Source: Myxococcus sp.
GTDB lineage: Bacteria; Myxococcota; Myxococcia; Myxococcales; Myxococcaceae
NCBI GenBank assembly: GCA_014879945.1
Contig: JACSRE010000093.1
Coordinates: 1 to 41,287, forward strand
Reading direction: 5' to 3'
Length of the DNA stretch: 41,287 nt
Shown: positions 1-41,287 of the stretch, one piece after another
How positions within the stretch are numbered: the first letter of the stretch is position 1
Layout: each line of letters opens with the position of its first letter
Translations under genes and position numbers: made by a program
Notes under the pieces: model-generated
Databases searched by the model: none
Seen by the model: the letters and a program-made list of their open reading frames with translations, nothing else
What the model was told of the DNA's origin: nothing

Positions 1-1111
1 GACATTGGTCAAGGGCTCGGCGCTCTCGATGACGCCCGACGGCACCGACGCCTTCGTCTACCAGGACGAGTTCGTCGCCTGGGTGCGCGCCAACGCGGGC
101 ACCACGCCGGTGCTGTTCTCGCTCGACAACGAGCCCGACCTCTGGAGCGACACCCACGCCGAGGTGCACCCGGCTGCGCTCACCTACGTCGAGCTGGTCA
201 CCCGCTCCGTCGACTACGCGAAGGCCGTCAAGCGCGCGTGGCCCGAGGCGCCCGTCACCGGCTTCGTCTCGTACGGGTGGAACGGCTACGTCAACCTGCA
301 GAACGCGCCCGACCGCGCCGGCAAGGGCGAGTTCATCGACTACTTCCTGGCGCAGGTGCGCGCGGCCGAGCAGGCCGAGGGCAAGCGGCTCATCGACTAC
401 CTCGACCTGCACTGGTACCCCGAGGCGCGCGGCGGCAACGTGCGCATCATCGGTCGTGACGTCAGCGCCGCCTCGGTCACCGCCCGCGTGCAGGCGCCGC
501 GCAGCCTGTGGGACTCGAGCTATGTGGAGTCGAGCTGGATCGTGCAGACCCTCAACAACCAGGCCATTCGCCTGCTCCCCCGGCTGCGTGAGAAGATCTC
601 GCGCTTGAACCCGGGCACGAAGCTCGCTTTCACCGAGTGGAACTACGGCGCGGGCGACCACATCAGCGGGGCCGTCGCCACCGCCGACGTGCTGGGCATC
701 TTCGGGCGCGACGCGGTCGAGCTGGCCACGCACTGGAAGCTCAACGGCGCCGAGCCGTTCGCCGACGCCGCCTTCGAGGCCTTCCGCAACTTCGATGGCC
801 AGGGCGGCGCCTTCGGAGACACCTCGCTCGAGGCCACCACCTCGCAGGTGTCGATGGCGTCGGTGTACGCGAGCGTCGACGCCGCCAACCCCGGCCGCGC
901 CGTGCTCGTCGTCATCAACAAGGACACCCAGGCCCGCACCGCGGCCATCACCGTCGCGCACCCCCAGCGCTACCAGGCGATGGTGCCGTTCACGCTCGCG
1001 GGCTCGACCGCGCAGCTCAGCCGCCAGGCCCCGGTGATGGCGACGGCCACCAACGCGTTCCGGTACTCGATGCCGGCCCTCTCGGTGTCGGTGCTGGTGC
1101 TGCAGCCGTGA
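1..1111 (+). CDS. Glycoside hydrolase family 44 (endoglucanase-like), 5' truncated
   Basis: C-terminal part of a GH44 glycanase; the reading frame is open from base 2, so the true start lies before the window. Seen: SLDNEPDLW with the probable acid/base Glu at nt 131-133, and LAFTEWNYGAGDHISG with the probable nucleophile Glu at nt 635-637. These are the two conserved acidic sites of this retaining family, which cleaves beta-1,4-glucans and xyloglucan-type polymers. The last ~100 residues look like the beta-rich domain that follows the barrel in GH44. Its stop overlaps the next start (GTGA). Placement beside a polysaccharide polymerase suggests trimming or release of the exported polymer; that role is inferred. 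A signal peptide cannot be judged because the N-terminus is missing. Confidence 0.85.
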   Translation, partial: TLVKGSALSMTPDGTDAFVYQDEFVAWVRANAGTTPVLFSLDNEPDLWSDTHAEVHPAALTYVELVTRSVDYAKAVKRAWPEAPVTGFVSYGWNGYVNLQNAPDRAGKGEFIDYFLAQVRAAEQAEGKRLIDYLDLHWYPEARGGNVRIIGRDVSAASVTARVQAPRSLWDSSYVESSWIVQTLNNQAIRLLPRLREKISRLNPGTKLAFTEWNYGAGDHISGAVATADVLGIFGRDAVELATHWKLNGAEPFADAAFEAFRNFDGQGGAFGDTSLEATTSQVSMASVYASVDAANPGRAVLVVINKDTQARTAAITVAHPQRYQAMVPFTLAGSTAQLSRQAPVMATATNAFRYSMPALSVSVLVLQP

Positions 1112-1278
1112 GCAAGCTGGTGTTGCTGTCCATCACCCTGGCGCTGGTCGTCATCCCCATCTGGGCGGCGCGGCAGCCTCACCCGCTGAAGGGGCTGCGC
1201 CTGGCCCTGCTCGGGCTGTTCACCTTTCACCTCGTCTACGCGTTCCTCTTGCGCGTGGTGGTTCCCCGGCTGGGCTGA
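1108..1278 (+). CDS. Small two-helix membrane protein (56 aa), unknown function
   Basis: A 56-codon ORF starting GTG in the GTGA overlap with the GH44 stop. It begins MSKLVLLSITLALVV and contains two hydrophobic stretches (about residues 3-20 and 31-51) separated by a short basic and proline-containing loop (ARQPHPLKG), so it should be a two-helix inner-membrane hairpin. I recognise no family. Tight coupling to the glycanase and an 8-nt gap to the following Wzz-Wzy gene suggest one transcript and a possible accessory role in polymer assembly. The start is supported by the overlap and by the lack of another in-frame start that leaves the hydrophobic segment intact. Confidence 0.6.
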   Translation: MSKLVLLSITLALVVIPIWAARQPHPLKGLRLALLGLFTFHLVYAFLLRVVVPRLG

Positions 1279-1286
1279 GACCCTCT

Positions 1287-3806
1287 TTGCGTTCTGCACT
1301 CCAGGCCTTGCGCGTGAGTCTGTCGAGGCACCGGGTGGCCGGGGTGGCGGCCGTGCTGGCGTGCGCGTTCGCGGCGGCGGGGCTGGCGGCGCTGCTGCCG
1401 CCCGTGTGGCGTGTGCAGGCCGAGGTGCTGGTGGCCGAGGGCTCCACCACCTATCGCCTCACCTCGCCCTTCGACGCGGTGCCGCCGCTCGACCGCGGCC
1501 TCGCGCAGCTGCCCGAGCAGCTCACCTCGCGCGCGCACCTGGTGGCGATGGTGAAGCGCACCAACCTGCTCGACCGCTGGGGGCCCTCGCGCCCCTGGCC
1601 GATGCAGCTGAAGGACCAGCTGTTGGAGAAGGTGCGCGGGCCGGTGTCAGACGAAGACAAGCTCGACGCGCTGGTGGCGATGCTGGACGACAAGCTCGCG
1701 GTCTGGGTGGAGAACGACCGGGTCTTCATCGCCTGCGCCTGGCCCCAGCGGGACATCGCGGTGGCGGTGGTCGACGGCACCGTGCGGGCGCTCCAGGGCC
1801 TGCGGCAGGAGCGGGAGATCAAGGCGCTCGAGTCGTCAGCGAGCGCGCTCGACGCGCAGCGGGAAGGCGTCGAGGCCGAGATGCTGCAGCGCCTCGAGGC
1901 CATCGAGGCCGAGCAGCGCGCCGCGCGCGCCGAGCACCGGTGGCCCTCGTACGCGGGCGCGCGGGAGCAGCTGTTGCGAGACAGCACCCGGCGCGCCGAG
2001 CTGTGGCTGCAGGCCTCGAACGTGCACCTGCGCGCCGAGGCGATGGCGCGCTCCAGCAGCCACCGCTACCTCGTCACCCGCCCTGCGCTGCCGCCGCGGC
2101 TGCCCGAGGGCGCGACCCGGGCCGGCTGGGCGCTGGCGTTCGTGCTCACCGCCGCGCTGGTGTTCTTCGCCTCGGCGGTGCTGGCCGCGTACCGCAGCGG
2201 CCGCGTCGTCTCGGGGGAGCAGCTGAGCGAGGCGCTGGGGCTGCCCGTCGTCGGCCGGCTGCAGCTGGGCTGGTCGGGCGTGATGGTGTCGGAGGGGTGG
2301 AGCACGCTCTGGCCGGGGCTGGCGCTGGGTCTCGTGTCGGGGCTCGCGCTGGCGGCGGGGAAGGGCGCGCTCGCGTGGGGCCTGGCCCCGACGGGGCTGT
2401 TGGTGGGCGCCGTCGCGCTCTGGAGGCTGCCGCTGAAGTGGCCGCTGCTGGGGCTGCTGCTGTTGGCCGTCACCGTCGACGACCCCACCGACCGGCCGTA
2501 CTTCAACCTGTGGCGCTCGCCGCTGTGGCCGGTGGGGCGGCTCTTCTTCACCAACGTCGCCTGGTTCACCGGCTTCGAGCTGGCGGTGATGGGGCTGGCG
2601 GCGCTGACGGTGATGCGGCGGGTGCTGGGGCTGTCGGCGCGGGCCGAGGCGCCCGGCATGCCAGGCCCCAGGCCGCTGCGCTCGGCCCTCTTGCTCTCGT
2701 TCCTCACCGTCTGCTGGCTCATCGCCTGGGGCCTGCTGCGCGGCGGCGTCTTCCGTGAGGCGCTGTGGCAGTTTCGCGCGCTGCTCTTCATGCCGGTGGT
2801 GGCGATGCTGGCGCTGGTGGCCTTCGACTTCCCGAAGGACCTGCGCCTGGTGGGCCGGGTGCTCGTCTTCGGCAGCGTGGTGAAGGCGCTGCTCGGCACG
2901 TTCTTCATCTATTTCGTCGCGTTGCCGATGGGCGAGTACCCGCCGCACACCACCGGCCACAACGACACCATGGTGTTCGTCGTCGGGGTGGTGCTGGCGC
3001 TGGTGCGCGTGTGGGAGTGGCCCTCGTGGAGGAACCTCTTCGAGGCGGCGGCGTGGCTGCCGTTCCTGGCGATGGCGCTGCGGCTCAACGACCGGCGCAT
3101 CGCCTACGTCGACATCGTGATGGTGCTCGGCTTCATCTACCTGATGAGCCCCATGCACCGGACCAAGCGCTTCCTCACCCAGGTGATGGTGGCGATGATT
3201 CCGGTGCTCGTCGTCTACGTGGCCGTGGGGTGGAACGCGCGGGGCGGGGTGTTCAAGCCGGTGGCCAAGCTGCGCTCCATCGTCGCGCCGGCCGCCGACA
3301 CCGAAGAAGAGAGCTCCAACGTCGAGCGCGACATCGAGAACTTCAACCTCCTCAAGTCCTGGGAGCGCGACCCGGTGCTGGGCCAGGGCTTCGGCCACGC
3401 CTTCACCGAGTTCCTGCCGTCGAACGACTTCGCCCAGTCGGCCTTCGGGCACGTCGGCCACAACTCGGTGCTGTGGCTGTTGTGGATAGGGGGCATCGCC
3501 GGGTTCTTCGGCGTCTGGCTCTACCTCGGCGTCGCCAGCTTCTTCTTCGCCCGGGCGCTGCGGGTGACCGGCGAGGTGACCGAGCGGGTCGGCCTGCTGG
3601 TGGCCATGGGCGTCGTCATCACCTACCTGCTGCAGTCGTTCGGCGACATGGGCACCCAGTCGATGCAGTTCGTCTTCTTCGTGTCGGTCGCGATGGCCGT
3701 CATCGGCCGCGCCGCCACCCGACACGGCGTGTGGCGCGCGCCGCTCACGTCGAGCGCCGCCGCCCAGGCCCCACCGTCGGCGCTGGGCCACCGCCTGGTT
3801 GCCTGA
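1287..3806 (+). CDS. Fused chain-length (Wzz/PCP) and O-antigen polymerase/ligase (Wzy) protein
   Basis: An 839-aa inner-membrane protein. Residues ~16-39 form the first membrane helix, 40-270 a periplasmic region with a likely coiled coil (~175-260), then the proline-rich TRPALPPRLPEG typical of polysaccharide co-polymerases before a second helix (~280-301) and the tail GLPVVGRL. From ~340 on there are about ten more helices with the Wzy/WaaL signature: GQGFGHAF near residue 698 and GHVGHNSVLWLLWIGG near 721-736. Residues ~88-190 align by eye with the EpsV-like protein at 9511 (KRTNLLDRW versus KQTNLLKSW; GPVSDEDKLDALV versus GPITEEDRIDAMV). It probably polymerises lipid-linked repeat units in the periplasm with built-in length control. 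The start is TTG 1287 or, equally possible, GTG 1314. Confidence 0.82.
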   Translation: MRSALQALRVSLSRHRVAGVAAVLACAFAAAGLAALLPPVWRVQAEVLVAEGSTTYRLTSPFDAVPPLDRGLAQLPEQLTSRAHLVAMVKRTNLLDRWGPSRPWPMQLKDQLLEKVRGPVSDEDKLDALVAMLDDKLAVWVENDRVFIACAWPQRDIAVAVVDGTVRALQGLRQEREIKALESSASALDAQREGVEAEMLQRLEAIEAEQRAARAEHRWPSYAGAREQLLRDSTRRAELWLQASNVHLRAEAMARSSSHRYLVTRPALPPRLPEGATRAGWALAFVLTAALVFFASAVLAAYRSGRVVSGEQLSEALGLPVVGRLQLGWSGVMVSEGWSTLWPGLALGLVSGLALAAGKGALAWGLAPTGLLVGAVALWRLPLKWPLLGLLLLAVTVDDPTDRPYFNLWRSPLWPVGRLFFTNVAWFTGFELAVMGLAALTVMRRVLGLSARAEAPGMPGPRPLRSALLLSFLTVCWLIAWGLLRGGVFREALWQFRALLFMPVVAMLALVAFDFPKDLRLVGRVLVFGSVVKALLGTFFIYFVALPMGEYPPHTTGHNDTMVFVVGVVLALVRVWEWPSWRNLFEAAAWLPFLAMALRLNDRRIAYVDIVMVLGFIYLMSPMHRTKRFLTQVMVAMIPVLVVYVAVGWNARGGVFKPVAKLRSIVAPAADTEEESSNVERDIENFNLLKSWERDPVLGQGFGHAFTEFLPSNDFAQSAFGHVGHNSVLWLLWIGGIAGFFGVWLYLGVASFFFARALRVTGEVTERVGLLVAMGVVITYLLQSFGDMGTQSMQFVFFVSVAMAVIGRAATRHGVWRAPLTSSAAAQAPPSALGHRLVA

Positions 3807-3991
3807 TGGGTCTGAGGAGCCGGGCTGCTGATGGCCTCGCAGCCTGCGCCCGCCGCCGGCCTGGTCACCGGTCGACGCGCGTCTGCGGCGGCCACCACGC
3901 GGGCGGCCCTCGAGGCCCCCCGGGGGGAGCGCTCCATCGAGCCAACCTCGCGCTCCGGTCAAAATGAGGGGTTGAGCGGGTGGATGTCGAG

Positions 3992-4015
3992 AAACCACTG
4001 TCTTCTCAGTGGTTT
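3992..4015. repeat. Perfect 9-bp inverted repeat upstream of the sigma-54-like site
   Basis: AAACCACTG (3992-4000), six-base spacer TCTTCT, then CAGTGGTTT (4007-4015), a perfect dyad. It ends six bases before the sigma-54-like element. It could be a protein-binding operator or the terminator of the upstream gene, but no T-run follows and it lies ~190 nt after the Wzz-Wzy stop. An operator is my preferred reading. Confidence 0.6.
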
Positions 4016-4021
4016 AGGTCG

Positions 4022-4037
4022 TGGCATGTCGGTCGCT
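4022..4037 (+). promoter_or_regulatory. Sigma-54-type (-24/-12) promoter candidate for the EPS operon
   Basis: The sequence TGGCATGTCGGTCGCT has GG and GC separated by exactly ten bases and differs from the consensus TGGCACGNNNNTTGCW at two defined positions. The predicted start is ~12 bases past the GC, near 4048. In M. xanthus an NtrC-like sigma-54 activator (EpsI/Nla24) is required for EPS production, which makes this class plausible. Found by eye; not scored against the whole window. Confidence 0.5.
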
Positions 4038-4090
4038 CCCGGTTCGGGTAGTGCGGAGGCCGACATTATGGTATGGTTGGAATAATTCAG

Positions 4091-4110
4091 CGGCGGGGGA
4101 ACCCTAGCCG
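4091..4110 (+). other. Small GC hairpin in the epsZ leader
   Basis: CGGC...GCCG arms enclose a GGG/CCC pair with a short GAA-type loop. It lies in the predicted 5' leader ~45 nt after the inferred transcription start. It is probably an RNA stem, but with one bulge and no U-run it is not a standard terminator. Confidence 0.3.
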
Positions 4111-4221
4111 TGAAGAAGAGTCGTCTGTTTTCATGGTGTTTTGCGCGTATGGAACATCTGGTTTGGCTGGAGTTTTCCAGTCGGCGTCCCGTTCTGAACG
4201 CACACTGACGCACATCTCTGA

Positions 4222-4250
4222 GTTTCGAAGTGGTTGAATTTCATCGAAAC
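4222..4250. repeat. 7-bp dyad in the epsZ leader
   Basis: GTTTCGA (4222-4228) and its exact reverse complement TCGAAAC (4244-4250) are separated by 15 bases. The spacing gives a centre-to-centre distance near two helical turns, which could suit a dimeric regulator; an RNA stem in the leader is the alternative. It lies about 100 nt before the epsZ-like start. Confidence 0.4.
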
Positions 4251-4351
4251 AACTGGCGCGGGTTGCTTGCTGCGCCGCGTTATGGGAGACCTATCGAGGA
4301 GCAGTAACGGATCAGCCGCAACTTTCACCGGTGTTTGGGGGAGAAACACAC

Positions 4352-5737
4352 ATGCACTCACTTTTCGGGCGAATTGCAGCAGGACCGGTCGCGCGGGTGA
4401 GCTTCCTGCTCGACCTGCTGTTGGTGCTGATCGCGCTGGGTGGGGCGTCGTGGGTCAGCTCACGCACGCTGGAGCCGATGACGCTCAGCCTGGTGCTCCC
4501 GGCACTCTTGACCTGGCTCATCATCGCGATGGCCCTGCGGCACTACGACCCCTGGGCCTCGGAGCGCGGCGCCTTCGACGACGCGGCGATGACGTCGGTG
4601 CTGGTGCTGGCGGTGACGACGGTGCTGGCGGTCAGCAGCCTGGTCTTCGGCGTCAAGGGCCTGCCCAACGTCGGCGTGTTCCTCCTCATCCTCTGGCCGC
4701 TCGCGGTCGGCATGCGCTTCTCGGTGTTCCGCACCTTCTCGGCGCAGTCGGGCCCCATCGACGACGTGCTCATCGTGGGCGTCGGGGCGCTCGGCCGGGC
4801 CACGGCCGACGACATTCACGGCAAGGGGCGCATGCGCGTCGCGGGCTTCGTTCGCTTCAGCGGCGAGACGACCCCCGCGCAGCTCAAGGGCAAGGTCGTC
4901 GGCACCACGGACGACCTCGACGGCGTGCTGCGGACGCTCCCGGTCGCCGAGGTGTACTTCGCCAACACCGGCCTGGCGAACGCGCCCGAGATGCAGAAGG
5001 CCATCAAGACGTGTGAGTCGTTCGGCGTGCCGTTCGCGCTGCCCGCCTCGATGTTCCGGCTCGACCGCGCCAGCCCCATGGGCAGCCACGGCGTCAAAGA
5101 CGGCTACCTGCACTACCAGACGGTGGCCTCGCGCCCCGTGGCGATGGCCTTCAAGCGCGCCTTCGACATCGTCTCGTCGGGCGTGGCGCTGTGGGTGCTC
5201 GCGCCGCTGCTGCTGGTGGTGGCGGTGCTCATCAAGGCGACCTCGCGCGGCCCGCTGCTGTTCCGCCAGGTGCGCGTGGGCCTGCACGGCCGCCCGTTTC
5301 GCATGCTGAAGTTCCGCACCATGGTCGAGAACGCCGAGGCCCTCAAAGCCGGCCTGTCGGCGAAGAACGAGATGGACGGCCCGGTCTTCAAGATGAAGAG
5401 CGACCCGCGCATCACCCGCGTGGGCAAGTTCCTGCGGAAGTTCTCGATCGACGAGCTGCCGCAGCTCATCAACGTGCTCCGCGGCGACATGAGCGTCGTG
5501 GGCCCGCGCCCGCCGGTGCCTCAAGAGGTCGCGAAGTACCAGACCTGGCAGCGCCGCAGGCTCTCGGTGCGCCCCGGGCTGACGTGCATCTGGCAGGTCA
5601 GCGGCCGCAACGAGATCTCCTTCGAGCAGTGGATGTACATGGACCTCCAGTACATCGACACCTGGAGCTTCACGAAGGACATCGGCCTCATCCTCAAGAC
5701 GTTCCCCGTGGTGTTCACCGGCCGCGGCGCGAGCTGA
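4352..5737 (+). CDS. epsZ: Polyprenyl-phosphate hexose-1-phosphate transferase (EPS priming enzyme)
   Basis: A 461-aa membrane enzyme that moves a sugar-1-phosphate from a UDP-sugar to undecaprenyl phosphate, the first step of EPS repeat-unit synthesis. Four N-terminal helices (to ~residue 125) are followed by a Rossmann-like CoA_binding_3 region starting DDVLIVGVGALGRAT, one more helix (ALWVLAPLLLVVAVLI), then the bacterial sugar transferase domain with LLFRQVRVG, MLKFRTM, SIDELPQLINVLRGDMSVVG and RPGLTCIWQVSGRN. I chose ATG 4352 because GGGGGAG at 4337-4343 sits eight bases upstream; an in-frame GTG at 4331 would put that site inside the gene. It begins the block matching the M. xanthus order epsZ-wzx-epsY-epsX-epsW-epsV-epsU. 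Confidence 0.9.
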   Translation: MHSLFGRIAAGPVARVSFLLDLLLVLIALGGASWVSSRTLEPMTLSLVLPALLTWLIIAMALRHYDPWASERGAFDDAAMTSVLVLAVTTVLAVSSLVFGVKGLPNVGVFLLILWPLAVGMRFSVFRTFSAQSGPIDDVLIVGVGALGRATADDIHGKGRMRVAGFVRFSGETTPAQLKGKVVGTTDDLDGVLRTLPVAEVYFANTGLANAPEMQKAIKTCESFGVPFALPASMFRLDRASPMGSHGVKDGYLHYQTVASRPVAMAFKRAFDIVSSGVALWVLAPLLLVVAVLIKATSRGPLLFRQVRVGLHGRPFRMLKFRTMVENAEALKAGLSAKNEMDGPVFKMKSDPRITRVGKFLRKFSIDELPQLINVLRGDMSVVGPRPPVPQEVAKYQTWQRRRLSVRPGLTCIWQVSGRNEISFEQWMYMDLQYIDTWSFTKDIGLILKTFPVVFTGRGAS

Positions 5738-5752
5738 CGCGACTCTTGCTGC

Positions 5753-7282
5753 GTGGCCGACCTCGCTGCCCAGAAGCCCGACGAAGGCGAGACCCGGCTG
5801 GCCGCGCTGAACGCGGCCAAGCTGTTCGGCTCGTTGATGGTGACGTGGGGCATCGCGCTGGGCGTGCGGCTGATGCTGCCGCGCTACCTGGGGCCGCAGG
5901 CCTTCGGCGTCTTGAACTTCGCCGACGCCTTCGTCTCGACCGTCTTCGTCCTCACCAGCTTCGGCCTCGACATCTACATCCGCAAAGAGGTGTCGGTTCG
6001 GTACGCCCACGCCTCGGAGTTCTTCGGCGGGGTGACGGCGCTGCGTGTGGGGCTGTCGCTGGCGCTCTTCGCGGGCATGCAGGGCTTCCTGGTGCTGACC
6101 GACCGGCCGCCCGAGACGTGGGCCATCGTGCATGTCTTCGGCGCGGCGGCGCTCTTCACCACCATCGGCCAGAGCCTGGCGGCGCTGCTGCACGCGCGCG
6201 GCACGGTGAACGAGCTGTCGGTGCTCAACATCGTCTCGAAGCTGGTGTGGGGCGCCGGCACGGTGGCCGCGGTGCTGCTCGACCAGCCGCTGTGGGTGGT
6301 GGGCCTGCCGCTGGCGGTGAGCGAGCTCTTGAAGCTGGTGGTGAACGCCCGCCTCGCCTCGAGGTACCTGCAGCTGCGCTGGGTGGTCGACCTCAAGGCC
6401 ACGAAGCTGGCGCTGCTCGGCTCCCTCCCGATGTTCGTCAACCTGGCCGCGCACACCATCTACAACAAGCTCGACGTCAGCATCCTCGCGGTGGTGGCCG
6501 GTGACGAAGAGGTGGCCTGGTACGGCGCGGCCAGCCTGCTCGCCGGCCTGGCGTTGATGGTGACGCCGATGATCGGCTGGGTGTTGATGCCGCTGTTCGC
6601 GCGGGCGCGGGCGCGCTCCGACGACGAGTACACGCTGGTGATGCGCCGCTCGCTCGAGCTGGTGCTGGCCATCGCCTTCCCCACCTCGCTCTTCATGGCG
6701 CTGGGCGCGAACGAGTGGGTGACGCTGCTGTACGGCGCCGCCTACGCGCCGGCGGCCACCTCGCTGAAGGTGCTCTCGAGCATCTTCGTGCTCACCTACG
6801 TCGCCATCCTCTCGGCGAACGTGCTCATCCTCACCGGGCGGGCGTGGGCGCAGGCCGTCATCTCCATCGGCGGGCTGGTGGCCAACCCGCTGCTCAACTG
6901 GCTCTTCATCCCCGCCTCGGTGAAGTGGTTCGGCCTGGGTGGCGCGGGCATCGGCGCGGCCATCTCGCAGCTGGGCACCGAGGTGGTGGTGACGGTGGCG
7001 ATGACGGCGCTGGTGGGGCGCCGCGCGTTCGACCGCCGCTCGGTCAGCGTCATCGCGCGCACCGTGGCGGCCTGCGCGCTGGTGGCGGCGCTCGACTGGT
7101 GGCTGCTCGAGCGCGCGCACCCCGCGCTGCGGTTGGCCCTCGACGCCGTGCTGTACGTCGCGCTGGTGGTGGGCTCGGGCGCGCTGAAGGTGCGCGAGCT
7201 GGTGGCCTTCGTGCGCACCGCGCGCAGCACGCCCCCGCTCCAGCCCGCGGCCCCGTTGAACGCCACTCCAGTCGTGCCATGA
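5753..7282 (+). CDS. wzx: Wzx-type polysaccharide repeat-unit flippase
   Basis: A 509-aa integral membrane protein of the MATE/MOP (polysaccharide_synt) superfamily, with about 12-14 hydrophobic helices. The N-terminal part has the usual Wzx feel: LNAAKLFGSLMVTWGIALGV, then PRYLGPQAFGVLNFADAFVS. It would flip undecaprenyl-linked repeat units made on the cytoplasmic face to the periplasm for polymerisation. GTG start 15 nt after the epsZ-like stop; its own stop overlaps the OPX gene start (ATGA), which implies translational coupling of flippase and export protein. The C-terminal ~20 residues are polar and proline-rich. Confidence 0.9.
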   Translation: MADLAAQKPDEGETRLAALNAAKLFGSLMVTWGIALGVRLMLPRYLGPQAFGVLNFADAFVSTVFVLTSFGLDIYIRKEVSVRYAHASEFFGGVTALRVGLSLALFAGMQGFLVLTDRPPETWAIVHVFGAAALFTTIGQSLAALLHARGTVNELSVLNIVSKLVWGAGTVAAVLLDQPLWVVGLPLAVSELLKLVVNARLASRYLQLRWVVDLKATKLALLGSLPMFVNLAAHTIYNKLDVSILAVVAGDEEVAWYGAASLLAGLALMVTPMIGWVLMPLFARARARSDDEYTLVMRRSLELVLAIAFPTSLFMALGANEWVTLLYGAAYAPAATSLKVLSSIFVLTYVAILSANVLILTGRAWAQAVISIGGLVANPLLNWLFIPASVKWFGLGGAGIGAAISQLGTEVVVTVAMTALVGRRAFDRRSVSVIARTVAACALVAALDWWLLERAHPALRLALDAVLYVALVVGSGALKVRELVAFVRTARSTPPLQPAAPLNATPVVP

Positions 7283-7890
7283 ACCAGACCGCCATGACGC
7301 CCTCTCTGCGACTGCTGCTCGTGTTGGTGCCCGCGCTGGCCGGGTGCTGGGCGCCCAAAGGCGTCTTCATTCCCGTCGAGGCCTACGGCGCGCACGTGCC
7401 GGGCGAGTACGTCATCGGGCCCGGCGACACGCTGCAGGTGCGCGTGTTCCAGCAAGAGGCCATGTCGGCGCGCGTGCGCGTGCGCGGCGACGGCAAGGTG
7501 TCGCTGCCGCTGGTGAACGACTGGGTGGTGGCCGGCAAGATGCCCACCCAGGTCGCCGCCGAGCTGCAGGTGCGCCTGAAGGAGTTCATCAACACGCCCG
7601 TCGTCACCGTCTCGCTCGAAGAGATGCGGCCGTTGACGGTGTCGGTGGTGGGCGAGGTGGTGCGCGCCGGGGTGGTGACGCTCGAGCCTGGCGCCGGGGT
7701 GCTGCACGCCATCGCCGCCGCGGGCGGCCTGACCGACTTCGCGCACAAAGACGGCCTCTTCGTGCTGCGCAAGCCCGGGCCCGTCGACAAGCCGGTGCGC
7801 ATTCGCTTCACCTGGGAGGCCCTGACGTCGGGCGACCAGGCGTCGGTGAAGTTCCTGCTCCAACCCCAGGACGTCGTCGTCGCCGAATGA
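7279..7890 (+). CDS. epsY: Short outer-membrane polysaccharide export (OPX/Wza-like) lipoprotein
   Basis: A 203-aa lipoprotein with signal peptide and lipobox ALAGC (Cys ~26). It has the Poly_export domain (GEYVIGPGDTLQVRVFQQE to about residue 115) and one SLBB-type domain (TVSVVGEVVRAGVVTLEPGA to ~165). It is much shorter than E. coli Wza (~380 aa) and lacks the C-terminal helix that forms Wza's outer-membrane pore. Short OPX proteins of this kind are reported to work with a separate beta-barrel porin, and such a barrel is encoded directly downstream (overlap ATGA). Role: periplasmic or outer-membrane part of the EPS export channel. Confidence 0.9.
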   Translation: MNQTAMTPSLRLLLVLVPALAGCWAPKGVFIPVEAYGAHVPGEYVIGPGDTLQVRVFQQEAMSARVRVRGDGKVSLPLVNDWVVAGKMPTQVAAELQVRLKEFINTPVVTVSLEEMRPLTVSVVGEVVRAGVVTLEPGAGVLHAIAAAGGLTDFAHKDGLFVLRKPGPVDKPVRIRFTWEALTSGDQASVKFLLQPQDVVVAE

Positions 7891-9092
7891 GCGCGCGCGC
7901 CGCCACCGTCTGCTGCGCGCTGCTGGCCGTCGACGCGGCCGCGGCGGTGGCGGGCTACGAGGTGTCGGCCACCACCACCGTCTCGACGCGCTCCCCGCTG
8001 CCCGGCGACGTGGCCGTAGGCGCCACCACCGACCTGCAGCTCGACCCCTCGGCCACCGGCACCCTCGCGTGGGGCCGCACGGTGCTGCTGCTGCGCTACG
8101 CCCCGCAGCTCATCATCCGCGAGCCGCAGGTCGCCGCGCGGGTGTTGCCCCTGCACCACGGCGTCGCCTCGTTCACGCACCGCTTCGCGCGGGCCTCGCT
8201 CTTGTTGAGCGAAGAGGCCTCGTACGGGGTGGCCGACATCGGCTCGCTGCGCCTGCCCGCCGGCGGCCGGCCGACCGGCGTCTTCGAGGTGCAGACGCTG
8301 GGGGCCGTGCCCTACGTGCGCTCGGCCTCGCTGCTGGCGTTCGACGCGACGCCCGACGACGGCGTCTCGCTCTTCTTCTCGGCGGGCTACCTGCTCTCGG
8401 GCGACCCCACCGGCGGCCTCCAGCTGCCGCTGCAGTTCGGCCCCGTCGGCACCGCGAGCCTGCGCCTGAGGGTGGACCGCCGGCTCGGGCTCCTCACGGG
8501 GGCCCAGGCGAGCCACGCCTGGTTCAACACCGGCGCCGAGCAGTCCATCGCGCTGCTGACCGAGACGGTGGAGTGGCAGGCGACGCGCGCCACCTCGCTG
8601 TCCCTGGGCGGCGGCGTGGGCGTCACGCGGGAGCGCGTGGTGGCCATGGAGGGCGGGCCCCTGCCCGGCCTCTTCTCCGAGGTGCTGCCCGTCGCCTCGG
8701 CGTCGGTGTCTTCGTCGCTCCAGCCCGGGGGCACGCCGGTGCAGGTGCAGCTGAGCGCCCTGCTGTCGCCCTTCGCCGACCGCTTCACCGGCCTGGTCTA
8801 CGAGCGCCTCGAGGGGCGCGCCTCGGCGACCTCGCGGCTCACCCGCGAGCTGAGCGCCTCGGCCGCGGCCGGCACCGGCTACGCCATTCCCATCGGGCGG
8901 GCCCAGCAGGCCGGCGACAGCGCCACCTTCGGCGAGGCCTCGCTGCGCTGGGAGCCGTCGTCGTGGCTCGCGCTGGTGGGCACCGGCCGCTTCGTGTGGA
9001 CCGAGCAGCCCCGCACCGGCCAGCCCGGCCAGGCCCTGTGGGCCGTCACCATCGCCGCCGTCGTGCGCGACCGCGACACCACCGCCTTTTGA
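7887..9092 (+). CDS. epsX: Outer-membrane beta-barrel for EPS export (Wzp/EpsX-like)
   Basis: A 401-aa protein with an N-terminal signal (MSARAATVCCALLAV, cleavage near AAAAVAG) and then alternating hydrophobic/polar strands throughout, ending in DTTAF with a terminal Phe as expected for a BAM-inserted barrel. Examples of strand-like segments: TVLLLRYAPQLIIRE, GVSLFFSAGYLLSG, WLALVGTGRFVWTEQ. No enzymatic motif seen. It is coupled to the short OPX gene by a 4-nt overlap, the arrangement known for OPX-plus-porin pairs in myxobacteria. The gene name rests on position in the conserved order and on fold, so it is less certain than for its neighbours. Confidence 0.75.
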   Translation: MSARAATVCCALLAVDAAAAVAGYEVSATTTVSTRSPLPGDVAVGATTDLQLDPSATGTLAWGRTVLLLRYAPQLIIREPQVAARVLPLHHGVASFTHRFARASLLLSEEASYGVADIGSLRLPAGGRPTGVFEVQTLGAVPYVRSASLLAFDATPDDGVSLFFSAGYLLSGDPTGGLQLPLQFGPVGTASLRLRVDRRLGLLTGAQASHAWFNTGAEQSIALLTETVEWQATRATSLSLGGGVGVTRERVVAMEGGPLPGLFSEVLPVASASVSSSLQPGGTPVQVQLSALLSPFADRFTGLVYERLEGRASATSRLTRELSASAAAGTGYAIPIGRAQQAGDSATFGEASLRWEPSSWLALVGTGRFVWTEQPRTGQPGQALWAVTIAAVVRDRDTTAF

Positions 9093-9127
9093 GTTCTGCT
9101 AACACCCACCCGGGGGACCCCACCGTC

Positions 9128-9514
9128 GTGAGCGAGCACCAACACACCGCGCTGGTCGTCGACGACGACCCCGACATCCGCAAGGTCATCGGCGCCTACC
9201 TGACGCGCAAGGGCTTCACCGTCACCTTCGCCGCTGATGGGCGGTCGGCCATCACGCAGCTCGACGAGGTGCGGCCTTCGCTCCTGTGCATCGACCTGAT
9301 GCTGCCCGAGTCGTCCGGCTACGACGTGTGCGACCACGTCAGGGCGTCGCCGACGCTCAAGGGCATGCCGATTCTGATGATCAGCGCCCGCACCATGCCC
9401 GAGGACCGCGCCTACGCCGAAGAGCTGGGCGTCAAGTGCTACCTCGCCAAGCCCTTCACCCAGGCGCAGTTCCTCGCCGCCGTCGAAGAGACCCTGAGCC
9501 AGGACGCCACGTGA
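9128..9514 (+). CDS. epsW: Single-domain response regulator (EpsW-like)
   Basis: A 128-aa CheY-like receiver with no output domain. Acidic pocket VVDDDPD, phospho-acceptor Asp in LLCIDLMLPESSGYD, switch Ser in LMISAR and conserved Lys in YLAKPF are all present, so it should be phosphorylated. GTG start at 9128, with GGGGGAC (9112-9118) as a possible ribosome site in the 35-nt gap after the barrel gene. Its stop overlaps the chain-length gene start (GTGA). A lone receiver inside the assembly operon implies that signalling acts directly on the machinery; the partner kinase is not in the window. Confidence 0.85.
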   Translation: MSEHQHTALVVDDDPDIRKVIGAYLTRKGFTVTFAADGRSAITQLDEVRPSLLCIDLMLPESSGYDVCDHVRASPTLKGMPILMISARTMPEDRAYAEELGVKCYLAKPFTQAQFLAAVEETLSQDAT

Positions 9515-11040
9515 GCCACCCCGCCGCGCCGCTGCCCACCTCGCCGACGCCCCGCGAAGAGTCGCTCGACCTCTTCGACTACGCGCTGATTCGCAACGTC
9601 ATCGGCTTCGTGTTTCGTGGCGTGCGGCGCCACCGGCTCTTCACGCTGTTGGTGTTCGCGCTGGTGCTGTGGCTCGGCGCGGTGGCCGTCTTCCTCGTGC
9701 CCCGCACCTGGCACGCCGAGGCGCGGCTGCTGGCGAACCAGAACGAGATCATCCGCGCCCTGGGCAACCCCCGCTCGAGCCTGCAGTCCGAAGACCCGAC
9801 GCGCGCCGCGCGCGAGCTCATCTTCGCGCACGACAACCTCGTCTCGCTCATCAAGCAGACCAACCTGCTCAAGAGCTGGGAAGAGCACCGGCCGCCCGCG
9901 GTGCGCGTGAAGGACCTGCTGATGCGGCTCGTCACCGGCCCCATCACCGAGGAGGACCGCATCGACGCCATGGTGGGCACGCTCGAGAAGCGGCTCAAGG
10001 TCGAGACCGACGCGCAGACCGTCACCATCACCGTGGACTGGCAGGACCCGCAGACGGCGTACCTGCTGGTCGAGACCGCGCAGCAGAACTTCCTCGAGAC
10101 GCGCCACGTCACCGAGATGACCGCCATCAGCGAGGCCCTCGCCATCCTCGAGAGCCACGCCTCGCAGGTGCAGAAGGCCGTCGACGACGCGCTCCACGAG
10201 CTCGAGCGCGTTCGCGAGGAGCGGCGCAAGGGCGGCGCCACCGGCGGCGGCCCCGTGCCCCCCGGAGAGACGGGCCAGGCCTTCGCGCCGCTCCCGCCGC
10301 CGCCCGCGCCCGAGCCTCCGCCCAACGCCGCGCCGGGGGCCACCGACCAGGAGCTCGCGCAGCTGAAGTTCCTGCTCAACTCCAAGCGCCGCGCCCTGGC
10401 CGACCTCGAGGACTTTCGCAGCCGGCGCCTGAGCGAGCTGACGGTGCAGCTGCAGGACTACCGGGTGCAGTACGCCGACCAGCACCCCGTCGTCATCGAC
10501 GCCCAGCAGCGCATCACCCAGATGAAGGGCGACTCGCCGCAGATGTCGCAGGTGAAGGCCGACATCGAGAGCCTCATCGCCGAGTACCGCCGCAAGGGCG
10601 GCCGCGACCCAGACTCGGTCGTCGAGCCCGTGCGCGCCTCGCCGCGCGCCTCGCCCCGGCGCGGCCAGCAGACCCAGGTGGCCCTCACCAACTCGGAGCT
10701 CTCCGACGACCCGCTCGTCGAGCACGCCCGCAACAACCTGCGCGTCGCGGCCGCCAAGTACGAGGAGCTGATGATGCGCATCGACGGCGCCCGCATCGAG
10801 CAGGACACGGCGCGCGCGGCCTTCAAGTACCGCTACAGCGTGGTGCGGCCCGCCTCGGTGCCCCGCAAGCCCGCCTCGCCCAACGCGGTGGTGCTGATGG
10901 TGGCGGTGGTGGTGGCGGCGCTCGGGCTCGCGCTGGTGACGGGGGCCGCGCGCGACCTGCGCTCCGGCACCTTCGTCGAGCCCTGGCAGGTCAGCCGCCG
11001 CCTGGGCCTGCCGGTGGTGAGCCAGGTGAAGTTGTCATGA
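9511..11040 (+). CDS. epsV: Chain-length determinant (Wzz/PCP-2-like), no kinase domain
   Basis: A 509-aa inner-membrane co-polymerase. The first helix is ~residues 40-65 (FTLLVFALVLWLGAVAVFLV), followed by a long periplasmic region with coiled-coil stretches and a Pro/Ala-rich insert (~248-276, containing PLPPPPAPEPPPN). The C-terminal helix (~463-483) is preceded by VVRPASVPRKPASPN, the usual PCP proline motif. The cytosolic tail is short (RRLGLPVVSQVKLS), so no BY-kinase domain is fused. It sets EPS chain length and links polymerase to export channel. Its N-terminal ~200 residues are paralogous to those of the Wzz-Wzy fusion at 1287. Start (GTG) and stop overlap its neighbours. Confidence 0.88.
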   Translation: MSHPAAPLPTSPTPREESLDLFDYALIRNVIGFVFRGVRRHRLFTLLVFALVLWLGAVAVFLVPRTWHAEARLLANQNEIIRALGNPRSSLQSEDPTRAARELIFAHDNLVSLIKQTNLLKSWEEHRPPAVRVKDLLMRLVTGPITEEDRIDAMVGTLEKRLKVETDAQTVTITVDWQDPQTAYLLVETAQQNFLETRHVTEMTAISEALAILESHASQVQKAVDDALHELERVREERRKGGATGGGPVPPGETGQAFAPLPPPPAPEPPPNAAPGATDQELAQLKFLLNSKRRALADLEDFRSRRLSELTVQLQDYRVQYADQHPVVIDAQQRITQMKGDSPQMSQVKADIESLIAEYRRKGGRDPDSVVEPVRASPRASPRRGQQTQVALTNSELSDDPLVEHARNNLRVAAAKYEELMMRIDGARIEQDTARAAFKYRYSVVRPASVPRKPASPNAVVLMVAVVVAALGLALVTGAARDLRSGTFVEPWQVSRRLGLPVVSQVKLS

Positions 11041-12254
11041 CGGCGGCCGTCGCCGTCGCCTGCGGCCTGGCGCTGCTGGGCGTGCCCGTCTTCGTGGCGT
11101 GCAGCTACCTGGGCGGGCTGGCGCTGCTGTCTCGCCCCCTGCCGCCGCCGGTCGCGCCGTCGCCCGCGACGCTGCGCTTCGACGTGGTGGTGCCGGCGCA
11201 CGACGAAGCGGCCGGCATCGGCGCGACGGTGAAGAGCCTGCTGGCCCTCGACTACCCCTCGAGCCTCTTTCGGGTGGTGGTGGTGGCCGACAACTGCGCC
11301 GACGCCACCGCCGAGAAGGCGCGCGAGGCCGGCGCCACGGTGCTCGAGCGCGCCGACGCCGAGCGCCGCGGCAAGGGCTTCGCGCTCGCCCACGCCTTCG
11401 AGTGGAGCCTGGGGCAGGGCACCGCCGACGCCTGCGTCGTCGTCGACGCCGACACCGTCGTCTCGAAGAACCTGCTGTCGGCCTACGCGGCGCGGCTGGC
11501 CCGCGGCGCCACCGCCATGCAGGCGCACTACGGCGTCGCCAACCCGCTGGCCTCGTGGCGCACGCGGCTGATGCGCATCGCGCTGGCGATGTTCCACCAG
11601 GTGCGCTCCACCGCCCGGGAGCGCCTGGGCGTCTCGTGCGGGCTGCGCGGCAACGGCATGTGCTTCTCGACCGCCCTGCTGCGCGAGGTGCCGCACGACG
11701 CCTTCTCGCTCGTCGAAGACCTCGAGTACGGCATTCGCATCGGCCGCCGGGGCCACCGGGTGTGGTGGGTGGGCGAGGCCGACGTGCTGGGCGAGATGGT
11801 GTCGGGCGAAGCGGCGTCGGTGTCGCAGCGGCGGCGCTGGGAGCACGGCCGCGCCGAGATGGTGAAGCTCCACGGGTGGCCGCTGTTGTCCGAAGCGCTG
11901 AAGAAGCGCGACGGCCTGCTGCTCGACCTCGCCATGGACGTGCTGGTGCCGCCGTTGAGCCGGGTGGTGATGGCCGCCGGCGCCGGCCTGGTGGCGTCGT
12001 GGGCGCTGGCCTTCTTCTTCCCCTCGCCGGCTGGGTTGGCGCCGCTGTCGCTCTTCACCGCCTGCGTCACGGCGCTGGGGCTCTACGTGGGGGCGGGCTG
12101 GCTCCACTCGGGCACCGGCCTGCGCGGCCTGCTGGACCTCGCCTTCGCCCCGGCCTACGTGGCGTGGAAGGTGGCGCTCGCGGTGCGCGGCCGGGCGGGG
12201 CAGAAACCACAGACGTGGGTACGCACGACACGCGAGGGTGAGACGCGGCCATGA
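11037..12254 (+). CDS. epsU: Membrane-bound GT2 glycosyltransferase (EpsU-like)
   Basis: A 405-aa enzyme with an N-terminal helix, a cytosolic GT-A domain and ~3 C-terminal helices. Seen: FDVVVPAHDEAAGIGATV, DxD in VVDADTVV, the ED site VEDLEYG and QRRRWEHG (QxxRW type), which together resemble BcsA/hyaluronan-synthase-like transferases. It probably adds a sugar to the lipid-linked EPS repeat unit; a processive role cannot be excluded because QxxRW is present. ATGA overlaps occur at both ends, so it belongs to the same operon. It matches the EpsU position after EpsV in M. xanthus. Confidence 0.82.
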   Translation: MTAAVAVACGLALLGVPVFVACSYLGGLALLSRPLPPPVAPSPATLRFDVVVPAHDEAAGIGATVKSLLALDYPSSLFRVVVVADNCADATAEKAREAGATVLERADAERRGKGFALAHAFEWSLGQGTADACVVVDADTVVSKNLLSAYAARLARGATAMQAHYGVANPLASWRTRLMRIALAMFHQVRSTARERLGVSCGLRGNGMCFSTALLREVPHDAFSLVEDLEYGIRIGRRGHRVWWVGEADVLGEMVSGEAASVSQRRRWEHGRAEMVKLHGWPLLSEALKKRDGLLLDLAMDVLVPPLSRVVMAAGAGLVASWALAFFFPSPAGLAPLSLFTACVTALGLYVGAGWLHSGTGLRGLLDLAFAPAYVAWKVALAVRGRAGQKPQTWVRTTREGETRP

Positions 12255-12703
12255 GCAAGGCGAAGACAGACGGCCGGCCCAGGCTGACCCAGCAGGTCTA
12301 CCAGCAGCTCGCCGGCGTGATGCGCGGCACCTGGCAGTCGCTCGCGGTGGTGCCGGCCAGCCCGTCGATGTCGGCCAGCGCCTTCGCCGAGGCCGTCGTC
12401 GAGGTGGCGCGGCTGGCCCGGGGCGCGCCGGCGAAGCTGTTCCTCACCGAGGGCCTCGAGAAGGCCGGCGTGTCGAAGCTGATCGTCGAGCTGAGCCAGC
12501 ACGTCGACCAGGGCGGGCTCGCGGTGGTGTGCGTCGAGTCGGTCATCTCACAGCAGGCCGGCGTGCCGCTGGCGATGGTGTGCGACGCGGCGCTCCTGGT
12601 GGTGCACCTGGGCGTGACGCGCAAAGAAGACGCCGAAGGCACGGTGGGCATCATCGGGAAGCAGAAGTTCCTCGGCGCCGTCACCATCGAGTCGATGCGC
12701 TGA
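12251..12703 (+). CDS. P-loop-less CpsD/Wze-like protein (possible BY-kinase pseudoenzyme)
   Basis: A 150-aa protein, ATG in an overlap with the GT2 stop. Its layout resembles the second half of CpsD/Wzc tyrosine autokinases: a strand GLAVVCVESVISQQAG where kinases have a Walker A' (IIDTPP), then AMVCDAALLVVHLGVTRKED and LGAVTI, like 'aDgvllVvr.g.t' and 'lGvVln'. The catalytic Asp/Pro positions are replaced (VCVESV), no GxxxxGKT/S Walker A is visible, and there is no tyrosine-rich tail (a single Tyr, residue 17). It would not bind ATP normally. A structural partner of the EpsV-like protein is my inference; a diverged enzyme of other type is possible. Confidence 0.5.
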   Translation: MSKAKTDGRPRLTQQVYQQLAGVMRGTWQSLAVVPASPSMSASAFAEAVVEVARLARGAPAKLFLTEGLEKAGVSKLIVELSQHVDQGGLAVVCVESVISQQAGVPLAMVCDAALLVVHLGVTRKEDAEGTVGIIGKQKFLGAVTIESMR

Positions 12704-12707
12704 GTCG

Positions 12708-13622
12708 TCAGAAGTGGTGGCGGGTGCCGCGGAGCCTGAAGGCCAGCGCGCGCGCCGCCAGCCACCCCGCCAGCTCCGCCGCCGACCGCTGCCCATCGAC
12801 GGGGTAGCGGGGCAGCACGGCGCCGGGTCGCCGCTCCGAGAGGCGGTAGGGCCGGGCCTCGGTCGTCCACACGGTGAAGTCGCCCAGCGCACGGAGCAGC
12901 TCGACGTGCCGTCGCTGGAAGTGGTGCTGCGGCGTGCCGAAGGGGAACGCGAAGTGCCGCTGCCGGCCGAAGAGGCGCTCGAAGTCGTCGCGTGAGGCGC
13001 GGTAGTCGGCGGCGGCCTCGGCGTCGGGCAGCGTCACCGGGCTCGCGTGCAGGTTCGAGTGGTTGCCCACGATGACGTTGGGGAGCGCCGCGAGCGCCCT
13101 CACCTCGTCGGGGGTGGCCATGGCGAACTCGGGCACGTCAGCCAGCCCGCGCAGGTCGGCGCGCGTGTTCTCGGTGGCGTTGAGGTGCGGCGACGCCAGG
13201 AGCTCGAGCGCCTCGGCGCGGGGCGTACCCGCGATGAGGCGCTGCTCCACCAGGTCCCACCGGAAGCCCGCGCGCCGCTCGACCTTGGCGGGGCAGACGA
13301 AGAAGAAGAACTCGACCGAGGGGAAGCGGGCCGCGCGGGTGCGCACGTACTCGGCGGCGTCGCGGTAGCCGTCGTCGAAGGACAGCGAGAGCCAGTGGGC
13401 GCTGGTGCCCGGCCGCCTCGAGAGCAGCAGCTCGAGCAGGTCGTCGAGCGTCGAGGGGGCGATGGCCAGGCCGGGCTGCCAGTCGGTGGCGCGCGGGCGC
13501 TCGGCGACGCGGTGCAGGCACAACGACACGCCCAGGCCCGCCAACGCGGCGCCCACGCCCACCTCGAGCGCCGGGCGGGGCAGCGCGCGGCCCGTCATCG
13601 CGGCCAGGGCATCGGGCGTCAT
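12708..13622 (-). CDS. Polysaccharide deacetylase (CE4 / NodB fold)
   Basis: A 304-aa NodB-domain protein. Motif 1 LSFDDGYRD (residues 80-88) gives the catalytic and metal-binding Asp pair; motif 2 GNHSNLHAS gives metal-binding His188 and His192; FAFPFGTP is motif 3. Such enzymes remove acetyl groups from N-acetylated sugars in EPS or peptidoglycan. The first ~60 residues carry no clear cleavable signal, although a short apolar stretch occurs at ~22-36, so cytosolic action on precursors is as possible as export. It is convergent with the CpsD-like gene (4 nt apart) and divergent from the WecG-type gene across only 41 nt. Confidence 0.85.
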   Translation of the reverse strand: MTPDALAAMTGRALPRPALEVGVGAALAGLGVSLCLHRVAERPRATDWQPGLAIAPSTLDDLLELLLSRRPGTSAHWLSLSFDDGYRDAAEYVRTRAARFPSVEFFFFVCPAKVERRAGFRWDLVEQRLIAGTPRAEALELLASPHLNATENTRADLRGLADVPEFAMATPDEVRALAALPNVIVGNHSNLHASPVTLPDAEAAADYRASRDDFERLFGRQRHFAFPFGTPQHHFQRRHVELLRALGDFTVWTTEARPYRLSERRPGAVLPRYPVDGQRSAAELAGWLAARALAFRLRGTRHHF

Positions 13623-13663
13623 CGGTTCTCACTCATGGGCAGGCCGGAAAGCCCGTACCATAG

Positions 13664-14428
13664 GTGTCGATGTCTCATCAGCGCCTCACCATCGGCCGCG
13701 TCCCCGTCGACGTCGTCACCTTTCAGCAGGCCATCGACCGCATCGAGGCCCTCGTCGACGCGCGGCAGGGGGGCTCGGTCTTCACGCCCAACGTCGACCA
13801 CGTGGTGAACGTCGACGATGACCCGGCCTTCGCGGCGGCCTACCAGCGGGCCAGCCTCTGCCTCGCCGACGGCATGCCGCTGGTGTGGGCCTCTCGCGTG
13901 CTTGGCCGGCCGTTGCCCGAGCGCGTCGCCGGCTCCGACCTGCTGGAGCCCACCTTGAGGCTCGCCGCCCGTCGGGGCTACCGCGTCTTCTTCCTCGGGG
14001 CCGGCCCCGGCGTCGCCGAGAAGGCCGCGAAGGTGGCGACGGAGCGCTTCGGCACCACCATCGTCGGCACCGACGCGCCCATGGTGCGCCTGGGCGACAC
14101 CGCGCGAGTCGACGCCATCGCCGCGCAGCTCGCCGCCGCGAAGCCCGACCTGGTGATGATGGCCTTCGGCGCCCCCAAGCAGGAGCTCCTCATCGACGCC
14201 ATCGCCGAGCGGGTGAAGCCGGCGGTGATGCTGGGCATCGGCGCGAGCCTCGACTTCCTCGCGGGCACCGTGAAGCGCGCGCCCGCCGTGATGCGCAACA
14301 CCGGCTTCGAGTGGCTCTACCGCCTGGGCCAGGAGCCCACCCGGCTGTGGCGCCGGTACCTCGTCAACGACCCGCGCTTCGTCGCCATTCTGTTGCGCAC
14401 CCTGCGGGCCCAGCGCCGGGCACCCTGA
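13664..14428 (+). CDS. WecG/TagA/CpsF family glycosyltransferase (GT26)
   Basis: About 254 aa. Family motifs are clear: VFTPNVDHVVN, LADGMPLVWASRVLG, ERVAGSDL, VMMAFGAPKQE, GIGASLDFLAGTVKRAP and GFEWLYRLGQEPTRLWRRY. GT26 enzymes add the second sugar (often ManNAc or a ManNAcA-type residue) to a polyprenyl-linked first sugar. It likely extends the lipid-linked sugar made by the EpsZ-like enzyme. Start is GTG 13664 or ATG 13670 (two codons later); the latter is the more conservative choice. Confidence 0.92.
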   Translation: MSMSHQRLTIGRVPVDVVTFQQAIDRIEALVDARQGGSVFTPNVDHVVNVDDDPAFAAAYQRASLCLADGMPLVWASRVLGRPLPERVAGSDLLEPTLRLAARRGYRVFFLGAGPGVAEKAAKVATERFGTTIVGTDAPMVRLGDTARVDAIAAQLAAAKPDLVMMAFGAPKQELLIDAIAERVKPAVMLGIGASLDFLAGTVKRAPAVMRNTGFEWLYRLGQEPTRLWRRYLVNDPRFVAILLRTLRAQRRAP

Positions 14429-14434
14429 GCGGCG

Positions 14435-15088
14435 TCAGGCCCCGTCGCGACGGGGCGAGTAGCCGGGCGGCATCACGAACTTCTCGGGGTCGAGCCGGTC
14501 GATGAGCTTCGCCGGCACCCCGCCCACCACCGCGAAGGGCGGCACGTCTTTCGTCACCACCGCGCCGGTGCCCACGATGGCACCGCGCCCGACCCGAACG
14601 CCCGGCATGATGCTCACCTTGGCGCCGAGCCAGACGTCGGCCTCGATGATGGTGGGCTGCCCCTCGGGGCGCTTGAGGCGGTCGTAGGCGTCGTGGAAGG
14701 GCGTATCGATGATCATCGTGTACGGGCCGACGCGGCAGCGGTCGCCGATGGCCACGTGCTTCGTGCAGCCGACGCTCACCCCGTAGTTGATGAAGCAGTC
14801 TTCGCCGATCTCGAGCAGCGCGCCCTCGGCGCAGGTGAGCTCCACCGGCACGAGGATGCTCCGCAGCAGGGTGTTGCGGCCGATGCGCATGGTGCCGTCG
14901 TTGTCGATGCGGGGCCGGTGGTAGCACCGCACGCCCTTGCCCAGCTCGGTCACCCCGCGCAGCCACAGCATCGCGCTGCCCACCTCGTACGAGTAGCGGG
15001 CGGCCCGACTGGCCAGGCGCGTCGGAGACACCCCCTTGCCGAGGTCGCGGCGGAACATGGTGAGGGCGCGCTTGAGGACGTACTTCAT
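14435..15088 (-). CDS. Hexapeptide-repeat (LbH) acyltransferase, WbbJ/Maa type
   Basis: A 217-aa left-handed beta-helix protein. Hexapeptide turns run from IGRNTLL through LEIGEDCFINYGVSVGC, VAIGDRCRVGPYTMIID and LGAKVSIMPGVRVGRGAIVGTGAVVTKDVP to FAVVGGVPAKLI, the standard end of the acetyl/succinyltransferase fold. The likely catalytic His is in IDTPFHDAYD. It probably O-acetylates a sugar of the EPS or another surface glycan. It is convergent with the GT26 gene (6 nt) and lies 9 nt downstream of the large lipoprotein gene on the same strand, so the two may be co-transcribed. Confidence 0.85.
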   Translation of the reverse strand: MKYVLKRALTMFRRDLGKGVSPTRLASRAARYSYEVGSAMLWLRGVTELGKGVRCYHRPRIDNDGTMRIGRNTLLRSILVPVELTCAEGALLEIGEDCFINYGVSVGCTKHVAIGDRCRVGPYTMIIDTPFHDAYDRLKRPEGQPTIIEADVWLGAKVSIMPGVRVGRGAIVGTGAVVTKDVPPFAVVGGVPAKLIDRLDPEKFVMPPGYSPRRDGA

Positions 15089-15097
15089 GAGGCCTCC

Positions 15098-16837
15098 CTA
15101 CTTCGCGAGGTAACAGGCAGAGGCGTCGAAGCCCGCCGGGGCGCCGACGTCTTCTTCGAACCCGACGTTGTCCCACTCGCGCTCGTCGGCGTAGGGCGCG
15201 TTCTCGAGGTAGTAGCGCTGCCCGGTGCGGTCGTTGAAGCTGCGGGCGAACTCGAGGCGCTCGGCGGCCGAGTGGTACAGCACCTGCCCGAAGGCCACCG
15301 CGCCCTCGGCCATGGTGAGGCGGTGGGGCCCGAAGTCGTTGCACAGCCGCTGCTGCCCGTTGACGTAGAGCACCAGCCGGTCGCGGCGCACCCAGGCGTC
15401 GAAGCGCGTGCGCGGTGAGACGAGGAGCTGGTCGTCGAGGAGACCCGCGCCCAGCACGCCGCCGGTCTGCATGCGGAACCAGCTCGGCTTGGCGGCCGAG
15501 GCCGGGTACTGCGCCGGTGAGAGGTTGACGACGCTGTCGCGGTCGCCGCCCCCGGCCTTGTTCAGCATCACCCGCACGTCGCTCTCGGAGCGCGAGGCGC
15601 CGGCGATCTCGAACGGCGAGCCGTCACGGGGGAAGAACTGCAGGCAGCTCCACTTCTCGAGCGAGGGGTTGTAGCCGTCGTCCTGGTAGAAGAAGGGCGT
15701 CTGCACCAGGTTGCCGGCGAAGTGGTTCGAGGCGTCGAAGGTCTGCCCCACCGCCGCGGCGCCGCACACGCCGACCCACCAGTAGCGACGCGAGGTGGCG
15801 TTCGAGGCGACCTCGAAGGTGAGGTGCAGGTAGTTCGTCTCTGACAGCTTCGCCGGCCGGCGCGGCACCGCCACCACCGACGAGAAGACGTCTTGAATCC
15901 AGTCGGGGAGGGTGACGCGCAGCAGCCCGCGCGTCTCGTCGAGCTGCGCGGCCTCCTCCTCGTCGTTGTACACGTAGAAGTCCCACCTCGAGTTCGACGC
16001 CTTGCGCCCGTCCATGTGCGCGCGCCGGCCCGAGGTGGTTGGCGTCATCGCCGTCATCGGCCCCGAGGTGCCGTCGAAGTCGTCGAAGAAGTCCTTGGTG
16101 CGCGGCGCCGCCTTGCCGGTGGGCGTGACGCGAACGGTGGTGCGCGCCAGCACGCGGGGTGACGCCACCGGGCCCTGGCTGGCCAGCGTCGCGCCCTTGC
16201 CGTGGCCGTTGCGAATGAGGCTGCCGAACCTCGCCGCCACCTCGGCCTCGGTGAAGAACGAGAAGGGCACGCGGTCGACGACCGGCACCTCGTCGATGGT
16301 GACCTGCAGGTCGGCGTGGCGGGGCGCGAGCAGGCCAGGGAAGGGACAGGCGGTGTCGATGGCCTCGACGACGAGGGCGGTGGGGCCCGAGAGGTCGGTC
16401 ACCTCGACGACGCGGAGCAGCTCGCGCGTCGCCGTCACCTTGTCGTTGTGCTGCCTGTAGCCCGCGCAGTGCAGGGTGGTGCCCGTCACCTTCTCGCCCG
16501 GGCCCTCGGTGGTGACGCGCGCGCCCGCAGGCAGGCGGAAGACGCGGTAGTCAACGGCGCCCGTCACCGCGGGGAGCACCACCACCACGCTGTCGCGGTT
16601 GGCGACCACCTCGACGCCCTCGAGCAGCGGCGCGTCGGGCCCCTCGAAGGGAGCGCCGTCTTCGGCGCTGGGCCGCGTCGGCTGGTCCACCACCACCGCC
16701 ACCTGCTGGCCGGGCCGGTCGACGGGCGTGTCGGGCGTGGGCAAGGGCTCCATGGTGGCGACGCCCGAGCAGGCCGCGAGGCTGGCGAAAAGCACCGCCC
16801 GGGTGCATGTAAACAGCGTGCGCGTCATCGTCGCCAT
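15098..16837 (-). CDS. Large lipoprotein, unknown function (Fn3-like and ConA-like regions)
   Basis: A 579-aa protein starting MATMTRTLFTCTRAV with lipobox LAAC, so it should be lipid-anchored. After a proline-rich linker, residues ~60-160 (VEVVANRDSVVVVLPAVTG, VDYRVFRLPAG) resemble a fibronectin-III-like fold. The C-terminal half is rich in Trp/Tyr/Phe (RRYWWVGVCGAA, DAWVRRDRLVLYVNG, REWDNVGFEED) and looks like a concanavalin-type carbohydrate-binding fold. I recognise no named family. The start may be ATG 16837 or 16828; a longer in-frame extension to 17128 is rejected because it runs antisense through the peroxidase gene. A glycan-associated surface role is inferred from position only. Confidence 0.65.
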   Translation of the reverse strand: MATMTRTLFTCTRAVLFASLAACSGVATMEPLPTPDTPVDRPGQQVAVVVDQPTRPSAEDGAPFEGPDAPLLEGVEVVANRDSVVVVLPAVTGAVDYRVFRLPAGARVTTEGPGEKVTGTTLHCAGYRQHNDKVTATRELLRVVEVTDLSGPTALVVEAIDTACPFPGLLAPRHADLQVTIDEVPVVDRVPFSFFTEAEVAARFGSLIRNGHGKGATLASQGPVASPRVLARTTVRVTPTGKAAPRTKDFFDDFDGTSGPMTAMTPTTSGRRAHMDGRKASNSRWDFYVYNDEEEAAQLDETRGLLRVTLPDWIQDVFSSVVAVPRRPAKLSETNYLHLTFEVASNATSRRYWWVGVCGAAAVGQTFDASNHFAGNLVQTPFFYQDDGYNPSLEKWSCLQFFPRDGSPFEIAGASRSESDVRVMLNKAGGGDRDSVVNLSPAQYPASAAKPSWFRMQTGGVLGAGLLDDQLLVSPRTRFDAWVRRDRLVLYVNGQQRLCNDFGPHRLTMAEGAVAFGQVLYHSAAERLEFARSFNDRTGQRYYLENAPYADEREWDNVGFEEDVGAPAGFDASACYLAK

Positions 16838-17957
16838 GCTGAGCCTCGTGGCATGCCTTCCCGCGTGCGTCGAGTGCCCAACGGCGCCGGCGTTGACGAG
16901 CGTCGAGTGCGCGTCGCTTTCGACGCTCCGGCTCGCCCCGGCGGTGCCGGCCTCGGCGGGAAACCGCTTCGCCGATGACGAGGCTGCGGCGCTGCTGGGC
17001 TTCGAGCTCTTCTTCGACGCGCGCCTGAGTCGAGACGGCTCGGTGCGCTGCGCGAGCTGCCACATCCCCGAGCGGCAGTTCGCCGACGCGCGCGCCACCT
17101 CGATGGGCCTCGAGCGCGTCGACCGCAACAGCCCCTCGATCTACGGCGCGGCCTGGCACCGCTGGCAGATGTGGGACGGGAAGGCCGACTCGTTGTGGTC
17201 GCAGCCGCTGCTGGCCTTCGAGAACGAGAAGGAGATGGACTTCACCCGCCTCGAGCTCGCCCACCGCGTCGCCGCGTCCTACCGCGCGCGCTACGAGGCG
17301 CTCTTCGGCGCGCTGCCGGCGCTCGAGGACGCGGCGCGGTTTCCTGCGCGTGGGAGGCCGGGGCTGCCGGCGTTCGACGCGATGGCGCAGGCCGACCGCG
17401 ACGCCATCAACCTCGTCGCCGCGAACGTGGGCAAGGCGCTCGAGGCGTACCAGCGCCGGCTGGCCTTCGGGCCTGGGCGGCTCGAGCGCTTCGTCGACGG
17501 AGACGCCCGGGCGCTCACGGACGCCGAGCGCGAGGGGCTGGTCGTCTTCTCGAGGAAGGGCTGCCTCGGGTGCCACCGCGGTGGGCTGCTCTCGGACGAC
17601 GACTTCCACGCCGTCGGCCTCGTCGACGCACCGCCGCGCGCGCGGGCCGAGGCGCTGGTGGTGCTGCGCTCGTCGCCGTTTACGAGCGAGGGCCCCTTTC
17701 ACGACGGTGAGCAGGCGCCGCTCCCCGCGGCGCGCGCCGAAGACGAAGGGGCCTACCGCACGCCGACGTTGAGGAACGTGGCGCGCACCGGGCCCTGGGG
17801 CCACGACGGGCGCTTCGCCGAGCTCGGCGCGGCGGTCGAGGCGCACGTCGGTGGCCCCCCGCTGTCGTCGACCGAGCTTTCCGCGCTGCTGGCGTTCCTG
17901 GGGGCGCTCGACGCCGGCGATCCGCCGCTCCCCTGGAACGGCTGGCCCGACCGCTGA
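16818..17957 (+). CDS. Di-heme cytochrome c peroxidase (CcpA/MauG family) lipoprotein
   Basis: About 379 aa from GTG 16818, or 373 from ATG 16836. The longer form gives a better signal, MRVIVAMLSLVACLPAC, with lipobox-like LPAC. Two c-type heme motifs are visible: CASCH at nt 17049-17063 and CLGCH at 17562-17576, plus the family segments GFELFFDARLSRDGSVRC, TPTLRNVARTGPWGHDG and NVGKALEAYQRRL. Family members reduce peroxide or oxidise protein side chains in the periplasm using cytochrome electrons. The 5' end lies against or overlaps the divergent lipoprotein gene. Which start is used decides whether the two coding regions overlap by up to 20 nt. Confidence 0.9.
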   Translation: MRVIVAMLSLVACLPACVECPTAPALTSVECASLSTLRLAPAVPASAGNRFADDEAAALLGFELFFDARLSRDGSVRCASCHIPERQFADARATSMGLERVDRNSPSIYGAAWHRWQMWDGKADSLWSQPLLAFENEKEMDFTRLELAHRVAASYRARYEALFGALPALEDAARFPARGRPGLPAFDAMAQADRDAINLVAANVGKALEAYQRRLAFGPGRLERFVDGDARALTDAEREGLVVFSRKGCLGCHRGGLLSDDDFHAVGLVDAPPRARAEALVVLRSSPFTSEGPFHDGEQAPLPAARAEDEGAYRTPTLRNVARTGPWGHDGRFAELGAAVEAHVGGPPLSSTELSALLAFLGALDAGDPPLPWNGWPDR

Positions 17958-17968
17958 GCGCGTGGACG

Positions 17969-17986
17969 CCGACCCGCGACGGTCGG
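17969..17986. other. Hairpin after the peroxidase gene
   Basis: CCGACC and GGTCGG flank a six-base loop 12 nt after the peroxidase stop. It is a plausible RNA 3' end structure, but no T-run follows, so factor-independent termination is doubtful. Confidence 0.3.
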
Positions 17987-18028
17987 TCGGGTTGAGCGCG
18001 TCACCTCGGTCAGCACATCTGGGCCGAG

Positions 18029-18064
18029 CTCCGCAGTCTCGTGGCCTCCGCAGTCTCGCGCGGC
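18029..18064 (+). repeat. Short imperfect tandem repeat
   Basis: CTCCGCAGTCTCG occurs twice, at 18029 and 18046, each followed by a GC-rich tail, with a third partial start CTCCGCG at 18065. It sits in the 147-nt gap between two convergent genes. No function is assigned. Confidence 0.5.
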
Positions 18065-18104
18065 CTCCGCGTGGGCCGCGAGCTCCCCGGGCCTGCAGGT
18101 CGGC

Positions 18105-18641
18105 TCAGCCCGCCTGACGCTCGCCGACGTCGGGCGTGCGCGCGACGCCGGGCACGCCCGTCACCACCGCGCCCGCCGGCACGTCGTGCAGCACCACCGC
18201 GTTGGCGCCGATGACGGCCCCGCGGCCGACTCGAATCGGCCCCAGAATGCGCGCGCCCGCCCCCACCATCACGTCGTCTTCGATGATGGGGTAGCCGTTC
18301 TCGCGCGCGGTGCCGACGGTGTTGCACCCCATGAAGCGCACCCGCGCGCCCACCTGCGCGTCGCCGCCGATCACCACCGCCATGGGGTGGATGAAGTTCA
18401 CCCCCACGCCGAGGGTGACGTCGTTGCCGATCTCGGTGCCGTACACCGCCGTCGCGATCCGGCGCAGCGCGTGGTTCACCAGCGGCACGTGGTGGCGGCG
18501 CGCGGCCTCGCGCAGGCGCTGGAGCAACAGCAGCTGAAACCCGTCGGTGCGCAGCACGCGGCGCTTCGAGACGGGGTGCGGGTAGGAGCGAGCCAGTTCA
18601 CGGGCGTCATCGAGGAGCTGCACGAGCAGACGGCGGTTCAC
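18105..18641 (-). CDS. Serine acetyltransferase-like LbH protein (EpsC/CysE-like)
   Basis: A 178-aa protein with GTG start. The N-terminus ([16 protein letters not shown]) is helical, followed by left-handed beta-helix turns: [55 protein letters not shown] and [20 protein letters not shown]. The catalytic His is probably in NFIHP. CysE-type folds in EPS loci usually O-acetylate sugars rather than make cysteine; M. xanthus has such a gene (epsC) in its eps locus. It is shorter than housekeeping CysE (~270 aa), which supports a surface-glycan role. Confidence 0.75.
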
Positions 18642-18748
18642 CCGTTCTCCCCTAACGCAGAACGCGGCGGCGCGTCACCACCTGGGCCCGGTCGTCTCGT
18701 GGGAGTGAAACCGCGTGCGTCGTTCACCTCGGCGGGTAAGTTCCGTGC

Positions 18749-19738
18749 GTGCCCTTCGACAAGAACGTGCTGACGATCGACCGCCCCGCCGAGGTCGCGC
18801 GGATCGCGACGTGGTTCAAGGCCGGGGTGATGGGAACGCTCAAGAAGCGGGGCGTCGTCATCGGCCTCTCGGGAGGAATCGACAGCTCGGTGTGCGCCGC
18901 GCTGGCGGTGAAGGCGCTGGGCCCCGACAAGGTCTTCGGTCTCTTCATGCCCGAGCACCACTCGGCGTCGGAGTCGCTCGAGCTGGGCCAGCTGTTCGCG
19001 AAGTCACTGGGCATCGACGCCGTCACCGAGCCCATCGCGCCCGCGCTCGAGGGCGCCGGCTGCTACACCCGCCAGGACGAGGCGATTGGCGAGGTGTTCC
19101 CCGAGTACACCGCCGGGTGGAAGAGCAAGATCACCCTGCCGTCCATCATCGACTCCGACCGGCTCAACGTCTTTCAGCTCACCGTGCAGTCGCCCGCGGG
19201 CGAGCTGAAGACCGCGCGCCTGCCGCTGACCGCGTACCTGAAGCTGGTGGCCGCGACGAACTACAAGCAGCGCGTGCGCAAGATGGTCGAGTACTACCAC
19301 GCCGATCGGCTCAACTTCGCCGTGGTGGGCACGCCCAACCGCCTCGAGTACGACCAGGGCTTCTTCGTCAAGCAGGGCGACGGCACCGCCGACATCAAGC
19401 CCATCGCGCACCTCTACAAGACGCAGGTCTACGCGCTGGCCGAGACGCTGGGCGTGCCCGAAGAGATCCGCCGCCGGCCGCCCACCACCGACACCTACTC
19501 GCTGCCGCAGACGCAAGAGGAGTTCTACTTCGCGCTGCCGTACGACCGCATGGACCTGTGCCTCTACGCGGTGAACCACGCGGTGCCCGCGGCCGAGGTG
19601 GCGCCGGTGCTGGGGCTCACCGCGGAGCAGGTGGAGCGCGTCTTCAAGGACATCGCCTCGAAGCGCCGGGCGACCCGCTACGGGCACCTGCCGCCGCTCC
19701 TCATCGAGCCCATCTTCAACGAGACGCACCAGCTCTGA
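18749..19738 (+). CDS. nadE: NAD synthase-like ATP-pyrophosphatase (NadE family)
   Basis: A 329-aa N-type ATP-PPase. The PP-loop SGGIDSS is at residues 41-47; NadE-like signatures follow: YKQRVRKMVEYYHADRLNFA, VVGTPNRLEYDQGFFVKQGD, DIKPIAHLYKTQVYALAE and the Q-rich SLPQTQEEFYF. NH3-dependent NadE (~275 aa) forms NAD from nicotinate adenine dinucleotide; this protein is longer and lacks the nitrilase domain of glutamine-dependent forms. The usual TGNKSE is changed to GTPNRLE, so a related amidation substrate is possible. It heads the ligase-ACP-amidotransferase run, 62 nt upstream of the ligase. GTG start gives MPFDKNVL. NAD synthesis remains the default reading. Confidence 0.7.
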   Translation: MPFDKNVLTIDRPAEVARIATWFKAGVMGTLKKRGVVIGLSGGIDSSVCAALAVKALGPDKVFGLFMPEHHSASESLELGQLFAKSLGIDAVTEPIAPALEGAGCYTRQDEAIGEVFPEYTAGWKSKITLPSIIDSDRLNVFQLTVQSPAGELKTARLPLTAYLKLVAATNYKQRVRKMVEYYHADRLNFAVVGTPNRLEYDQGFFVKQGDGTADIKPIAHLYKTQVYALAETLGVPEEIRRRPPTTDTYSLPQTQEEFYFALPYDRMDLCLYAVNHAVPAAEVAPVLGLTAEQVERVFKDIASKRRATRYGHLPPLLIEPIFNETHQL

Positions 19739-19800
19739 CGTGTCGCACCGCCGGGTTCGCGCCCGGCCCAGCCGTACTTCTTGCCCGGGGGACCTTCCGC

Positions 19801-21426
19801 ATGACCTTCGCTCCGCCGCCTGCGCTGCACCGCTCCGCGACGCCGTTGTTGCACGACTTCTTCGAGGCCACCGCCGCGCGGCTTCCCGAGAAGGTGGCCC
19901 TGGTGTGCAAGGGCGCCCGGCTCACCTACGGCGAGCTCGACCGTCAGGCCAACGCCCTGGCCCACGCGCTGGTGGCGTCGGGCGTCGAGCGGGGCGACCG
20001 CGTCGTCATCTTCGCCGACAACACCGTCGAGACCGTGGTGTCGTTCTGGGGCGTGCTGAAGGCCAACGCCATCGTCAGCATCGTCAACCCGCTCACCAAG
20101 CACGACAAGCTGACGTACTACCTCAACGACTGCCGGGCGAAGGTGCTCCTCACCGACATGCACCTGGCGTCGGTCTTCACCCAGAGCGCGCCGAGCACGC
20201 CGCACCTGGTGCGCACCATCGTCAGCGGCGCCTTCGACGCGGCGAGGCTCGAGGGCGTGAAGGCGCCCGAAGGGTGGGCGAGCGCGCTGGCCCGTGGCGC
20301 GGCCCTCGCCGAGCAGCGCGCGCACTTCGCCCACGTCACCCACGGGCCGCCGGCGCGCCGCTGCCTCGACAACGACCTCGCCGCCATCATCTACACCTCG
20401 GGCAGCACCGGAGACCCCAAGGGCGTGATGCTCACGCACCGCAACATGTTGACCGCCGGCACCAGCATCTCGACGTACCTCGAGATGACGGAGCACGACG
20501 TGGTGCTGGGCGTGCTGCCGCTCGCGTTCGACTACGGCCTGTACCAGCTCATCATGACGTTCCGGGTCGGCGGCCGGCTGGTGCTCGAGCGCAGCTTCGC
20601 CTTCCCCGCGCAGGTGCTGAAGGTGATGGCCGAAGAGAAGGTGACCGGCTTCCCCGGCGTGCCCACCATCTTCGCGGTGCTGGCCGAGATGAAGCAGCTG
20701 AAGGACTTCGACCTCTCCTCCATCGCCTTCGTCACCAACACCGCCGCGGCGCTGCCGGTCAAGCACATCACCATGCTGCGCGACCTCTTCCCGAAGGCGC
20801 GCATCTACTCGATGTACGGCCTCACCGAGTGCAAGCGCTGCACGTACCTGCCGCCCGCAGACATCGACCGCAAGCCCACCAGCGTGGGCGTGGCCATTCC
20901 CGACACCGAGCTGTGGATCGTGGATGAGCAGGGCAACAAGGTGGGCCCCAACGTGGTGGGCACCCTGGTGATTCGCGGCGCCACGGTGATGAAGGGGTAC
21001 TGGGAGAAGCCCGAGGCCACCGCTGAGAAGCTCAAGCCCGGCCCGGTGCCCGGCGAGCTGGTGCTGCACACCGGAGACCTCTGCCGCCTCGACGACGAGG
21101 GCTACTTGTACTTCGTGGGCCGCAGCGACGACATCATCAAGTCGCGCGGTGAGAAGGTGGCGCCCAAAGAGGTCGAGGGCGCCCTCATGAACATCCCCGG
21201 GGTGAAGGAGGCCGCGGTGGTGGGCGTGCCCGACGAGCTCCTCGGTCAGGCGGTGAAGGCCTTCGTGGTGCTCGAGCAGGGCGTCACGCTCACCGAGAAG
21301 GAGCTGATGAAGGAGTGCCAGAAGCGCCTCGAGAACTTCATGGTGCCCAAGCACATCGCCTTCCTCGACGAGCTGCCGAAGACGACGACGGGGAAGATCA
21401 AGAAGACGGGGCTGGCCGAGCGATGA
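19801..21426 (+). CDS. AMP-forming acyl/amino-acyl ligase (exosortase-A-associated-like)
   Basis: A 541-aa ANL-superfamily enzyme, ATG preceded by GGGGGAC. P-loop YTSGSTGDPKG begins at residue 198; SMYGLTECKRCTYLPP is the A5-type motif; HTGDLCRLDDEGYLYFVGRSDD, KSRGEKVAPKEVE and TTTGKIKKTG with the catalytic Lys are intact. The stretch PTSVGVAIPDTELWIV after YLPP is close to what I know of the exosortase A system-associated ligase family (TIGR03098). It activates a carboxylic acid as the acyl-AMP and probably loads it on the ACP encoded two genes downstream. Its stop overlaps the methyltransferase start (ATGA). The substrate cannot be read from the sequence. Confidence 0.88.
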   Translation: MTFAPPPALHRSATPLLHDFFEATAARLPEKVALVCKGARLTYGELDRQANALAHALVASGVERGDRVVIFADNTVETVVSFWGVLKANAIVSIVNPLTKHDKLTYYLNDCRAKVLLTDMHLASVFTQSAPSTPHLVRTIVSGAFDAARLEGVKAPEGWASALARGAALAEQRAHFAHVTHGPPARRCLDNDLAAIIYTSGSTGDPKGVMLTHRNMLTAGTSISTYLEMTEHDVVLGVLPLAFDYGLYQLIMTFRVGGRLVLERSFAFPAQVLKVMAEEKVTGFPGVPTIFAVLAEMKQLKDFDLSSIAFVTNTAAALPVKHITMLRDLFPKARIYSMYGLTECKRCTYLPPADIDRKPTSVGVAIPDTELWIVDEQGNKVGPNVVGTLVIRGATVMKGYWEKPEATAEKLKPGPVPGELVLHTGDLCRLDDEGYLYFVGRSDDIIKSRGEKVAPKEVEGALMNIPGVKEAAVVGVPDELLGQAVKAFVVLEQGVTLTEKELMKECQKRLENFMVPKHIAFLDELPKTTTGKIKKTGLAER

Positions 21427-22106
21427 GCGGCGCCCAGCCCGACGTGAGAGACGTCTACCAGCGGGGCACCTTCCCCTTCATGGGGCTCGAGCTGCTGGTG
21501 GCCCCGGGCGCCCTGGTTCCCCGGCCCGAGACCGAGTTGCTGGCGCGCGAGGCCATCGCGCTGGTCGCCGGCGCCGGCCCCGCGCCCACCGTCGTCGACG
21601 TCTGCTGCGGCTCGGGCAACCTCGCCTGCGCCATCGCCCACCACGTGCCCGGCGCGCGCGTGTTCGCCAGCGACCTCACCGACGGCTGCTTCTCGCTCGC
21701 GAGCAAGAACGTCGCGCACCTGAAGCTGGGCGCGCGGGTGAAGGTGTTCCAGGGTGACTTGCTGGCGCCGCTGGCCGGCGCGGTGGAGCCGCTGTCGGTG
21801 GACGTGATGGTGTGCAACCCGCCGTACATCTCGTCGGGCCGCCTCGCCGCCGACCGCGCGACGCTGCTGGAGCACGAGCCCCGCGAGGCCTTCGATGGCG
21901 GCCCCTACGGCCTGTCGATTCACCAGCGCGTCATCAAAGACGCCCTCGCGCTGCTCAAGCCGAAGGGCCACCTGCTGTTCGAGTTCGGCCTGGGCCAGGA
22001 GAAGCAGATGGCCGCCCTCTTCGCGCGCGCGAAGGTGTACGAGAACGTTCGGTTCGCCAACGACGAGGCCGGCGCGCCCCGCGTCGCCATCGCCACGAAG
22101 TCCTGA
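21423..22106 (+). CDS. Short PrmC/HemK-like SAM methyltransferase
   Basis: A 227-aa class I methyltransferase. SAM motif VVDVCCGSGNLACAIA (57-72) and NPPY at 132-135 show an N6/N5-type methyltransferase; LVPRPETELLAREA is the segment seen in PrmC. True PrmC (~280 aa) has a ~75-residue helical N-domain that binds release factor; here only ~30 residues precede LVPRPETE, so release-factor methylation is unlikely. Coupling to the ligase (ATGA) and the ACP gene 23 nt on suggest it N-methylates an intermediate of this pathway, possibly an amide or amine. That substrate is inferred. Confidence 0.75.
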   Translation: MSGAQPDVRDVYQRGTFPFMGLELLVAPGALVPRPETELLAREAIALVAGAGPAPTVVDVCCGSGNLACAIAHHVPGARVFASDLTDGCFSLASKNVAHLKLGARVKVFQGDLLAPLAGAVEPLSVDVMVCNPPYISSGRLAADRATLLEHEPREAFDGGPYGLSIHQRVIKDALALLKPKGHLLFEFGLGQEKQMAALFARAKVYENVRFANDEAGAPRVAIATKS

Positions 22107-22129
22107 AGCACGACTCACGGAGGCAGCAC

Positions 22130-22378
22130 GTGTCAGACATCAAGGAGCAGGTCAGGAAGTTCATCATCACCAACTTCTACGTGGCCGACCCCGCCGCGCT
22201 GAAGGACGACGCCTCGCTGCTCGACGCCGGCATCGTTGACTCCACCGGCGTGCTCGAGGTCATCACCTTCATCGAGAGCGAGTTCGGCGTCACCGTGGAC
22301 GACGCCGAGATGCTCCCCGAGAACCTCGACGCGGTGAACCACATCGCGGCCTTCGTGCAGAAGAAGAAGTCGAGCTGA
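22130..22378 (+). CDS. Acyl carrier protein
   Basis: An 82-aa ACP, GTG start with GGAGG at 22119-22123. The phosphopantetheine site is Ser38 in AGIVDSTGVLEV, a DST variant of the usual DSL; the helix ESEFGVTVDDAEM and acidic character fit the family. It is distinct from housekeeping AcpP (typically LGADSLD). Placed between ligase/methyltransferase and amidotransferase, it should tether the pathway intermediate, as the ACP does in exosortase A-linked accessory clusters. Confidence 0.9.
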   Translation: MSDIKEQVRKFIITNFYVADPAALKDDASLLDAGIVDSTGVLEVITFIESEFGVTVDDAEMLPENLDAVNHIAAFVQKKKSS

Positions 22379-22396
22379 GCGAAGGGAGCGCCTCGC

Positions 22397-24385
22397 ATGT
22401 GCGGCATCGCCGGCATCATCAACCTCGAGGCGTCGTCTCCTCCTTCGCGTGACGCGCTCGAGGTGATGGCGGGCGCGCTCGAGCACCGGGGCCCCGACGA
22501 GTTCGGCCTCTACCTCGACCGCCGCGCCGGCCTCGCGCACGCGCGCCTGTCCATCATCGACCTCTCCACCGGGCAGCAGCCGCTCTCGAACGAGGACGGC
22601 ACCCTGTGGATCTCGTTCAACGGAGAGATTTTCAACTACGTCGAGCTGCGCGCCGAGCTCGAGGCCCTCGGGCACCACTTCAAGACGAAGAGCGACACCG
22701 AGGTCATCGTGCACGCCTGGGAGGCGTGGGGCGAGGCGGCCTTCGAGCGCATGAACGGCCAGTGGGCCGTCGCCCTGTGGGACTCGAAGACGCGCACCTT
22801 CGTGCTCTGCCGTGACCGCGTCGGGGTGCGGCCCCTCTTCACCCTCGAGCACGAGGGCCGGCTGTTCTTCGCCAGCGAGGTGAAGGCGCTCTTCGCCGGC
22901 GCCCCCGGCTTCACCCGCGCGCTCGACCCCGTCGGCCTCGACGAGACCTTCACCTTCTGGACGGTGGTGCCCCCGCAGTCGGTCTTCGTCGGCGTGCGCG
23001 AGCTCGAGCCGGGGCACCTGGCGGTCTGGCGCGACGGAGCCTTCGTGCACGACGTCGCCTTCTGGACGCCCAGCTACCCCGTCGGAGACCAGCGCCGCTT
23101 CACCGGCACGCTCCACGAGGCGACCGAGGCGCTCACCCACGCGCTCGAGAACGCGACCAGGCTGCGCATGGTGCGCGCCGACGTGCCGGTGGGCAGCTAC
23201 CTCTCGGGCGGCCTCGACAGCTCGCTGGTGGCCGCGCTCGCCAGCCGCGCCAAGCCCTCTGGGTTTCGCACCTTCTCGCTGCGCTTCGCCGACGCCGAGT
23301 ACGACGAGACGCCGTACCAGCGCGCCATGGTGGAGCGGCTCGGCACCCAGCACGCCGAGGTCGTCGTCTCACGCCAGGACATCGCCGACGTCTTCCCGCA
23401 GGTGATTCGGCACACCGAGCGGCCCGTCTTGCGCACCGCGCCCGCGCCCCTGTTCCTGCTCTCGAAGCTGGTGCGCGACGCGGGCATCAAGGTGGTGCTG
23501 ACCGGTGAAGGCGCCGACGAGATGCTCGCCGGGTACGACCTGTTCCGCGAGGCCCGCGTGCGGCGCTTCTGGGCGCGGCAGCCCGACTCGACGTGGCGGC
23601 ACCGGCTGCTCGAGCGGCTCTACCCGTACCTCACGCGCTCGCCCGTCTCTCAGCAGGCCCTCACCCGGCAGTTCTTCGGCCGTGGGCTCGAGCGCGCGAA
23701 GCACCCGGGCTTCTCACACGAGACGCGGTGGAACGGCACGGCGGCGCTCAAGCGGCTCTTCTCGCCCGAGGTGGCCGCCGCGGTGGCCGGCTTCGACGCG
23801 CGCGCGAAGCTGCTGGCCTCGCTCCCGCCCGAGTTCGCCTCGTGGCAGCTCCTCGCCCAGGACCAGTACCTCGAGGTGCGCACGCTGCTCTCGGGCTACC
23901 TGCTGTCGTCGCAGGGCGACCGCATGTTGATGGGCAACAGCGTCGAGGGCCGCTTCCCCTTCCTCGACCGCGAGGTGATGGCGCTCGCGAACAGCCTGCC
24001 GGCCACCTACAAGTTGAAGGTGCTCGACGAGAAGCACGTGCTCAAGCGCGTCGCCCGCGGCCTGGTCACCGACGAGATCCTCAGCCGCCCCAAGCAGCCC
24101 TACCGCGCCCCCGACGCGCTGAGCTTCATCGGCGTCGCGCGGCCGGGGTGGGTCGACGAGTTGATGAGCGAGGCGGCGGTGAAGGCGTCGGGCGTCTTCG
24201 CGCCCGGGCCCGTCGCGGCCCTGTGGAAGAAGTGCCTCACCCGCGCCAGCGACGACCAGTTCTCGAACACCGACAACATGGCGGTGGTGGGCATTCTGTC
24301 GACGCAGCTGGTGCACCAGCAGCAGGTGCGCGAGGCGCCCTCGACGAAGCGGCCGACGTTCAAGACGGTGGTGGTGAAGGCGTGA
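22397..24385 (+). CDS. Asparagine synthase-like glutamine amidotransferase (exosortase-A-associated-like)
   Basis: A 662-aa protein with the full two-domain layout. The class II glutaminase starts MCGIAGI with nucleophile Cys2, then LEHRGPDEFG and ISFNGEIFNY; the synthetase domain carries SYLSGGLDSSLVAAL (PP-loop, ~266-280), LTGEGADEMLAGY and VEGRFPFLD. It makes ammonia from glutamine and forms an amide by ATP-dependent adenylation. E. coli AsnB is ~554 aa; this longer form is closer to the EPS/exosortase amidotransferases. With a carrier protein immediately upstream (18 nt), the likely substrate is a carboxyl group in this pathway rather than free aspartate. Ribosome site AAGGGAG at 22382-22388. 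Confidence 0.88.
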   Translation: MCGIAGIINLEASSPPSRDALEVMAGALEHRGPDEFGLYLDRRAGLAHARLSIIDLSTGQQPLSNEDGTLWISFNGEIFNYVELRAELEALGHHFKTKSDTEVIVHAWEAWGEAAFERMNGQWAVALWDSKTRTFVLCRDRVGVRPLFTLEHEGRLFFASEVKALFAGAPGFTRALDPVGLDETFTFWTVVPPQSVFVGVRELEPGHLAVWRDGAFVHDVAFWTPSYPVGDQRRFTGTLHEATEALTHALENATRLRMVRADVPVGSYLSGGLDSSLVAALASRAKPSGFRTFSLRFADAEYDETPYQRAMVERLGTQHAEVVVSRQDIADVFPQVIRHTERPVLRTAPAPLFLLSKLVRDAGIKVVLTGEGADEMLAGYDLFREARVRRFWARQPDSTWRHRLLERLYPYLTRSPVSQQALTRQFFGRGLERAKHPGFSHETRWNGTAALKRLFSPEVAAAVAGFDARAKLLASLPPEFASWQLLAQDQYLEVRTLLSGYLLSSQGDRMLMGNSVEGRFPFLDREVMALANSLPATYKLKVLDEKHVLKRVARGLVTDEILSRPKQPYRAPDALSFIGVARPGWVDELMSEAAVKASGVFAPGPVAALWKKCLTRASDDQFSNTDNMAVVGILSTQLVHQQQVREAPSTKRPTFKTVVVKA

Positions 24386-24401
24386 CCCTCACGGAGCTCT
24401 G

Positions 24402-24953
24402 ATGCGCACCCTGAAGCTGCAGACCCAGGTCTCCCTCGACGGCTACATGTCGGGCCCCAACGGCGAGATGGACTGGATGACGTTCGCCTGGGACGACGCG
24501 CTCAAGGCGTCGGTCGCCGCCCTCACCAAGCCGGTCGACACCATCCTGCTCGGGCGAAAGCTCGCGCAGGGCTTCATTCCCCACTGGGCCGCCCGACCCG
24601 CCGATGAGCCCGCGGAGGCCATCGAGAAGATGAACGGGAGCAGGAAGGTCGTCTTCAGCAAGAGCCTCTCGACGTCTCCCTGGGCCAACACCGTCATCGC
24701 GAAGGGGCCGCTGCGCGACGAGGTGCAGGCGCTCAAGGCGCAGCCGGGGGGCGACCTCATCGCCTACGGCGGCGGAGACTTCGTCTCGAGCCTCCTGGCC
24801 GAGCAGCTGGTGGACGAGGTGCACCTGTTCGTCAGCCCGGTGGCCCTCGGCGGCGGCATGAAGGTGTTCCGCGGGCGCACGGCCTACCAGCTCGTCACCG
24901 CGACGCCGTACCCGTGCGGCGTGGTGGAGCTGCACTACCGCCCCGCGCGCTGA
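24402..24953 (+). CDS. DHFR-fold / RibD C-terminal domain reductase
   Basis: A 183-aa protein of the YyaP/RibD-C group: LKLQTQVSLDGYMSGP at the start, DTILLGRKLAQGF, KVVFSKSL, DLIAYGGGDFVSSLLAEQL and DEVHLFVSPVALGGG. These are NADPH-dependent reductases of mostly unknown substrate. GGAG sits five bases before the ATG and the gene lies 16 nt after the amidotransferase stop, so it may be the last gene of that operon, or an independent gene captured there. It converges with the hydrolase genes across 4 nt. Confidence 0.85.
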   Translation: MRTLKLQTQVSLDGYMSGPNGEMDWMTFAWDDALKASVAALTKPVDTILLGRKLAQGFIPHWAARPADEPAEAIEKMNGSRKVVFSKSLSTSPWANTVIAKGPLRDEVQALKAQPGGDLIAYGGGDFVSSLLAEQLVDEVHLFVSPVALGGGMKVFRGRTAYQLVTATPYPCGVVELHYRPAR

Positions 24954-24957
24954 CCGC

Positions 24958-25956
24958 TCAGGCGAACAGCTCCCAGTGGGCCTCGAGGTGCTTCGTCACC
25001 GTCGTGATGGCGCCGCCGGTGGTGAAGATGTGGTTGGTGCTCGGCAGCCGCACGTGCGCGTACGACGGCTGGTCCAACGGCACCGCCAGGCCGGCGTTGA
25101 TGCGGTCGAAGAAGAGCTCGCGCAGCTTGCCCTGGGCGGTGATGACGAGCGCAGGCTTGCCGGCCTCGACCCACTGCTTCCACGCCGCGGACAGGGGCAG
25201 GTTCGTCACCGACGGCAACCCGGAGCGGCTCATCACGAAGTCGAGCAGCGGCTTGCGCGGCAACGGCACGAAGCGCGAGTACTTGCCCTCGGCGGTGAGC
25301 AGCCGCATCCACCCCCAGTAGTTGAAGGCCTGCTTCGGCGCCGCGCGCGTCACCGCGGCCTTCACCACGGCCTCGAAGGGGAGCTTCACCTGCAGCGCCC
25401 GATCGACGAGCGAGAGCAACGGCCCGCGCTCGGTGGGCAACAACTGCCGCAGCCAGGGGCGCAGCCGCATCGGCTCGACGCTCCCGTCGGCCGCCTTCGG
25501 CTCGGTGACGTAGAGCTCGGGCTCGAGGAGCACCAGGCCCTTCACCAGGCCTCTGGCGGCGTCGGCGGTGAAGATGGCGTTCACCGCGCCGCCGCACAGC
25601 CCCGCCACCACCAGCCCCGCCAGGTGCTCGCGCGCGCACAGCGCCTCAACCAGCTCGACCGTCACCTCGGTGAAGCGCCCGCCGGTCACCACCGGGAAGA
25701 AGTCGTGCGTGACGCTGGGCAGCGGCCCCGGCGCGTCGCCCAGGCCCGGCAGGTCGAACCGGAAGCACGGCACGCCGTCTCTGGCGAGCGCGTCGCTGGC
25801 CTGGCTGGCGAGCCCGCCGTGGCCGTCGCGCGGCACGTAGCCGAAGTTCACCCACAACAGGCCGACGTCGCTGGTTCGGCGCTCGGGCCGGTGGAGCGTG
25901 CCGACGCAGCGCCCGTGCGGCAGGTCGAGCACCTCGAGGGCGCGGGTGCACCTCAT
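24958..25956 (-). CDS. Alpha/beta-hydrolase with Cys at the nucleophile elbow (hydrolase-1-like)
   Basis: A 332-aa alpha/beta-hydrolase. FRFDLPGLGDAPG is the usual strand and oxyanion region; the nucleophile elbow reads VVAGLCGGAVNAI, with Cys121 in place of Ser; STNHIFT near the C-terminus supplies a probable catalytic His. The 'GLC' elbow is, from memory, what exosortase A system hydrolase 1 (TIGR03100) carries. A Cys nucleophile suits thioester or acyl-transfer chemistry, for example release from the ACP; inference. ATG overlaps the stop of the companion hydrolase (ATGA), so the pair is co-translated. Confidence 0.75.
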   Translation of the reverse strand: MRCTRALEVLDLPHGRCVGTLHRPERRTSDVGLLWVNFGYVPRDGHGGLASQASDALARDGVPCFRFDLPGLGDAPGPLPSVTHDFFPVVTGGRFTEVTVELVEALCAREHLAGLVVAGLCGGAVNAIFTADAARGLVKGLVLLEPELYVTEPKAADGSVEPMRLRPWLRQLLPTERGPLLSLVDRALQVKLPFEAVVKAAVTRAAPKQAFNYWGWMRLLTAEGKYSRFVPLPRKPLLDFVMSRSGLPSVTNLPLSAAWKQWVEAGKPALVITAQGKLRELFFDRINAGLAVPLDQPSYAHVRLPSTNHIFTTGGAITTVTKHLEAHWELFA

Positions 25957-26813
25957 CGCGCGCCTCCATCGGTGACGCCCCAGGCGTTGGTCCACTGGTG
26001 CAGGCGCTCCTGCGTCAGGGTGAAGAGGTCGGCCAGGTCGGCGACGAGGTGGGTGCTCTGCAGCCAGAACGACGGCCGGGGAATGCGGAACGCGGCGTAC
26101 TGCGCCCGGCGCGCCACGGGGAGCTTCTCGGCGCCACGGCCGTCGAGGAACACCGTGAGCCACTCGCCGCCGATGCGCTCGGGCTCGGTGAAGGTGACGT
26201 CGGCGGCGCTCGCCCACAGCGCCCTCGTCCACGGGTAGCCCTCCACCTCGACCTCGAGGCCGCGCTCCAGGTCGCGCACGTAGTCGTCGCGGACCTTGCG
26301 GGGCGCCTCGGGGAACTCCATGTAGTCGGCCGCCAGCTTGCGGCGCAGCATGTCCATCAACATGGCCCGCGCGGTGGGGGGCGGCTCCCAGGCGACGAGG
26401 CCGTCGACGACGCCGGCTTCGAAGAGCGGCCGCCCCAGCAGCGCGCCCAGCCGCAGGCCCAGCACCACCACCCGCCCGCCGTGCAGCGCCTTCGCGTGCG
26501 CCACCACGGCCCCCAGGTCTTCCCGCCAGGTGTCGAAGGACTGCGCGCGGAAGTCGCCGGTGCTCTCGCCCACGCCGCGGTAGTCGAAGCGCAGCACGTC
26601 GTAGCCGTTGAGCGCGAGGTTGCGCGCCAGCCGCACCCACGAGAGGTAGCCGTGCGCGCGCTCCAGCGTCATCGGGCCCGCCAGCACCACCGTGGCGCGC
26701 GGCCGCTGCCCGGCGCAGGCGTGGTGCACCAGGTACAGCTGCTCGACGCCGTGGGCCAGGTACGAGGGCGCCTCGGCCCCCGGGAGCGCGTCGCCCGGCG
26801 CCCACGCCTTCAT
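25953..26813 (-). CDS. Alpha/beta-hydrolase with Arg at the nucleophile position (hydrolase-2-like)
   Basis: A 286-aa protein with the alpha/beta-hydrolase plan (TVVLAGPMTLERAHGYLSWV, VLRFDYRGVGESTGDFRA). The elbow reads VVVLGLRLGALLG: Arg121 stands where Ser, Cys or Asp is needed, so ordinary hydrolase chemistry is excluded unless another residue serves. 'GLRLGA' is, as I recall, characteristic of exosortase A system hydrolase 2 (TIGR03101), which co-occurs with hydrolase 1. Overlaps of 4 nt on both sides place it in one operon with the GT2 and hydrolase 1. It may be a binding or scaffold partner. Confidence 0.75.
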   Translation of the reverse strand: MKAWAPGDALPGAEAPSYLAHGVEQLYLVHHACAGQRPRATVVLAGPMTLERAHGYLSWVRLARNLALNGYDVLRFDYRGVGESTGDFRAQSFDTWREDLGAVVAHAKALHGGRVVVLGLRLGALLGRPLFEAGVVDGLVAWEPPPTARAMLMDMLRRKLAADYMEFPEAPRKVRDDYVRDLERGLEVEVEGYPWTRALWASAADVTFTEPERIGGEWLTVFLDGRGAEKLPVARRAQYAAFRIPRPSFWLQSTHLVADLADLFTLTQERLHQWTNAWGVTDGGAR

Positions 26814-27841
26814 GACGTCACCTTGCGTTTGACGTGGGCCACGGTGTGCCGGGCGAGGTCGAGCCAGGCCCTCGGCAGGCTGCCGGCCTCTTCACGCACG
26901 CCGCGGAAGTACTCGAGGCCGTAGCTGAGCGTCGCGCCCGCCACCGCCGCGCGGCCCAGCGCCGGGTGGAGCTCGCGGCGCGCGTCGAGCTGCTCGGCCA
27001 CCGTGTACGCGGCCCGCGAGAGCGTCTTGCCCACCGAGGGCGCGCTCGCCGAGAGCAGCAGCAGGGCGCGAGAGACCGGGTTCACCAGGAAGAGGAAGTG
27101 CCAGGGGTCGGCGTCGACGACCTCGGGGTGCTTGTGGTGAATGCGGCTGTCGTAGACGCCGTAGCGGAAGTTGCGCGTCATCCACACCTCGAGGTCGGCG
27201 TGGTCGCTGCGGTTGATGGTGCGGGCGTCTTTGGCGAAGTACAGCCTCGCGCCGGCCTTCTGCAGCCGCACGCCCAGCTCACGGTCTTCGGAGCGGTCGA
27301 GCGAGCGGTCGAAGCCGCCCACCCGCAGGTAGTCGTCGCGGCGGAACGAGACGTTGCCGGTGCACACCATCACCCCGCGCACGCCGGTGGGCTCGCGGCT
27401 GTAGCGGGCGACGAAGCGGGCCAGCTGCTCGGCGTGAAAGCGCTCGAAGAGGGGCTTGCTGGCGAGGCCCGGCTCGTTGTCGATGTGCCCGAGCACCAGG
27501 GTGTAGCCGGCGTCGTGCGCCTTCTTGTGCTCGGCGAGGAACTCGGGCGGCACCAGCATGTCGTCGTCGGTGATGACGACGATGGGCGCCTTCGCGACGC
27601 GCACGCCGGCGTCTCGCGCGGCCGCGGCCCCGGCGTTGGCCTGGGTCACCACCTTTAGCGCGTAGCGGTCGCGGCGCCTGGCGAGCTCGGGCGCGACGGG
27701 CACCTTCGAGCCGTCGTCCACCACCACCACCTCGAAGTCGCCAGGCGCCAGCGTCTGCGCGTTGAGCGCGTCGAGGAGCTCGCCGAGCAGCTGCAGCCGG
27801 TTCCACGTGGCGATCACCACACTCAGGCCTGGCGTGCGCAT
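26810..27841 (-). CDS. GT2 family glycosyltransferase
   Basis: A 343-aa GT-A enzyme: LSVVIATWNRLQLLGELLDA, FEVVVVDDGSK, the acidic metal site VVITDDDMLV, and GNVSFRRDDYLRVGGFDRS followed by EDRELGVRL, the usual acceptor-side acidic motif. The C-terminal ~80 residues are moderately hydrophobic (LFLVNPVSRALLLLSASA), suggesting membrane association. It is first in the leftward operon with the two hydrolases, so it may glycosylate the same product or act on the EPS repeat unit. Its start abuts a 72-nt intergenic shared with the divergent DUF1207-like gene. Confidence 0.9.
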   Translation of the reverse strand: MRTPGLSVVIATWNRLQLLGELLDALNAQTLAPGDFEVVVVDDGSKVPVAPELARRRDRYALKVVTQANAGAAAARDAGVRVAKAPIVVITDDDMLVPPEFLAEHKKAHDAGYTLVLGHIDNEPGLASKPLFERFHAEQLARFVARYSREPTGVRGVMVCTGNVSFRRDDYLRVGGFDRSLDRSEDRELGVRLQKAGARLYFAKDARTINRSDHADLEVWMTRNFRYGVYDSRIHHKHPEVVDADPWHFLFLVNPVSRALLLLSASAPSVGKTLSRAAYTVAEQLDARRELHPALGRAAVAGATLSYGLEYFRGVREEAGSLPRAWLDLARHTVAHVKRKVTS

Positions 27842-27913
27842 GGACTCGCAGGCGTACCGCGCGGGCAGACCGAGGTCGAGGCCTCAAGGCGCTGCGGTGC
27901 TAGAGCGCCACCC

Positions 27914-28735
27914 ATGATGACGTTCGTCTTTTCAGCGCTCGCGACCACCATGCTGCTGGCCAGTGAGGCGCCTGCGCCAAACGAGCCCGAGCGGTTCAAC
28001 GTGTTGGGCGAGCGCACCCTGTTTCAGCCACCCCTGGCGCACCCGCGGTCGCCAGAGTTCGCGCTGGTGGTCATCCTCAACGCCGGCTCCGACCGCGTCA
28101 CGGGCGTGATGGGGTCGCGCATTCCCTTCCTCAACCTGCACCAGGGCGACCTGCACCTGCAGCTCGGGTTCGACGCCGGCGTGTGGACGGACCTGCGCAT
28201 GGTGACGAACGTCTTCGGCTTCCCGTTGACGGCGGTCGACTACCTCTTCGGCCTGCCGCTGATGGCCTCGTACGGGCCGTTCTCGGCGGTGCTCGAGCTG
28301 AGCCACATCTCGGCGCACCTGGGCGACGGCGTGCTGACGCCGCGCGACCCCATCAAGTACACGCGAGAGTTCGCCCGGCTGCTCGTCGCCTGGGCCGTCA
28401 CCACGCACCAGGTCGCGCTCCGCGTCTACGGAGGTGGGCAGGTGCTCCTGCACACGGTGCCCGAGGTGCCGCGCGGGTCTGGCGAGCTGGGCGTCGAGGC
28501 GCGCCTCGAGCGGTGGGCGGCGGTGCAGCCGTACGCCGCGGTGACCGGCATGTACCAGGGAGACACCGGCACCTTCGACGTCGGCAGCCAGCTGGGCGTG
28601 TACCTCGCCACCGCGAGCGCGCGCTCGTTCTCGTTCCGGGTCGCCCTCGCCGGCTACTGGGGGAGCGACCGTCGGGGGCAGTTCCTCGGCGACGCGCTCT
28701 CGCGCATCACCGCCGGGGTGTATGGGCGCTACTGA
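27914..28735 (+). CDS. DUF1207-like envelope protein
   Basis: A 273-aa protein with a signal peptide (MMTFVFSALATTMLLASEA). The order of segments matches what I recall of DUF1207: TLFQPPLAHPRSPEF, IPFLNLHQGDLHLQLGFDAGVW, TAVDYLFGLPLMASYGPFSAVLELSHISAHLGD, then YTREFARLLVAW and VYGGGQVLLH. Alternating strands and a terminal aromatic (GVYGRY) suggest an outer-membrane barrel or lipid-facing protein. Function unknown. It is monocistronic by position: divergent from the GT2 and convergent with recX. Confidence 0.7.
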   Translation: MMTFVFSALATTMLLASEAPAPNEPERFNVLGERTLFQPPLAHPRSPEFALVVILNAGSDRVTGVMGSRIPFLNLHQGDLHLQLGFDAGVWTDLRMVTNVFGFPLTAVDYLFGLPLMASYGPFSAVLELSHISAHLGDGVLTPRDPIKYTREFARLLVAWAVTTHQVALRVYGGGQVLLHTVPEVPRGSGELGVEARLERWAAVQPYAAVTGMYQGDTGTFDVGSQLGVYLATASARSFSFRVALAGYWGSDRRGQFLGDALSRITAGVYGRY

Positions 28736-28771
28736 CGCTGGCCGGTCGCCTCCACCGTCTTCCGTTCCTGC

Positions 28772-29677
28772 TCATTCGGGGCTCGACGGAGCCAGCGCCC
28801 GCCGGGCGACGTCGAAGCTGAAGCCCGCGCGCACCAGCACCGCGAGGTCTCGCTGCCGCCGCGCCGGGTCGACGCCCAGGCGCTTCTTCTTCACCAGCGC
28901 GGCGGCGGCTTCAGGCGAGCGCTCCTCGGAGCGCCGGCTCGACTGCACGGCGAACCGTGCCTGAGGCGGCTCGGCCAACGGCAGCCGAATGACCTCGGCG
29001 CCGTCATGGGTGACGGCCTCGCGGGAACGACCGCCGAAGGGGAGCTGCAGCACCTGCGCGCCCGGCTGGTCCGCGGCGGGTGGGCGTGTTCCCCGGGTGG
29101 CCGGCCCCGGCCTCATCGACAGCGGCCGCGCGCTCGTCGTCTCCTCCGAGCCCCGCGCACCGCGAGGTGTCCGCTCCCCGGCCGTCGCCTCGCGCGCCTC
29201 GGCGTTCAGTCGAAGCGCGCTGCGCGCCACGTCCGAGCTGAACCCCGCGCGCAGCAGCACCGCGAAGTCCTTCTGCTTGCGCCCGGGGTCGGCGCCGAGC
29301 CGCTTCTTCGCCGCCAGCGCGCGCGCGGCCCCGAGCTCGTGCTCCGGCGTGGAGCGCGCCGAGGCCTTCGCCAGCTCGGGTTCGATGCCGGCCGAGCGCA
29401 GCTTCAGCTCGATGGCGCGGCTGCTCCTGCCCTGGCGCTGGAGCGACGCCGTCTTCGCCGCCGCCACCTTCGCGTCATCGACGTACCCGGCCTGCACCAT
29501 GCGCGCGACGACCTGCTCGACCATCAGCCTCGCCGGGCCCGCCTCGCCGCCGCCTTCGCGCAGGTGGCGCTTCACCTTGCGCTCGAGCAGCTGGGTCAGC
29601 CCCCTTCGGCTCGCCGAGGCGCGGCGCAGGTAGAACAAGGCGGCGTTGCTCAGGGACTCCTCAGACAGCTTGCTCAT
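28772..29677 (-). CDS. recX: RecX family regulator with duplicated C-terminal repeat
   Basis: A 301-aa RecX-like protein; classic RecX (~150-170 aa) binds RecA filaments and limits their growth. Residues ~8-160 hold the three helical repeats (SNAALFYLRRASASRRGLTQ; VEQVVARMVQAGYVDDAKVA; LAAKKRLGADPGRKQKDFAV). A ~95-residue low-complexity linker rich in Arg, Pro and Gly follows, then a second copy of the third repeat (256-295: LVKKKRLGVDPARRQRDLAV). ATG 29677 is preferred because family similarity begins there; an in-frame extension to 29773 gives an unconvincing Gly/Arg-rich leader. Confidence 0.82.
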   Translation of the reverse strand: MSKLSEESLSNAALFYLRRASASRRGLTQLLERKVKRHLREGGGEAGPARLMVEQVVARMVQAGYVDDAKVAAAKTASLQRQGRSSRAIELKLRSAGIEPELAKASARSTPEHELGAARALAAKKRLGADPGRKQKDFAVLLRAGFSSDVARSALRLNAEAREATAGERTPRGARGSEETTSARPLSMRPGPATRGTRPPAADQPGAQVLQLPFGGRSREAVTHDGAEVIRLPLAEPPQARFAVQSSRRSEERSPEAAAALVKKKRLGVDPARRQRDLAVLVRAGFSFDVARRALAPSSPE

Positions 29678-29759
29678 CGCGCCTGTGTATACCCCGGGTC
29701 TGACAGGCCTGCCCCGCCGTGCGCCGAGGCCAGCGCCCGACGCTCCAACGACAGGTCGC

Positions 29760-30290
29760 TCAGAGCCAGACACAGCCCAGCTGCATCGCGCACGCGTCTG
29801 GCGTGACCAGGGCAGGGCAGGCGGTGGGCGTGCCGCTGCAGGCCTCGGGCGTCTGAACGCACGCGCCCGAGCAGGAGTCTCCGAGGGGAATGCACGCGCC
29901 GGTCACCCGGCGGCAGTCGTCGTCCACGGAGTCGTAGGTGCACTGCGGGTCGGCGTTGCAGACGGCGGGGACGGTGGTTCTCGGGCACGGACTGGTCACG
30001 CACGGCCTCGCCAGCCTGCAGCCCAGCGCGCCACAGGCCTGTGGGGTGCGCGACGAGCAGGCCACGGCAGTGCCTCGACAGGCGCCCGCGTCTGCCACCG
30101 CGCCGGCGTCAGCCTCGCCCGCGTCTGCGGGGCCCCCGTCGGTGACTCCTCCGTCCGAGGGGCCCGCGTCATTCGTGCCCCCGTCAGGGGCGCCCTGCTC
30201 GGCGAGCGGGCCCGCGTCGGCAGCCAGGTCCTGGGCAGCGCAGCTCGAGAGGACGACGGCGCAGACGAACAGGGCACTTCGCATTTTCAT
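29760..30290 (-). CDS. Cysteine-rich lipoprotein with Asp-Ala-Gly linker, unknown function
   Basis: A 176-aa lipoprotein: signal MKMRSALFVCAVVL with lipobox SSC. A ~50-residue linker of DAG/DGG-type repeats (NDAGPSDGGVTDGGPADAG) is followed by a Cys-rich domain with paired units: ACRGTAVACSSRTPQACGAL and ACSGTPTACPALVTPDACAM, each ending LGCRL or LGCVW. Many cysteines imply disulfides outside the cytoplasm. Such linkers are common in myxobacterial surface lipoproteins. Two in-frame ATGs (30290, 30284); the first has no good ribosome site. Confidence 0.7.
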   Translation of the reverse strand: MKMRSALFVCAVVLSSCAAQDLAADAGPLAEQGAPDGGTNDAGPSDGGVTDGGPADAGEADAGAVADAGACRGTAVACSSRTPQACGALGCRLARPCVTSPCPRTTVPAVCNADPQCTYDSVDDDCRRVTGACIPLGDSCSGACVQTPEACSGTPTACPALVTPDACAMQLGCVWL

Positions 30291-30523
30291 GGCGCGGCGG
30301 ATATTCCAGGCAGCGCGTGGCGTCGAGGTTCGAATCGCCTGTCGGCCTCACGATGACGCCCGTTCGGTGAGGTCGGGTGCGCTGCGCGTCGTCGCCGCCG
30401 CGCAGGGCTGCTCCGTCGCGGCACGTCGTCGACGGGGCCGATGAGCGCGTCACCGCCGATGGGGTTCTGGAGCAGTGTCGCCCTGTCGGTCCTCGACGGC
30501 TGGCCTCGTGGTCATGGCTGCTC

Positions 30524-30537
30524 GGCCCCTCAGGGCC
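30524..30537 (-). terminator. Possible hairpin downstream of the sigma factor gene
   Basis: GGCCC and GGGCC flank a four-base loop about 20 nt past the sigma-gene stop on the minus strand. It is a five-bp GC stem without a T-run; weak. The rest of the 265-nt gap 30291-30555 shows no gene I can support. Confidence 0.2.
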
Positions 30538-30555
30538 TCCCGCGCGCGGGCCGCG

Positions 30556-31434
30556 TCAACGCTGACGACCGCCGACTCCTGCCGGCATCACCGACCCCGG
30601 GAACGAGAGCTCCAGGCCGTCGACGAGGGTGCGGGTGAGGCTCGCGAGCGACGAGGTGCCGACGTCGAGGGTCTCGCGGAGCCGCTGCTGCACCAGCTCG
30701 AGCATGCGCTCGCGCGCGTCCACCAGCCACCGCGTCGTGGTCGCCCGGTGGACGCCGTACATGCGGCCCAGCGCCTCGGCCGAGACGCCCTCGACGTAGT
30801 GCAGCCTCAGCACCGTGCGCTGACGAACCGAGAGCGCCGCCATCGCCTCGGCCACCGCGCGGGCGGCGTGGGGTTCGAGCTCGGCCCACTGCAGGCGCGC
30901 TTCGGGGCCGGTCGTCGACCCGGCGATCGACGCGAGCTCGAGCCAGCCGTCGCCGATGGGGCGTTCGCGTCGGTGCTGGTCGTTGCGGTGCACGTCAGCC
31001 AGGCACCGCATCGCCATCACCATCACGAAGGCCTTCAGCGGCCCCACGCCGGTGTAGTCGGCGAGCCGCGGCAGCCGCGGCGGCTCGGCCACCAGCAACT
31101 TGATCTGAACCTGCTGAACCACCTCGTCGGCGTCGGTGGCGTCACGTCGCACCGCGAGCGTGATGAGCGGCCGCGTGTACCGCTCGAAGGCGGCGATGGC
31201 GTCGCGCTGCCCCTCGAGACAGGCCCAGGCGAGGAAGAGGTCTTCGACGTGCAGTGACGAGAGGCCGTGGCCTTCGACCGCGCGCTCGAGCAGGAAGGCG
31301 CCGAACGCCGCCCCGTCGAGCTGCGCCTGGGGCCACCGCTCCTGAACGGCGCCGATGAGGCGGCTCGCGTCGAGCACCGTGGCGACGAGCCCGTCAGTGG
31401 CCGCGAGCAGGGCCTCGGCGTGGCGAGCGGTCAT
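30556..31434 (-). CDS. Sigma-70-like factor of the Gemmata/Myxococcus type (Sig-70_gmx1-like)
   Basis: A 292-aa ECF-like sigma factor. Residues ~95-180 contain the region-2 equivalent (DADEVVQQVQIKLLVAEPP, GPLKAFVMVMAMRCLADVHR); the C-terminal part has region 4: LSVRQRTVLRLHYVEGVSAE then LGRMYGVHRATTTRWLVDAR, a helix-turn-helix that reads the -35 box. The extended N-terminus and spacing fit the TIGR03001 family found in myxobacteria and planctomycetes. Its ATG overlaps the kinase stop, so kinase and sigma factor are made together; phosphorylation control of this factor is the obvious inference. Confidence 0.82.
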   Translation of the reverse strand: MTARHAEALLAATDGLVATVLDASRLIGAVQERWPQAQLDGAAFGAFLLERAVEGHGLSSLHVEDLFLAWACLEGQRDAIAAFERYTRPLITLAVRRDATDADEVVQQVQIKLLVAEPPRLPRLADYTGVGPLKAFVMVMAMRCLADVHRNDQHRRERPIGDGWLELASIAGSTTGPEARLQWAELEPHAARAVAEAMAALSVRQRTVLRLHYVEGVSAEALGRMYGVHRATTTRWLVDARERMLELVQQRLRETLDVGTSSLASLTRTLVDGLELSFPGSVMPAGVGGRQR

Positions 31435-33278
31435 GTCGAGGGTCTCTCGGTCAACGTTCGCCACCCGCCGCTTCGCCAGATCACGACCAACAGTGTCAGC
31501 GCCAGCACCATCGAGCCAGTGAAGGAGCGCTCGGCCCAGGCGGGTCGCCACAACGCCAGCGTCTGCCCCAGCACCAGCACGAGCGCCGCGACGCCCATGC
31601 TCCAGTGGTAGATGACCGCGGCGGTGGCCAGCGCGATGGCGATGATCGGCAGCTCGAAGACGATCACCTGCGCCCGCGGCAGCTCGAGCCACGCCCCCGC
31701 GAACCGTATCAGCACCTGGCCCACGCTGATCACCACGACCAGGGCGATCATCTGCCGGCTGAGCGCCGAGGTGCGCAGCGCCGCGCGAAAGGCGACGGCG
31801 AGGCCGCCCATGGCGCCCAGGAAGAGGAGCGAGGCGACGGTGAGCGACCAGCGGCCCGACGAGAGCGCCGGGAACGAGAACCGCAGCGCGTAGAAGCACA
31901 GGGTGGTGACGATGATCGAGCCCAGCAGGCGCAGGCGGTGGTCTCGCCCGACGCTCGGGTCGTGCGCCCGTGCGTAGCTGTGCAGCACCCGCTGCTCCGC
32001 GCTGGCGCGCTCGACGAGGGCGCGCAGGTCGGGCAGGGCGAGGGGGCTCGCGTCGAGCGCCTGGGCCGCCACCGCCGGGTGCCCGTCTTCGAGCGCACAC
32101 TCGACCTGAAACGTCGTCAGCTCGCGCGCCACCGAGAGCGCCGCCGGGTTCTCGGCCGCGAACTCGAGCGCCGTGGACAGCGCAAACGTCGCCTCGCTGG
32201 CGGTGCGGGCGGCGGTGTCGGCGCGCCCCTGGCGCTGGCGGCGGGCGTGCGCCATCAACTGTCGGGCGCGGCGGACCAGCCGCGACGCGTGCTGGGTTCT
32301 CTGGCACGCCTCGATCGCCCTCGAGAACTCGGTCGCGCTGGCGTGTCGCGCCCGCGGGTCGGGCGAGAGCGCGCGGCGCGCGACCTCGACCAGCTCTGGG
32401 CTCTCGGTCTCGCCTTCGAACGAGGGCAGCTGGTCGGGCGCGCGGGAGGCTGCGCCTACGAAGGGGGCACGCCCGAAGAGCAGCTCGTAGAGCACCGCCC
32501 CGAGCAGGTAGACGTCGGTGCGCGGCGACAGCGGGGTTCGAGCGCCGGGGAGCGTCTCTGGGGCCTGGTACGCCGGCGTTCCCGCGCCGTCACCGGGCAC
32601 CACGTGAGGCAGGCGCCCGGTCGGGTCTTCGTCGAGCAGGCCCCCGATGCCCCAGTCCATCAGGAGCACCTCGCCGAACCTGCCGATCATGACGTTCGCC
32701 GGCTTGATGTCGCGGTGAAGCACGCCGCGCTCGTGGGCGAACGCGGTCGCCCCGCACACGGTCGTCAGCACCCGCAGGTTCCACTCCAGCAGCTCGGCGC
32801 CGAACCTCCGCAGCACGGCCTCGCGGTCGCCGAGCAGCGTCGACCACGGCTCACCCTCGACGCGCTTGAGCACCACCTGCAGCTCGCCCTCGTCGCTGGT
32901 GGTGAGGTAGTGCACCGGCACGATGGCCGGGTGCTCGAGGGCGCCCGTCAGCCGGGCCTCGCGCAGCAGCTGGTCTCGCGCGCCCTGGTCGCCCTGACGA
33001 CGTGACATCTTGACGGCCACCTCGCGCTCGAGGCCGTGCTGGGTCGCGAGCACCACCGTGGCCATGCCGCCGCGGCCGAGCACGCGCCGGAGCGAAAGGC
33101 CCTCGGCGCGAACGGTCGCCTCAGGCTCGAAGAGGGGCGCTCGGGCGGGCCGCGCGACGAGCTCTGCGAGGGCGCGGCGCAGGGTGGGGCTCTCGTCGAG
33201 CGCCTGCTCGAAGGCCTCGAGCTCGGCCCCCTCCAGCTCTCCACGCGCGAACAGCCGCAGGCGCTCGTCGCTCGACAT
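31431..33278 (-). CDS. Membrane Ser/Thr protein kinase (Hanks type) with six C-terminal helices
   Basis: A 615-aa kinase. Residues 1-45 form a helical, anti-sigma-like stretch without zinc-binding Cys. The kinase domain spans ~60-340: LGRGGMATVVLA, Lys90 in VAVKMSR, HRDIKPANVM with Asp190, DWG instead of DFG at 208-210, GTPAYQAPE and DVYLLGAVLYELLFG. After a helical region, about six membrane helices (~450-610, for example SIIVTTLCFYALRFSF and IVFELPIIAIALATAAVIYH) anchor it with no large periplasmic sensor. All catalytic residues are present. It is coupled by ATGA to the sigma factor gene. Confidence 0.9.
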   Translation of the reverse strand: MSSDERLRLFARGELEGAELEAFEQALDESPTLRRALAELVARPARAPLFEPEATVRAEGLSLRRVLGRGGMATVVLATQHGLEREVAVKMSRRQGDQGARDQLLREARLTGALEHPAIVPVHYLTTSDEGELQVVLKRVEGEPWSTLLGDREAVLRRFGAELLEWNLRVLTTVCGATAFAHERGVLHRDIKPANVMIGRFGEVLLMDWGIGGLLDEDPTGRLPHVVPGDGAGTPAYQAPETLPGARTPLSPRTDVYLLGAVLYELLFGRAPFVGAASRAPDQLPSFEGETESPELVEVARRALSPDPRARHASATEFSRAIEACQRTQHASRLVRRARQLMAHARRQRQGRADTAARTASEATFALSTALEFAAENPAALSVARELTTFQVECALEDGHPAVAAQALDASPLALPDLRALVERASAEQRVLHSYARAHDPSVGRDHRLRLLGSIIVTTLCFYALRFSFPALSSGRWSLTVASLLFLGAMGGLAVAFRAALRTSALSRQMIALVVVISVGQVLIRFAGAWLELPRAQVIVFELPIIAIALATAAVIYHWSMGVAALVLVLGQTLALWRPAWAERSFTGSMVLALTLLVVIWRSGGWRTLTERPST

Positions 33279-33515
33279 GGCGGGCAGCGAATCGCAAAGG
33301 CCCCCGCGTTGTCGAGCGCCGAACGGCGGGTGGGGGCAACCCCGATCGCCCAGGGGGCCGCCAGCAGCCAGGCGACGGAGACCCCCGCGGGGCGCCCCGT
33401 GGCAGGAGAAGCCCGGGCAGCGGTCGGCGTTCACCGCGCACACCTCGCGTGGCAGGTGGTTCGAGCCGGCGCGCTCGACTGGCGATGGGCACCGTCGTCG
33501 ACTAGTGACTGGAGA

Positions 33516-34127
33516 ATGATCCGCAAGGCCCTGCTCGACTTCGCCCACGCCGTCAGGGCGGACTACGGCTCGCTGCAGCACTACCGCCAGAAGTACCGCG
33601 CCGAGGTGGTGCCGCTGACGCGCCTGCCCGCCGACGCGGTGAAGAAGATCGGCTTTCAGATGATGGTGGCCACGCGCGCGATGCGCCTGTTGCGCGACCT
33701 GCCGCTCCCGCTGGGAGGCCAGGTGGGCAGCCGCCTCATTCGCCACCTCTACGGCGCCGAGATTCACTGGAACACCGAGGTCCACGGCGGCGTGTGCATC
33801 GTGCACGGCACCGGCCTGGTGTTGAGCCACCGCGCCGTCATCGGCGAGGGCTGCATCCTCTTTCACAACGTCACCCTCGGCGAGGCGCTCGACCCGGTGA
33901 CGAAAGAGAGCGGCGCCCCCACGCTGGGGAAGAACGTGCACGTCGGGCCGGGCTCGACGCTGCTGGGGCCGATTCACGTCGGTGACGGCACCAAGATCAT
34001 GGCGGGCACGGTGCTGACGTGTTCGGTGCCGCCCTACTCGCTGGTGAAGCCCGCCGAGCCCACCGTCTCGGCCCGCGCCCGCGGAGGCGCCGCCGACGAG
34101 ACGCCGCTCGAAGACGCAACCGCCTGA
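33516..34127 (+). CDS. Serine acetyltransferase-like LbH protein
   Basis: A 203-aa protein. A helical N-terminus (MIRKALLDFAHAVRADYGSL, KYRAEVVPLTRLPADAV) precedes beta-helix turns: GAEIHWNTEVHGGVCIVHGT, VLSHRAVIGEGCILFHNVTL, LGKNVHVGPGSTLLGPIHVG and TKIMAGTVLTCSVPPYSLVK. The probable catalytic His is in IVHGT. It resembles the EPS-type O-acetyltransferases and the protein at 18105 more than biosynthetic CysE. It is preceded by a 237-nt gap from the divergent kinase gene; that gap is GC-rich and shows no promoter I can defend. Confidence 0.75.
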   Translation: MIRKALLDFAHAVRADYGSLQHYRQKYRAEVVPLTRLPADAVKKIGFQMMVATRAMRLLRDLPLPLGGQVGSRLIRHLYGAEIHWNTEVHGGVCIVHGTGLVLSHRAVIGEGCILFHNVTLGEALDPVTKESGAPTLGKNVHVGPGSTLLGPIHVGDGTKIMAGTVLTCSVPPYSLVKPAEPTVSARARGGAADETPLEDATA

Positions 34128-34211
34128 GAACGCTCGTGACGAAACCATCGCGCCTGAACGGGCGGGCGGCGCTGACAGGCCGGTGACAGAGGGCGACTTA
34201 CGAGTACGCCC

Positions 34212-35222
34212 ATGGACATCGCCGTCGTGGTGAATCTGAACGCGCGCAGGGGCTCGGAGCGGTTCGCGGCCTGGGCACGAAAAGCGCTGCCGGGCTCTCG
34301 CGTGGTGGCCACGCGCACGGCCGATGACGTGAAGCGCTTCGTCGATGACGCGGCCCGCGGTACCGTGCCGGGCGTGGTGCTCTCGGGCGGCGGCGACGGC
34401 ACCGCCATCGGGCTGCTCGACGCCATGCGCGCGCGCGGCCTGGCGTTCCCCGCGCTGGGGCTGGTGCCGCTCGGCACCGGAAACGCGTGGGCCATCGGCA
34501 CCAACGCGCCCGGGCCCCGCGCCGCGCTCGAGGCGATGCAGCGGGTGGTGGAGCGCGGCGACACCTCGCTGCCCACCAACGACTTCTCGCTCGTCGAGGT
34601 CGAAGGCCGGGTGACGCCGTTCGCCGACGCCGGCTGGGGCGCCGAGATTCTCCACGACTACAAGGTGCAGCGCGCGCAGGCGCCGGCCTTCGCCAGGCGC
34701 GTCGTCGAGGGTGAGCTGGGCTACTTCACCTCGTTGTTCGGCCGCACCATTCCCCGCAACGTGCTGGCGCGAACGCGGCCGCAGGTGCGCGTCACCAACC
34801 TCGGCCAGAAGGCCTTCACCTTCGACCCGCACGGCAACGTCGTCGAGGTGCCCGACGGCGGGCCGGGCACGGTGCTGTACGAAGGGCCCTACGGCGTCGC
34901 GGGTGCGGGCACCACCATGGAGCTGGGCTTCGGCTTCAAGGCGCTGCACTTCGCGCGCACCATGCCCGGCTACATGCACACGCGCGTGTACGCGGCCACC
35001 GCGGCGCAGGCGACGCTGCGCATTCCGCAGCTGTGGCGCGGCGTGCACCCCATTCCGCACAGCCACGACTTCCTGCTCACCCACTGCCGCATGGAGTTCG
35101 ACCGCGAGGTGCCGGTGGAGGTGGGCGGCGACGTCATCGGCCTGCGCCGCGAGGTCGAGTACCGCATCGCCCCGCAGATGGTGTCGGTCGTCGACTGGCG
35201 CCGGCTCAAGGCGCGCGCCTGA
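34212..35222 (+). CDS. Diacylglycerol/sphingosine kinase-like lipid kinase (DAGK_cat)
   Basis: A 336-aa protein of the YegS/LCB5 family. Nucleotide site VVLSGGGDGTAIGLLDA (GGGDGT at 59-64) and LGLVPLGTGNAWAIG are diagnostic; FADAGWGAEILHDYKV starts the second domain. These enzymes phosphorylate diacylglycerol or related lipids on the membrane. The C-terminal region (HFARTMPGYMHTRVYAAT) is longer and less standard than in YegS. It is 84 nt after the acetyltransferase-like gene, with no clear link in function. Confidence 0.85.
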   Translation: MDIAVVVNLNARRGSERFAAWARKALPGSRVVATRTADDVKRFVDDAARGTVPGVVLSGGGDGTAIGLLDAMRARGLAFPALGLVPLGTGNAWAIGTNAPGPRAALEAMQRVVERGDTSLPTNDFSLVEVEGRVTPFADAGWGAEILHDYKVQRAQAPAFARRVVEGELGYFTSLFGRTIPRNVLARTRPQVRVTNLGQKAFTFDPHGNVVEVPDGGPGTVLYEGPYGVAGAGTTMELGFGFKALHFARTMPGYMHTRVYAATAAQATLRIPQLWRGVHPIPHSHDFLLTHCRMEFDREVPVEVGGDVIGLRREVEYRIAPQMVSVVDWRRLKARA

Positions 35223-35289
35223 CGAAGGCGGTGGCGTCAGGCCCGTGAGGTGAAGTCTGCTGGTCTCGCTCGGCTGCCGGAGGCTCCTC

Positions 35290-35601
35290 ATGCGCGTGAT
35301 GTCGTCGTTGTTGGTGGTGCTGCTCAGCGCGGCGTGCGTCGTGCGCGTGCCGGTGGGCGTCGATTACTCCGAAGAGGCGGGCGACCAGGCGCCGCCCCCG
35401 CCGCGCGCCGAGGTCGTCACCGTCGCGCCGAGCCCCTCGCACGTGTGGATTGCGGGCCGCTGGGCCTGGCGCGGCCGCTCGTGGGTGTGGATGCCCGGCT
35501 CATGGGTCGTCGCCAGGCAGCACCACGTGTGGGTGCCCGGGCACTGGGTGCGGCGGGGGCATCGGTACGTGTGGGTCGACGGCCGCTGGCGCCGTCGCTA
35601 G
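35290..35601 (+). CDS. YXWGXW-type Trp-repeat lipoprotein
   Basis: A 103-aa lipoprotein, ATG with GGAGG six bases upstream. Signal MRVMSSLLVVLLSAAC gives lipobox SAAC. The second half is a run of Trp-Gly repeats: HVWIAGRWAWRGRSWVW, MPGSW, HVWVPGHW, YVWVDGRWRRR, close to the YXWGXW family. Function unknown; a compact surface-exposed beta structure is likely. It lies 67 nt after the lipid kinase gene and 32 nt before the lipase gene. Confidence 0.8.
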   Translation: MRVMSSLLVVLLSAACVVRVPVGVDYSEEAGDQAPPPPRAEVVTVAPSPSHVWIAGRWAWRGRSWVWMPGSWVVARQHHVWVPGHWVRRGHRYVWVDGRWRRR

Positions 35602-35633
35602 CCCTCGTGAAGACGCACGCGCTCCACGCCGCC

Positions 35634-36749
35634 ATGCGCTCGATTCTGCTCCTGGCCCTCGTCGTTGGGGGCTGCATCGCGCCGCAGCCGGTGTTGCTCC
35701 CGCCGACCGGCGATGACGTCACCATCTTCCTGCACGGGTACCGCGCCAGCTTCCTCGCCACCGAGGGCGGTGAGGTGGCCTACGTCACGGTCGGCGCCGG
35801 CCTCTCGAAGGGCGACCGCTCCCTGGCCTTCTCGTTCGAGGGGCAGCGCGACTTCCCGAAGTACGGGCCGCTCACCGTCACCGGGCCCCTGACGCGCCTC
35901 ACCGCGATTCCCCTGCTGCTCGAAGAGAACCCCTACGGCTCGTGGATGGAGTGGGCGAAGACCGAGCTGCCCGGCTTCATGGTGTTCGCCTACGACTGGC
36001 GCCGGGACATTCGTGAGAGCGGGCGCGGGCTGTGCGCGCGCGTCGAGGCGCTGGGGCCCGGCAAGCGCGTGCGCCTCATCGGCCACTCCATGGGCGGGCT
36101 GGTGTCGCTGTCGTGTCTGCGCGAAGGCAGCGACGCGGTGCGCGCGGCGGTGGTGAAGGTGGCCTTCGTCGGCACTCCGTTCCGCGGCGGGCCCGGCCAA
36201 TGGGACGACCTTCAGCTGGGCACGGCGACGTCGAGCAACACGGCGCTGCTGTCGGCCGAGGCGCTGCTGACGTTCCCCTCGGCGTGGCAACTGCTGGGGC
36301 CGACGCCCGACTTCTTCGTCGACGCCGCCGGCGCGCGCGTCGAGGTGCCAGCCTACGAGGCCGCCGCGTGGCTGGAGCGGGGGTGGGGCCTCTTCGGAGA
36401 GCCCGCCGTGAAGGCCAGCGCCGCGTACCTCGCGCAGCTGAAGCAGCGCCTGCGCGAGCACCACGACTTCTGGGCCGGCATGGGCGACGTCGAGGGGCCC
36501 CCGCCGGCGTTCCAGGCGCTCGCCATCGTCGGCACCGGCCGCCCCACCGTCGAGGCCTGGCGGGTGAAGGCCGACGGCGTCGTCGACTTGAAGGCGCCCA
36601 CGCGCGCCGACGGCGACGGCTCGGTGTTGACGGCGCGCGCCACGCCGCCCCGGCCCATCGCCGCCGAGGTCGTCACCACCCACGCCGAGCACAGCGCGCT
36701 GCTCAACGACGACGGCGTGCGCGAGGCGCTGCGTGCCTTCGTGCGTTGA
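35634..36749 (+). CDS. LCAT-like lipase/acyltransferase lipoprotein
   Basis: A 371-aa protein. Signal and lipobox MRSILLLALVVGGC (Cys14). The alpha/beta-hydrolase core shows VTIFLHGYRASF, MVFAYDWRRDIRES and the nucleophile elbow LIGHSMGGLV with Ser152; AFVGTPFRGG follows, as in lecithin:cholesterol acyltransferase-like (PF02450) and PlaB-type enzymes; THAEHSALL near the end supplies the probable His. It would act on ester lipids at the envelope. ATG 35634 is preferred over GTG 35607 because it gives a clean lipoprotein signal. Confidence 0.85.
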   Translation: MRSILLLALVVGGCIAPQPVLLPPTGDDVTIFLHGYRASFLATEGGEVAYVTVGAGLSKGDRSLAFSFEGQRDFPKYGPLTVTGPLTRLTAIPLLLEENPYGSWMEWAKTELPGFMVFAYDWRRDIRESGRGLCARVEALGPGKRVRLIGHSMGGLVSLSCLREGSDAVRAAVVKVAFVGTPFRGGPGQWDDLQLGTATSSNTALLSAEALLTFPSAWQLLGPTPDFFVDAAGARVEVPAYEAAAWLERGWGLFGEPAVKASAAYLAQLKQRLREHHDFWAGMGDVEGPPPAFQALAIVGTGRPTVEAWRVKADGVVDLKAPTRADGDGSVLTARATPPRPIAAEVVTTHAEHSALLNDDGVREALRAFVR

Positions 36750-36805
36750 GGGGCCCTGTTTCCCCGGTGGCGCAGGCGGGCCACTGGTGTAGACGCGGCC
36801 TTCGC

Positions 36806-37866
<1,061 letters not shown>

Positions 37867-37879
<13 letters not shown>

Positions 37880-39795
37880 CGCAGCCGTCGCGCCTGCAGC
37901 CGCTCGAGCCGCTGGTCGACGAACTGCGCCGCGCGCAGCGACATCGCCATGATGGTCAGCTGCGGGTTGACGCCCAGGGAGCTGGGCACCGCGGCGCCGT
38001 CGCAGATGAACAGGTTGGTGACGTCGTGGGCCTCGTGCGTGCCATCGACGACCGACTGCAGCGGGTCGACGCCCATGCGCGCGGTGCCGAGCGGGTGGTA
38101 GGCGGTGAGGTCCATGTGGCGGGCGGGCACTGCGGCGCGCTCGAGCCGCTCCACGTCGGCGAGCGACTGGAGGCGCTCATGGCCCCGCACCGGCGCCCGC
38201 ACCTCGTGCGCGCCCGCGGCGAAGTACACCCGCGCCAGAACGCCGAAGGCCCGCTGGAGCTGCGCGCGGTCGGCCTCGTTGAGCCAGTAGGTGATGCGCG
38301 GCGCGCCGTCACGGCCCGCGGTGACCCGGCCGCGCGAGGTGTCCTTCACCATGAAGCCGAAGCCGAAGGTGCGGTCGAACTGCTCCATCAGCGCCGTGTA
38401 CGAGGGCCCGAAGCCCGCGAGCGAGACGGCGGTGAGGTCGAGCGGCGTGGTGCCGCCCTCGAAGTAGAGGCCCTCGCTCGCGAAGGCGTCGATGGCGTAG
38501 CCCTGCGGCACCGTGCGCGACGAGTTGATGGACTCGTCGAAGAGGCCGATGGCCGCCGACGCGGGGTGGATGGAGAGGTTGCGCCCCAGCTGGCCCGAGG
38601 TGGCGCCGAGGCCGCTCTGCTCCATCAGCACCGGCGTCATCAGCGCCCCGCACGCCAGCACCACCACCTGCGCGCGCACCGTGAGCGGCTTCAGGGTGCC
38701 CGTCGCCACGCCGGTGACGCCGACCGCCGCGCCGCGCTCGCGCAGCACCCGCTCCACCTTGAAGCCCGTCAGCAGCTGGGCGCCCGCGTCGAGGGCCGCC
38801 GGCACGTACGAGACGTTCATCGAGCGCTTGGCGTCGGTGGGACAGCCGAAGCAGCACAGCCCCTGGCCGTCACAGCCCGGCGCGTTGCGGCGCAAGGCGT
38901 GGTGCGAGTAGCCCAGCGCGTCGCAGCCCTTCGCGATGAGCTCCGCCGGCTTGCCCAGCGCGGCCTTCGACGACGGCGCCACCTCGAGGAAGCGCTCCAC
39001 TGCGTCGTAGTGCTGCCCCAGGCCCGCCTCGGTGAAGTCCGTCAGGCCGGCGCGTCGCCACTGCGCGAGCACCGCCGCCGGCACGCGAAAGCAGGTGCCC
39101 GAGTTGATGAGCGTGGTGCCGCCCACCCCGCGCCCGAGAGGAATGGGGATGGCGGTGTTGCCAAAGGCCACCGTCACGCCGCTCTGCCGGTAGAGCTTCT
39201 TCATCATGTCGACGGCGCGGCCGGTGAAGTCCTGCCGGGTGAAGGCGCCGCCCTCTTCGAGGAGGAGCACCGCGTGGCCCCGCTTCGCCAGCGCGTGGGC
39301 CAGGGGCGCTCCGCCGGCGCCGGTGCCGACGATGACGACGTCGCACTCCAGCGCCTCGCCGTCGGGCAGGGTGCTCGCGTCGACCTGCTGCGAGCGCCAC
39401 CGCGCCGGCTCGAGCGCCCTGGGCGGTTCCACCACGTAGCGGCAGCCCAGCTTCTCGAAGACGGCGCGGTCGTCGAAGTACCCCAGCTTGATGGGCGCCA
39501 GCAGCGCGCGCAGGGGCAGGTGGGTGGCCTCGGCGGCGTCGAGCGCCTCGAGCACGCTCACGCGCTGGCTCAGCGACAGTCGCGCGAAGCGGCGGCGGTG
39601 CGAGAGGAGCGCCTGCACGTCGAGGGCCTTCAGCAGCAGCCCAAAGCCCGTCTGCGCCGCGGCGGGCAGGCTCGCCACCAGCGCCGCGGCCCGGCGGGTG
39701 GCCTCTGCGCCTGCGGCCGGGAGCAGCTGCCCCGCGGGCAGCACCGCGCCGGCGAAGGCCTCGAGCAGCTCGAGCTCGTACGGCGTGAGGCTCAT
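37867..39795 (-). CDS. GMC family FAD oxidoreductase
   Basis: A 642-aa flavoenzyme. An N-terminal helical region (~1-130) resembles the gluconate dehydrogenase subunit 3-type extension, followed by the FAD site CDVVIVGTGAGGAPLAHALA (~150-170), GRGVGGTTLINSGTCFR, a Cys cluster GCDGQGLCCFGCPTDAK, and the C-terminal signatures YHPLGTARMG and DGAAVPSSLGVNPQLTIM. The pattern is that of long-chain alcohol or sterol oxidases/dehydrogenases. ATG overlaps the stop of the 161-aa gene (ATGA); the 3' end overlaps livM by 13 nt. Oxidation of a hydroxylated lipid is likely; the substrate is not known. Confidence 0.9.
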
Positions 39796-40277
39796 CGGGC
39801 GGCCCCCACCAGCGCGCGCCGCGAGACGGCGACGTGGCGGGCTTCGAAGCGGCGCCGCCCGCGCGTAGGCACTGGTAGCCAGGACTTCAGAAACGCGGGC
39901 AGGTCGAAGAGGTCGAACCGCAGCGTGCCCGAGGCGAGCCGGCCTCCCGACGCGCGCGCCAGCGTCACCGGCAGCACCGTCATCGACTTCACCGGCGCGA
40001 GCAGGCTGGGCGCCTTGGCGCCCGAGAGCACGAGGTCGTCGCCGCCCGCGCTCCACCGCACCCGGTAGCGCAGGGCCGGCGGCGCGAGCGAGAGGTCGAG
40101 GGTGCCTTCGCACGGCGCCTCGTCGCCGAACCCACTGGCGTGCACCACGCCCTCGAGCGCGAAGTGGCCACCATTGAGCTGCTGCGTGCGCACGTGGAAG
40201 GCCAGGGGGTGCTCGCGGCCATTGGCGTCGGTCACCGCGCCGCGCATCGTCTCGATGAAGGAAAGCGCCATCGTCAT
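39792..40277 (-). CDS. Small protein of a GMC operon, unknown function
   Basis: A 161-aa protein, MTMALSFIETMRGAVTD. The start is well supported by GAGGAG a few bases upstream (minus strand, 40285-40280); an internal ATG at 40271 is possible. Predicted mostly beta: HFALEGVVHASGFG, TLDLSLAPPALRYRVRWSAG, VKSMTVLPVTLARA, SGTLRFDLFDLPAFLKSWLP. No signal peptide. I do not recognise the family with confidence. It is translationally coupled to the GMC gene and lies 20 nt after the AttH-like gene, so the three are one operon and it may bind the lipid substrate; inference. Confidence 0.7.
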   Translation of the reverse strand: MTMALSFIETMRGAVTDANGREHPLAFHVRTQQLNGGHFALEGVVHASGFGDEAPCEGTLDLSLAPPALRYRVRWSAGGDDLVLSGAKAPSLLAPVKSMTVLPVTLARASGGRLASGTLRFDLFDLPAFLKSWLPVPTRGRRRFEARHVAVSRRALVGAAR

Positions 40278-40297
40278 TTCTCCTCGGGGCTGCGGCG

Positions 40298-41287
40298 TCA
40301 GACGACGCGTGCGAAGCGGGGGTCGGGCTGCCGGCGGAGGAACTCGAGCGCGCCGCCGTGGGCGCTGGTGAGGGTGAACGACGCGCCGTCGCTGGGCCGC
40401 ACCGTCAGCTCGACCGCGGCCAGCTTGCTGTTGAAGCAGTACGAGTGCTCGCCGTTCGGGTTGTCGTACCCCAGGCACACCATCGGCTGCCTCGACGCGT
40501 CCATCGACAGCGAGGCCTCGCCAGCGTCGCCGCGCAGGGTGAGCGCCCAGCGGTCGCGCTCGACGGTGGCGTGCTGGCGCCAGCCATCGAAGAGGCGGTT
40601 GAACTGGTAGGTGCGCGCGCCGCGCTGCACCACCAGCGCCGAGAGCCGGGGGGTGGTGCGCCCGGCCACCCGCACGCGCGCGGTGAAGCCCTCGACCATC
40701 GCGTCCTCCGAGGGGAAGAGGCACTGGCCCCACGCGTACTCGAAGGTGTGCTCCCGGCCCCAGTTGTGGCCCTGCATGCCGTGCCACCCGTCGACCGACA
40801 CCGCCTCGTGCGGGAGCTCGAGCGCACCGCTGAAGCGAAGGAAGGGGAAGGGCGTGAGCAGCTTCGACTTCGGGAAAGGCCCGGTGCGCAGCACCTTCCA
40901 CGGCAGCATCGACAGCGGCGTCACCAACGTCTGCGGCTCGCGCGTAAAGGAGAGGTCGAAGCGGACCGGACCCTCGGGCGCCGTCAGCTCCCCGCGCGCG
41001 GCGCCGGCCTCGCCCAGCCGGAGCGTGAGGGCCTTCGTCGTCAGGTCGGTCCCGTCGAAGCGCGCGTCGACGAAGGGCTGGGTGGCGCGTTGGGCCACGG
41101 TGAGGTTCCGCTCGCCGTCGAACCAGATGAACCAGCTCTCGGCGACGGTGGGCCCCTCGAGCGGCGCGAGGATGGTCTGCTTGAGCCAGAACGCGCGCGG
41201 GCGCTCCGGGTCGTTGGCGCGCAGGAACCAGCTCTCGATGTGGCCGGGCGCGCCGGTGAAGCGCGGCGCGTTGTCGAGCGGCTCGGG
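40298..41287 (-). CDS. AttH/CrtC-like lipocalin-fold protein, N-terminus beyond window
   Basis: C-terminal 329 residues; the frame stays open to the window edge on the minus strand (starting ...PEPLDNAPRF), so the start is outside. GHIESWFLRANDPERPRAFW and SVDGWHGMQGHNWGREHTFEY are the conserved segments of the AttH / hydroxyneurosporene synthase-like double-lipocalin family; FEYAWGQCLF and MVEGFTARVRVAG follow. Relatives include carotenoid hydratases and fatty-acid or terpenoid-binding proteins. Co-transcription with a GMC oxidoreductase suggests a lipid or isoprenoid modification step. Confidence 0.75.
   Translation of the reverse strand, partial: PEPLDNAPRFTGAPGHIESWFLRANDPERPRAFWLKQTILAPLEGPTVAESWFIWFDGERNLTVAQRATQPFVDARFDGTDLTTKALTLRLGEAGAARGELTAPEGPVRFDLSFTREPQTLVTPLSMLPWKVLRTGPFPKSKLLTPFPFLRFSGALELPHEAVSVDGWHGMQGHNWGREHTFEYAWGQCLFPSEDAMVEGFTARVRVAGRTTPRLSALVVQRGARTYQFNRLFDGWRQHATVERDRWALTLRGDAGEASLSMDASRQPMVCLGYDNPNGEHSYCFNSKLAAVELTVRPSDGASFTLTSAHGGALEFLRRQPDPRFARVV

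Follow-up and report, generated by a model that had tools for sequence, protein, structure and literature searches.

A single gene in a Myxococcus sp. eps locus (positions 1287-3806, forward strand, 839 amino acids) encodes a co-polymerase (PCP) domain that runs on into a Wzy-type polymerase, and the same locus keeps a separate, full-length PCP, EpsV. We refer to the whole stretch of DNA analysed, 41,287 nucleotides in length, as the window. The parts are all of known kinds; their PCP-Wzy arrangement is new. The exopolysaccharide (EPS) pathway of M. xanthus has Wzy_EPS (MXAN_7442) and EpsV (MXAN_7421) as two distinct polypeptides (PMC7484181), and we found no prior description of a natural PCP-Wzy (Wzz-Wzy) fusion in the open-access literature. 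The finding touches on the question of how a Wzz/Wzc ring controls Wzy: a natural covalent link, present in several genera and with at least two origins, provides independent evidence for a working contact between PCP and Wzy.

The window contains an eps locus

Judged by its genes, from which EPS production by these uncultured bacteria is predicted, the window holds an eps locus of the myxobacterial type that is complete; its genes correspond to the core of the EPS pathway in M. xanthus. Besides the fusion, the forward strand encodes an EpsZ-type phosphoglycosyl transferase (4331-5737; PF02397, E 1.8e-69), a Wzx flippase (5753-7282; PF01943, E 1.1e-19), an EpsY-type OPX export protein (7279-7890, with an inferred start; PF02563, E 4e-21, plus SLBB), an EpsX-type outer-membrane beta-barrel (7887-9092; NCBIfam EpsX, E 6.9e-20), an EpsW-type response regulator (9125-9514; PF00072, E 7.4e-24), the separate EpsV (9511-11040, its start inferred from relatives; NCBIfam EpsV, E 1.6e-106, and an AF2 model) and the glycosyltransferase EpsU (11037-12254; NCBIfam EpsU, E 4.4e-172). 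The 150-amino-acid protein encoded at 12251-12703 (+) is a probable EcpK-like pseudokinase, as suggested by its being a syntenic, conserved small protein that lacks a Walker motif; it matched nothing in the family models or in a profile search of solved structures. A preliminary description of this DNA had placed two related co-polymerases in one locus, and we find them in the PCP half of the fusion and in full-length EpsV.

PCP and polymerase form one uninterrupted polypeptide

The preliminary description also held that PCP and polymerase are carried on one polypeptide, which the reading frame and the matches to both NCBIfam families bear out. The open reading frame starts with a TTG that aligns with the start codons of its relatives and contains no internal stop across 839 codons. 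GC at the third codon position lies between 0.91 and 1.0 in each 210-nt slice of the gene, junction included, indicating that no frameshift is hidden in it, and the frame across the junction is open in all ten aligned relatives. Taken together, these observations rule out a frameshift or stop between the two domains. The NCBIfam model for EpsV (NF041864) matches residues 5-218 (E 9.4e-17) and that for Wzy_EPS (NF041870) residues 364-816 (E 1.1e-112). In Pfam, the fusion scores 17.3 bits with Wzz (PF02706), under the cut-off of 25.5 bits, as does the window's own EpsV in hmmscan (22.1 bits), and Wzy_C does not match the fusion protein. The AF2 model (pLDDT 74.5, pTM 0.61, from an alignment of ten sequences) places a disordered linker between a PCP half (residues 1-305) and a multi-TM half.

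Following the suggestion to survey myxobacterial Wzy proteins for the fusion, 195 genomes of the phylum Myxococcota were covered, and the full-length architecture was present in 11 of them, in four genera of one family. In the remaining eps-bearing genomes, among the matches listed, the Wzy half alone was matched, with one exception (G029, described below), and the other loci examined in unfused genomes yielded no further double-domain reading frames. Three matches with one apparent stop inside, considered as in-frame epsV-wzy neighbours, were not borne out: epsV lies on the opposite strand in G087 and G123 and is absent nearby in G014.

The fusion is therefore real and not an artefact. That the ten named fusion-bearing relatives are all metagenome-assembled genomes (of Myxococcaceae/Archangium-like bacteria) could speak for an assembly or sequencing error, but the identical architecture in eleven genomes, at protein identities as low as 42%, already refutes a reading to which we give practically no credence, and the codon statistics are uniform along the gene.

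The fused PCP halves are monophyletic, as are the fused Wzy halves (support 100/100 for each), and the separate EpsVs of the fusion genomes likewise group together, with support of 98/93 in one tree and 100/100 in another. All fusion genomes but one (10 of 11) yielded a separate EpsV; the exception, G050, is 80% complete and split into 740 contigs. In close relatives, three of them of the same genus (G131, G132 and G134) and one further genome (G051), neither EpsV nor a Wzy_EPS relative was found. Three of these four genomes are 98-100% complete, and the whole eps pathway seems to have been lost or replaced in them.

The C-terminal half is a predicted EPS polymerase

Residues 338-839 (2298-3806, +) form a WaaL-like multi-TM polymerase half, assigned by its NCBIfam Wzy_EPS match, its similarity to WaaL and its invariant residues. 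In the model, this half adopts a multi-TM WaaL/Wzy fold: WaaL (7tpg) matches residues 379-812 with a Z of 22.7 over 372 aligned residues (VIA-align), and the Foldseek/VIA matches listed include no solved Wzy. Seven polar residues (H558, D560, R603, R604, R681, H704 and H725) are invariant in fused and stand-alone Wzy proteins. The fusion scores 377 bits with NF041870, under the equivalog cut-off of 670, and is the genome's only match to the Wzy_EPS family. Beyond it, the same genome holds another PCP and three more Wzy_C-type matches, none of which was recovered by a search with the fusion. We describe this half as a predicted EPS polymerase.

The N-terminal half is a shortened, diverged paralogue of EpsV

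The PCP half (residues 1-305; 1287-2201, +) was delimited from model secondary structure, hydropathy, structural matches and alignment with EpsV. It comprises TM1 (about residues 16-36), a membrane-proximal alpha/beta part, a shortened helical hairpin (155-260) and TM2 (about 278-304), so that in model and hydropathy profile two TM helices flank a periplasmic alpha/beta and helical domain. Residues 3-305 match Wzc (Z 13.5) and KpsE (Z 15; VIA-align), and a profile search also recovers the solved PCP PslE.

Its kinship with the EpsV of the same locus, including the shared segments TNLLDRW/TNLLKSW and DEDKLDALV/EEDRIDAMV, had been proposed in the preliminary description; both segments are present, and the paralogy holds. 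The two proteins are 25% identical over 326 positions, and BLASTP aligns them with 70.5 bits (E 1e-17) plus a second segment of 35.4 bits, against a best score of 26.9 bits in 200 shuffles of EpsV. A search of the fusion's own genome (E<=0.01) returned the fusion itself and EpsV only, and not the unrelated PCP at C351. Chance similarity of two PCPs is thereby ruled out. Because its score with NF041864 (60.7 bits) is far under the equivalog cut-off of 800, the PCP half is a paralogue of EpsV and not its equivalent. Sequence comparison thus identifies it as a true, strongly diverged EpsV paralogue. A PCP tree did not place the duplication precisely, owing to the length of the fusion branch (2.2 changes per column; AU p 0.34 for its attachment); the PCP from C351 is too distant to serve as outgroup.

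Upon alignment, we noticed that EpsV residues 227-383, 157 amino acids of the periplasmic helical arm, have no counterpart in the fusion. The missing stretch is the middle of the arm, which in the AF2 model of EpsV contains helices 264-305, 311-324 and 328-346. The fusion thus lacks a full-length arm, and of the "complete two-helix PCP" of the preliminary description, the two helices stand and the completeness does not. Among 54 near-invariant EpsV columns, 14 are deleted with the arm, 21 are kept and 19 are changed; those retained include W108, R112, W162, R183 and the prolines 432, 436 and 439 that precede TM2. In six of six pairs tested, dN is below dS in the PCP half, and in each tested pair its dN exceeds that of Wzy and that of EpsV, estimates that are rough, given a third-position GC of about 97% in this DNA. 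In one fusion genome (G130, L040:1079-3385, +), the PCP half is strongly degraded, with about 26% identity and no recognisable EpsV tail, which is possibly a late stage of decay.

The two halves are joined by a cytoplasmic linker (residues 306-337; 2202-2297, +), recognised by alignment, near-neutral pN/pS and a pLDDT below 50. Alignment derives it from the C-terminal tail of EpsV (LGLPVVGRLQL versus LGLPVVSQVKLS). Its pN/pS is near-neutral in several pairs, so that it drifts almost without constraint, and the alignment of relatives shows no conspicuous conserved motif in it. A published model docks EcpK onto the EpsV C-terminus (PMC12004946); the tail that binds EcpK in this model persists in the fusion as the near-unconstrained linker.

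The fusion probably arose from a coupled gene pair

In four unfused genomes (G088, G139, G042 and G137), wzy lies directly 3' of epsV and starts within the epsV stop codon (GTGA/TTGA), giving a 4-nt overlap that makes the origin of the fusion plain. Close epsV-wzy neighbours on the same strand recur in many other Myxococcota loci. In addition, a small ORF (1108-1278 in the window) precedes the fusion in the fusion genomes and is gone from its old place before epsW-epsV or epsV. In the simplest history, the coupled epsV-wzy pair and the small ORF would have been duplicated or moved beside a gene for a GH44 family protein, and a frame change would have removed the stop-start overlap. Complementary losses may then have left epsW and full-length epsV in one copy, and in the other wzy, the small ORF and, of epsV, the membrane-proximal part.

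G029, a genome from a different family of the same taxonomic order, encodes a second fusion (L076:5932-9000, -; 1023 amino acids): an EpsV-like region (20-491), in which the arm is largely kept and the cytoplasmic tail gone, followed by Wzy (523-995). Here, too, the small ORF precedes the fusion, and a separate EpsV is encoded 13 kb away. A constraint that groups the G029 Wzy with the remaining fused Wzys is rejected (AU p of 0.00127); on the PCP tree, a common origin of both fusions is not rejected (AU p 0.29). The Wzy tree thus rejects a single origin of the Myxococcaceae and G029 fusions, and the combination of a fused PCP-Wzy with a free EpsV has at least two origins, the second resting on this one genome.

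A proposed docking subunit in the EpsV ring

Wzz and Wzc rings are octamers with a membrane cavity that has room for one Wzy (PMC10030265; PMC12881504). WzzE:WzyE was measured at about 8:1, WzyE being located inside the lumen of the ring (PMC10030265), and a Wzc-Wzy platform is predicted at the same ratio of 8:1 (PMC12881504). We lean, if only slightly, toward a docking model: by way of its shortened PCP half, a single polymerase would attach to a ring of the separate EpsV or be built into it. In this model, the PCP half keeps the two membrane helices and membrane-proximal domain that would build a PCP ring, and has lost much of the arm that would otherwise reach the outer-membrane export protein. 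It may thus serve for docking, holding one Wzy inside the EpsV ring or next to it, with the flexible cytoplasmic linker of about 32 residues as the tether. The remaining ring subunits, the contact for export and the site that binds the EcpK pseudokinase would come from the separate EpsV.

The model is consistent with the 8:1 ratio of WzzE to WzyE. The preliminary description had suggested direct mechanical coupling of chain length to polymerisation, or hetero-oligomeric PCP rings; both ideas, which run ahead of the evidence, would agree with this ratio and with the retained EpsV. A ring built of fusion proteins only would hold eight polymerases and a mixed ring one, which would make the retention of EpsV intelligible; likewise, if a single fused subunit sits in an EpsV ring, loss of the arm and of the EcpK tail in the fused copy becomes intelligible. 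Docking is further supported by the presence of EpsV both in G029, where the fusion is independent, and in at least 10 of the 11 genomes, by the 21 of 40 remaining invariants that are kept, by dN below dS in the PCP half, and by the single clade that each half forms. By contrast, the fast evolution of the PCP half, the change of the other 19 invariants and the decay in G130 count against it and fit a fading domain equally well. We hold more tentatively a wider reading, that of a mixed co-polymerase ring, arisen at least twice, in which one subunit carries a covalent polymerase, the short PCP docking and the full-length PCP exporting. If true, a gene fusion sets both the ratio of polymerase to ring and the position of the polymerase.

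The main rival to docking is that the PCP half is a fading relic, a mere N-terminal membrane anchor of Wzy, and that the separate EpsV does the co-polymerase work. The decay in G130 favours fading, as do the lost arm, the near-neutral tail, the changed invariants and a dN above that of Wzy and EpsV in all tested pairs. We nevertheless consider it unlikely: the open frame persists over four genera, at whole-protein identities down to 42%, together with the two TM helices and the membrane-proximal fold, dN still remains below dS, and a new start codon would easily shed a dispensable extension of 300 amino acids. Less probable again is a division of labour in which the fusion forms a homo-oligomeric ring that governs polymerisation and EpsV a ring for export only. 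It would accord with a fused PCP that keeps the ring-forming fold without the arm and an EpsV that has it, but would place a multi-TM polymerase on every subunit, which disagrees with the eight WzzE measured per WzyE and with a single Wzy in the lumen (PMC10030265; PMC12881504). Cleavage after synthesis into a separate Wzy and a short PCP, to which the flexible and poorly conserved linker would lend itself, is very improbable, as the linker lacks a standout conserved motif and the stop-start overlap used by unfused relatives yields two proteins more simply. We give scarcely any weight to the notion that fusion and EpsV, each of which keeps its own gene position, serve two different polysaccharide pathways, as both lie in one operon-like locus with a single PGT, Wzx, OPX and barrel, in a genome without another Wzy_EPS-family match.

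Comparison with known systems

Like EpsV of the MXAN_7421 type (PCP-2, NF041864), the fusion has two TM helices, the membrane-proximal fold and the proline motif before TM2, and neither has a kinase domain; it differs in the 157 missing amino acids of the arm, in the drifting C-terminal tail and in running on into a polymerase. Wzy_EPS of the MXAN_7442 type (NF041870) is homologous along the whole polymerase, with the polar residues invariant in both forms, but is a stand-alone protein in M. xanthus and, with few exceptions, in the other eps-bearing Myxococcota that were searched. In the WzzE-WzyE system of enterobacterial common antigen (8:1), co-polymerase and polymerase form one complex, as in the docking model (PMC10030265). 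There, however, they are two separate proteins of a PCP-1-class system, whereas the fusion is covalent and accompanied by a second, free PCP. In PCP-2a proteins such as Wzc, the cytoplasmic C-terminus of the PCP is also fused to a pathway component, a tyrosine kinase rather than a membrane polymerase. Like the bipartite PCP-2 systems EcpK/EpsV and HfsB/HfsA (PMC12004946), the present locus has a kinase-less PCP, its EpsV, with a small EcpK-like gene downstream; to these the fusion adds a third, polymerase-linked PCP polypeptide.

Wzy is not visible in the high-resolution map of WzzE (PMC10030265), suggesting that the PCP-Wzy complex is hard to keep intact. For structural biology, the fusion offers a construct whose polymerase and co-polymerase cannot come apart. 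It also provides a genetic handle on chain-length control, in which the link is severed and the parts are restored separately, and the pairing of a fused short controller with a free full-length one offers a natural test of how the two proteins cooperate.

Neighbouring genes

Opposite the eps genes, the minus strand contains long antisense ORFs (1836-3998, 720 amino acids; 4460-7120, 886 amino acids), which stem from the extreme GC content and show no evidence of being genes. At the left edge of the window, which cuts it, lies a gene for a GH44 family glycoside hydrolase (5-1111, +; Pfam PF12891, E 8.5e-45). It adjoins the fusion in every fusion locus that extends far enough and is also present in many unfused eps loci; its place in eps loci and beside the polymerase gene suggests that the enzyme may act on EPS. 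Between GH44 gene and fusion lies the conserved small hydrophobic ORF (1108-1278, +; 56 amino acids), which has no family match. By tblastn, fusion genomes carry it immediately before the fusion, and unfused genomes upstream of epsW-epsV or epsV, an association seen across Myxococcota; it may encode a small membrane component of the EPS machinery that has gone unrecognised.

Follow-up and report, generated by a model that had tools for sequence, protein, structure and literature searches.

A probable EcpK-type BY pseudokinase beside a kinase-less EpsV co-polymerase in an eps operon of Myxococcus sp.

The gene that closes an eps operon in Myxococcus sp. raises a question: what does a protein that resembles a tyrosine kinase without an ATP site do beside a polysaccharide co-polymerase that has no kinase domain of its own? 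The gene, delimited by its open reading frame, by alignment, by profile search and by codon statistics, occupies positions 12251..12703 on the + strand of the stretch of DNA that was analysed (the window: 41,287 nucleotides, contig JACSRE010000093.1, from a source assembly of 7.72 Mb in 448 contigs), and encodes 150 amino acids. A precedent exists. EcpK (MXAN_7447, WzeX) of Myxococcus xanthus, described in 2025, is a tyrosine pseudokinase that is needed for EPS, and it binds EpsV, a co-polymerase that likewise has no kinase domain (PMC12004946). Very probably, the window protein is a BY pseudokinase of this EcpK type, derived from a kinase, that docks on the tail of EpsV and stabilises it without phosphorylation.

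The gene in its operon

That 12251..12703 is a real gene follows from the GC content at its codon positions (0.70/0.45/0.96), in which two competing frames differ, and from its differences to three relatives, which are mostly synonymous (pS/pN of 0.32/0.10, 0.27/0.05 and 0.39/0.16). Its start lies inside the stop codon of epsU (ATGA, an overlap of 4 nt), it is the last + strand gene of the operon, and a convergent gene (12708-13622), matching Polysacc_deac_1, lies directly beyond it; the initial annotation had likewise placed the protein at the end of the EPS operon. A pattern scan of the + strand between 11000 and 14000 found no terminator-like site after ecpK.

The genes upstream on the + strand are eps genes too. 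Those recognised by NCBI models, each with a score under the curated cut-off of its model, encode the glycosyltransferase EpsU (11037..12254; NF041865, E 4e-172), the PCP-2 co-polymerase EpsV, with 509 residues, two TM stretches and no kinase domain (9511..11040; NCBIfam NF041864, E 1.4e-106), the single-domain receiver EpsW, whose start is inferred (9128..9514; NF041866, E 2e-35), and an 839-residue protein in which an EpsV-like co-polymerase is fused to a Wzy_EPS polymerase (1287..3806; NF041864, E 1e-16 over residues 6-219, and NF041870, E 1e-112 over residues 364-816). Between this fusion and EpsW lie the genes for the phosphoglycosyl transferase EpsZ (4331..5737; PF02397, E 2e-69), a Wzx flippase (5753..7282; PF01943, E 1e-19), an EpsY-like short OPX protein with an inferred start (7279..7890; Poly_export, E 1e-20, and SLBB) and an EpsX-like protein (7887..9092), which position and homologues, and thus synteny, mark as a probable outer-membrane barrel.

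The neighbour of ecpK is not constant. Across 39 loci the nearest upstream eps gene is epsU in 11, wzy in 11, epsW in five, epsV in four and epsZ in one, with none in the remaining seven. The five epsW cases, with 15-51 nt between the two genes, and the presence of epsW in the same operon as ecpK in the window are what favours a proposal of the initial annotation: that the receiver, rather than tyrosine phosphorylation, controls the pseudokinase. EpsW, once phosphorylated (by DifE; PMC4671073), would bind the pseudokinase and so govern the EpsV ring. Gene order by itself is no proof of contact, however, and what is reported for M. xanthus points elsewhere: EpsW acts there on the initiating transferase EpsZ, it made EpsZ more active in a heterologous host, and proximity labelling with EpsW enriched, among known EPS proteins, EpsZ and DifE alone (PMC12802240). 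Control by EpsW is therefore dropped as very improbable.

The initial annotation had proposed to look elsewhere for a true BY kinase, and there is one: a fused Wzc/BtkB-like protein on another contig (C351, 35696-37783), which scores 195 bits with TIGR01007 and is the only match of the genome above the cut-off of that model. The two true kinases of M. xanthus are described in PMC12004946 as not thought necessary for EcpK function.

Lost motifs and probable kinship with tyrosine kinases

An alignment of 32 family members fixes the places at which a nucleotide site would be expected. The Walker A place (residues 33-42, 12347..12376, + strand) reads VVPASPSMSA and holds no lysine, nor does it in any other aligned member (0/32 with lysine). 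At the Walker A' place (residues 62-69, 12434..12457, +; KLFLTEGL) the Asp is lost and the window protein reads L-T-E, though 16 of the 32 retain D. At the Walker B place (residues 91-98, 12521..12544, +; AVVCVESV) the window protein has E for D, as do six of the 32 members in all, with D in 24. Its sole tyrosine is Y17, so that there is no C-terminal Tyr cluster. The loss of Walker A, of the Walker A' Asp and of the Tyr tail had been described in the initial annotation, and since there is no Walker A lysine, no A' Asp and no tyrosine other than Y17, that description is correct. Two features looked for as marks of a catalytic BY kinase of the CpsD/CapB/Wzc kind, the Walker A lysine and the C-terminal Tyr cluster, are thus both absent from the window protein. 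What the family has kept instead is W28, G136 and G142, invariant in 32/32 members. In a wider set of 66 members (which omits L086, L090 and any product not exceeding 100 aa) a GK[ST] string occurs in six, in the N-terminal tail or after Walker B and never at the place of the P-loop.

Membership of the EcpK family was assigned through a homologue in another genome (L082, genome G028) and the published residue numbering, rather than through the M. xanthus sequence: a single-sequence search with the window protein finds a match in the genome of L082 at E 7e-14, and the L082 protein, apparently a Myxococcus-type homologue, has Glu at 52, 59 and 131, as in the published numbering of EcpK, and a basic C-terminus. 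Judged by sequence, then, the window protein is a new member of the EcpK-type BY pseudokinases, of which the central idea was published in 2025 (PMC12004946). The protein is conserved in the order. Of 145 genomes there, 111 give a match to the profile at E<=1e-3, five of these 111 having kinase-like proteins in place of EcpK members, and a wider profile search, covering 195 genomes from the phylum, gave 113 matches at E<=1e-6.

Kinship with kinases is harder to see. Searches of Pfam, NCBIfam and PDB with the window sequence by itself gave no usable match and no kinase family; the family profile met only weak matches among PDB sequences (designed repeat proteins and, at E 0.42, a site-determining protein of the MinD type); and an AlphaFold2 model of the window protein, built from an alignment of three close sequences, has a pLDDT of 35. 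The 32-member profile scores E 0.08 with intact fused kinases, which is no better than its scores with ParA (0.05) and receivers (0.047). Weak and unspecific scores against intact kinases, and the low-level ParA and MinD matches, are what would be expected if the window protein did not come from a kinase at all and were some other alpha/beta protein, receiver- or ParA-like, recruited to EpsV.

A different picture emerges from stand-alone proteins and from distant members of the family. The family profile matches five stand-alone kinase-like proteins at E 6.5e-7 to 9e-4, over the C-terminal 50-60 columns only; each of the five has its best score with a tyrosine-kinase model, TIGR03018 (E between 3e-32 and 7e-28), and an EpsV-like match lies in four of the five stretches around them. 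Four distant members (L180-L183, from three genomes in other families of the phylum) are longer and retain, between Walker A' and Walker B, the segment missing in EcpK; two of them (L181 and L182) also retain VLVVD at Walker A'. When an extended family profile, made of the 32 members, L180-L183 and four further distant members, is compared profile to profile with the five kinase-like proteins, the match extends over 137 columns with a probability of 95% and E 3e-8, a result that is favoured because the five had been picked by the family profile itself and hence by similarity to the family. Among 30 column shuffles the lowest value was 0.026, and the controls gave 0.03 (ParA), 0.035 (receivers) and 0.48 (glycosyltransferases). 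The profile of L180-L183 alone matches the same five proteins at E 2e-10 over 160 columns, with 0.018 as the best of 30 shuffles; across both profiles ParA, receivers and glycosyltransferases lie between 0.01 and 0.48. The N-terminal half of the family, taken alone against the kinase-like proteins, gives 0.047, which is not significant, so that the evidence for kinship in sequence comes chiefly from the C-terminal half.

These comparisons make an origin outside the kinases improbable. The match is specific to kinase-like proteins as against ParA, receivers and glycosyltransferases; all of the weak genome matches (5/5) are of the kinase type; longer intermediates exist in L180-L183; and EcpK itself, in the published AlphaFold2 model, matches Wzc, Etk, VpsO and CapB in structure (PMC12004946). 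The profile-profile check against kinases that the initial annotation had proposed has a divided outcome: it succeeds with the stand-alone kinase-like proteins (E 3e-8) and is weak with intact fused kinases (E 0.08), the match becoming clear only once the distant members and the stand-alone proteins are included. A kinase-like order of secondary structure in the EcpK type is accordingly a prediction, drawn from sequence profiles and from the published AlphaFold2 model of EcpK.

Two further arrangements were seen among these relatives. In the kinase-like proteins L140, L142 and L144 an Arg replaces the Walker A lysine and the Tyr tail is absent, and an EpsV-like match lies in the stretch around each; they are possibly another pseudokinase set. 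In L182 (5713-6768, - strand) an FHA domain (Pfam, E 4e-11) precedes the EcpK-like pseudokinase in one frame, a possible phospho-threonine input.

The EpsV tail and its partners

Beyond its second TM stretch the window EpsV has 32 more residues, which agrees with the earlier reading of an EpsV-like protein without a kinase domain. The last 20 of its residues (490-509, EPWQVSRRLGLPVVSQVKLS; 10978..11037, +) form the proposed docking peptide. The contact would be that of the published EcpK/EpsV model, in which the C-terminal tail of EpsV sits in a groove of EcpK (PMC12004946); for the M. xanthus pair there are also a deletion phenotype, mutual stabilisation and a two-hybrid interaction (PMC12004946). 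Within the tail, W and Q are invariant in 34/34 aligned EpsV proteins (frames of 380-620 aa, less three duplicate loci), and a conserved L-x-L-P-V-L follows. One EpsV (L086) carries the motif WQL-x-x-x-L-x-LP twice in tandem at its C-terminus.

The two proteins also travel together. Among 59 relatives, in counts that are not phylogenetically independent and that score as absent two genomes with weak single-sequence matches (G029 and G041, E 0.006) not recovered by the profile, 35 have both EpsV and EcpK, none has EcpK alone, two have EpsV alone and 22 have neither. The two EpsV-only genomes have a completeness of 78% and 88%; three genomes of the window's own genus have neither protein. At one locus (L076, 6848-8872, - strand) EpsV and a second EcpK-like domain share a single 674-aa frame, the sole such frame in the 39 EcpK loci and possibly an assembly error; single polypeptides that join a PCP to a pseudokinase occur in other bacteria (PMC12004946). 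The sequence intermediates and this fusion to EpsV support both an origin from tyrosine kinases and a partnership with EpsV.

Not every feature of the M. xanthus contact is found in the window. The search for the Arg hook and the Glu pocket met A, E and V at positions 52, 59 and 131 of the window EcpK, and an EpsV that ends in VKLS without a terminal Arg pair; the basic C-terminal helix is missing too, with 3 K/R in the last 20 residues of EcpK. Of the 32 rows of the alignment, seven have no EpsV tail and L076 shows a fused end; in the 24 with a usable tail the Arg hook (an EpsV ending in ERR) occurs three times, and these are the same three rows that have acidic residues at 52 and 131 in EcpK and 8 K/R in its last 20. 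In the 66-member set, acidic 52 and 131 combine with a tail of at least 8 K/R in 15 proteins, and position 59 carries E in 45 proteins and D in six. E52 and E131 are, according to PMC12004946, confined to close relatives of M. xanthus, and for this reason the hook and the pocket are not treated as family-defining; that the window pair lacks the hook, two of the three pocket Glu and the basic helix means that the hook features are not universal. With the hook limited to a few lineages, comparison of the aligned tails points to the WQ tail as the general dock.

The EpsV-Wzy_EPS fusion offers a second possible partner. It is encoded upstream of the separate EpsV and on the same strand, it recurs at four other loci (L159, L139, L157 and L158), and it carries an LGLPVV-like tail between its two modules; in most other lineages examined the Wzy_EPS match starts only past the EpsV-like part, in frames of varying length. 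Among the papers listed by searches of open-access literature, none concerned a Wzz/Wzy fusion. The pseudokinase might thus serve the fused protein as much as EpsV, a reading that would add to the preferred one rather than replace it: the fusion would enter the EpsV ring, and the pseudokinase would cap the resulting mixed ring, which would hold the polymerase. If that were so, a phosphorylation-free co-polymerase would carry the polymerase itself in this clade, and chain length would derive from a fixed ratio of polymerase to co-polymerase and from docking alone. The tail itself argues otherwise. Its Gln is kept, yet the Trp that is invariant in 34/34 EpsV tails is missing in 5/5 fused copies, which speaks against docking like that of EpsV; EcpK is found, moreover, in lineages whose Wzy is unfused. 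Service to the fused protein and a mixed ring of fixed composition are accordingly both unlikely.

Docking on EpsV itself remains the preferred explanation, and its steps can be laid out. The ancestor would have been a stand-alone kinase partner of PCP-2 co-polymerases, which on the way lost its Tyr tail, its nucleotide site and some 50 residues from between Walker A' and Walker B. In docking into EcpK, the EpsV cytoplasmic tail (WQVxRxLGLPVV) may take the place of the helix and strand with which a complete kinase domain begins; EcpK would stabilise EpsV and aid the formation of its ring at the inner membrane without tyrosine phosphorylation; chain polymerisation and export would be supported as a result. 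We infer by analogy that the window pair acts like the M. xanthus pair, docking geometry and ring included. The initial annotation had made two proposals that can now be placed in this scheme. A pseudokinase where a BY-kinase partner would be expected is what is found, a site-less protein, probably derived from tyrosine kinases, beside a kinase-less EpsV, with the published EcpK/EpsV pair as a parallel; and the structural role at the chain-length protein is most likely exerted by binding EpsV, as by EcpK in M. xanthus (PMC12004946).

Scope of the type and comparison with known systems

The EcpK/EpsV type, on this evidence, is not confined to close relatives of M. xanthus; its general features can be told from its local ones: the WQ tail, loss of the P-loop lysine and co-occurrence are general; the Arg hook, Glu pocket and basic helix are lineage-specific. 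A scaffold model of this kind is testable through small changes in the Trp and Gln of the tail.

The nearest known system is EcpK/EpsV of M. xanthus itself. Shared are a small stand-alone protein of the eps cluster without a Walker A lysine or a Tyr tail, a kinase-less EpsV as partner, and the equivalent of E59. The window pair differs in lacking Glu at 52 and 131, the Arg pair at the end of EpsV and the basic C-terminal helix, and in gene order: its ecpK overlaps epsU and lies one gene from epsV, whereas the M. xanthus ecpK is in a second cluster. HfsB/HfsA of Caulobacter crescentus also combines a pseudokinase with a kinase-less PCP-2 in a partnership that stabilises (PMC12004946), although it belongs to the holdfast pathway and is likened here by description, not by sequence. 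Systems with a stand-alone BY kinase, CapB/CapA of Staphylococcus aureus among them, share the contact between the PCP tail and its partner, as published, and the profile kinship of the window protein's family with stand-alone kinase-like proteins is a likeness to this type; such kinases have a nucleotide site and a Tyr tail, and the window protein has neither. The fused BY kinase of the Wzc/BtkB type, which the genome itself encodes on C351, likewise brings together a PCP and a kinase-type domain, but there the kinase domain is fused and intact.
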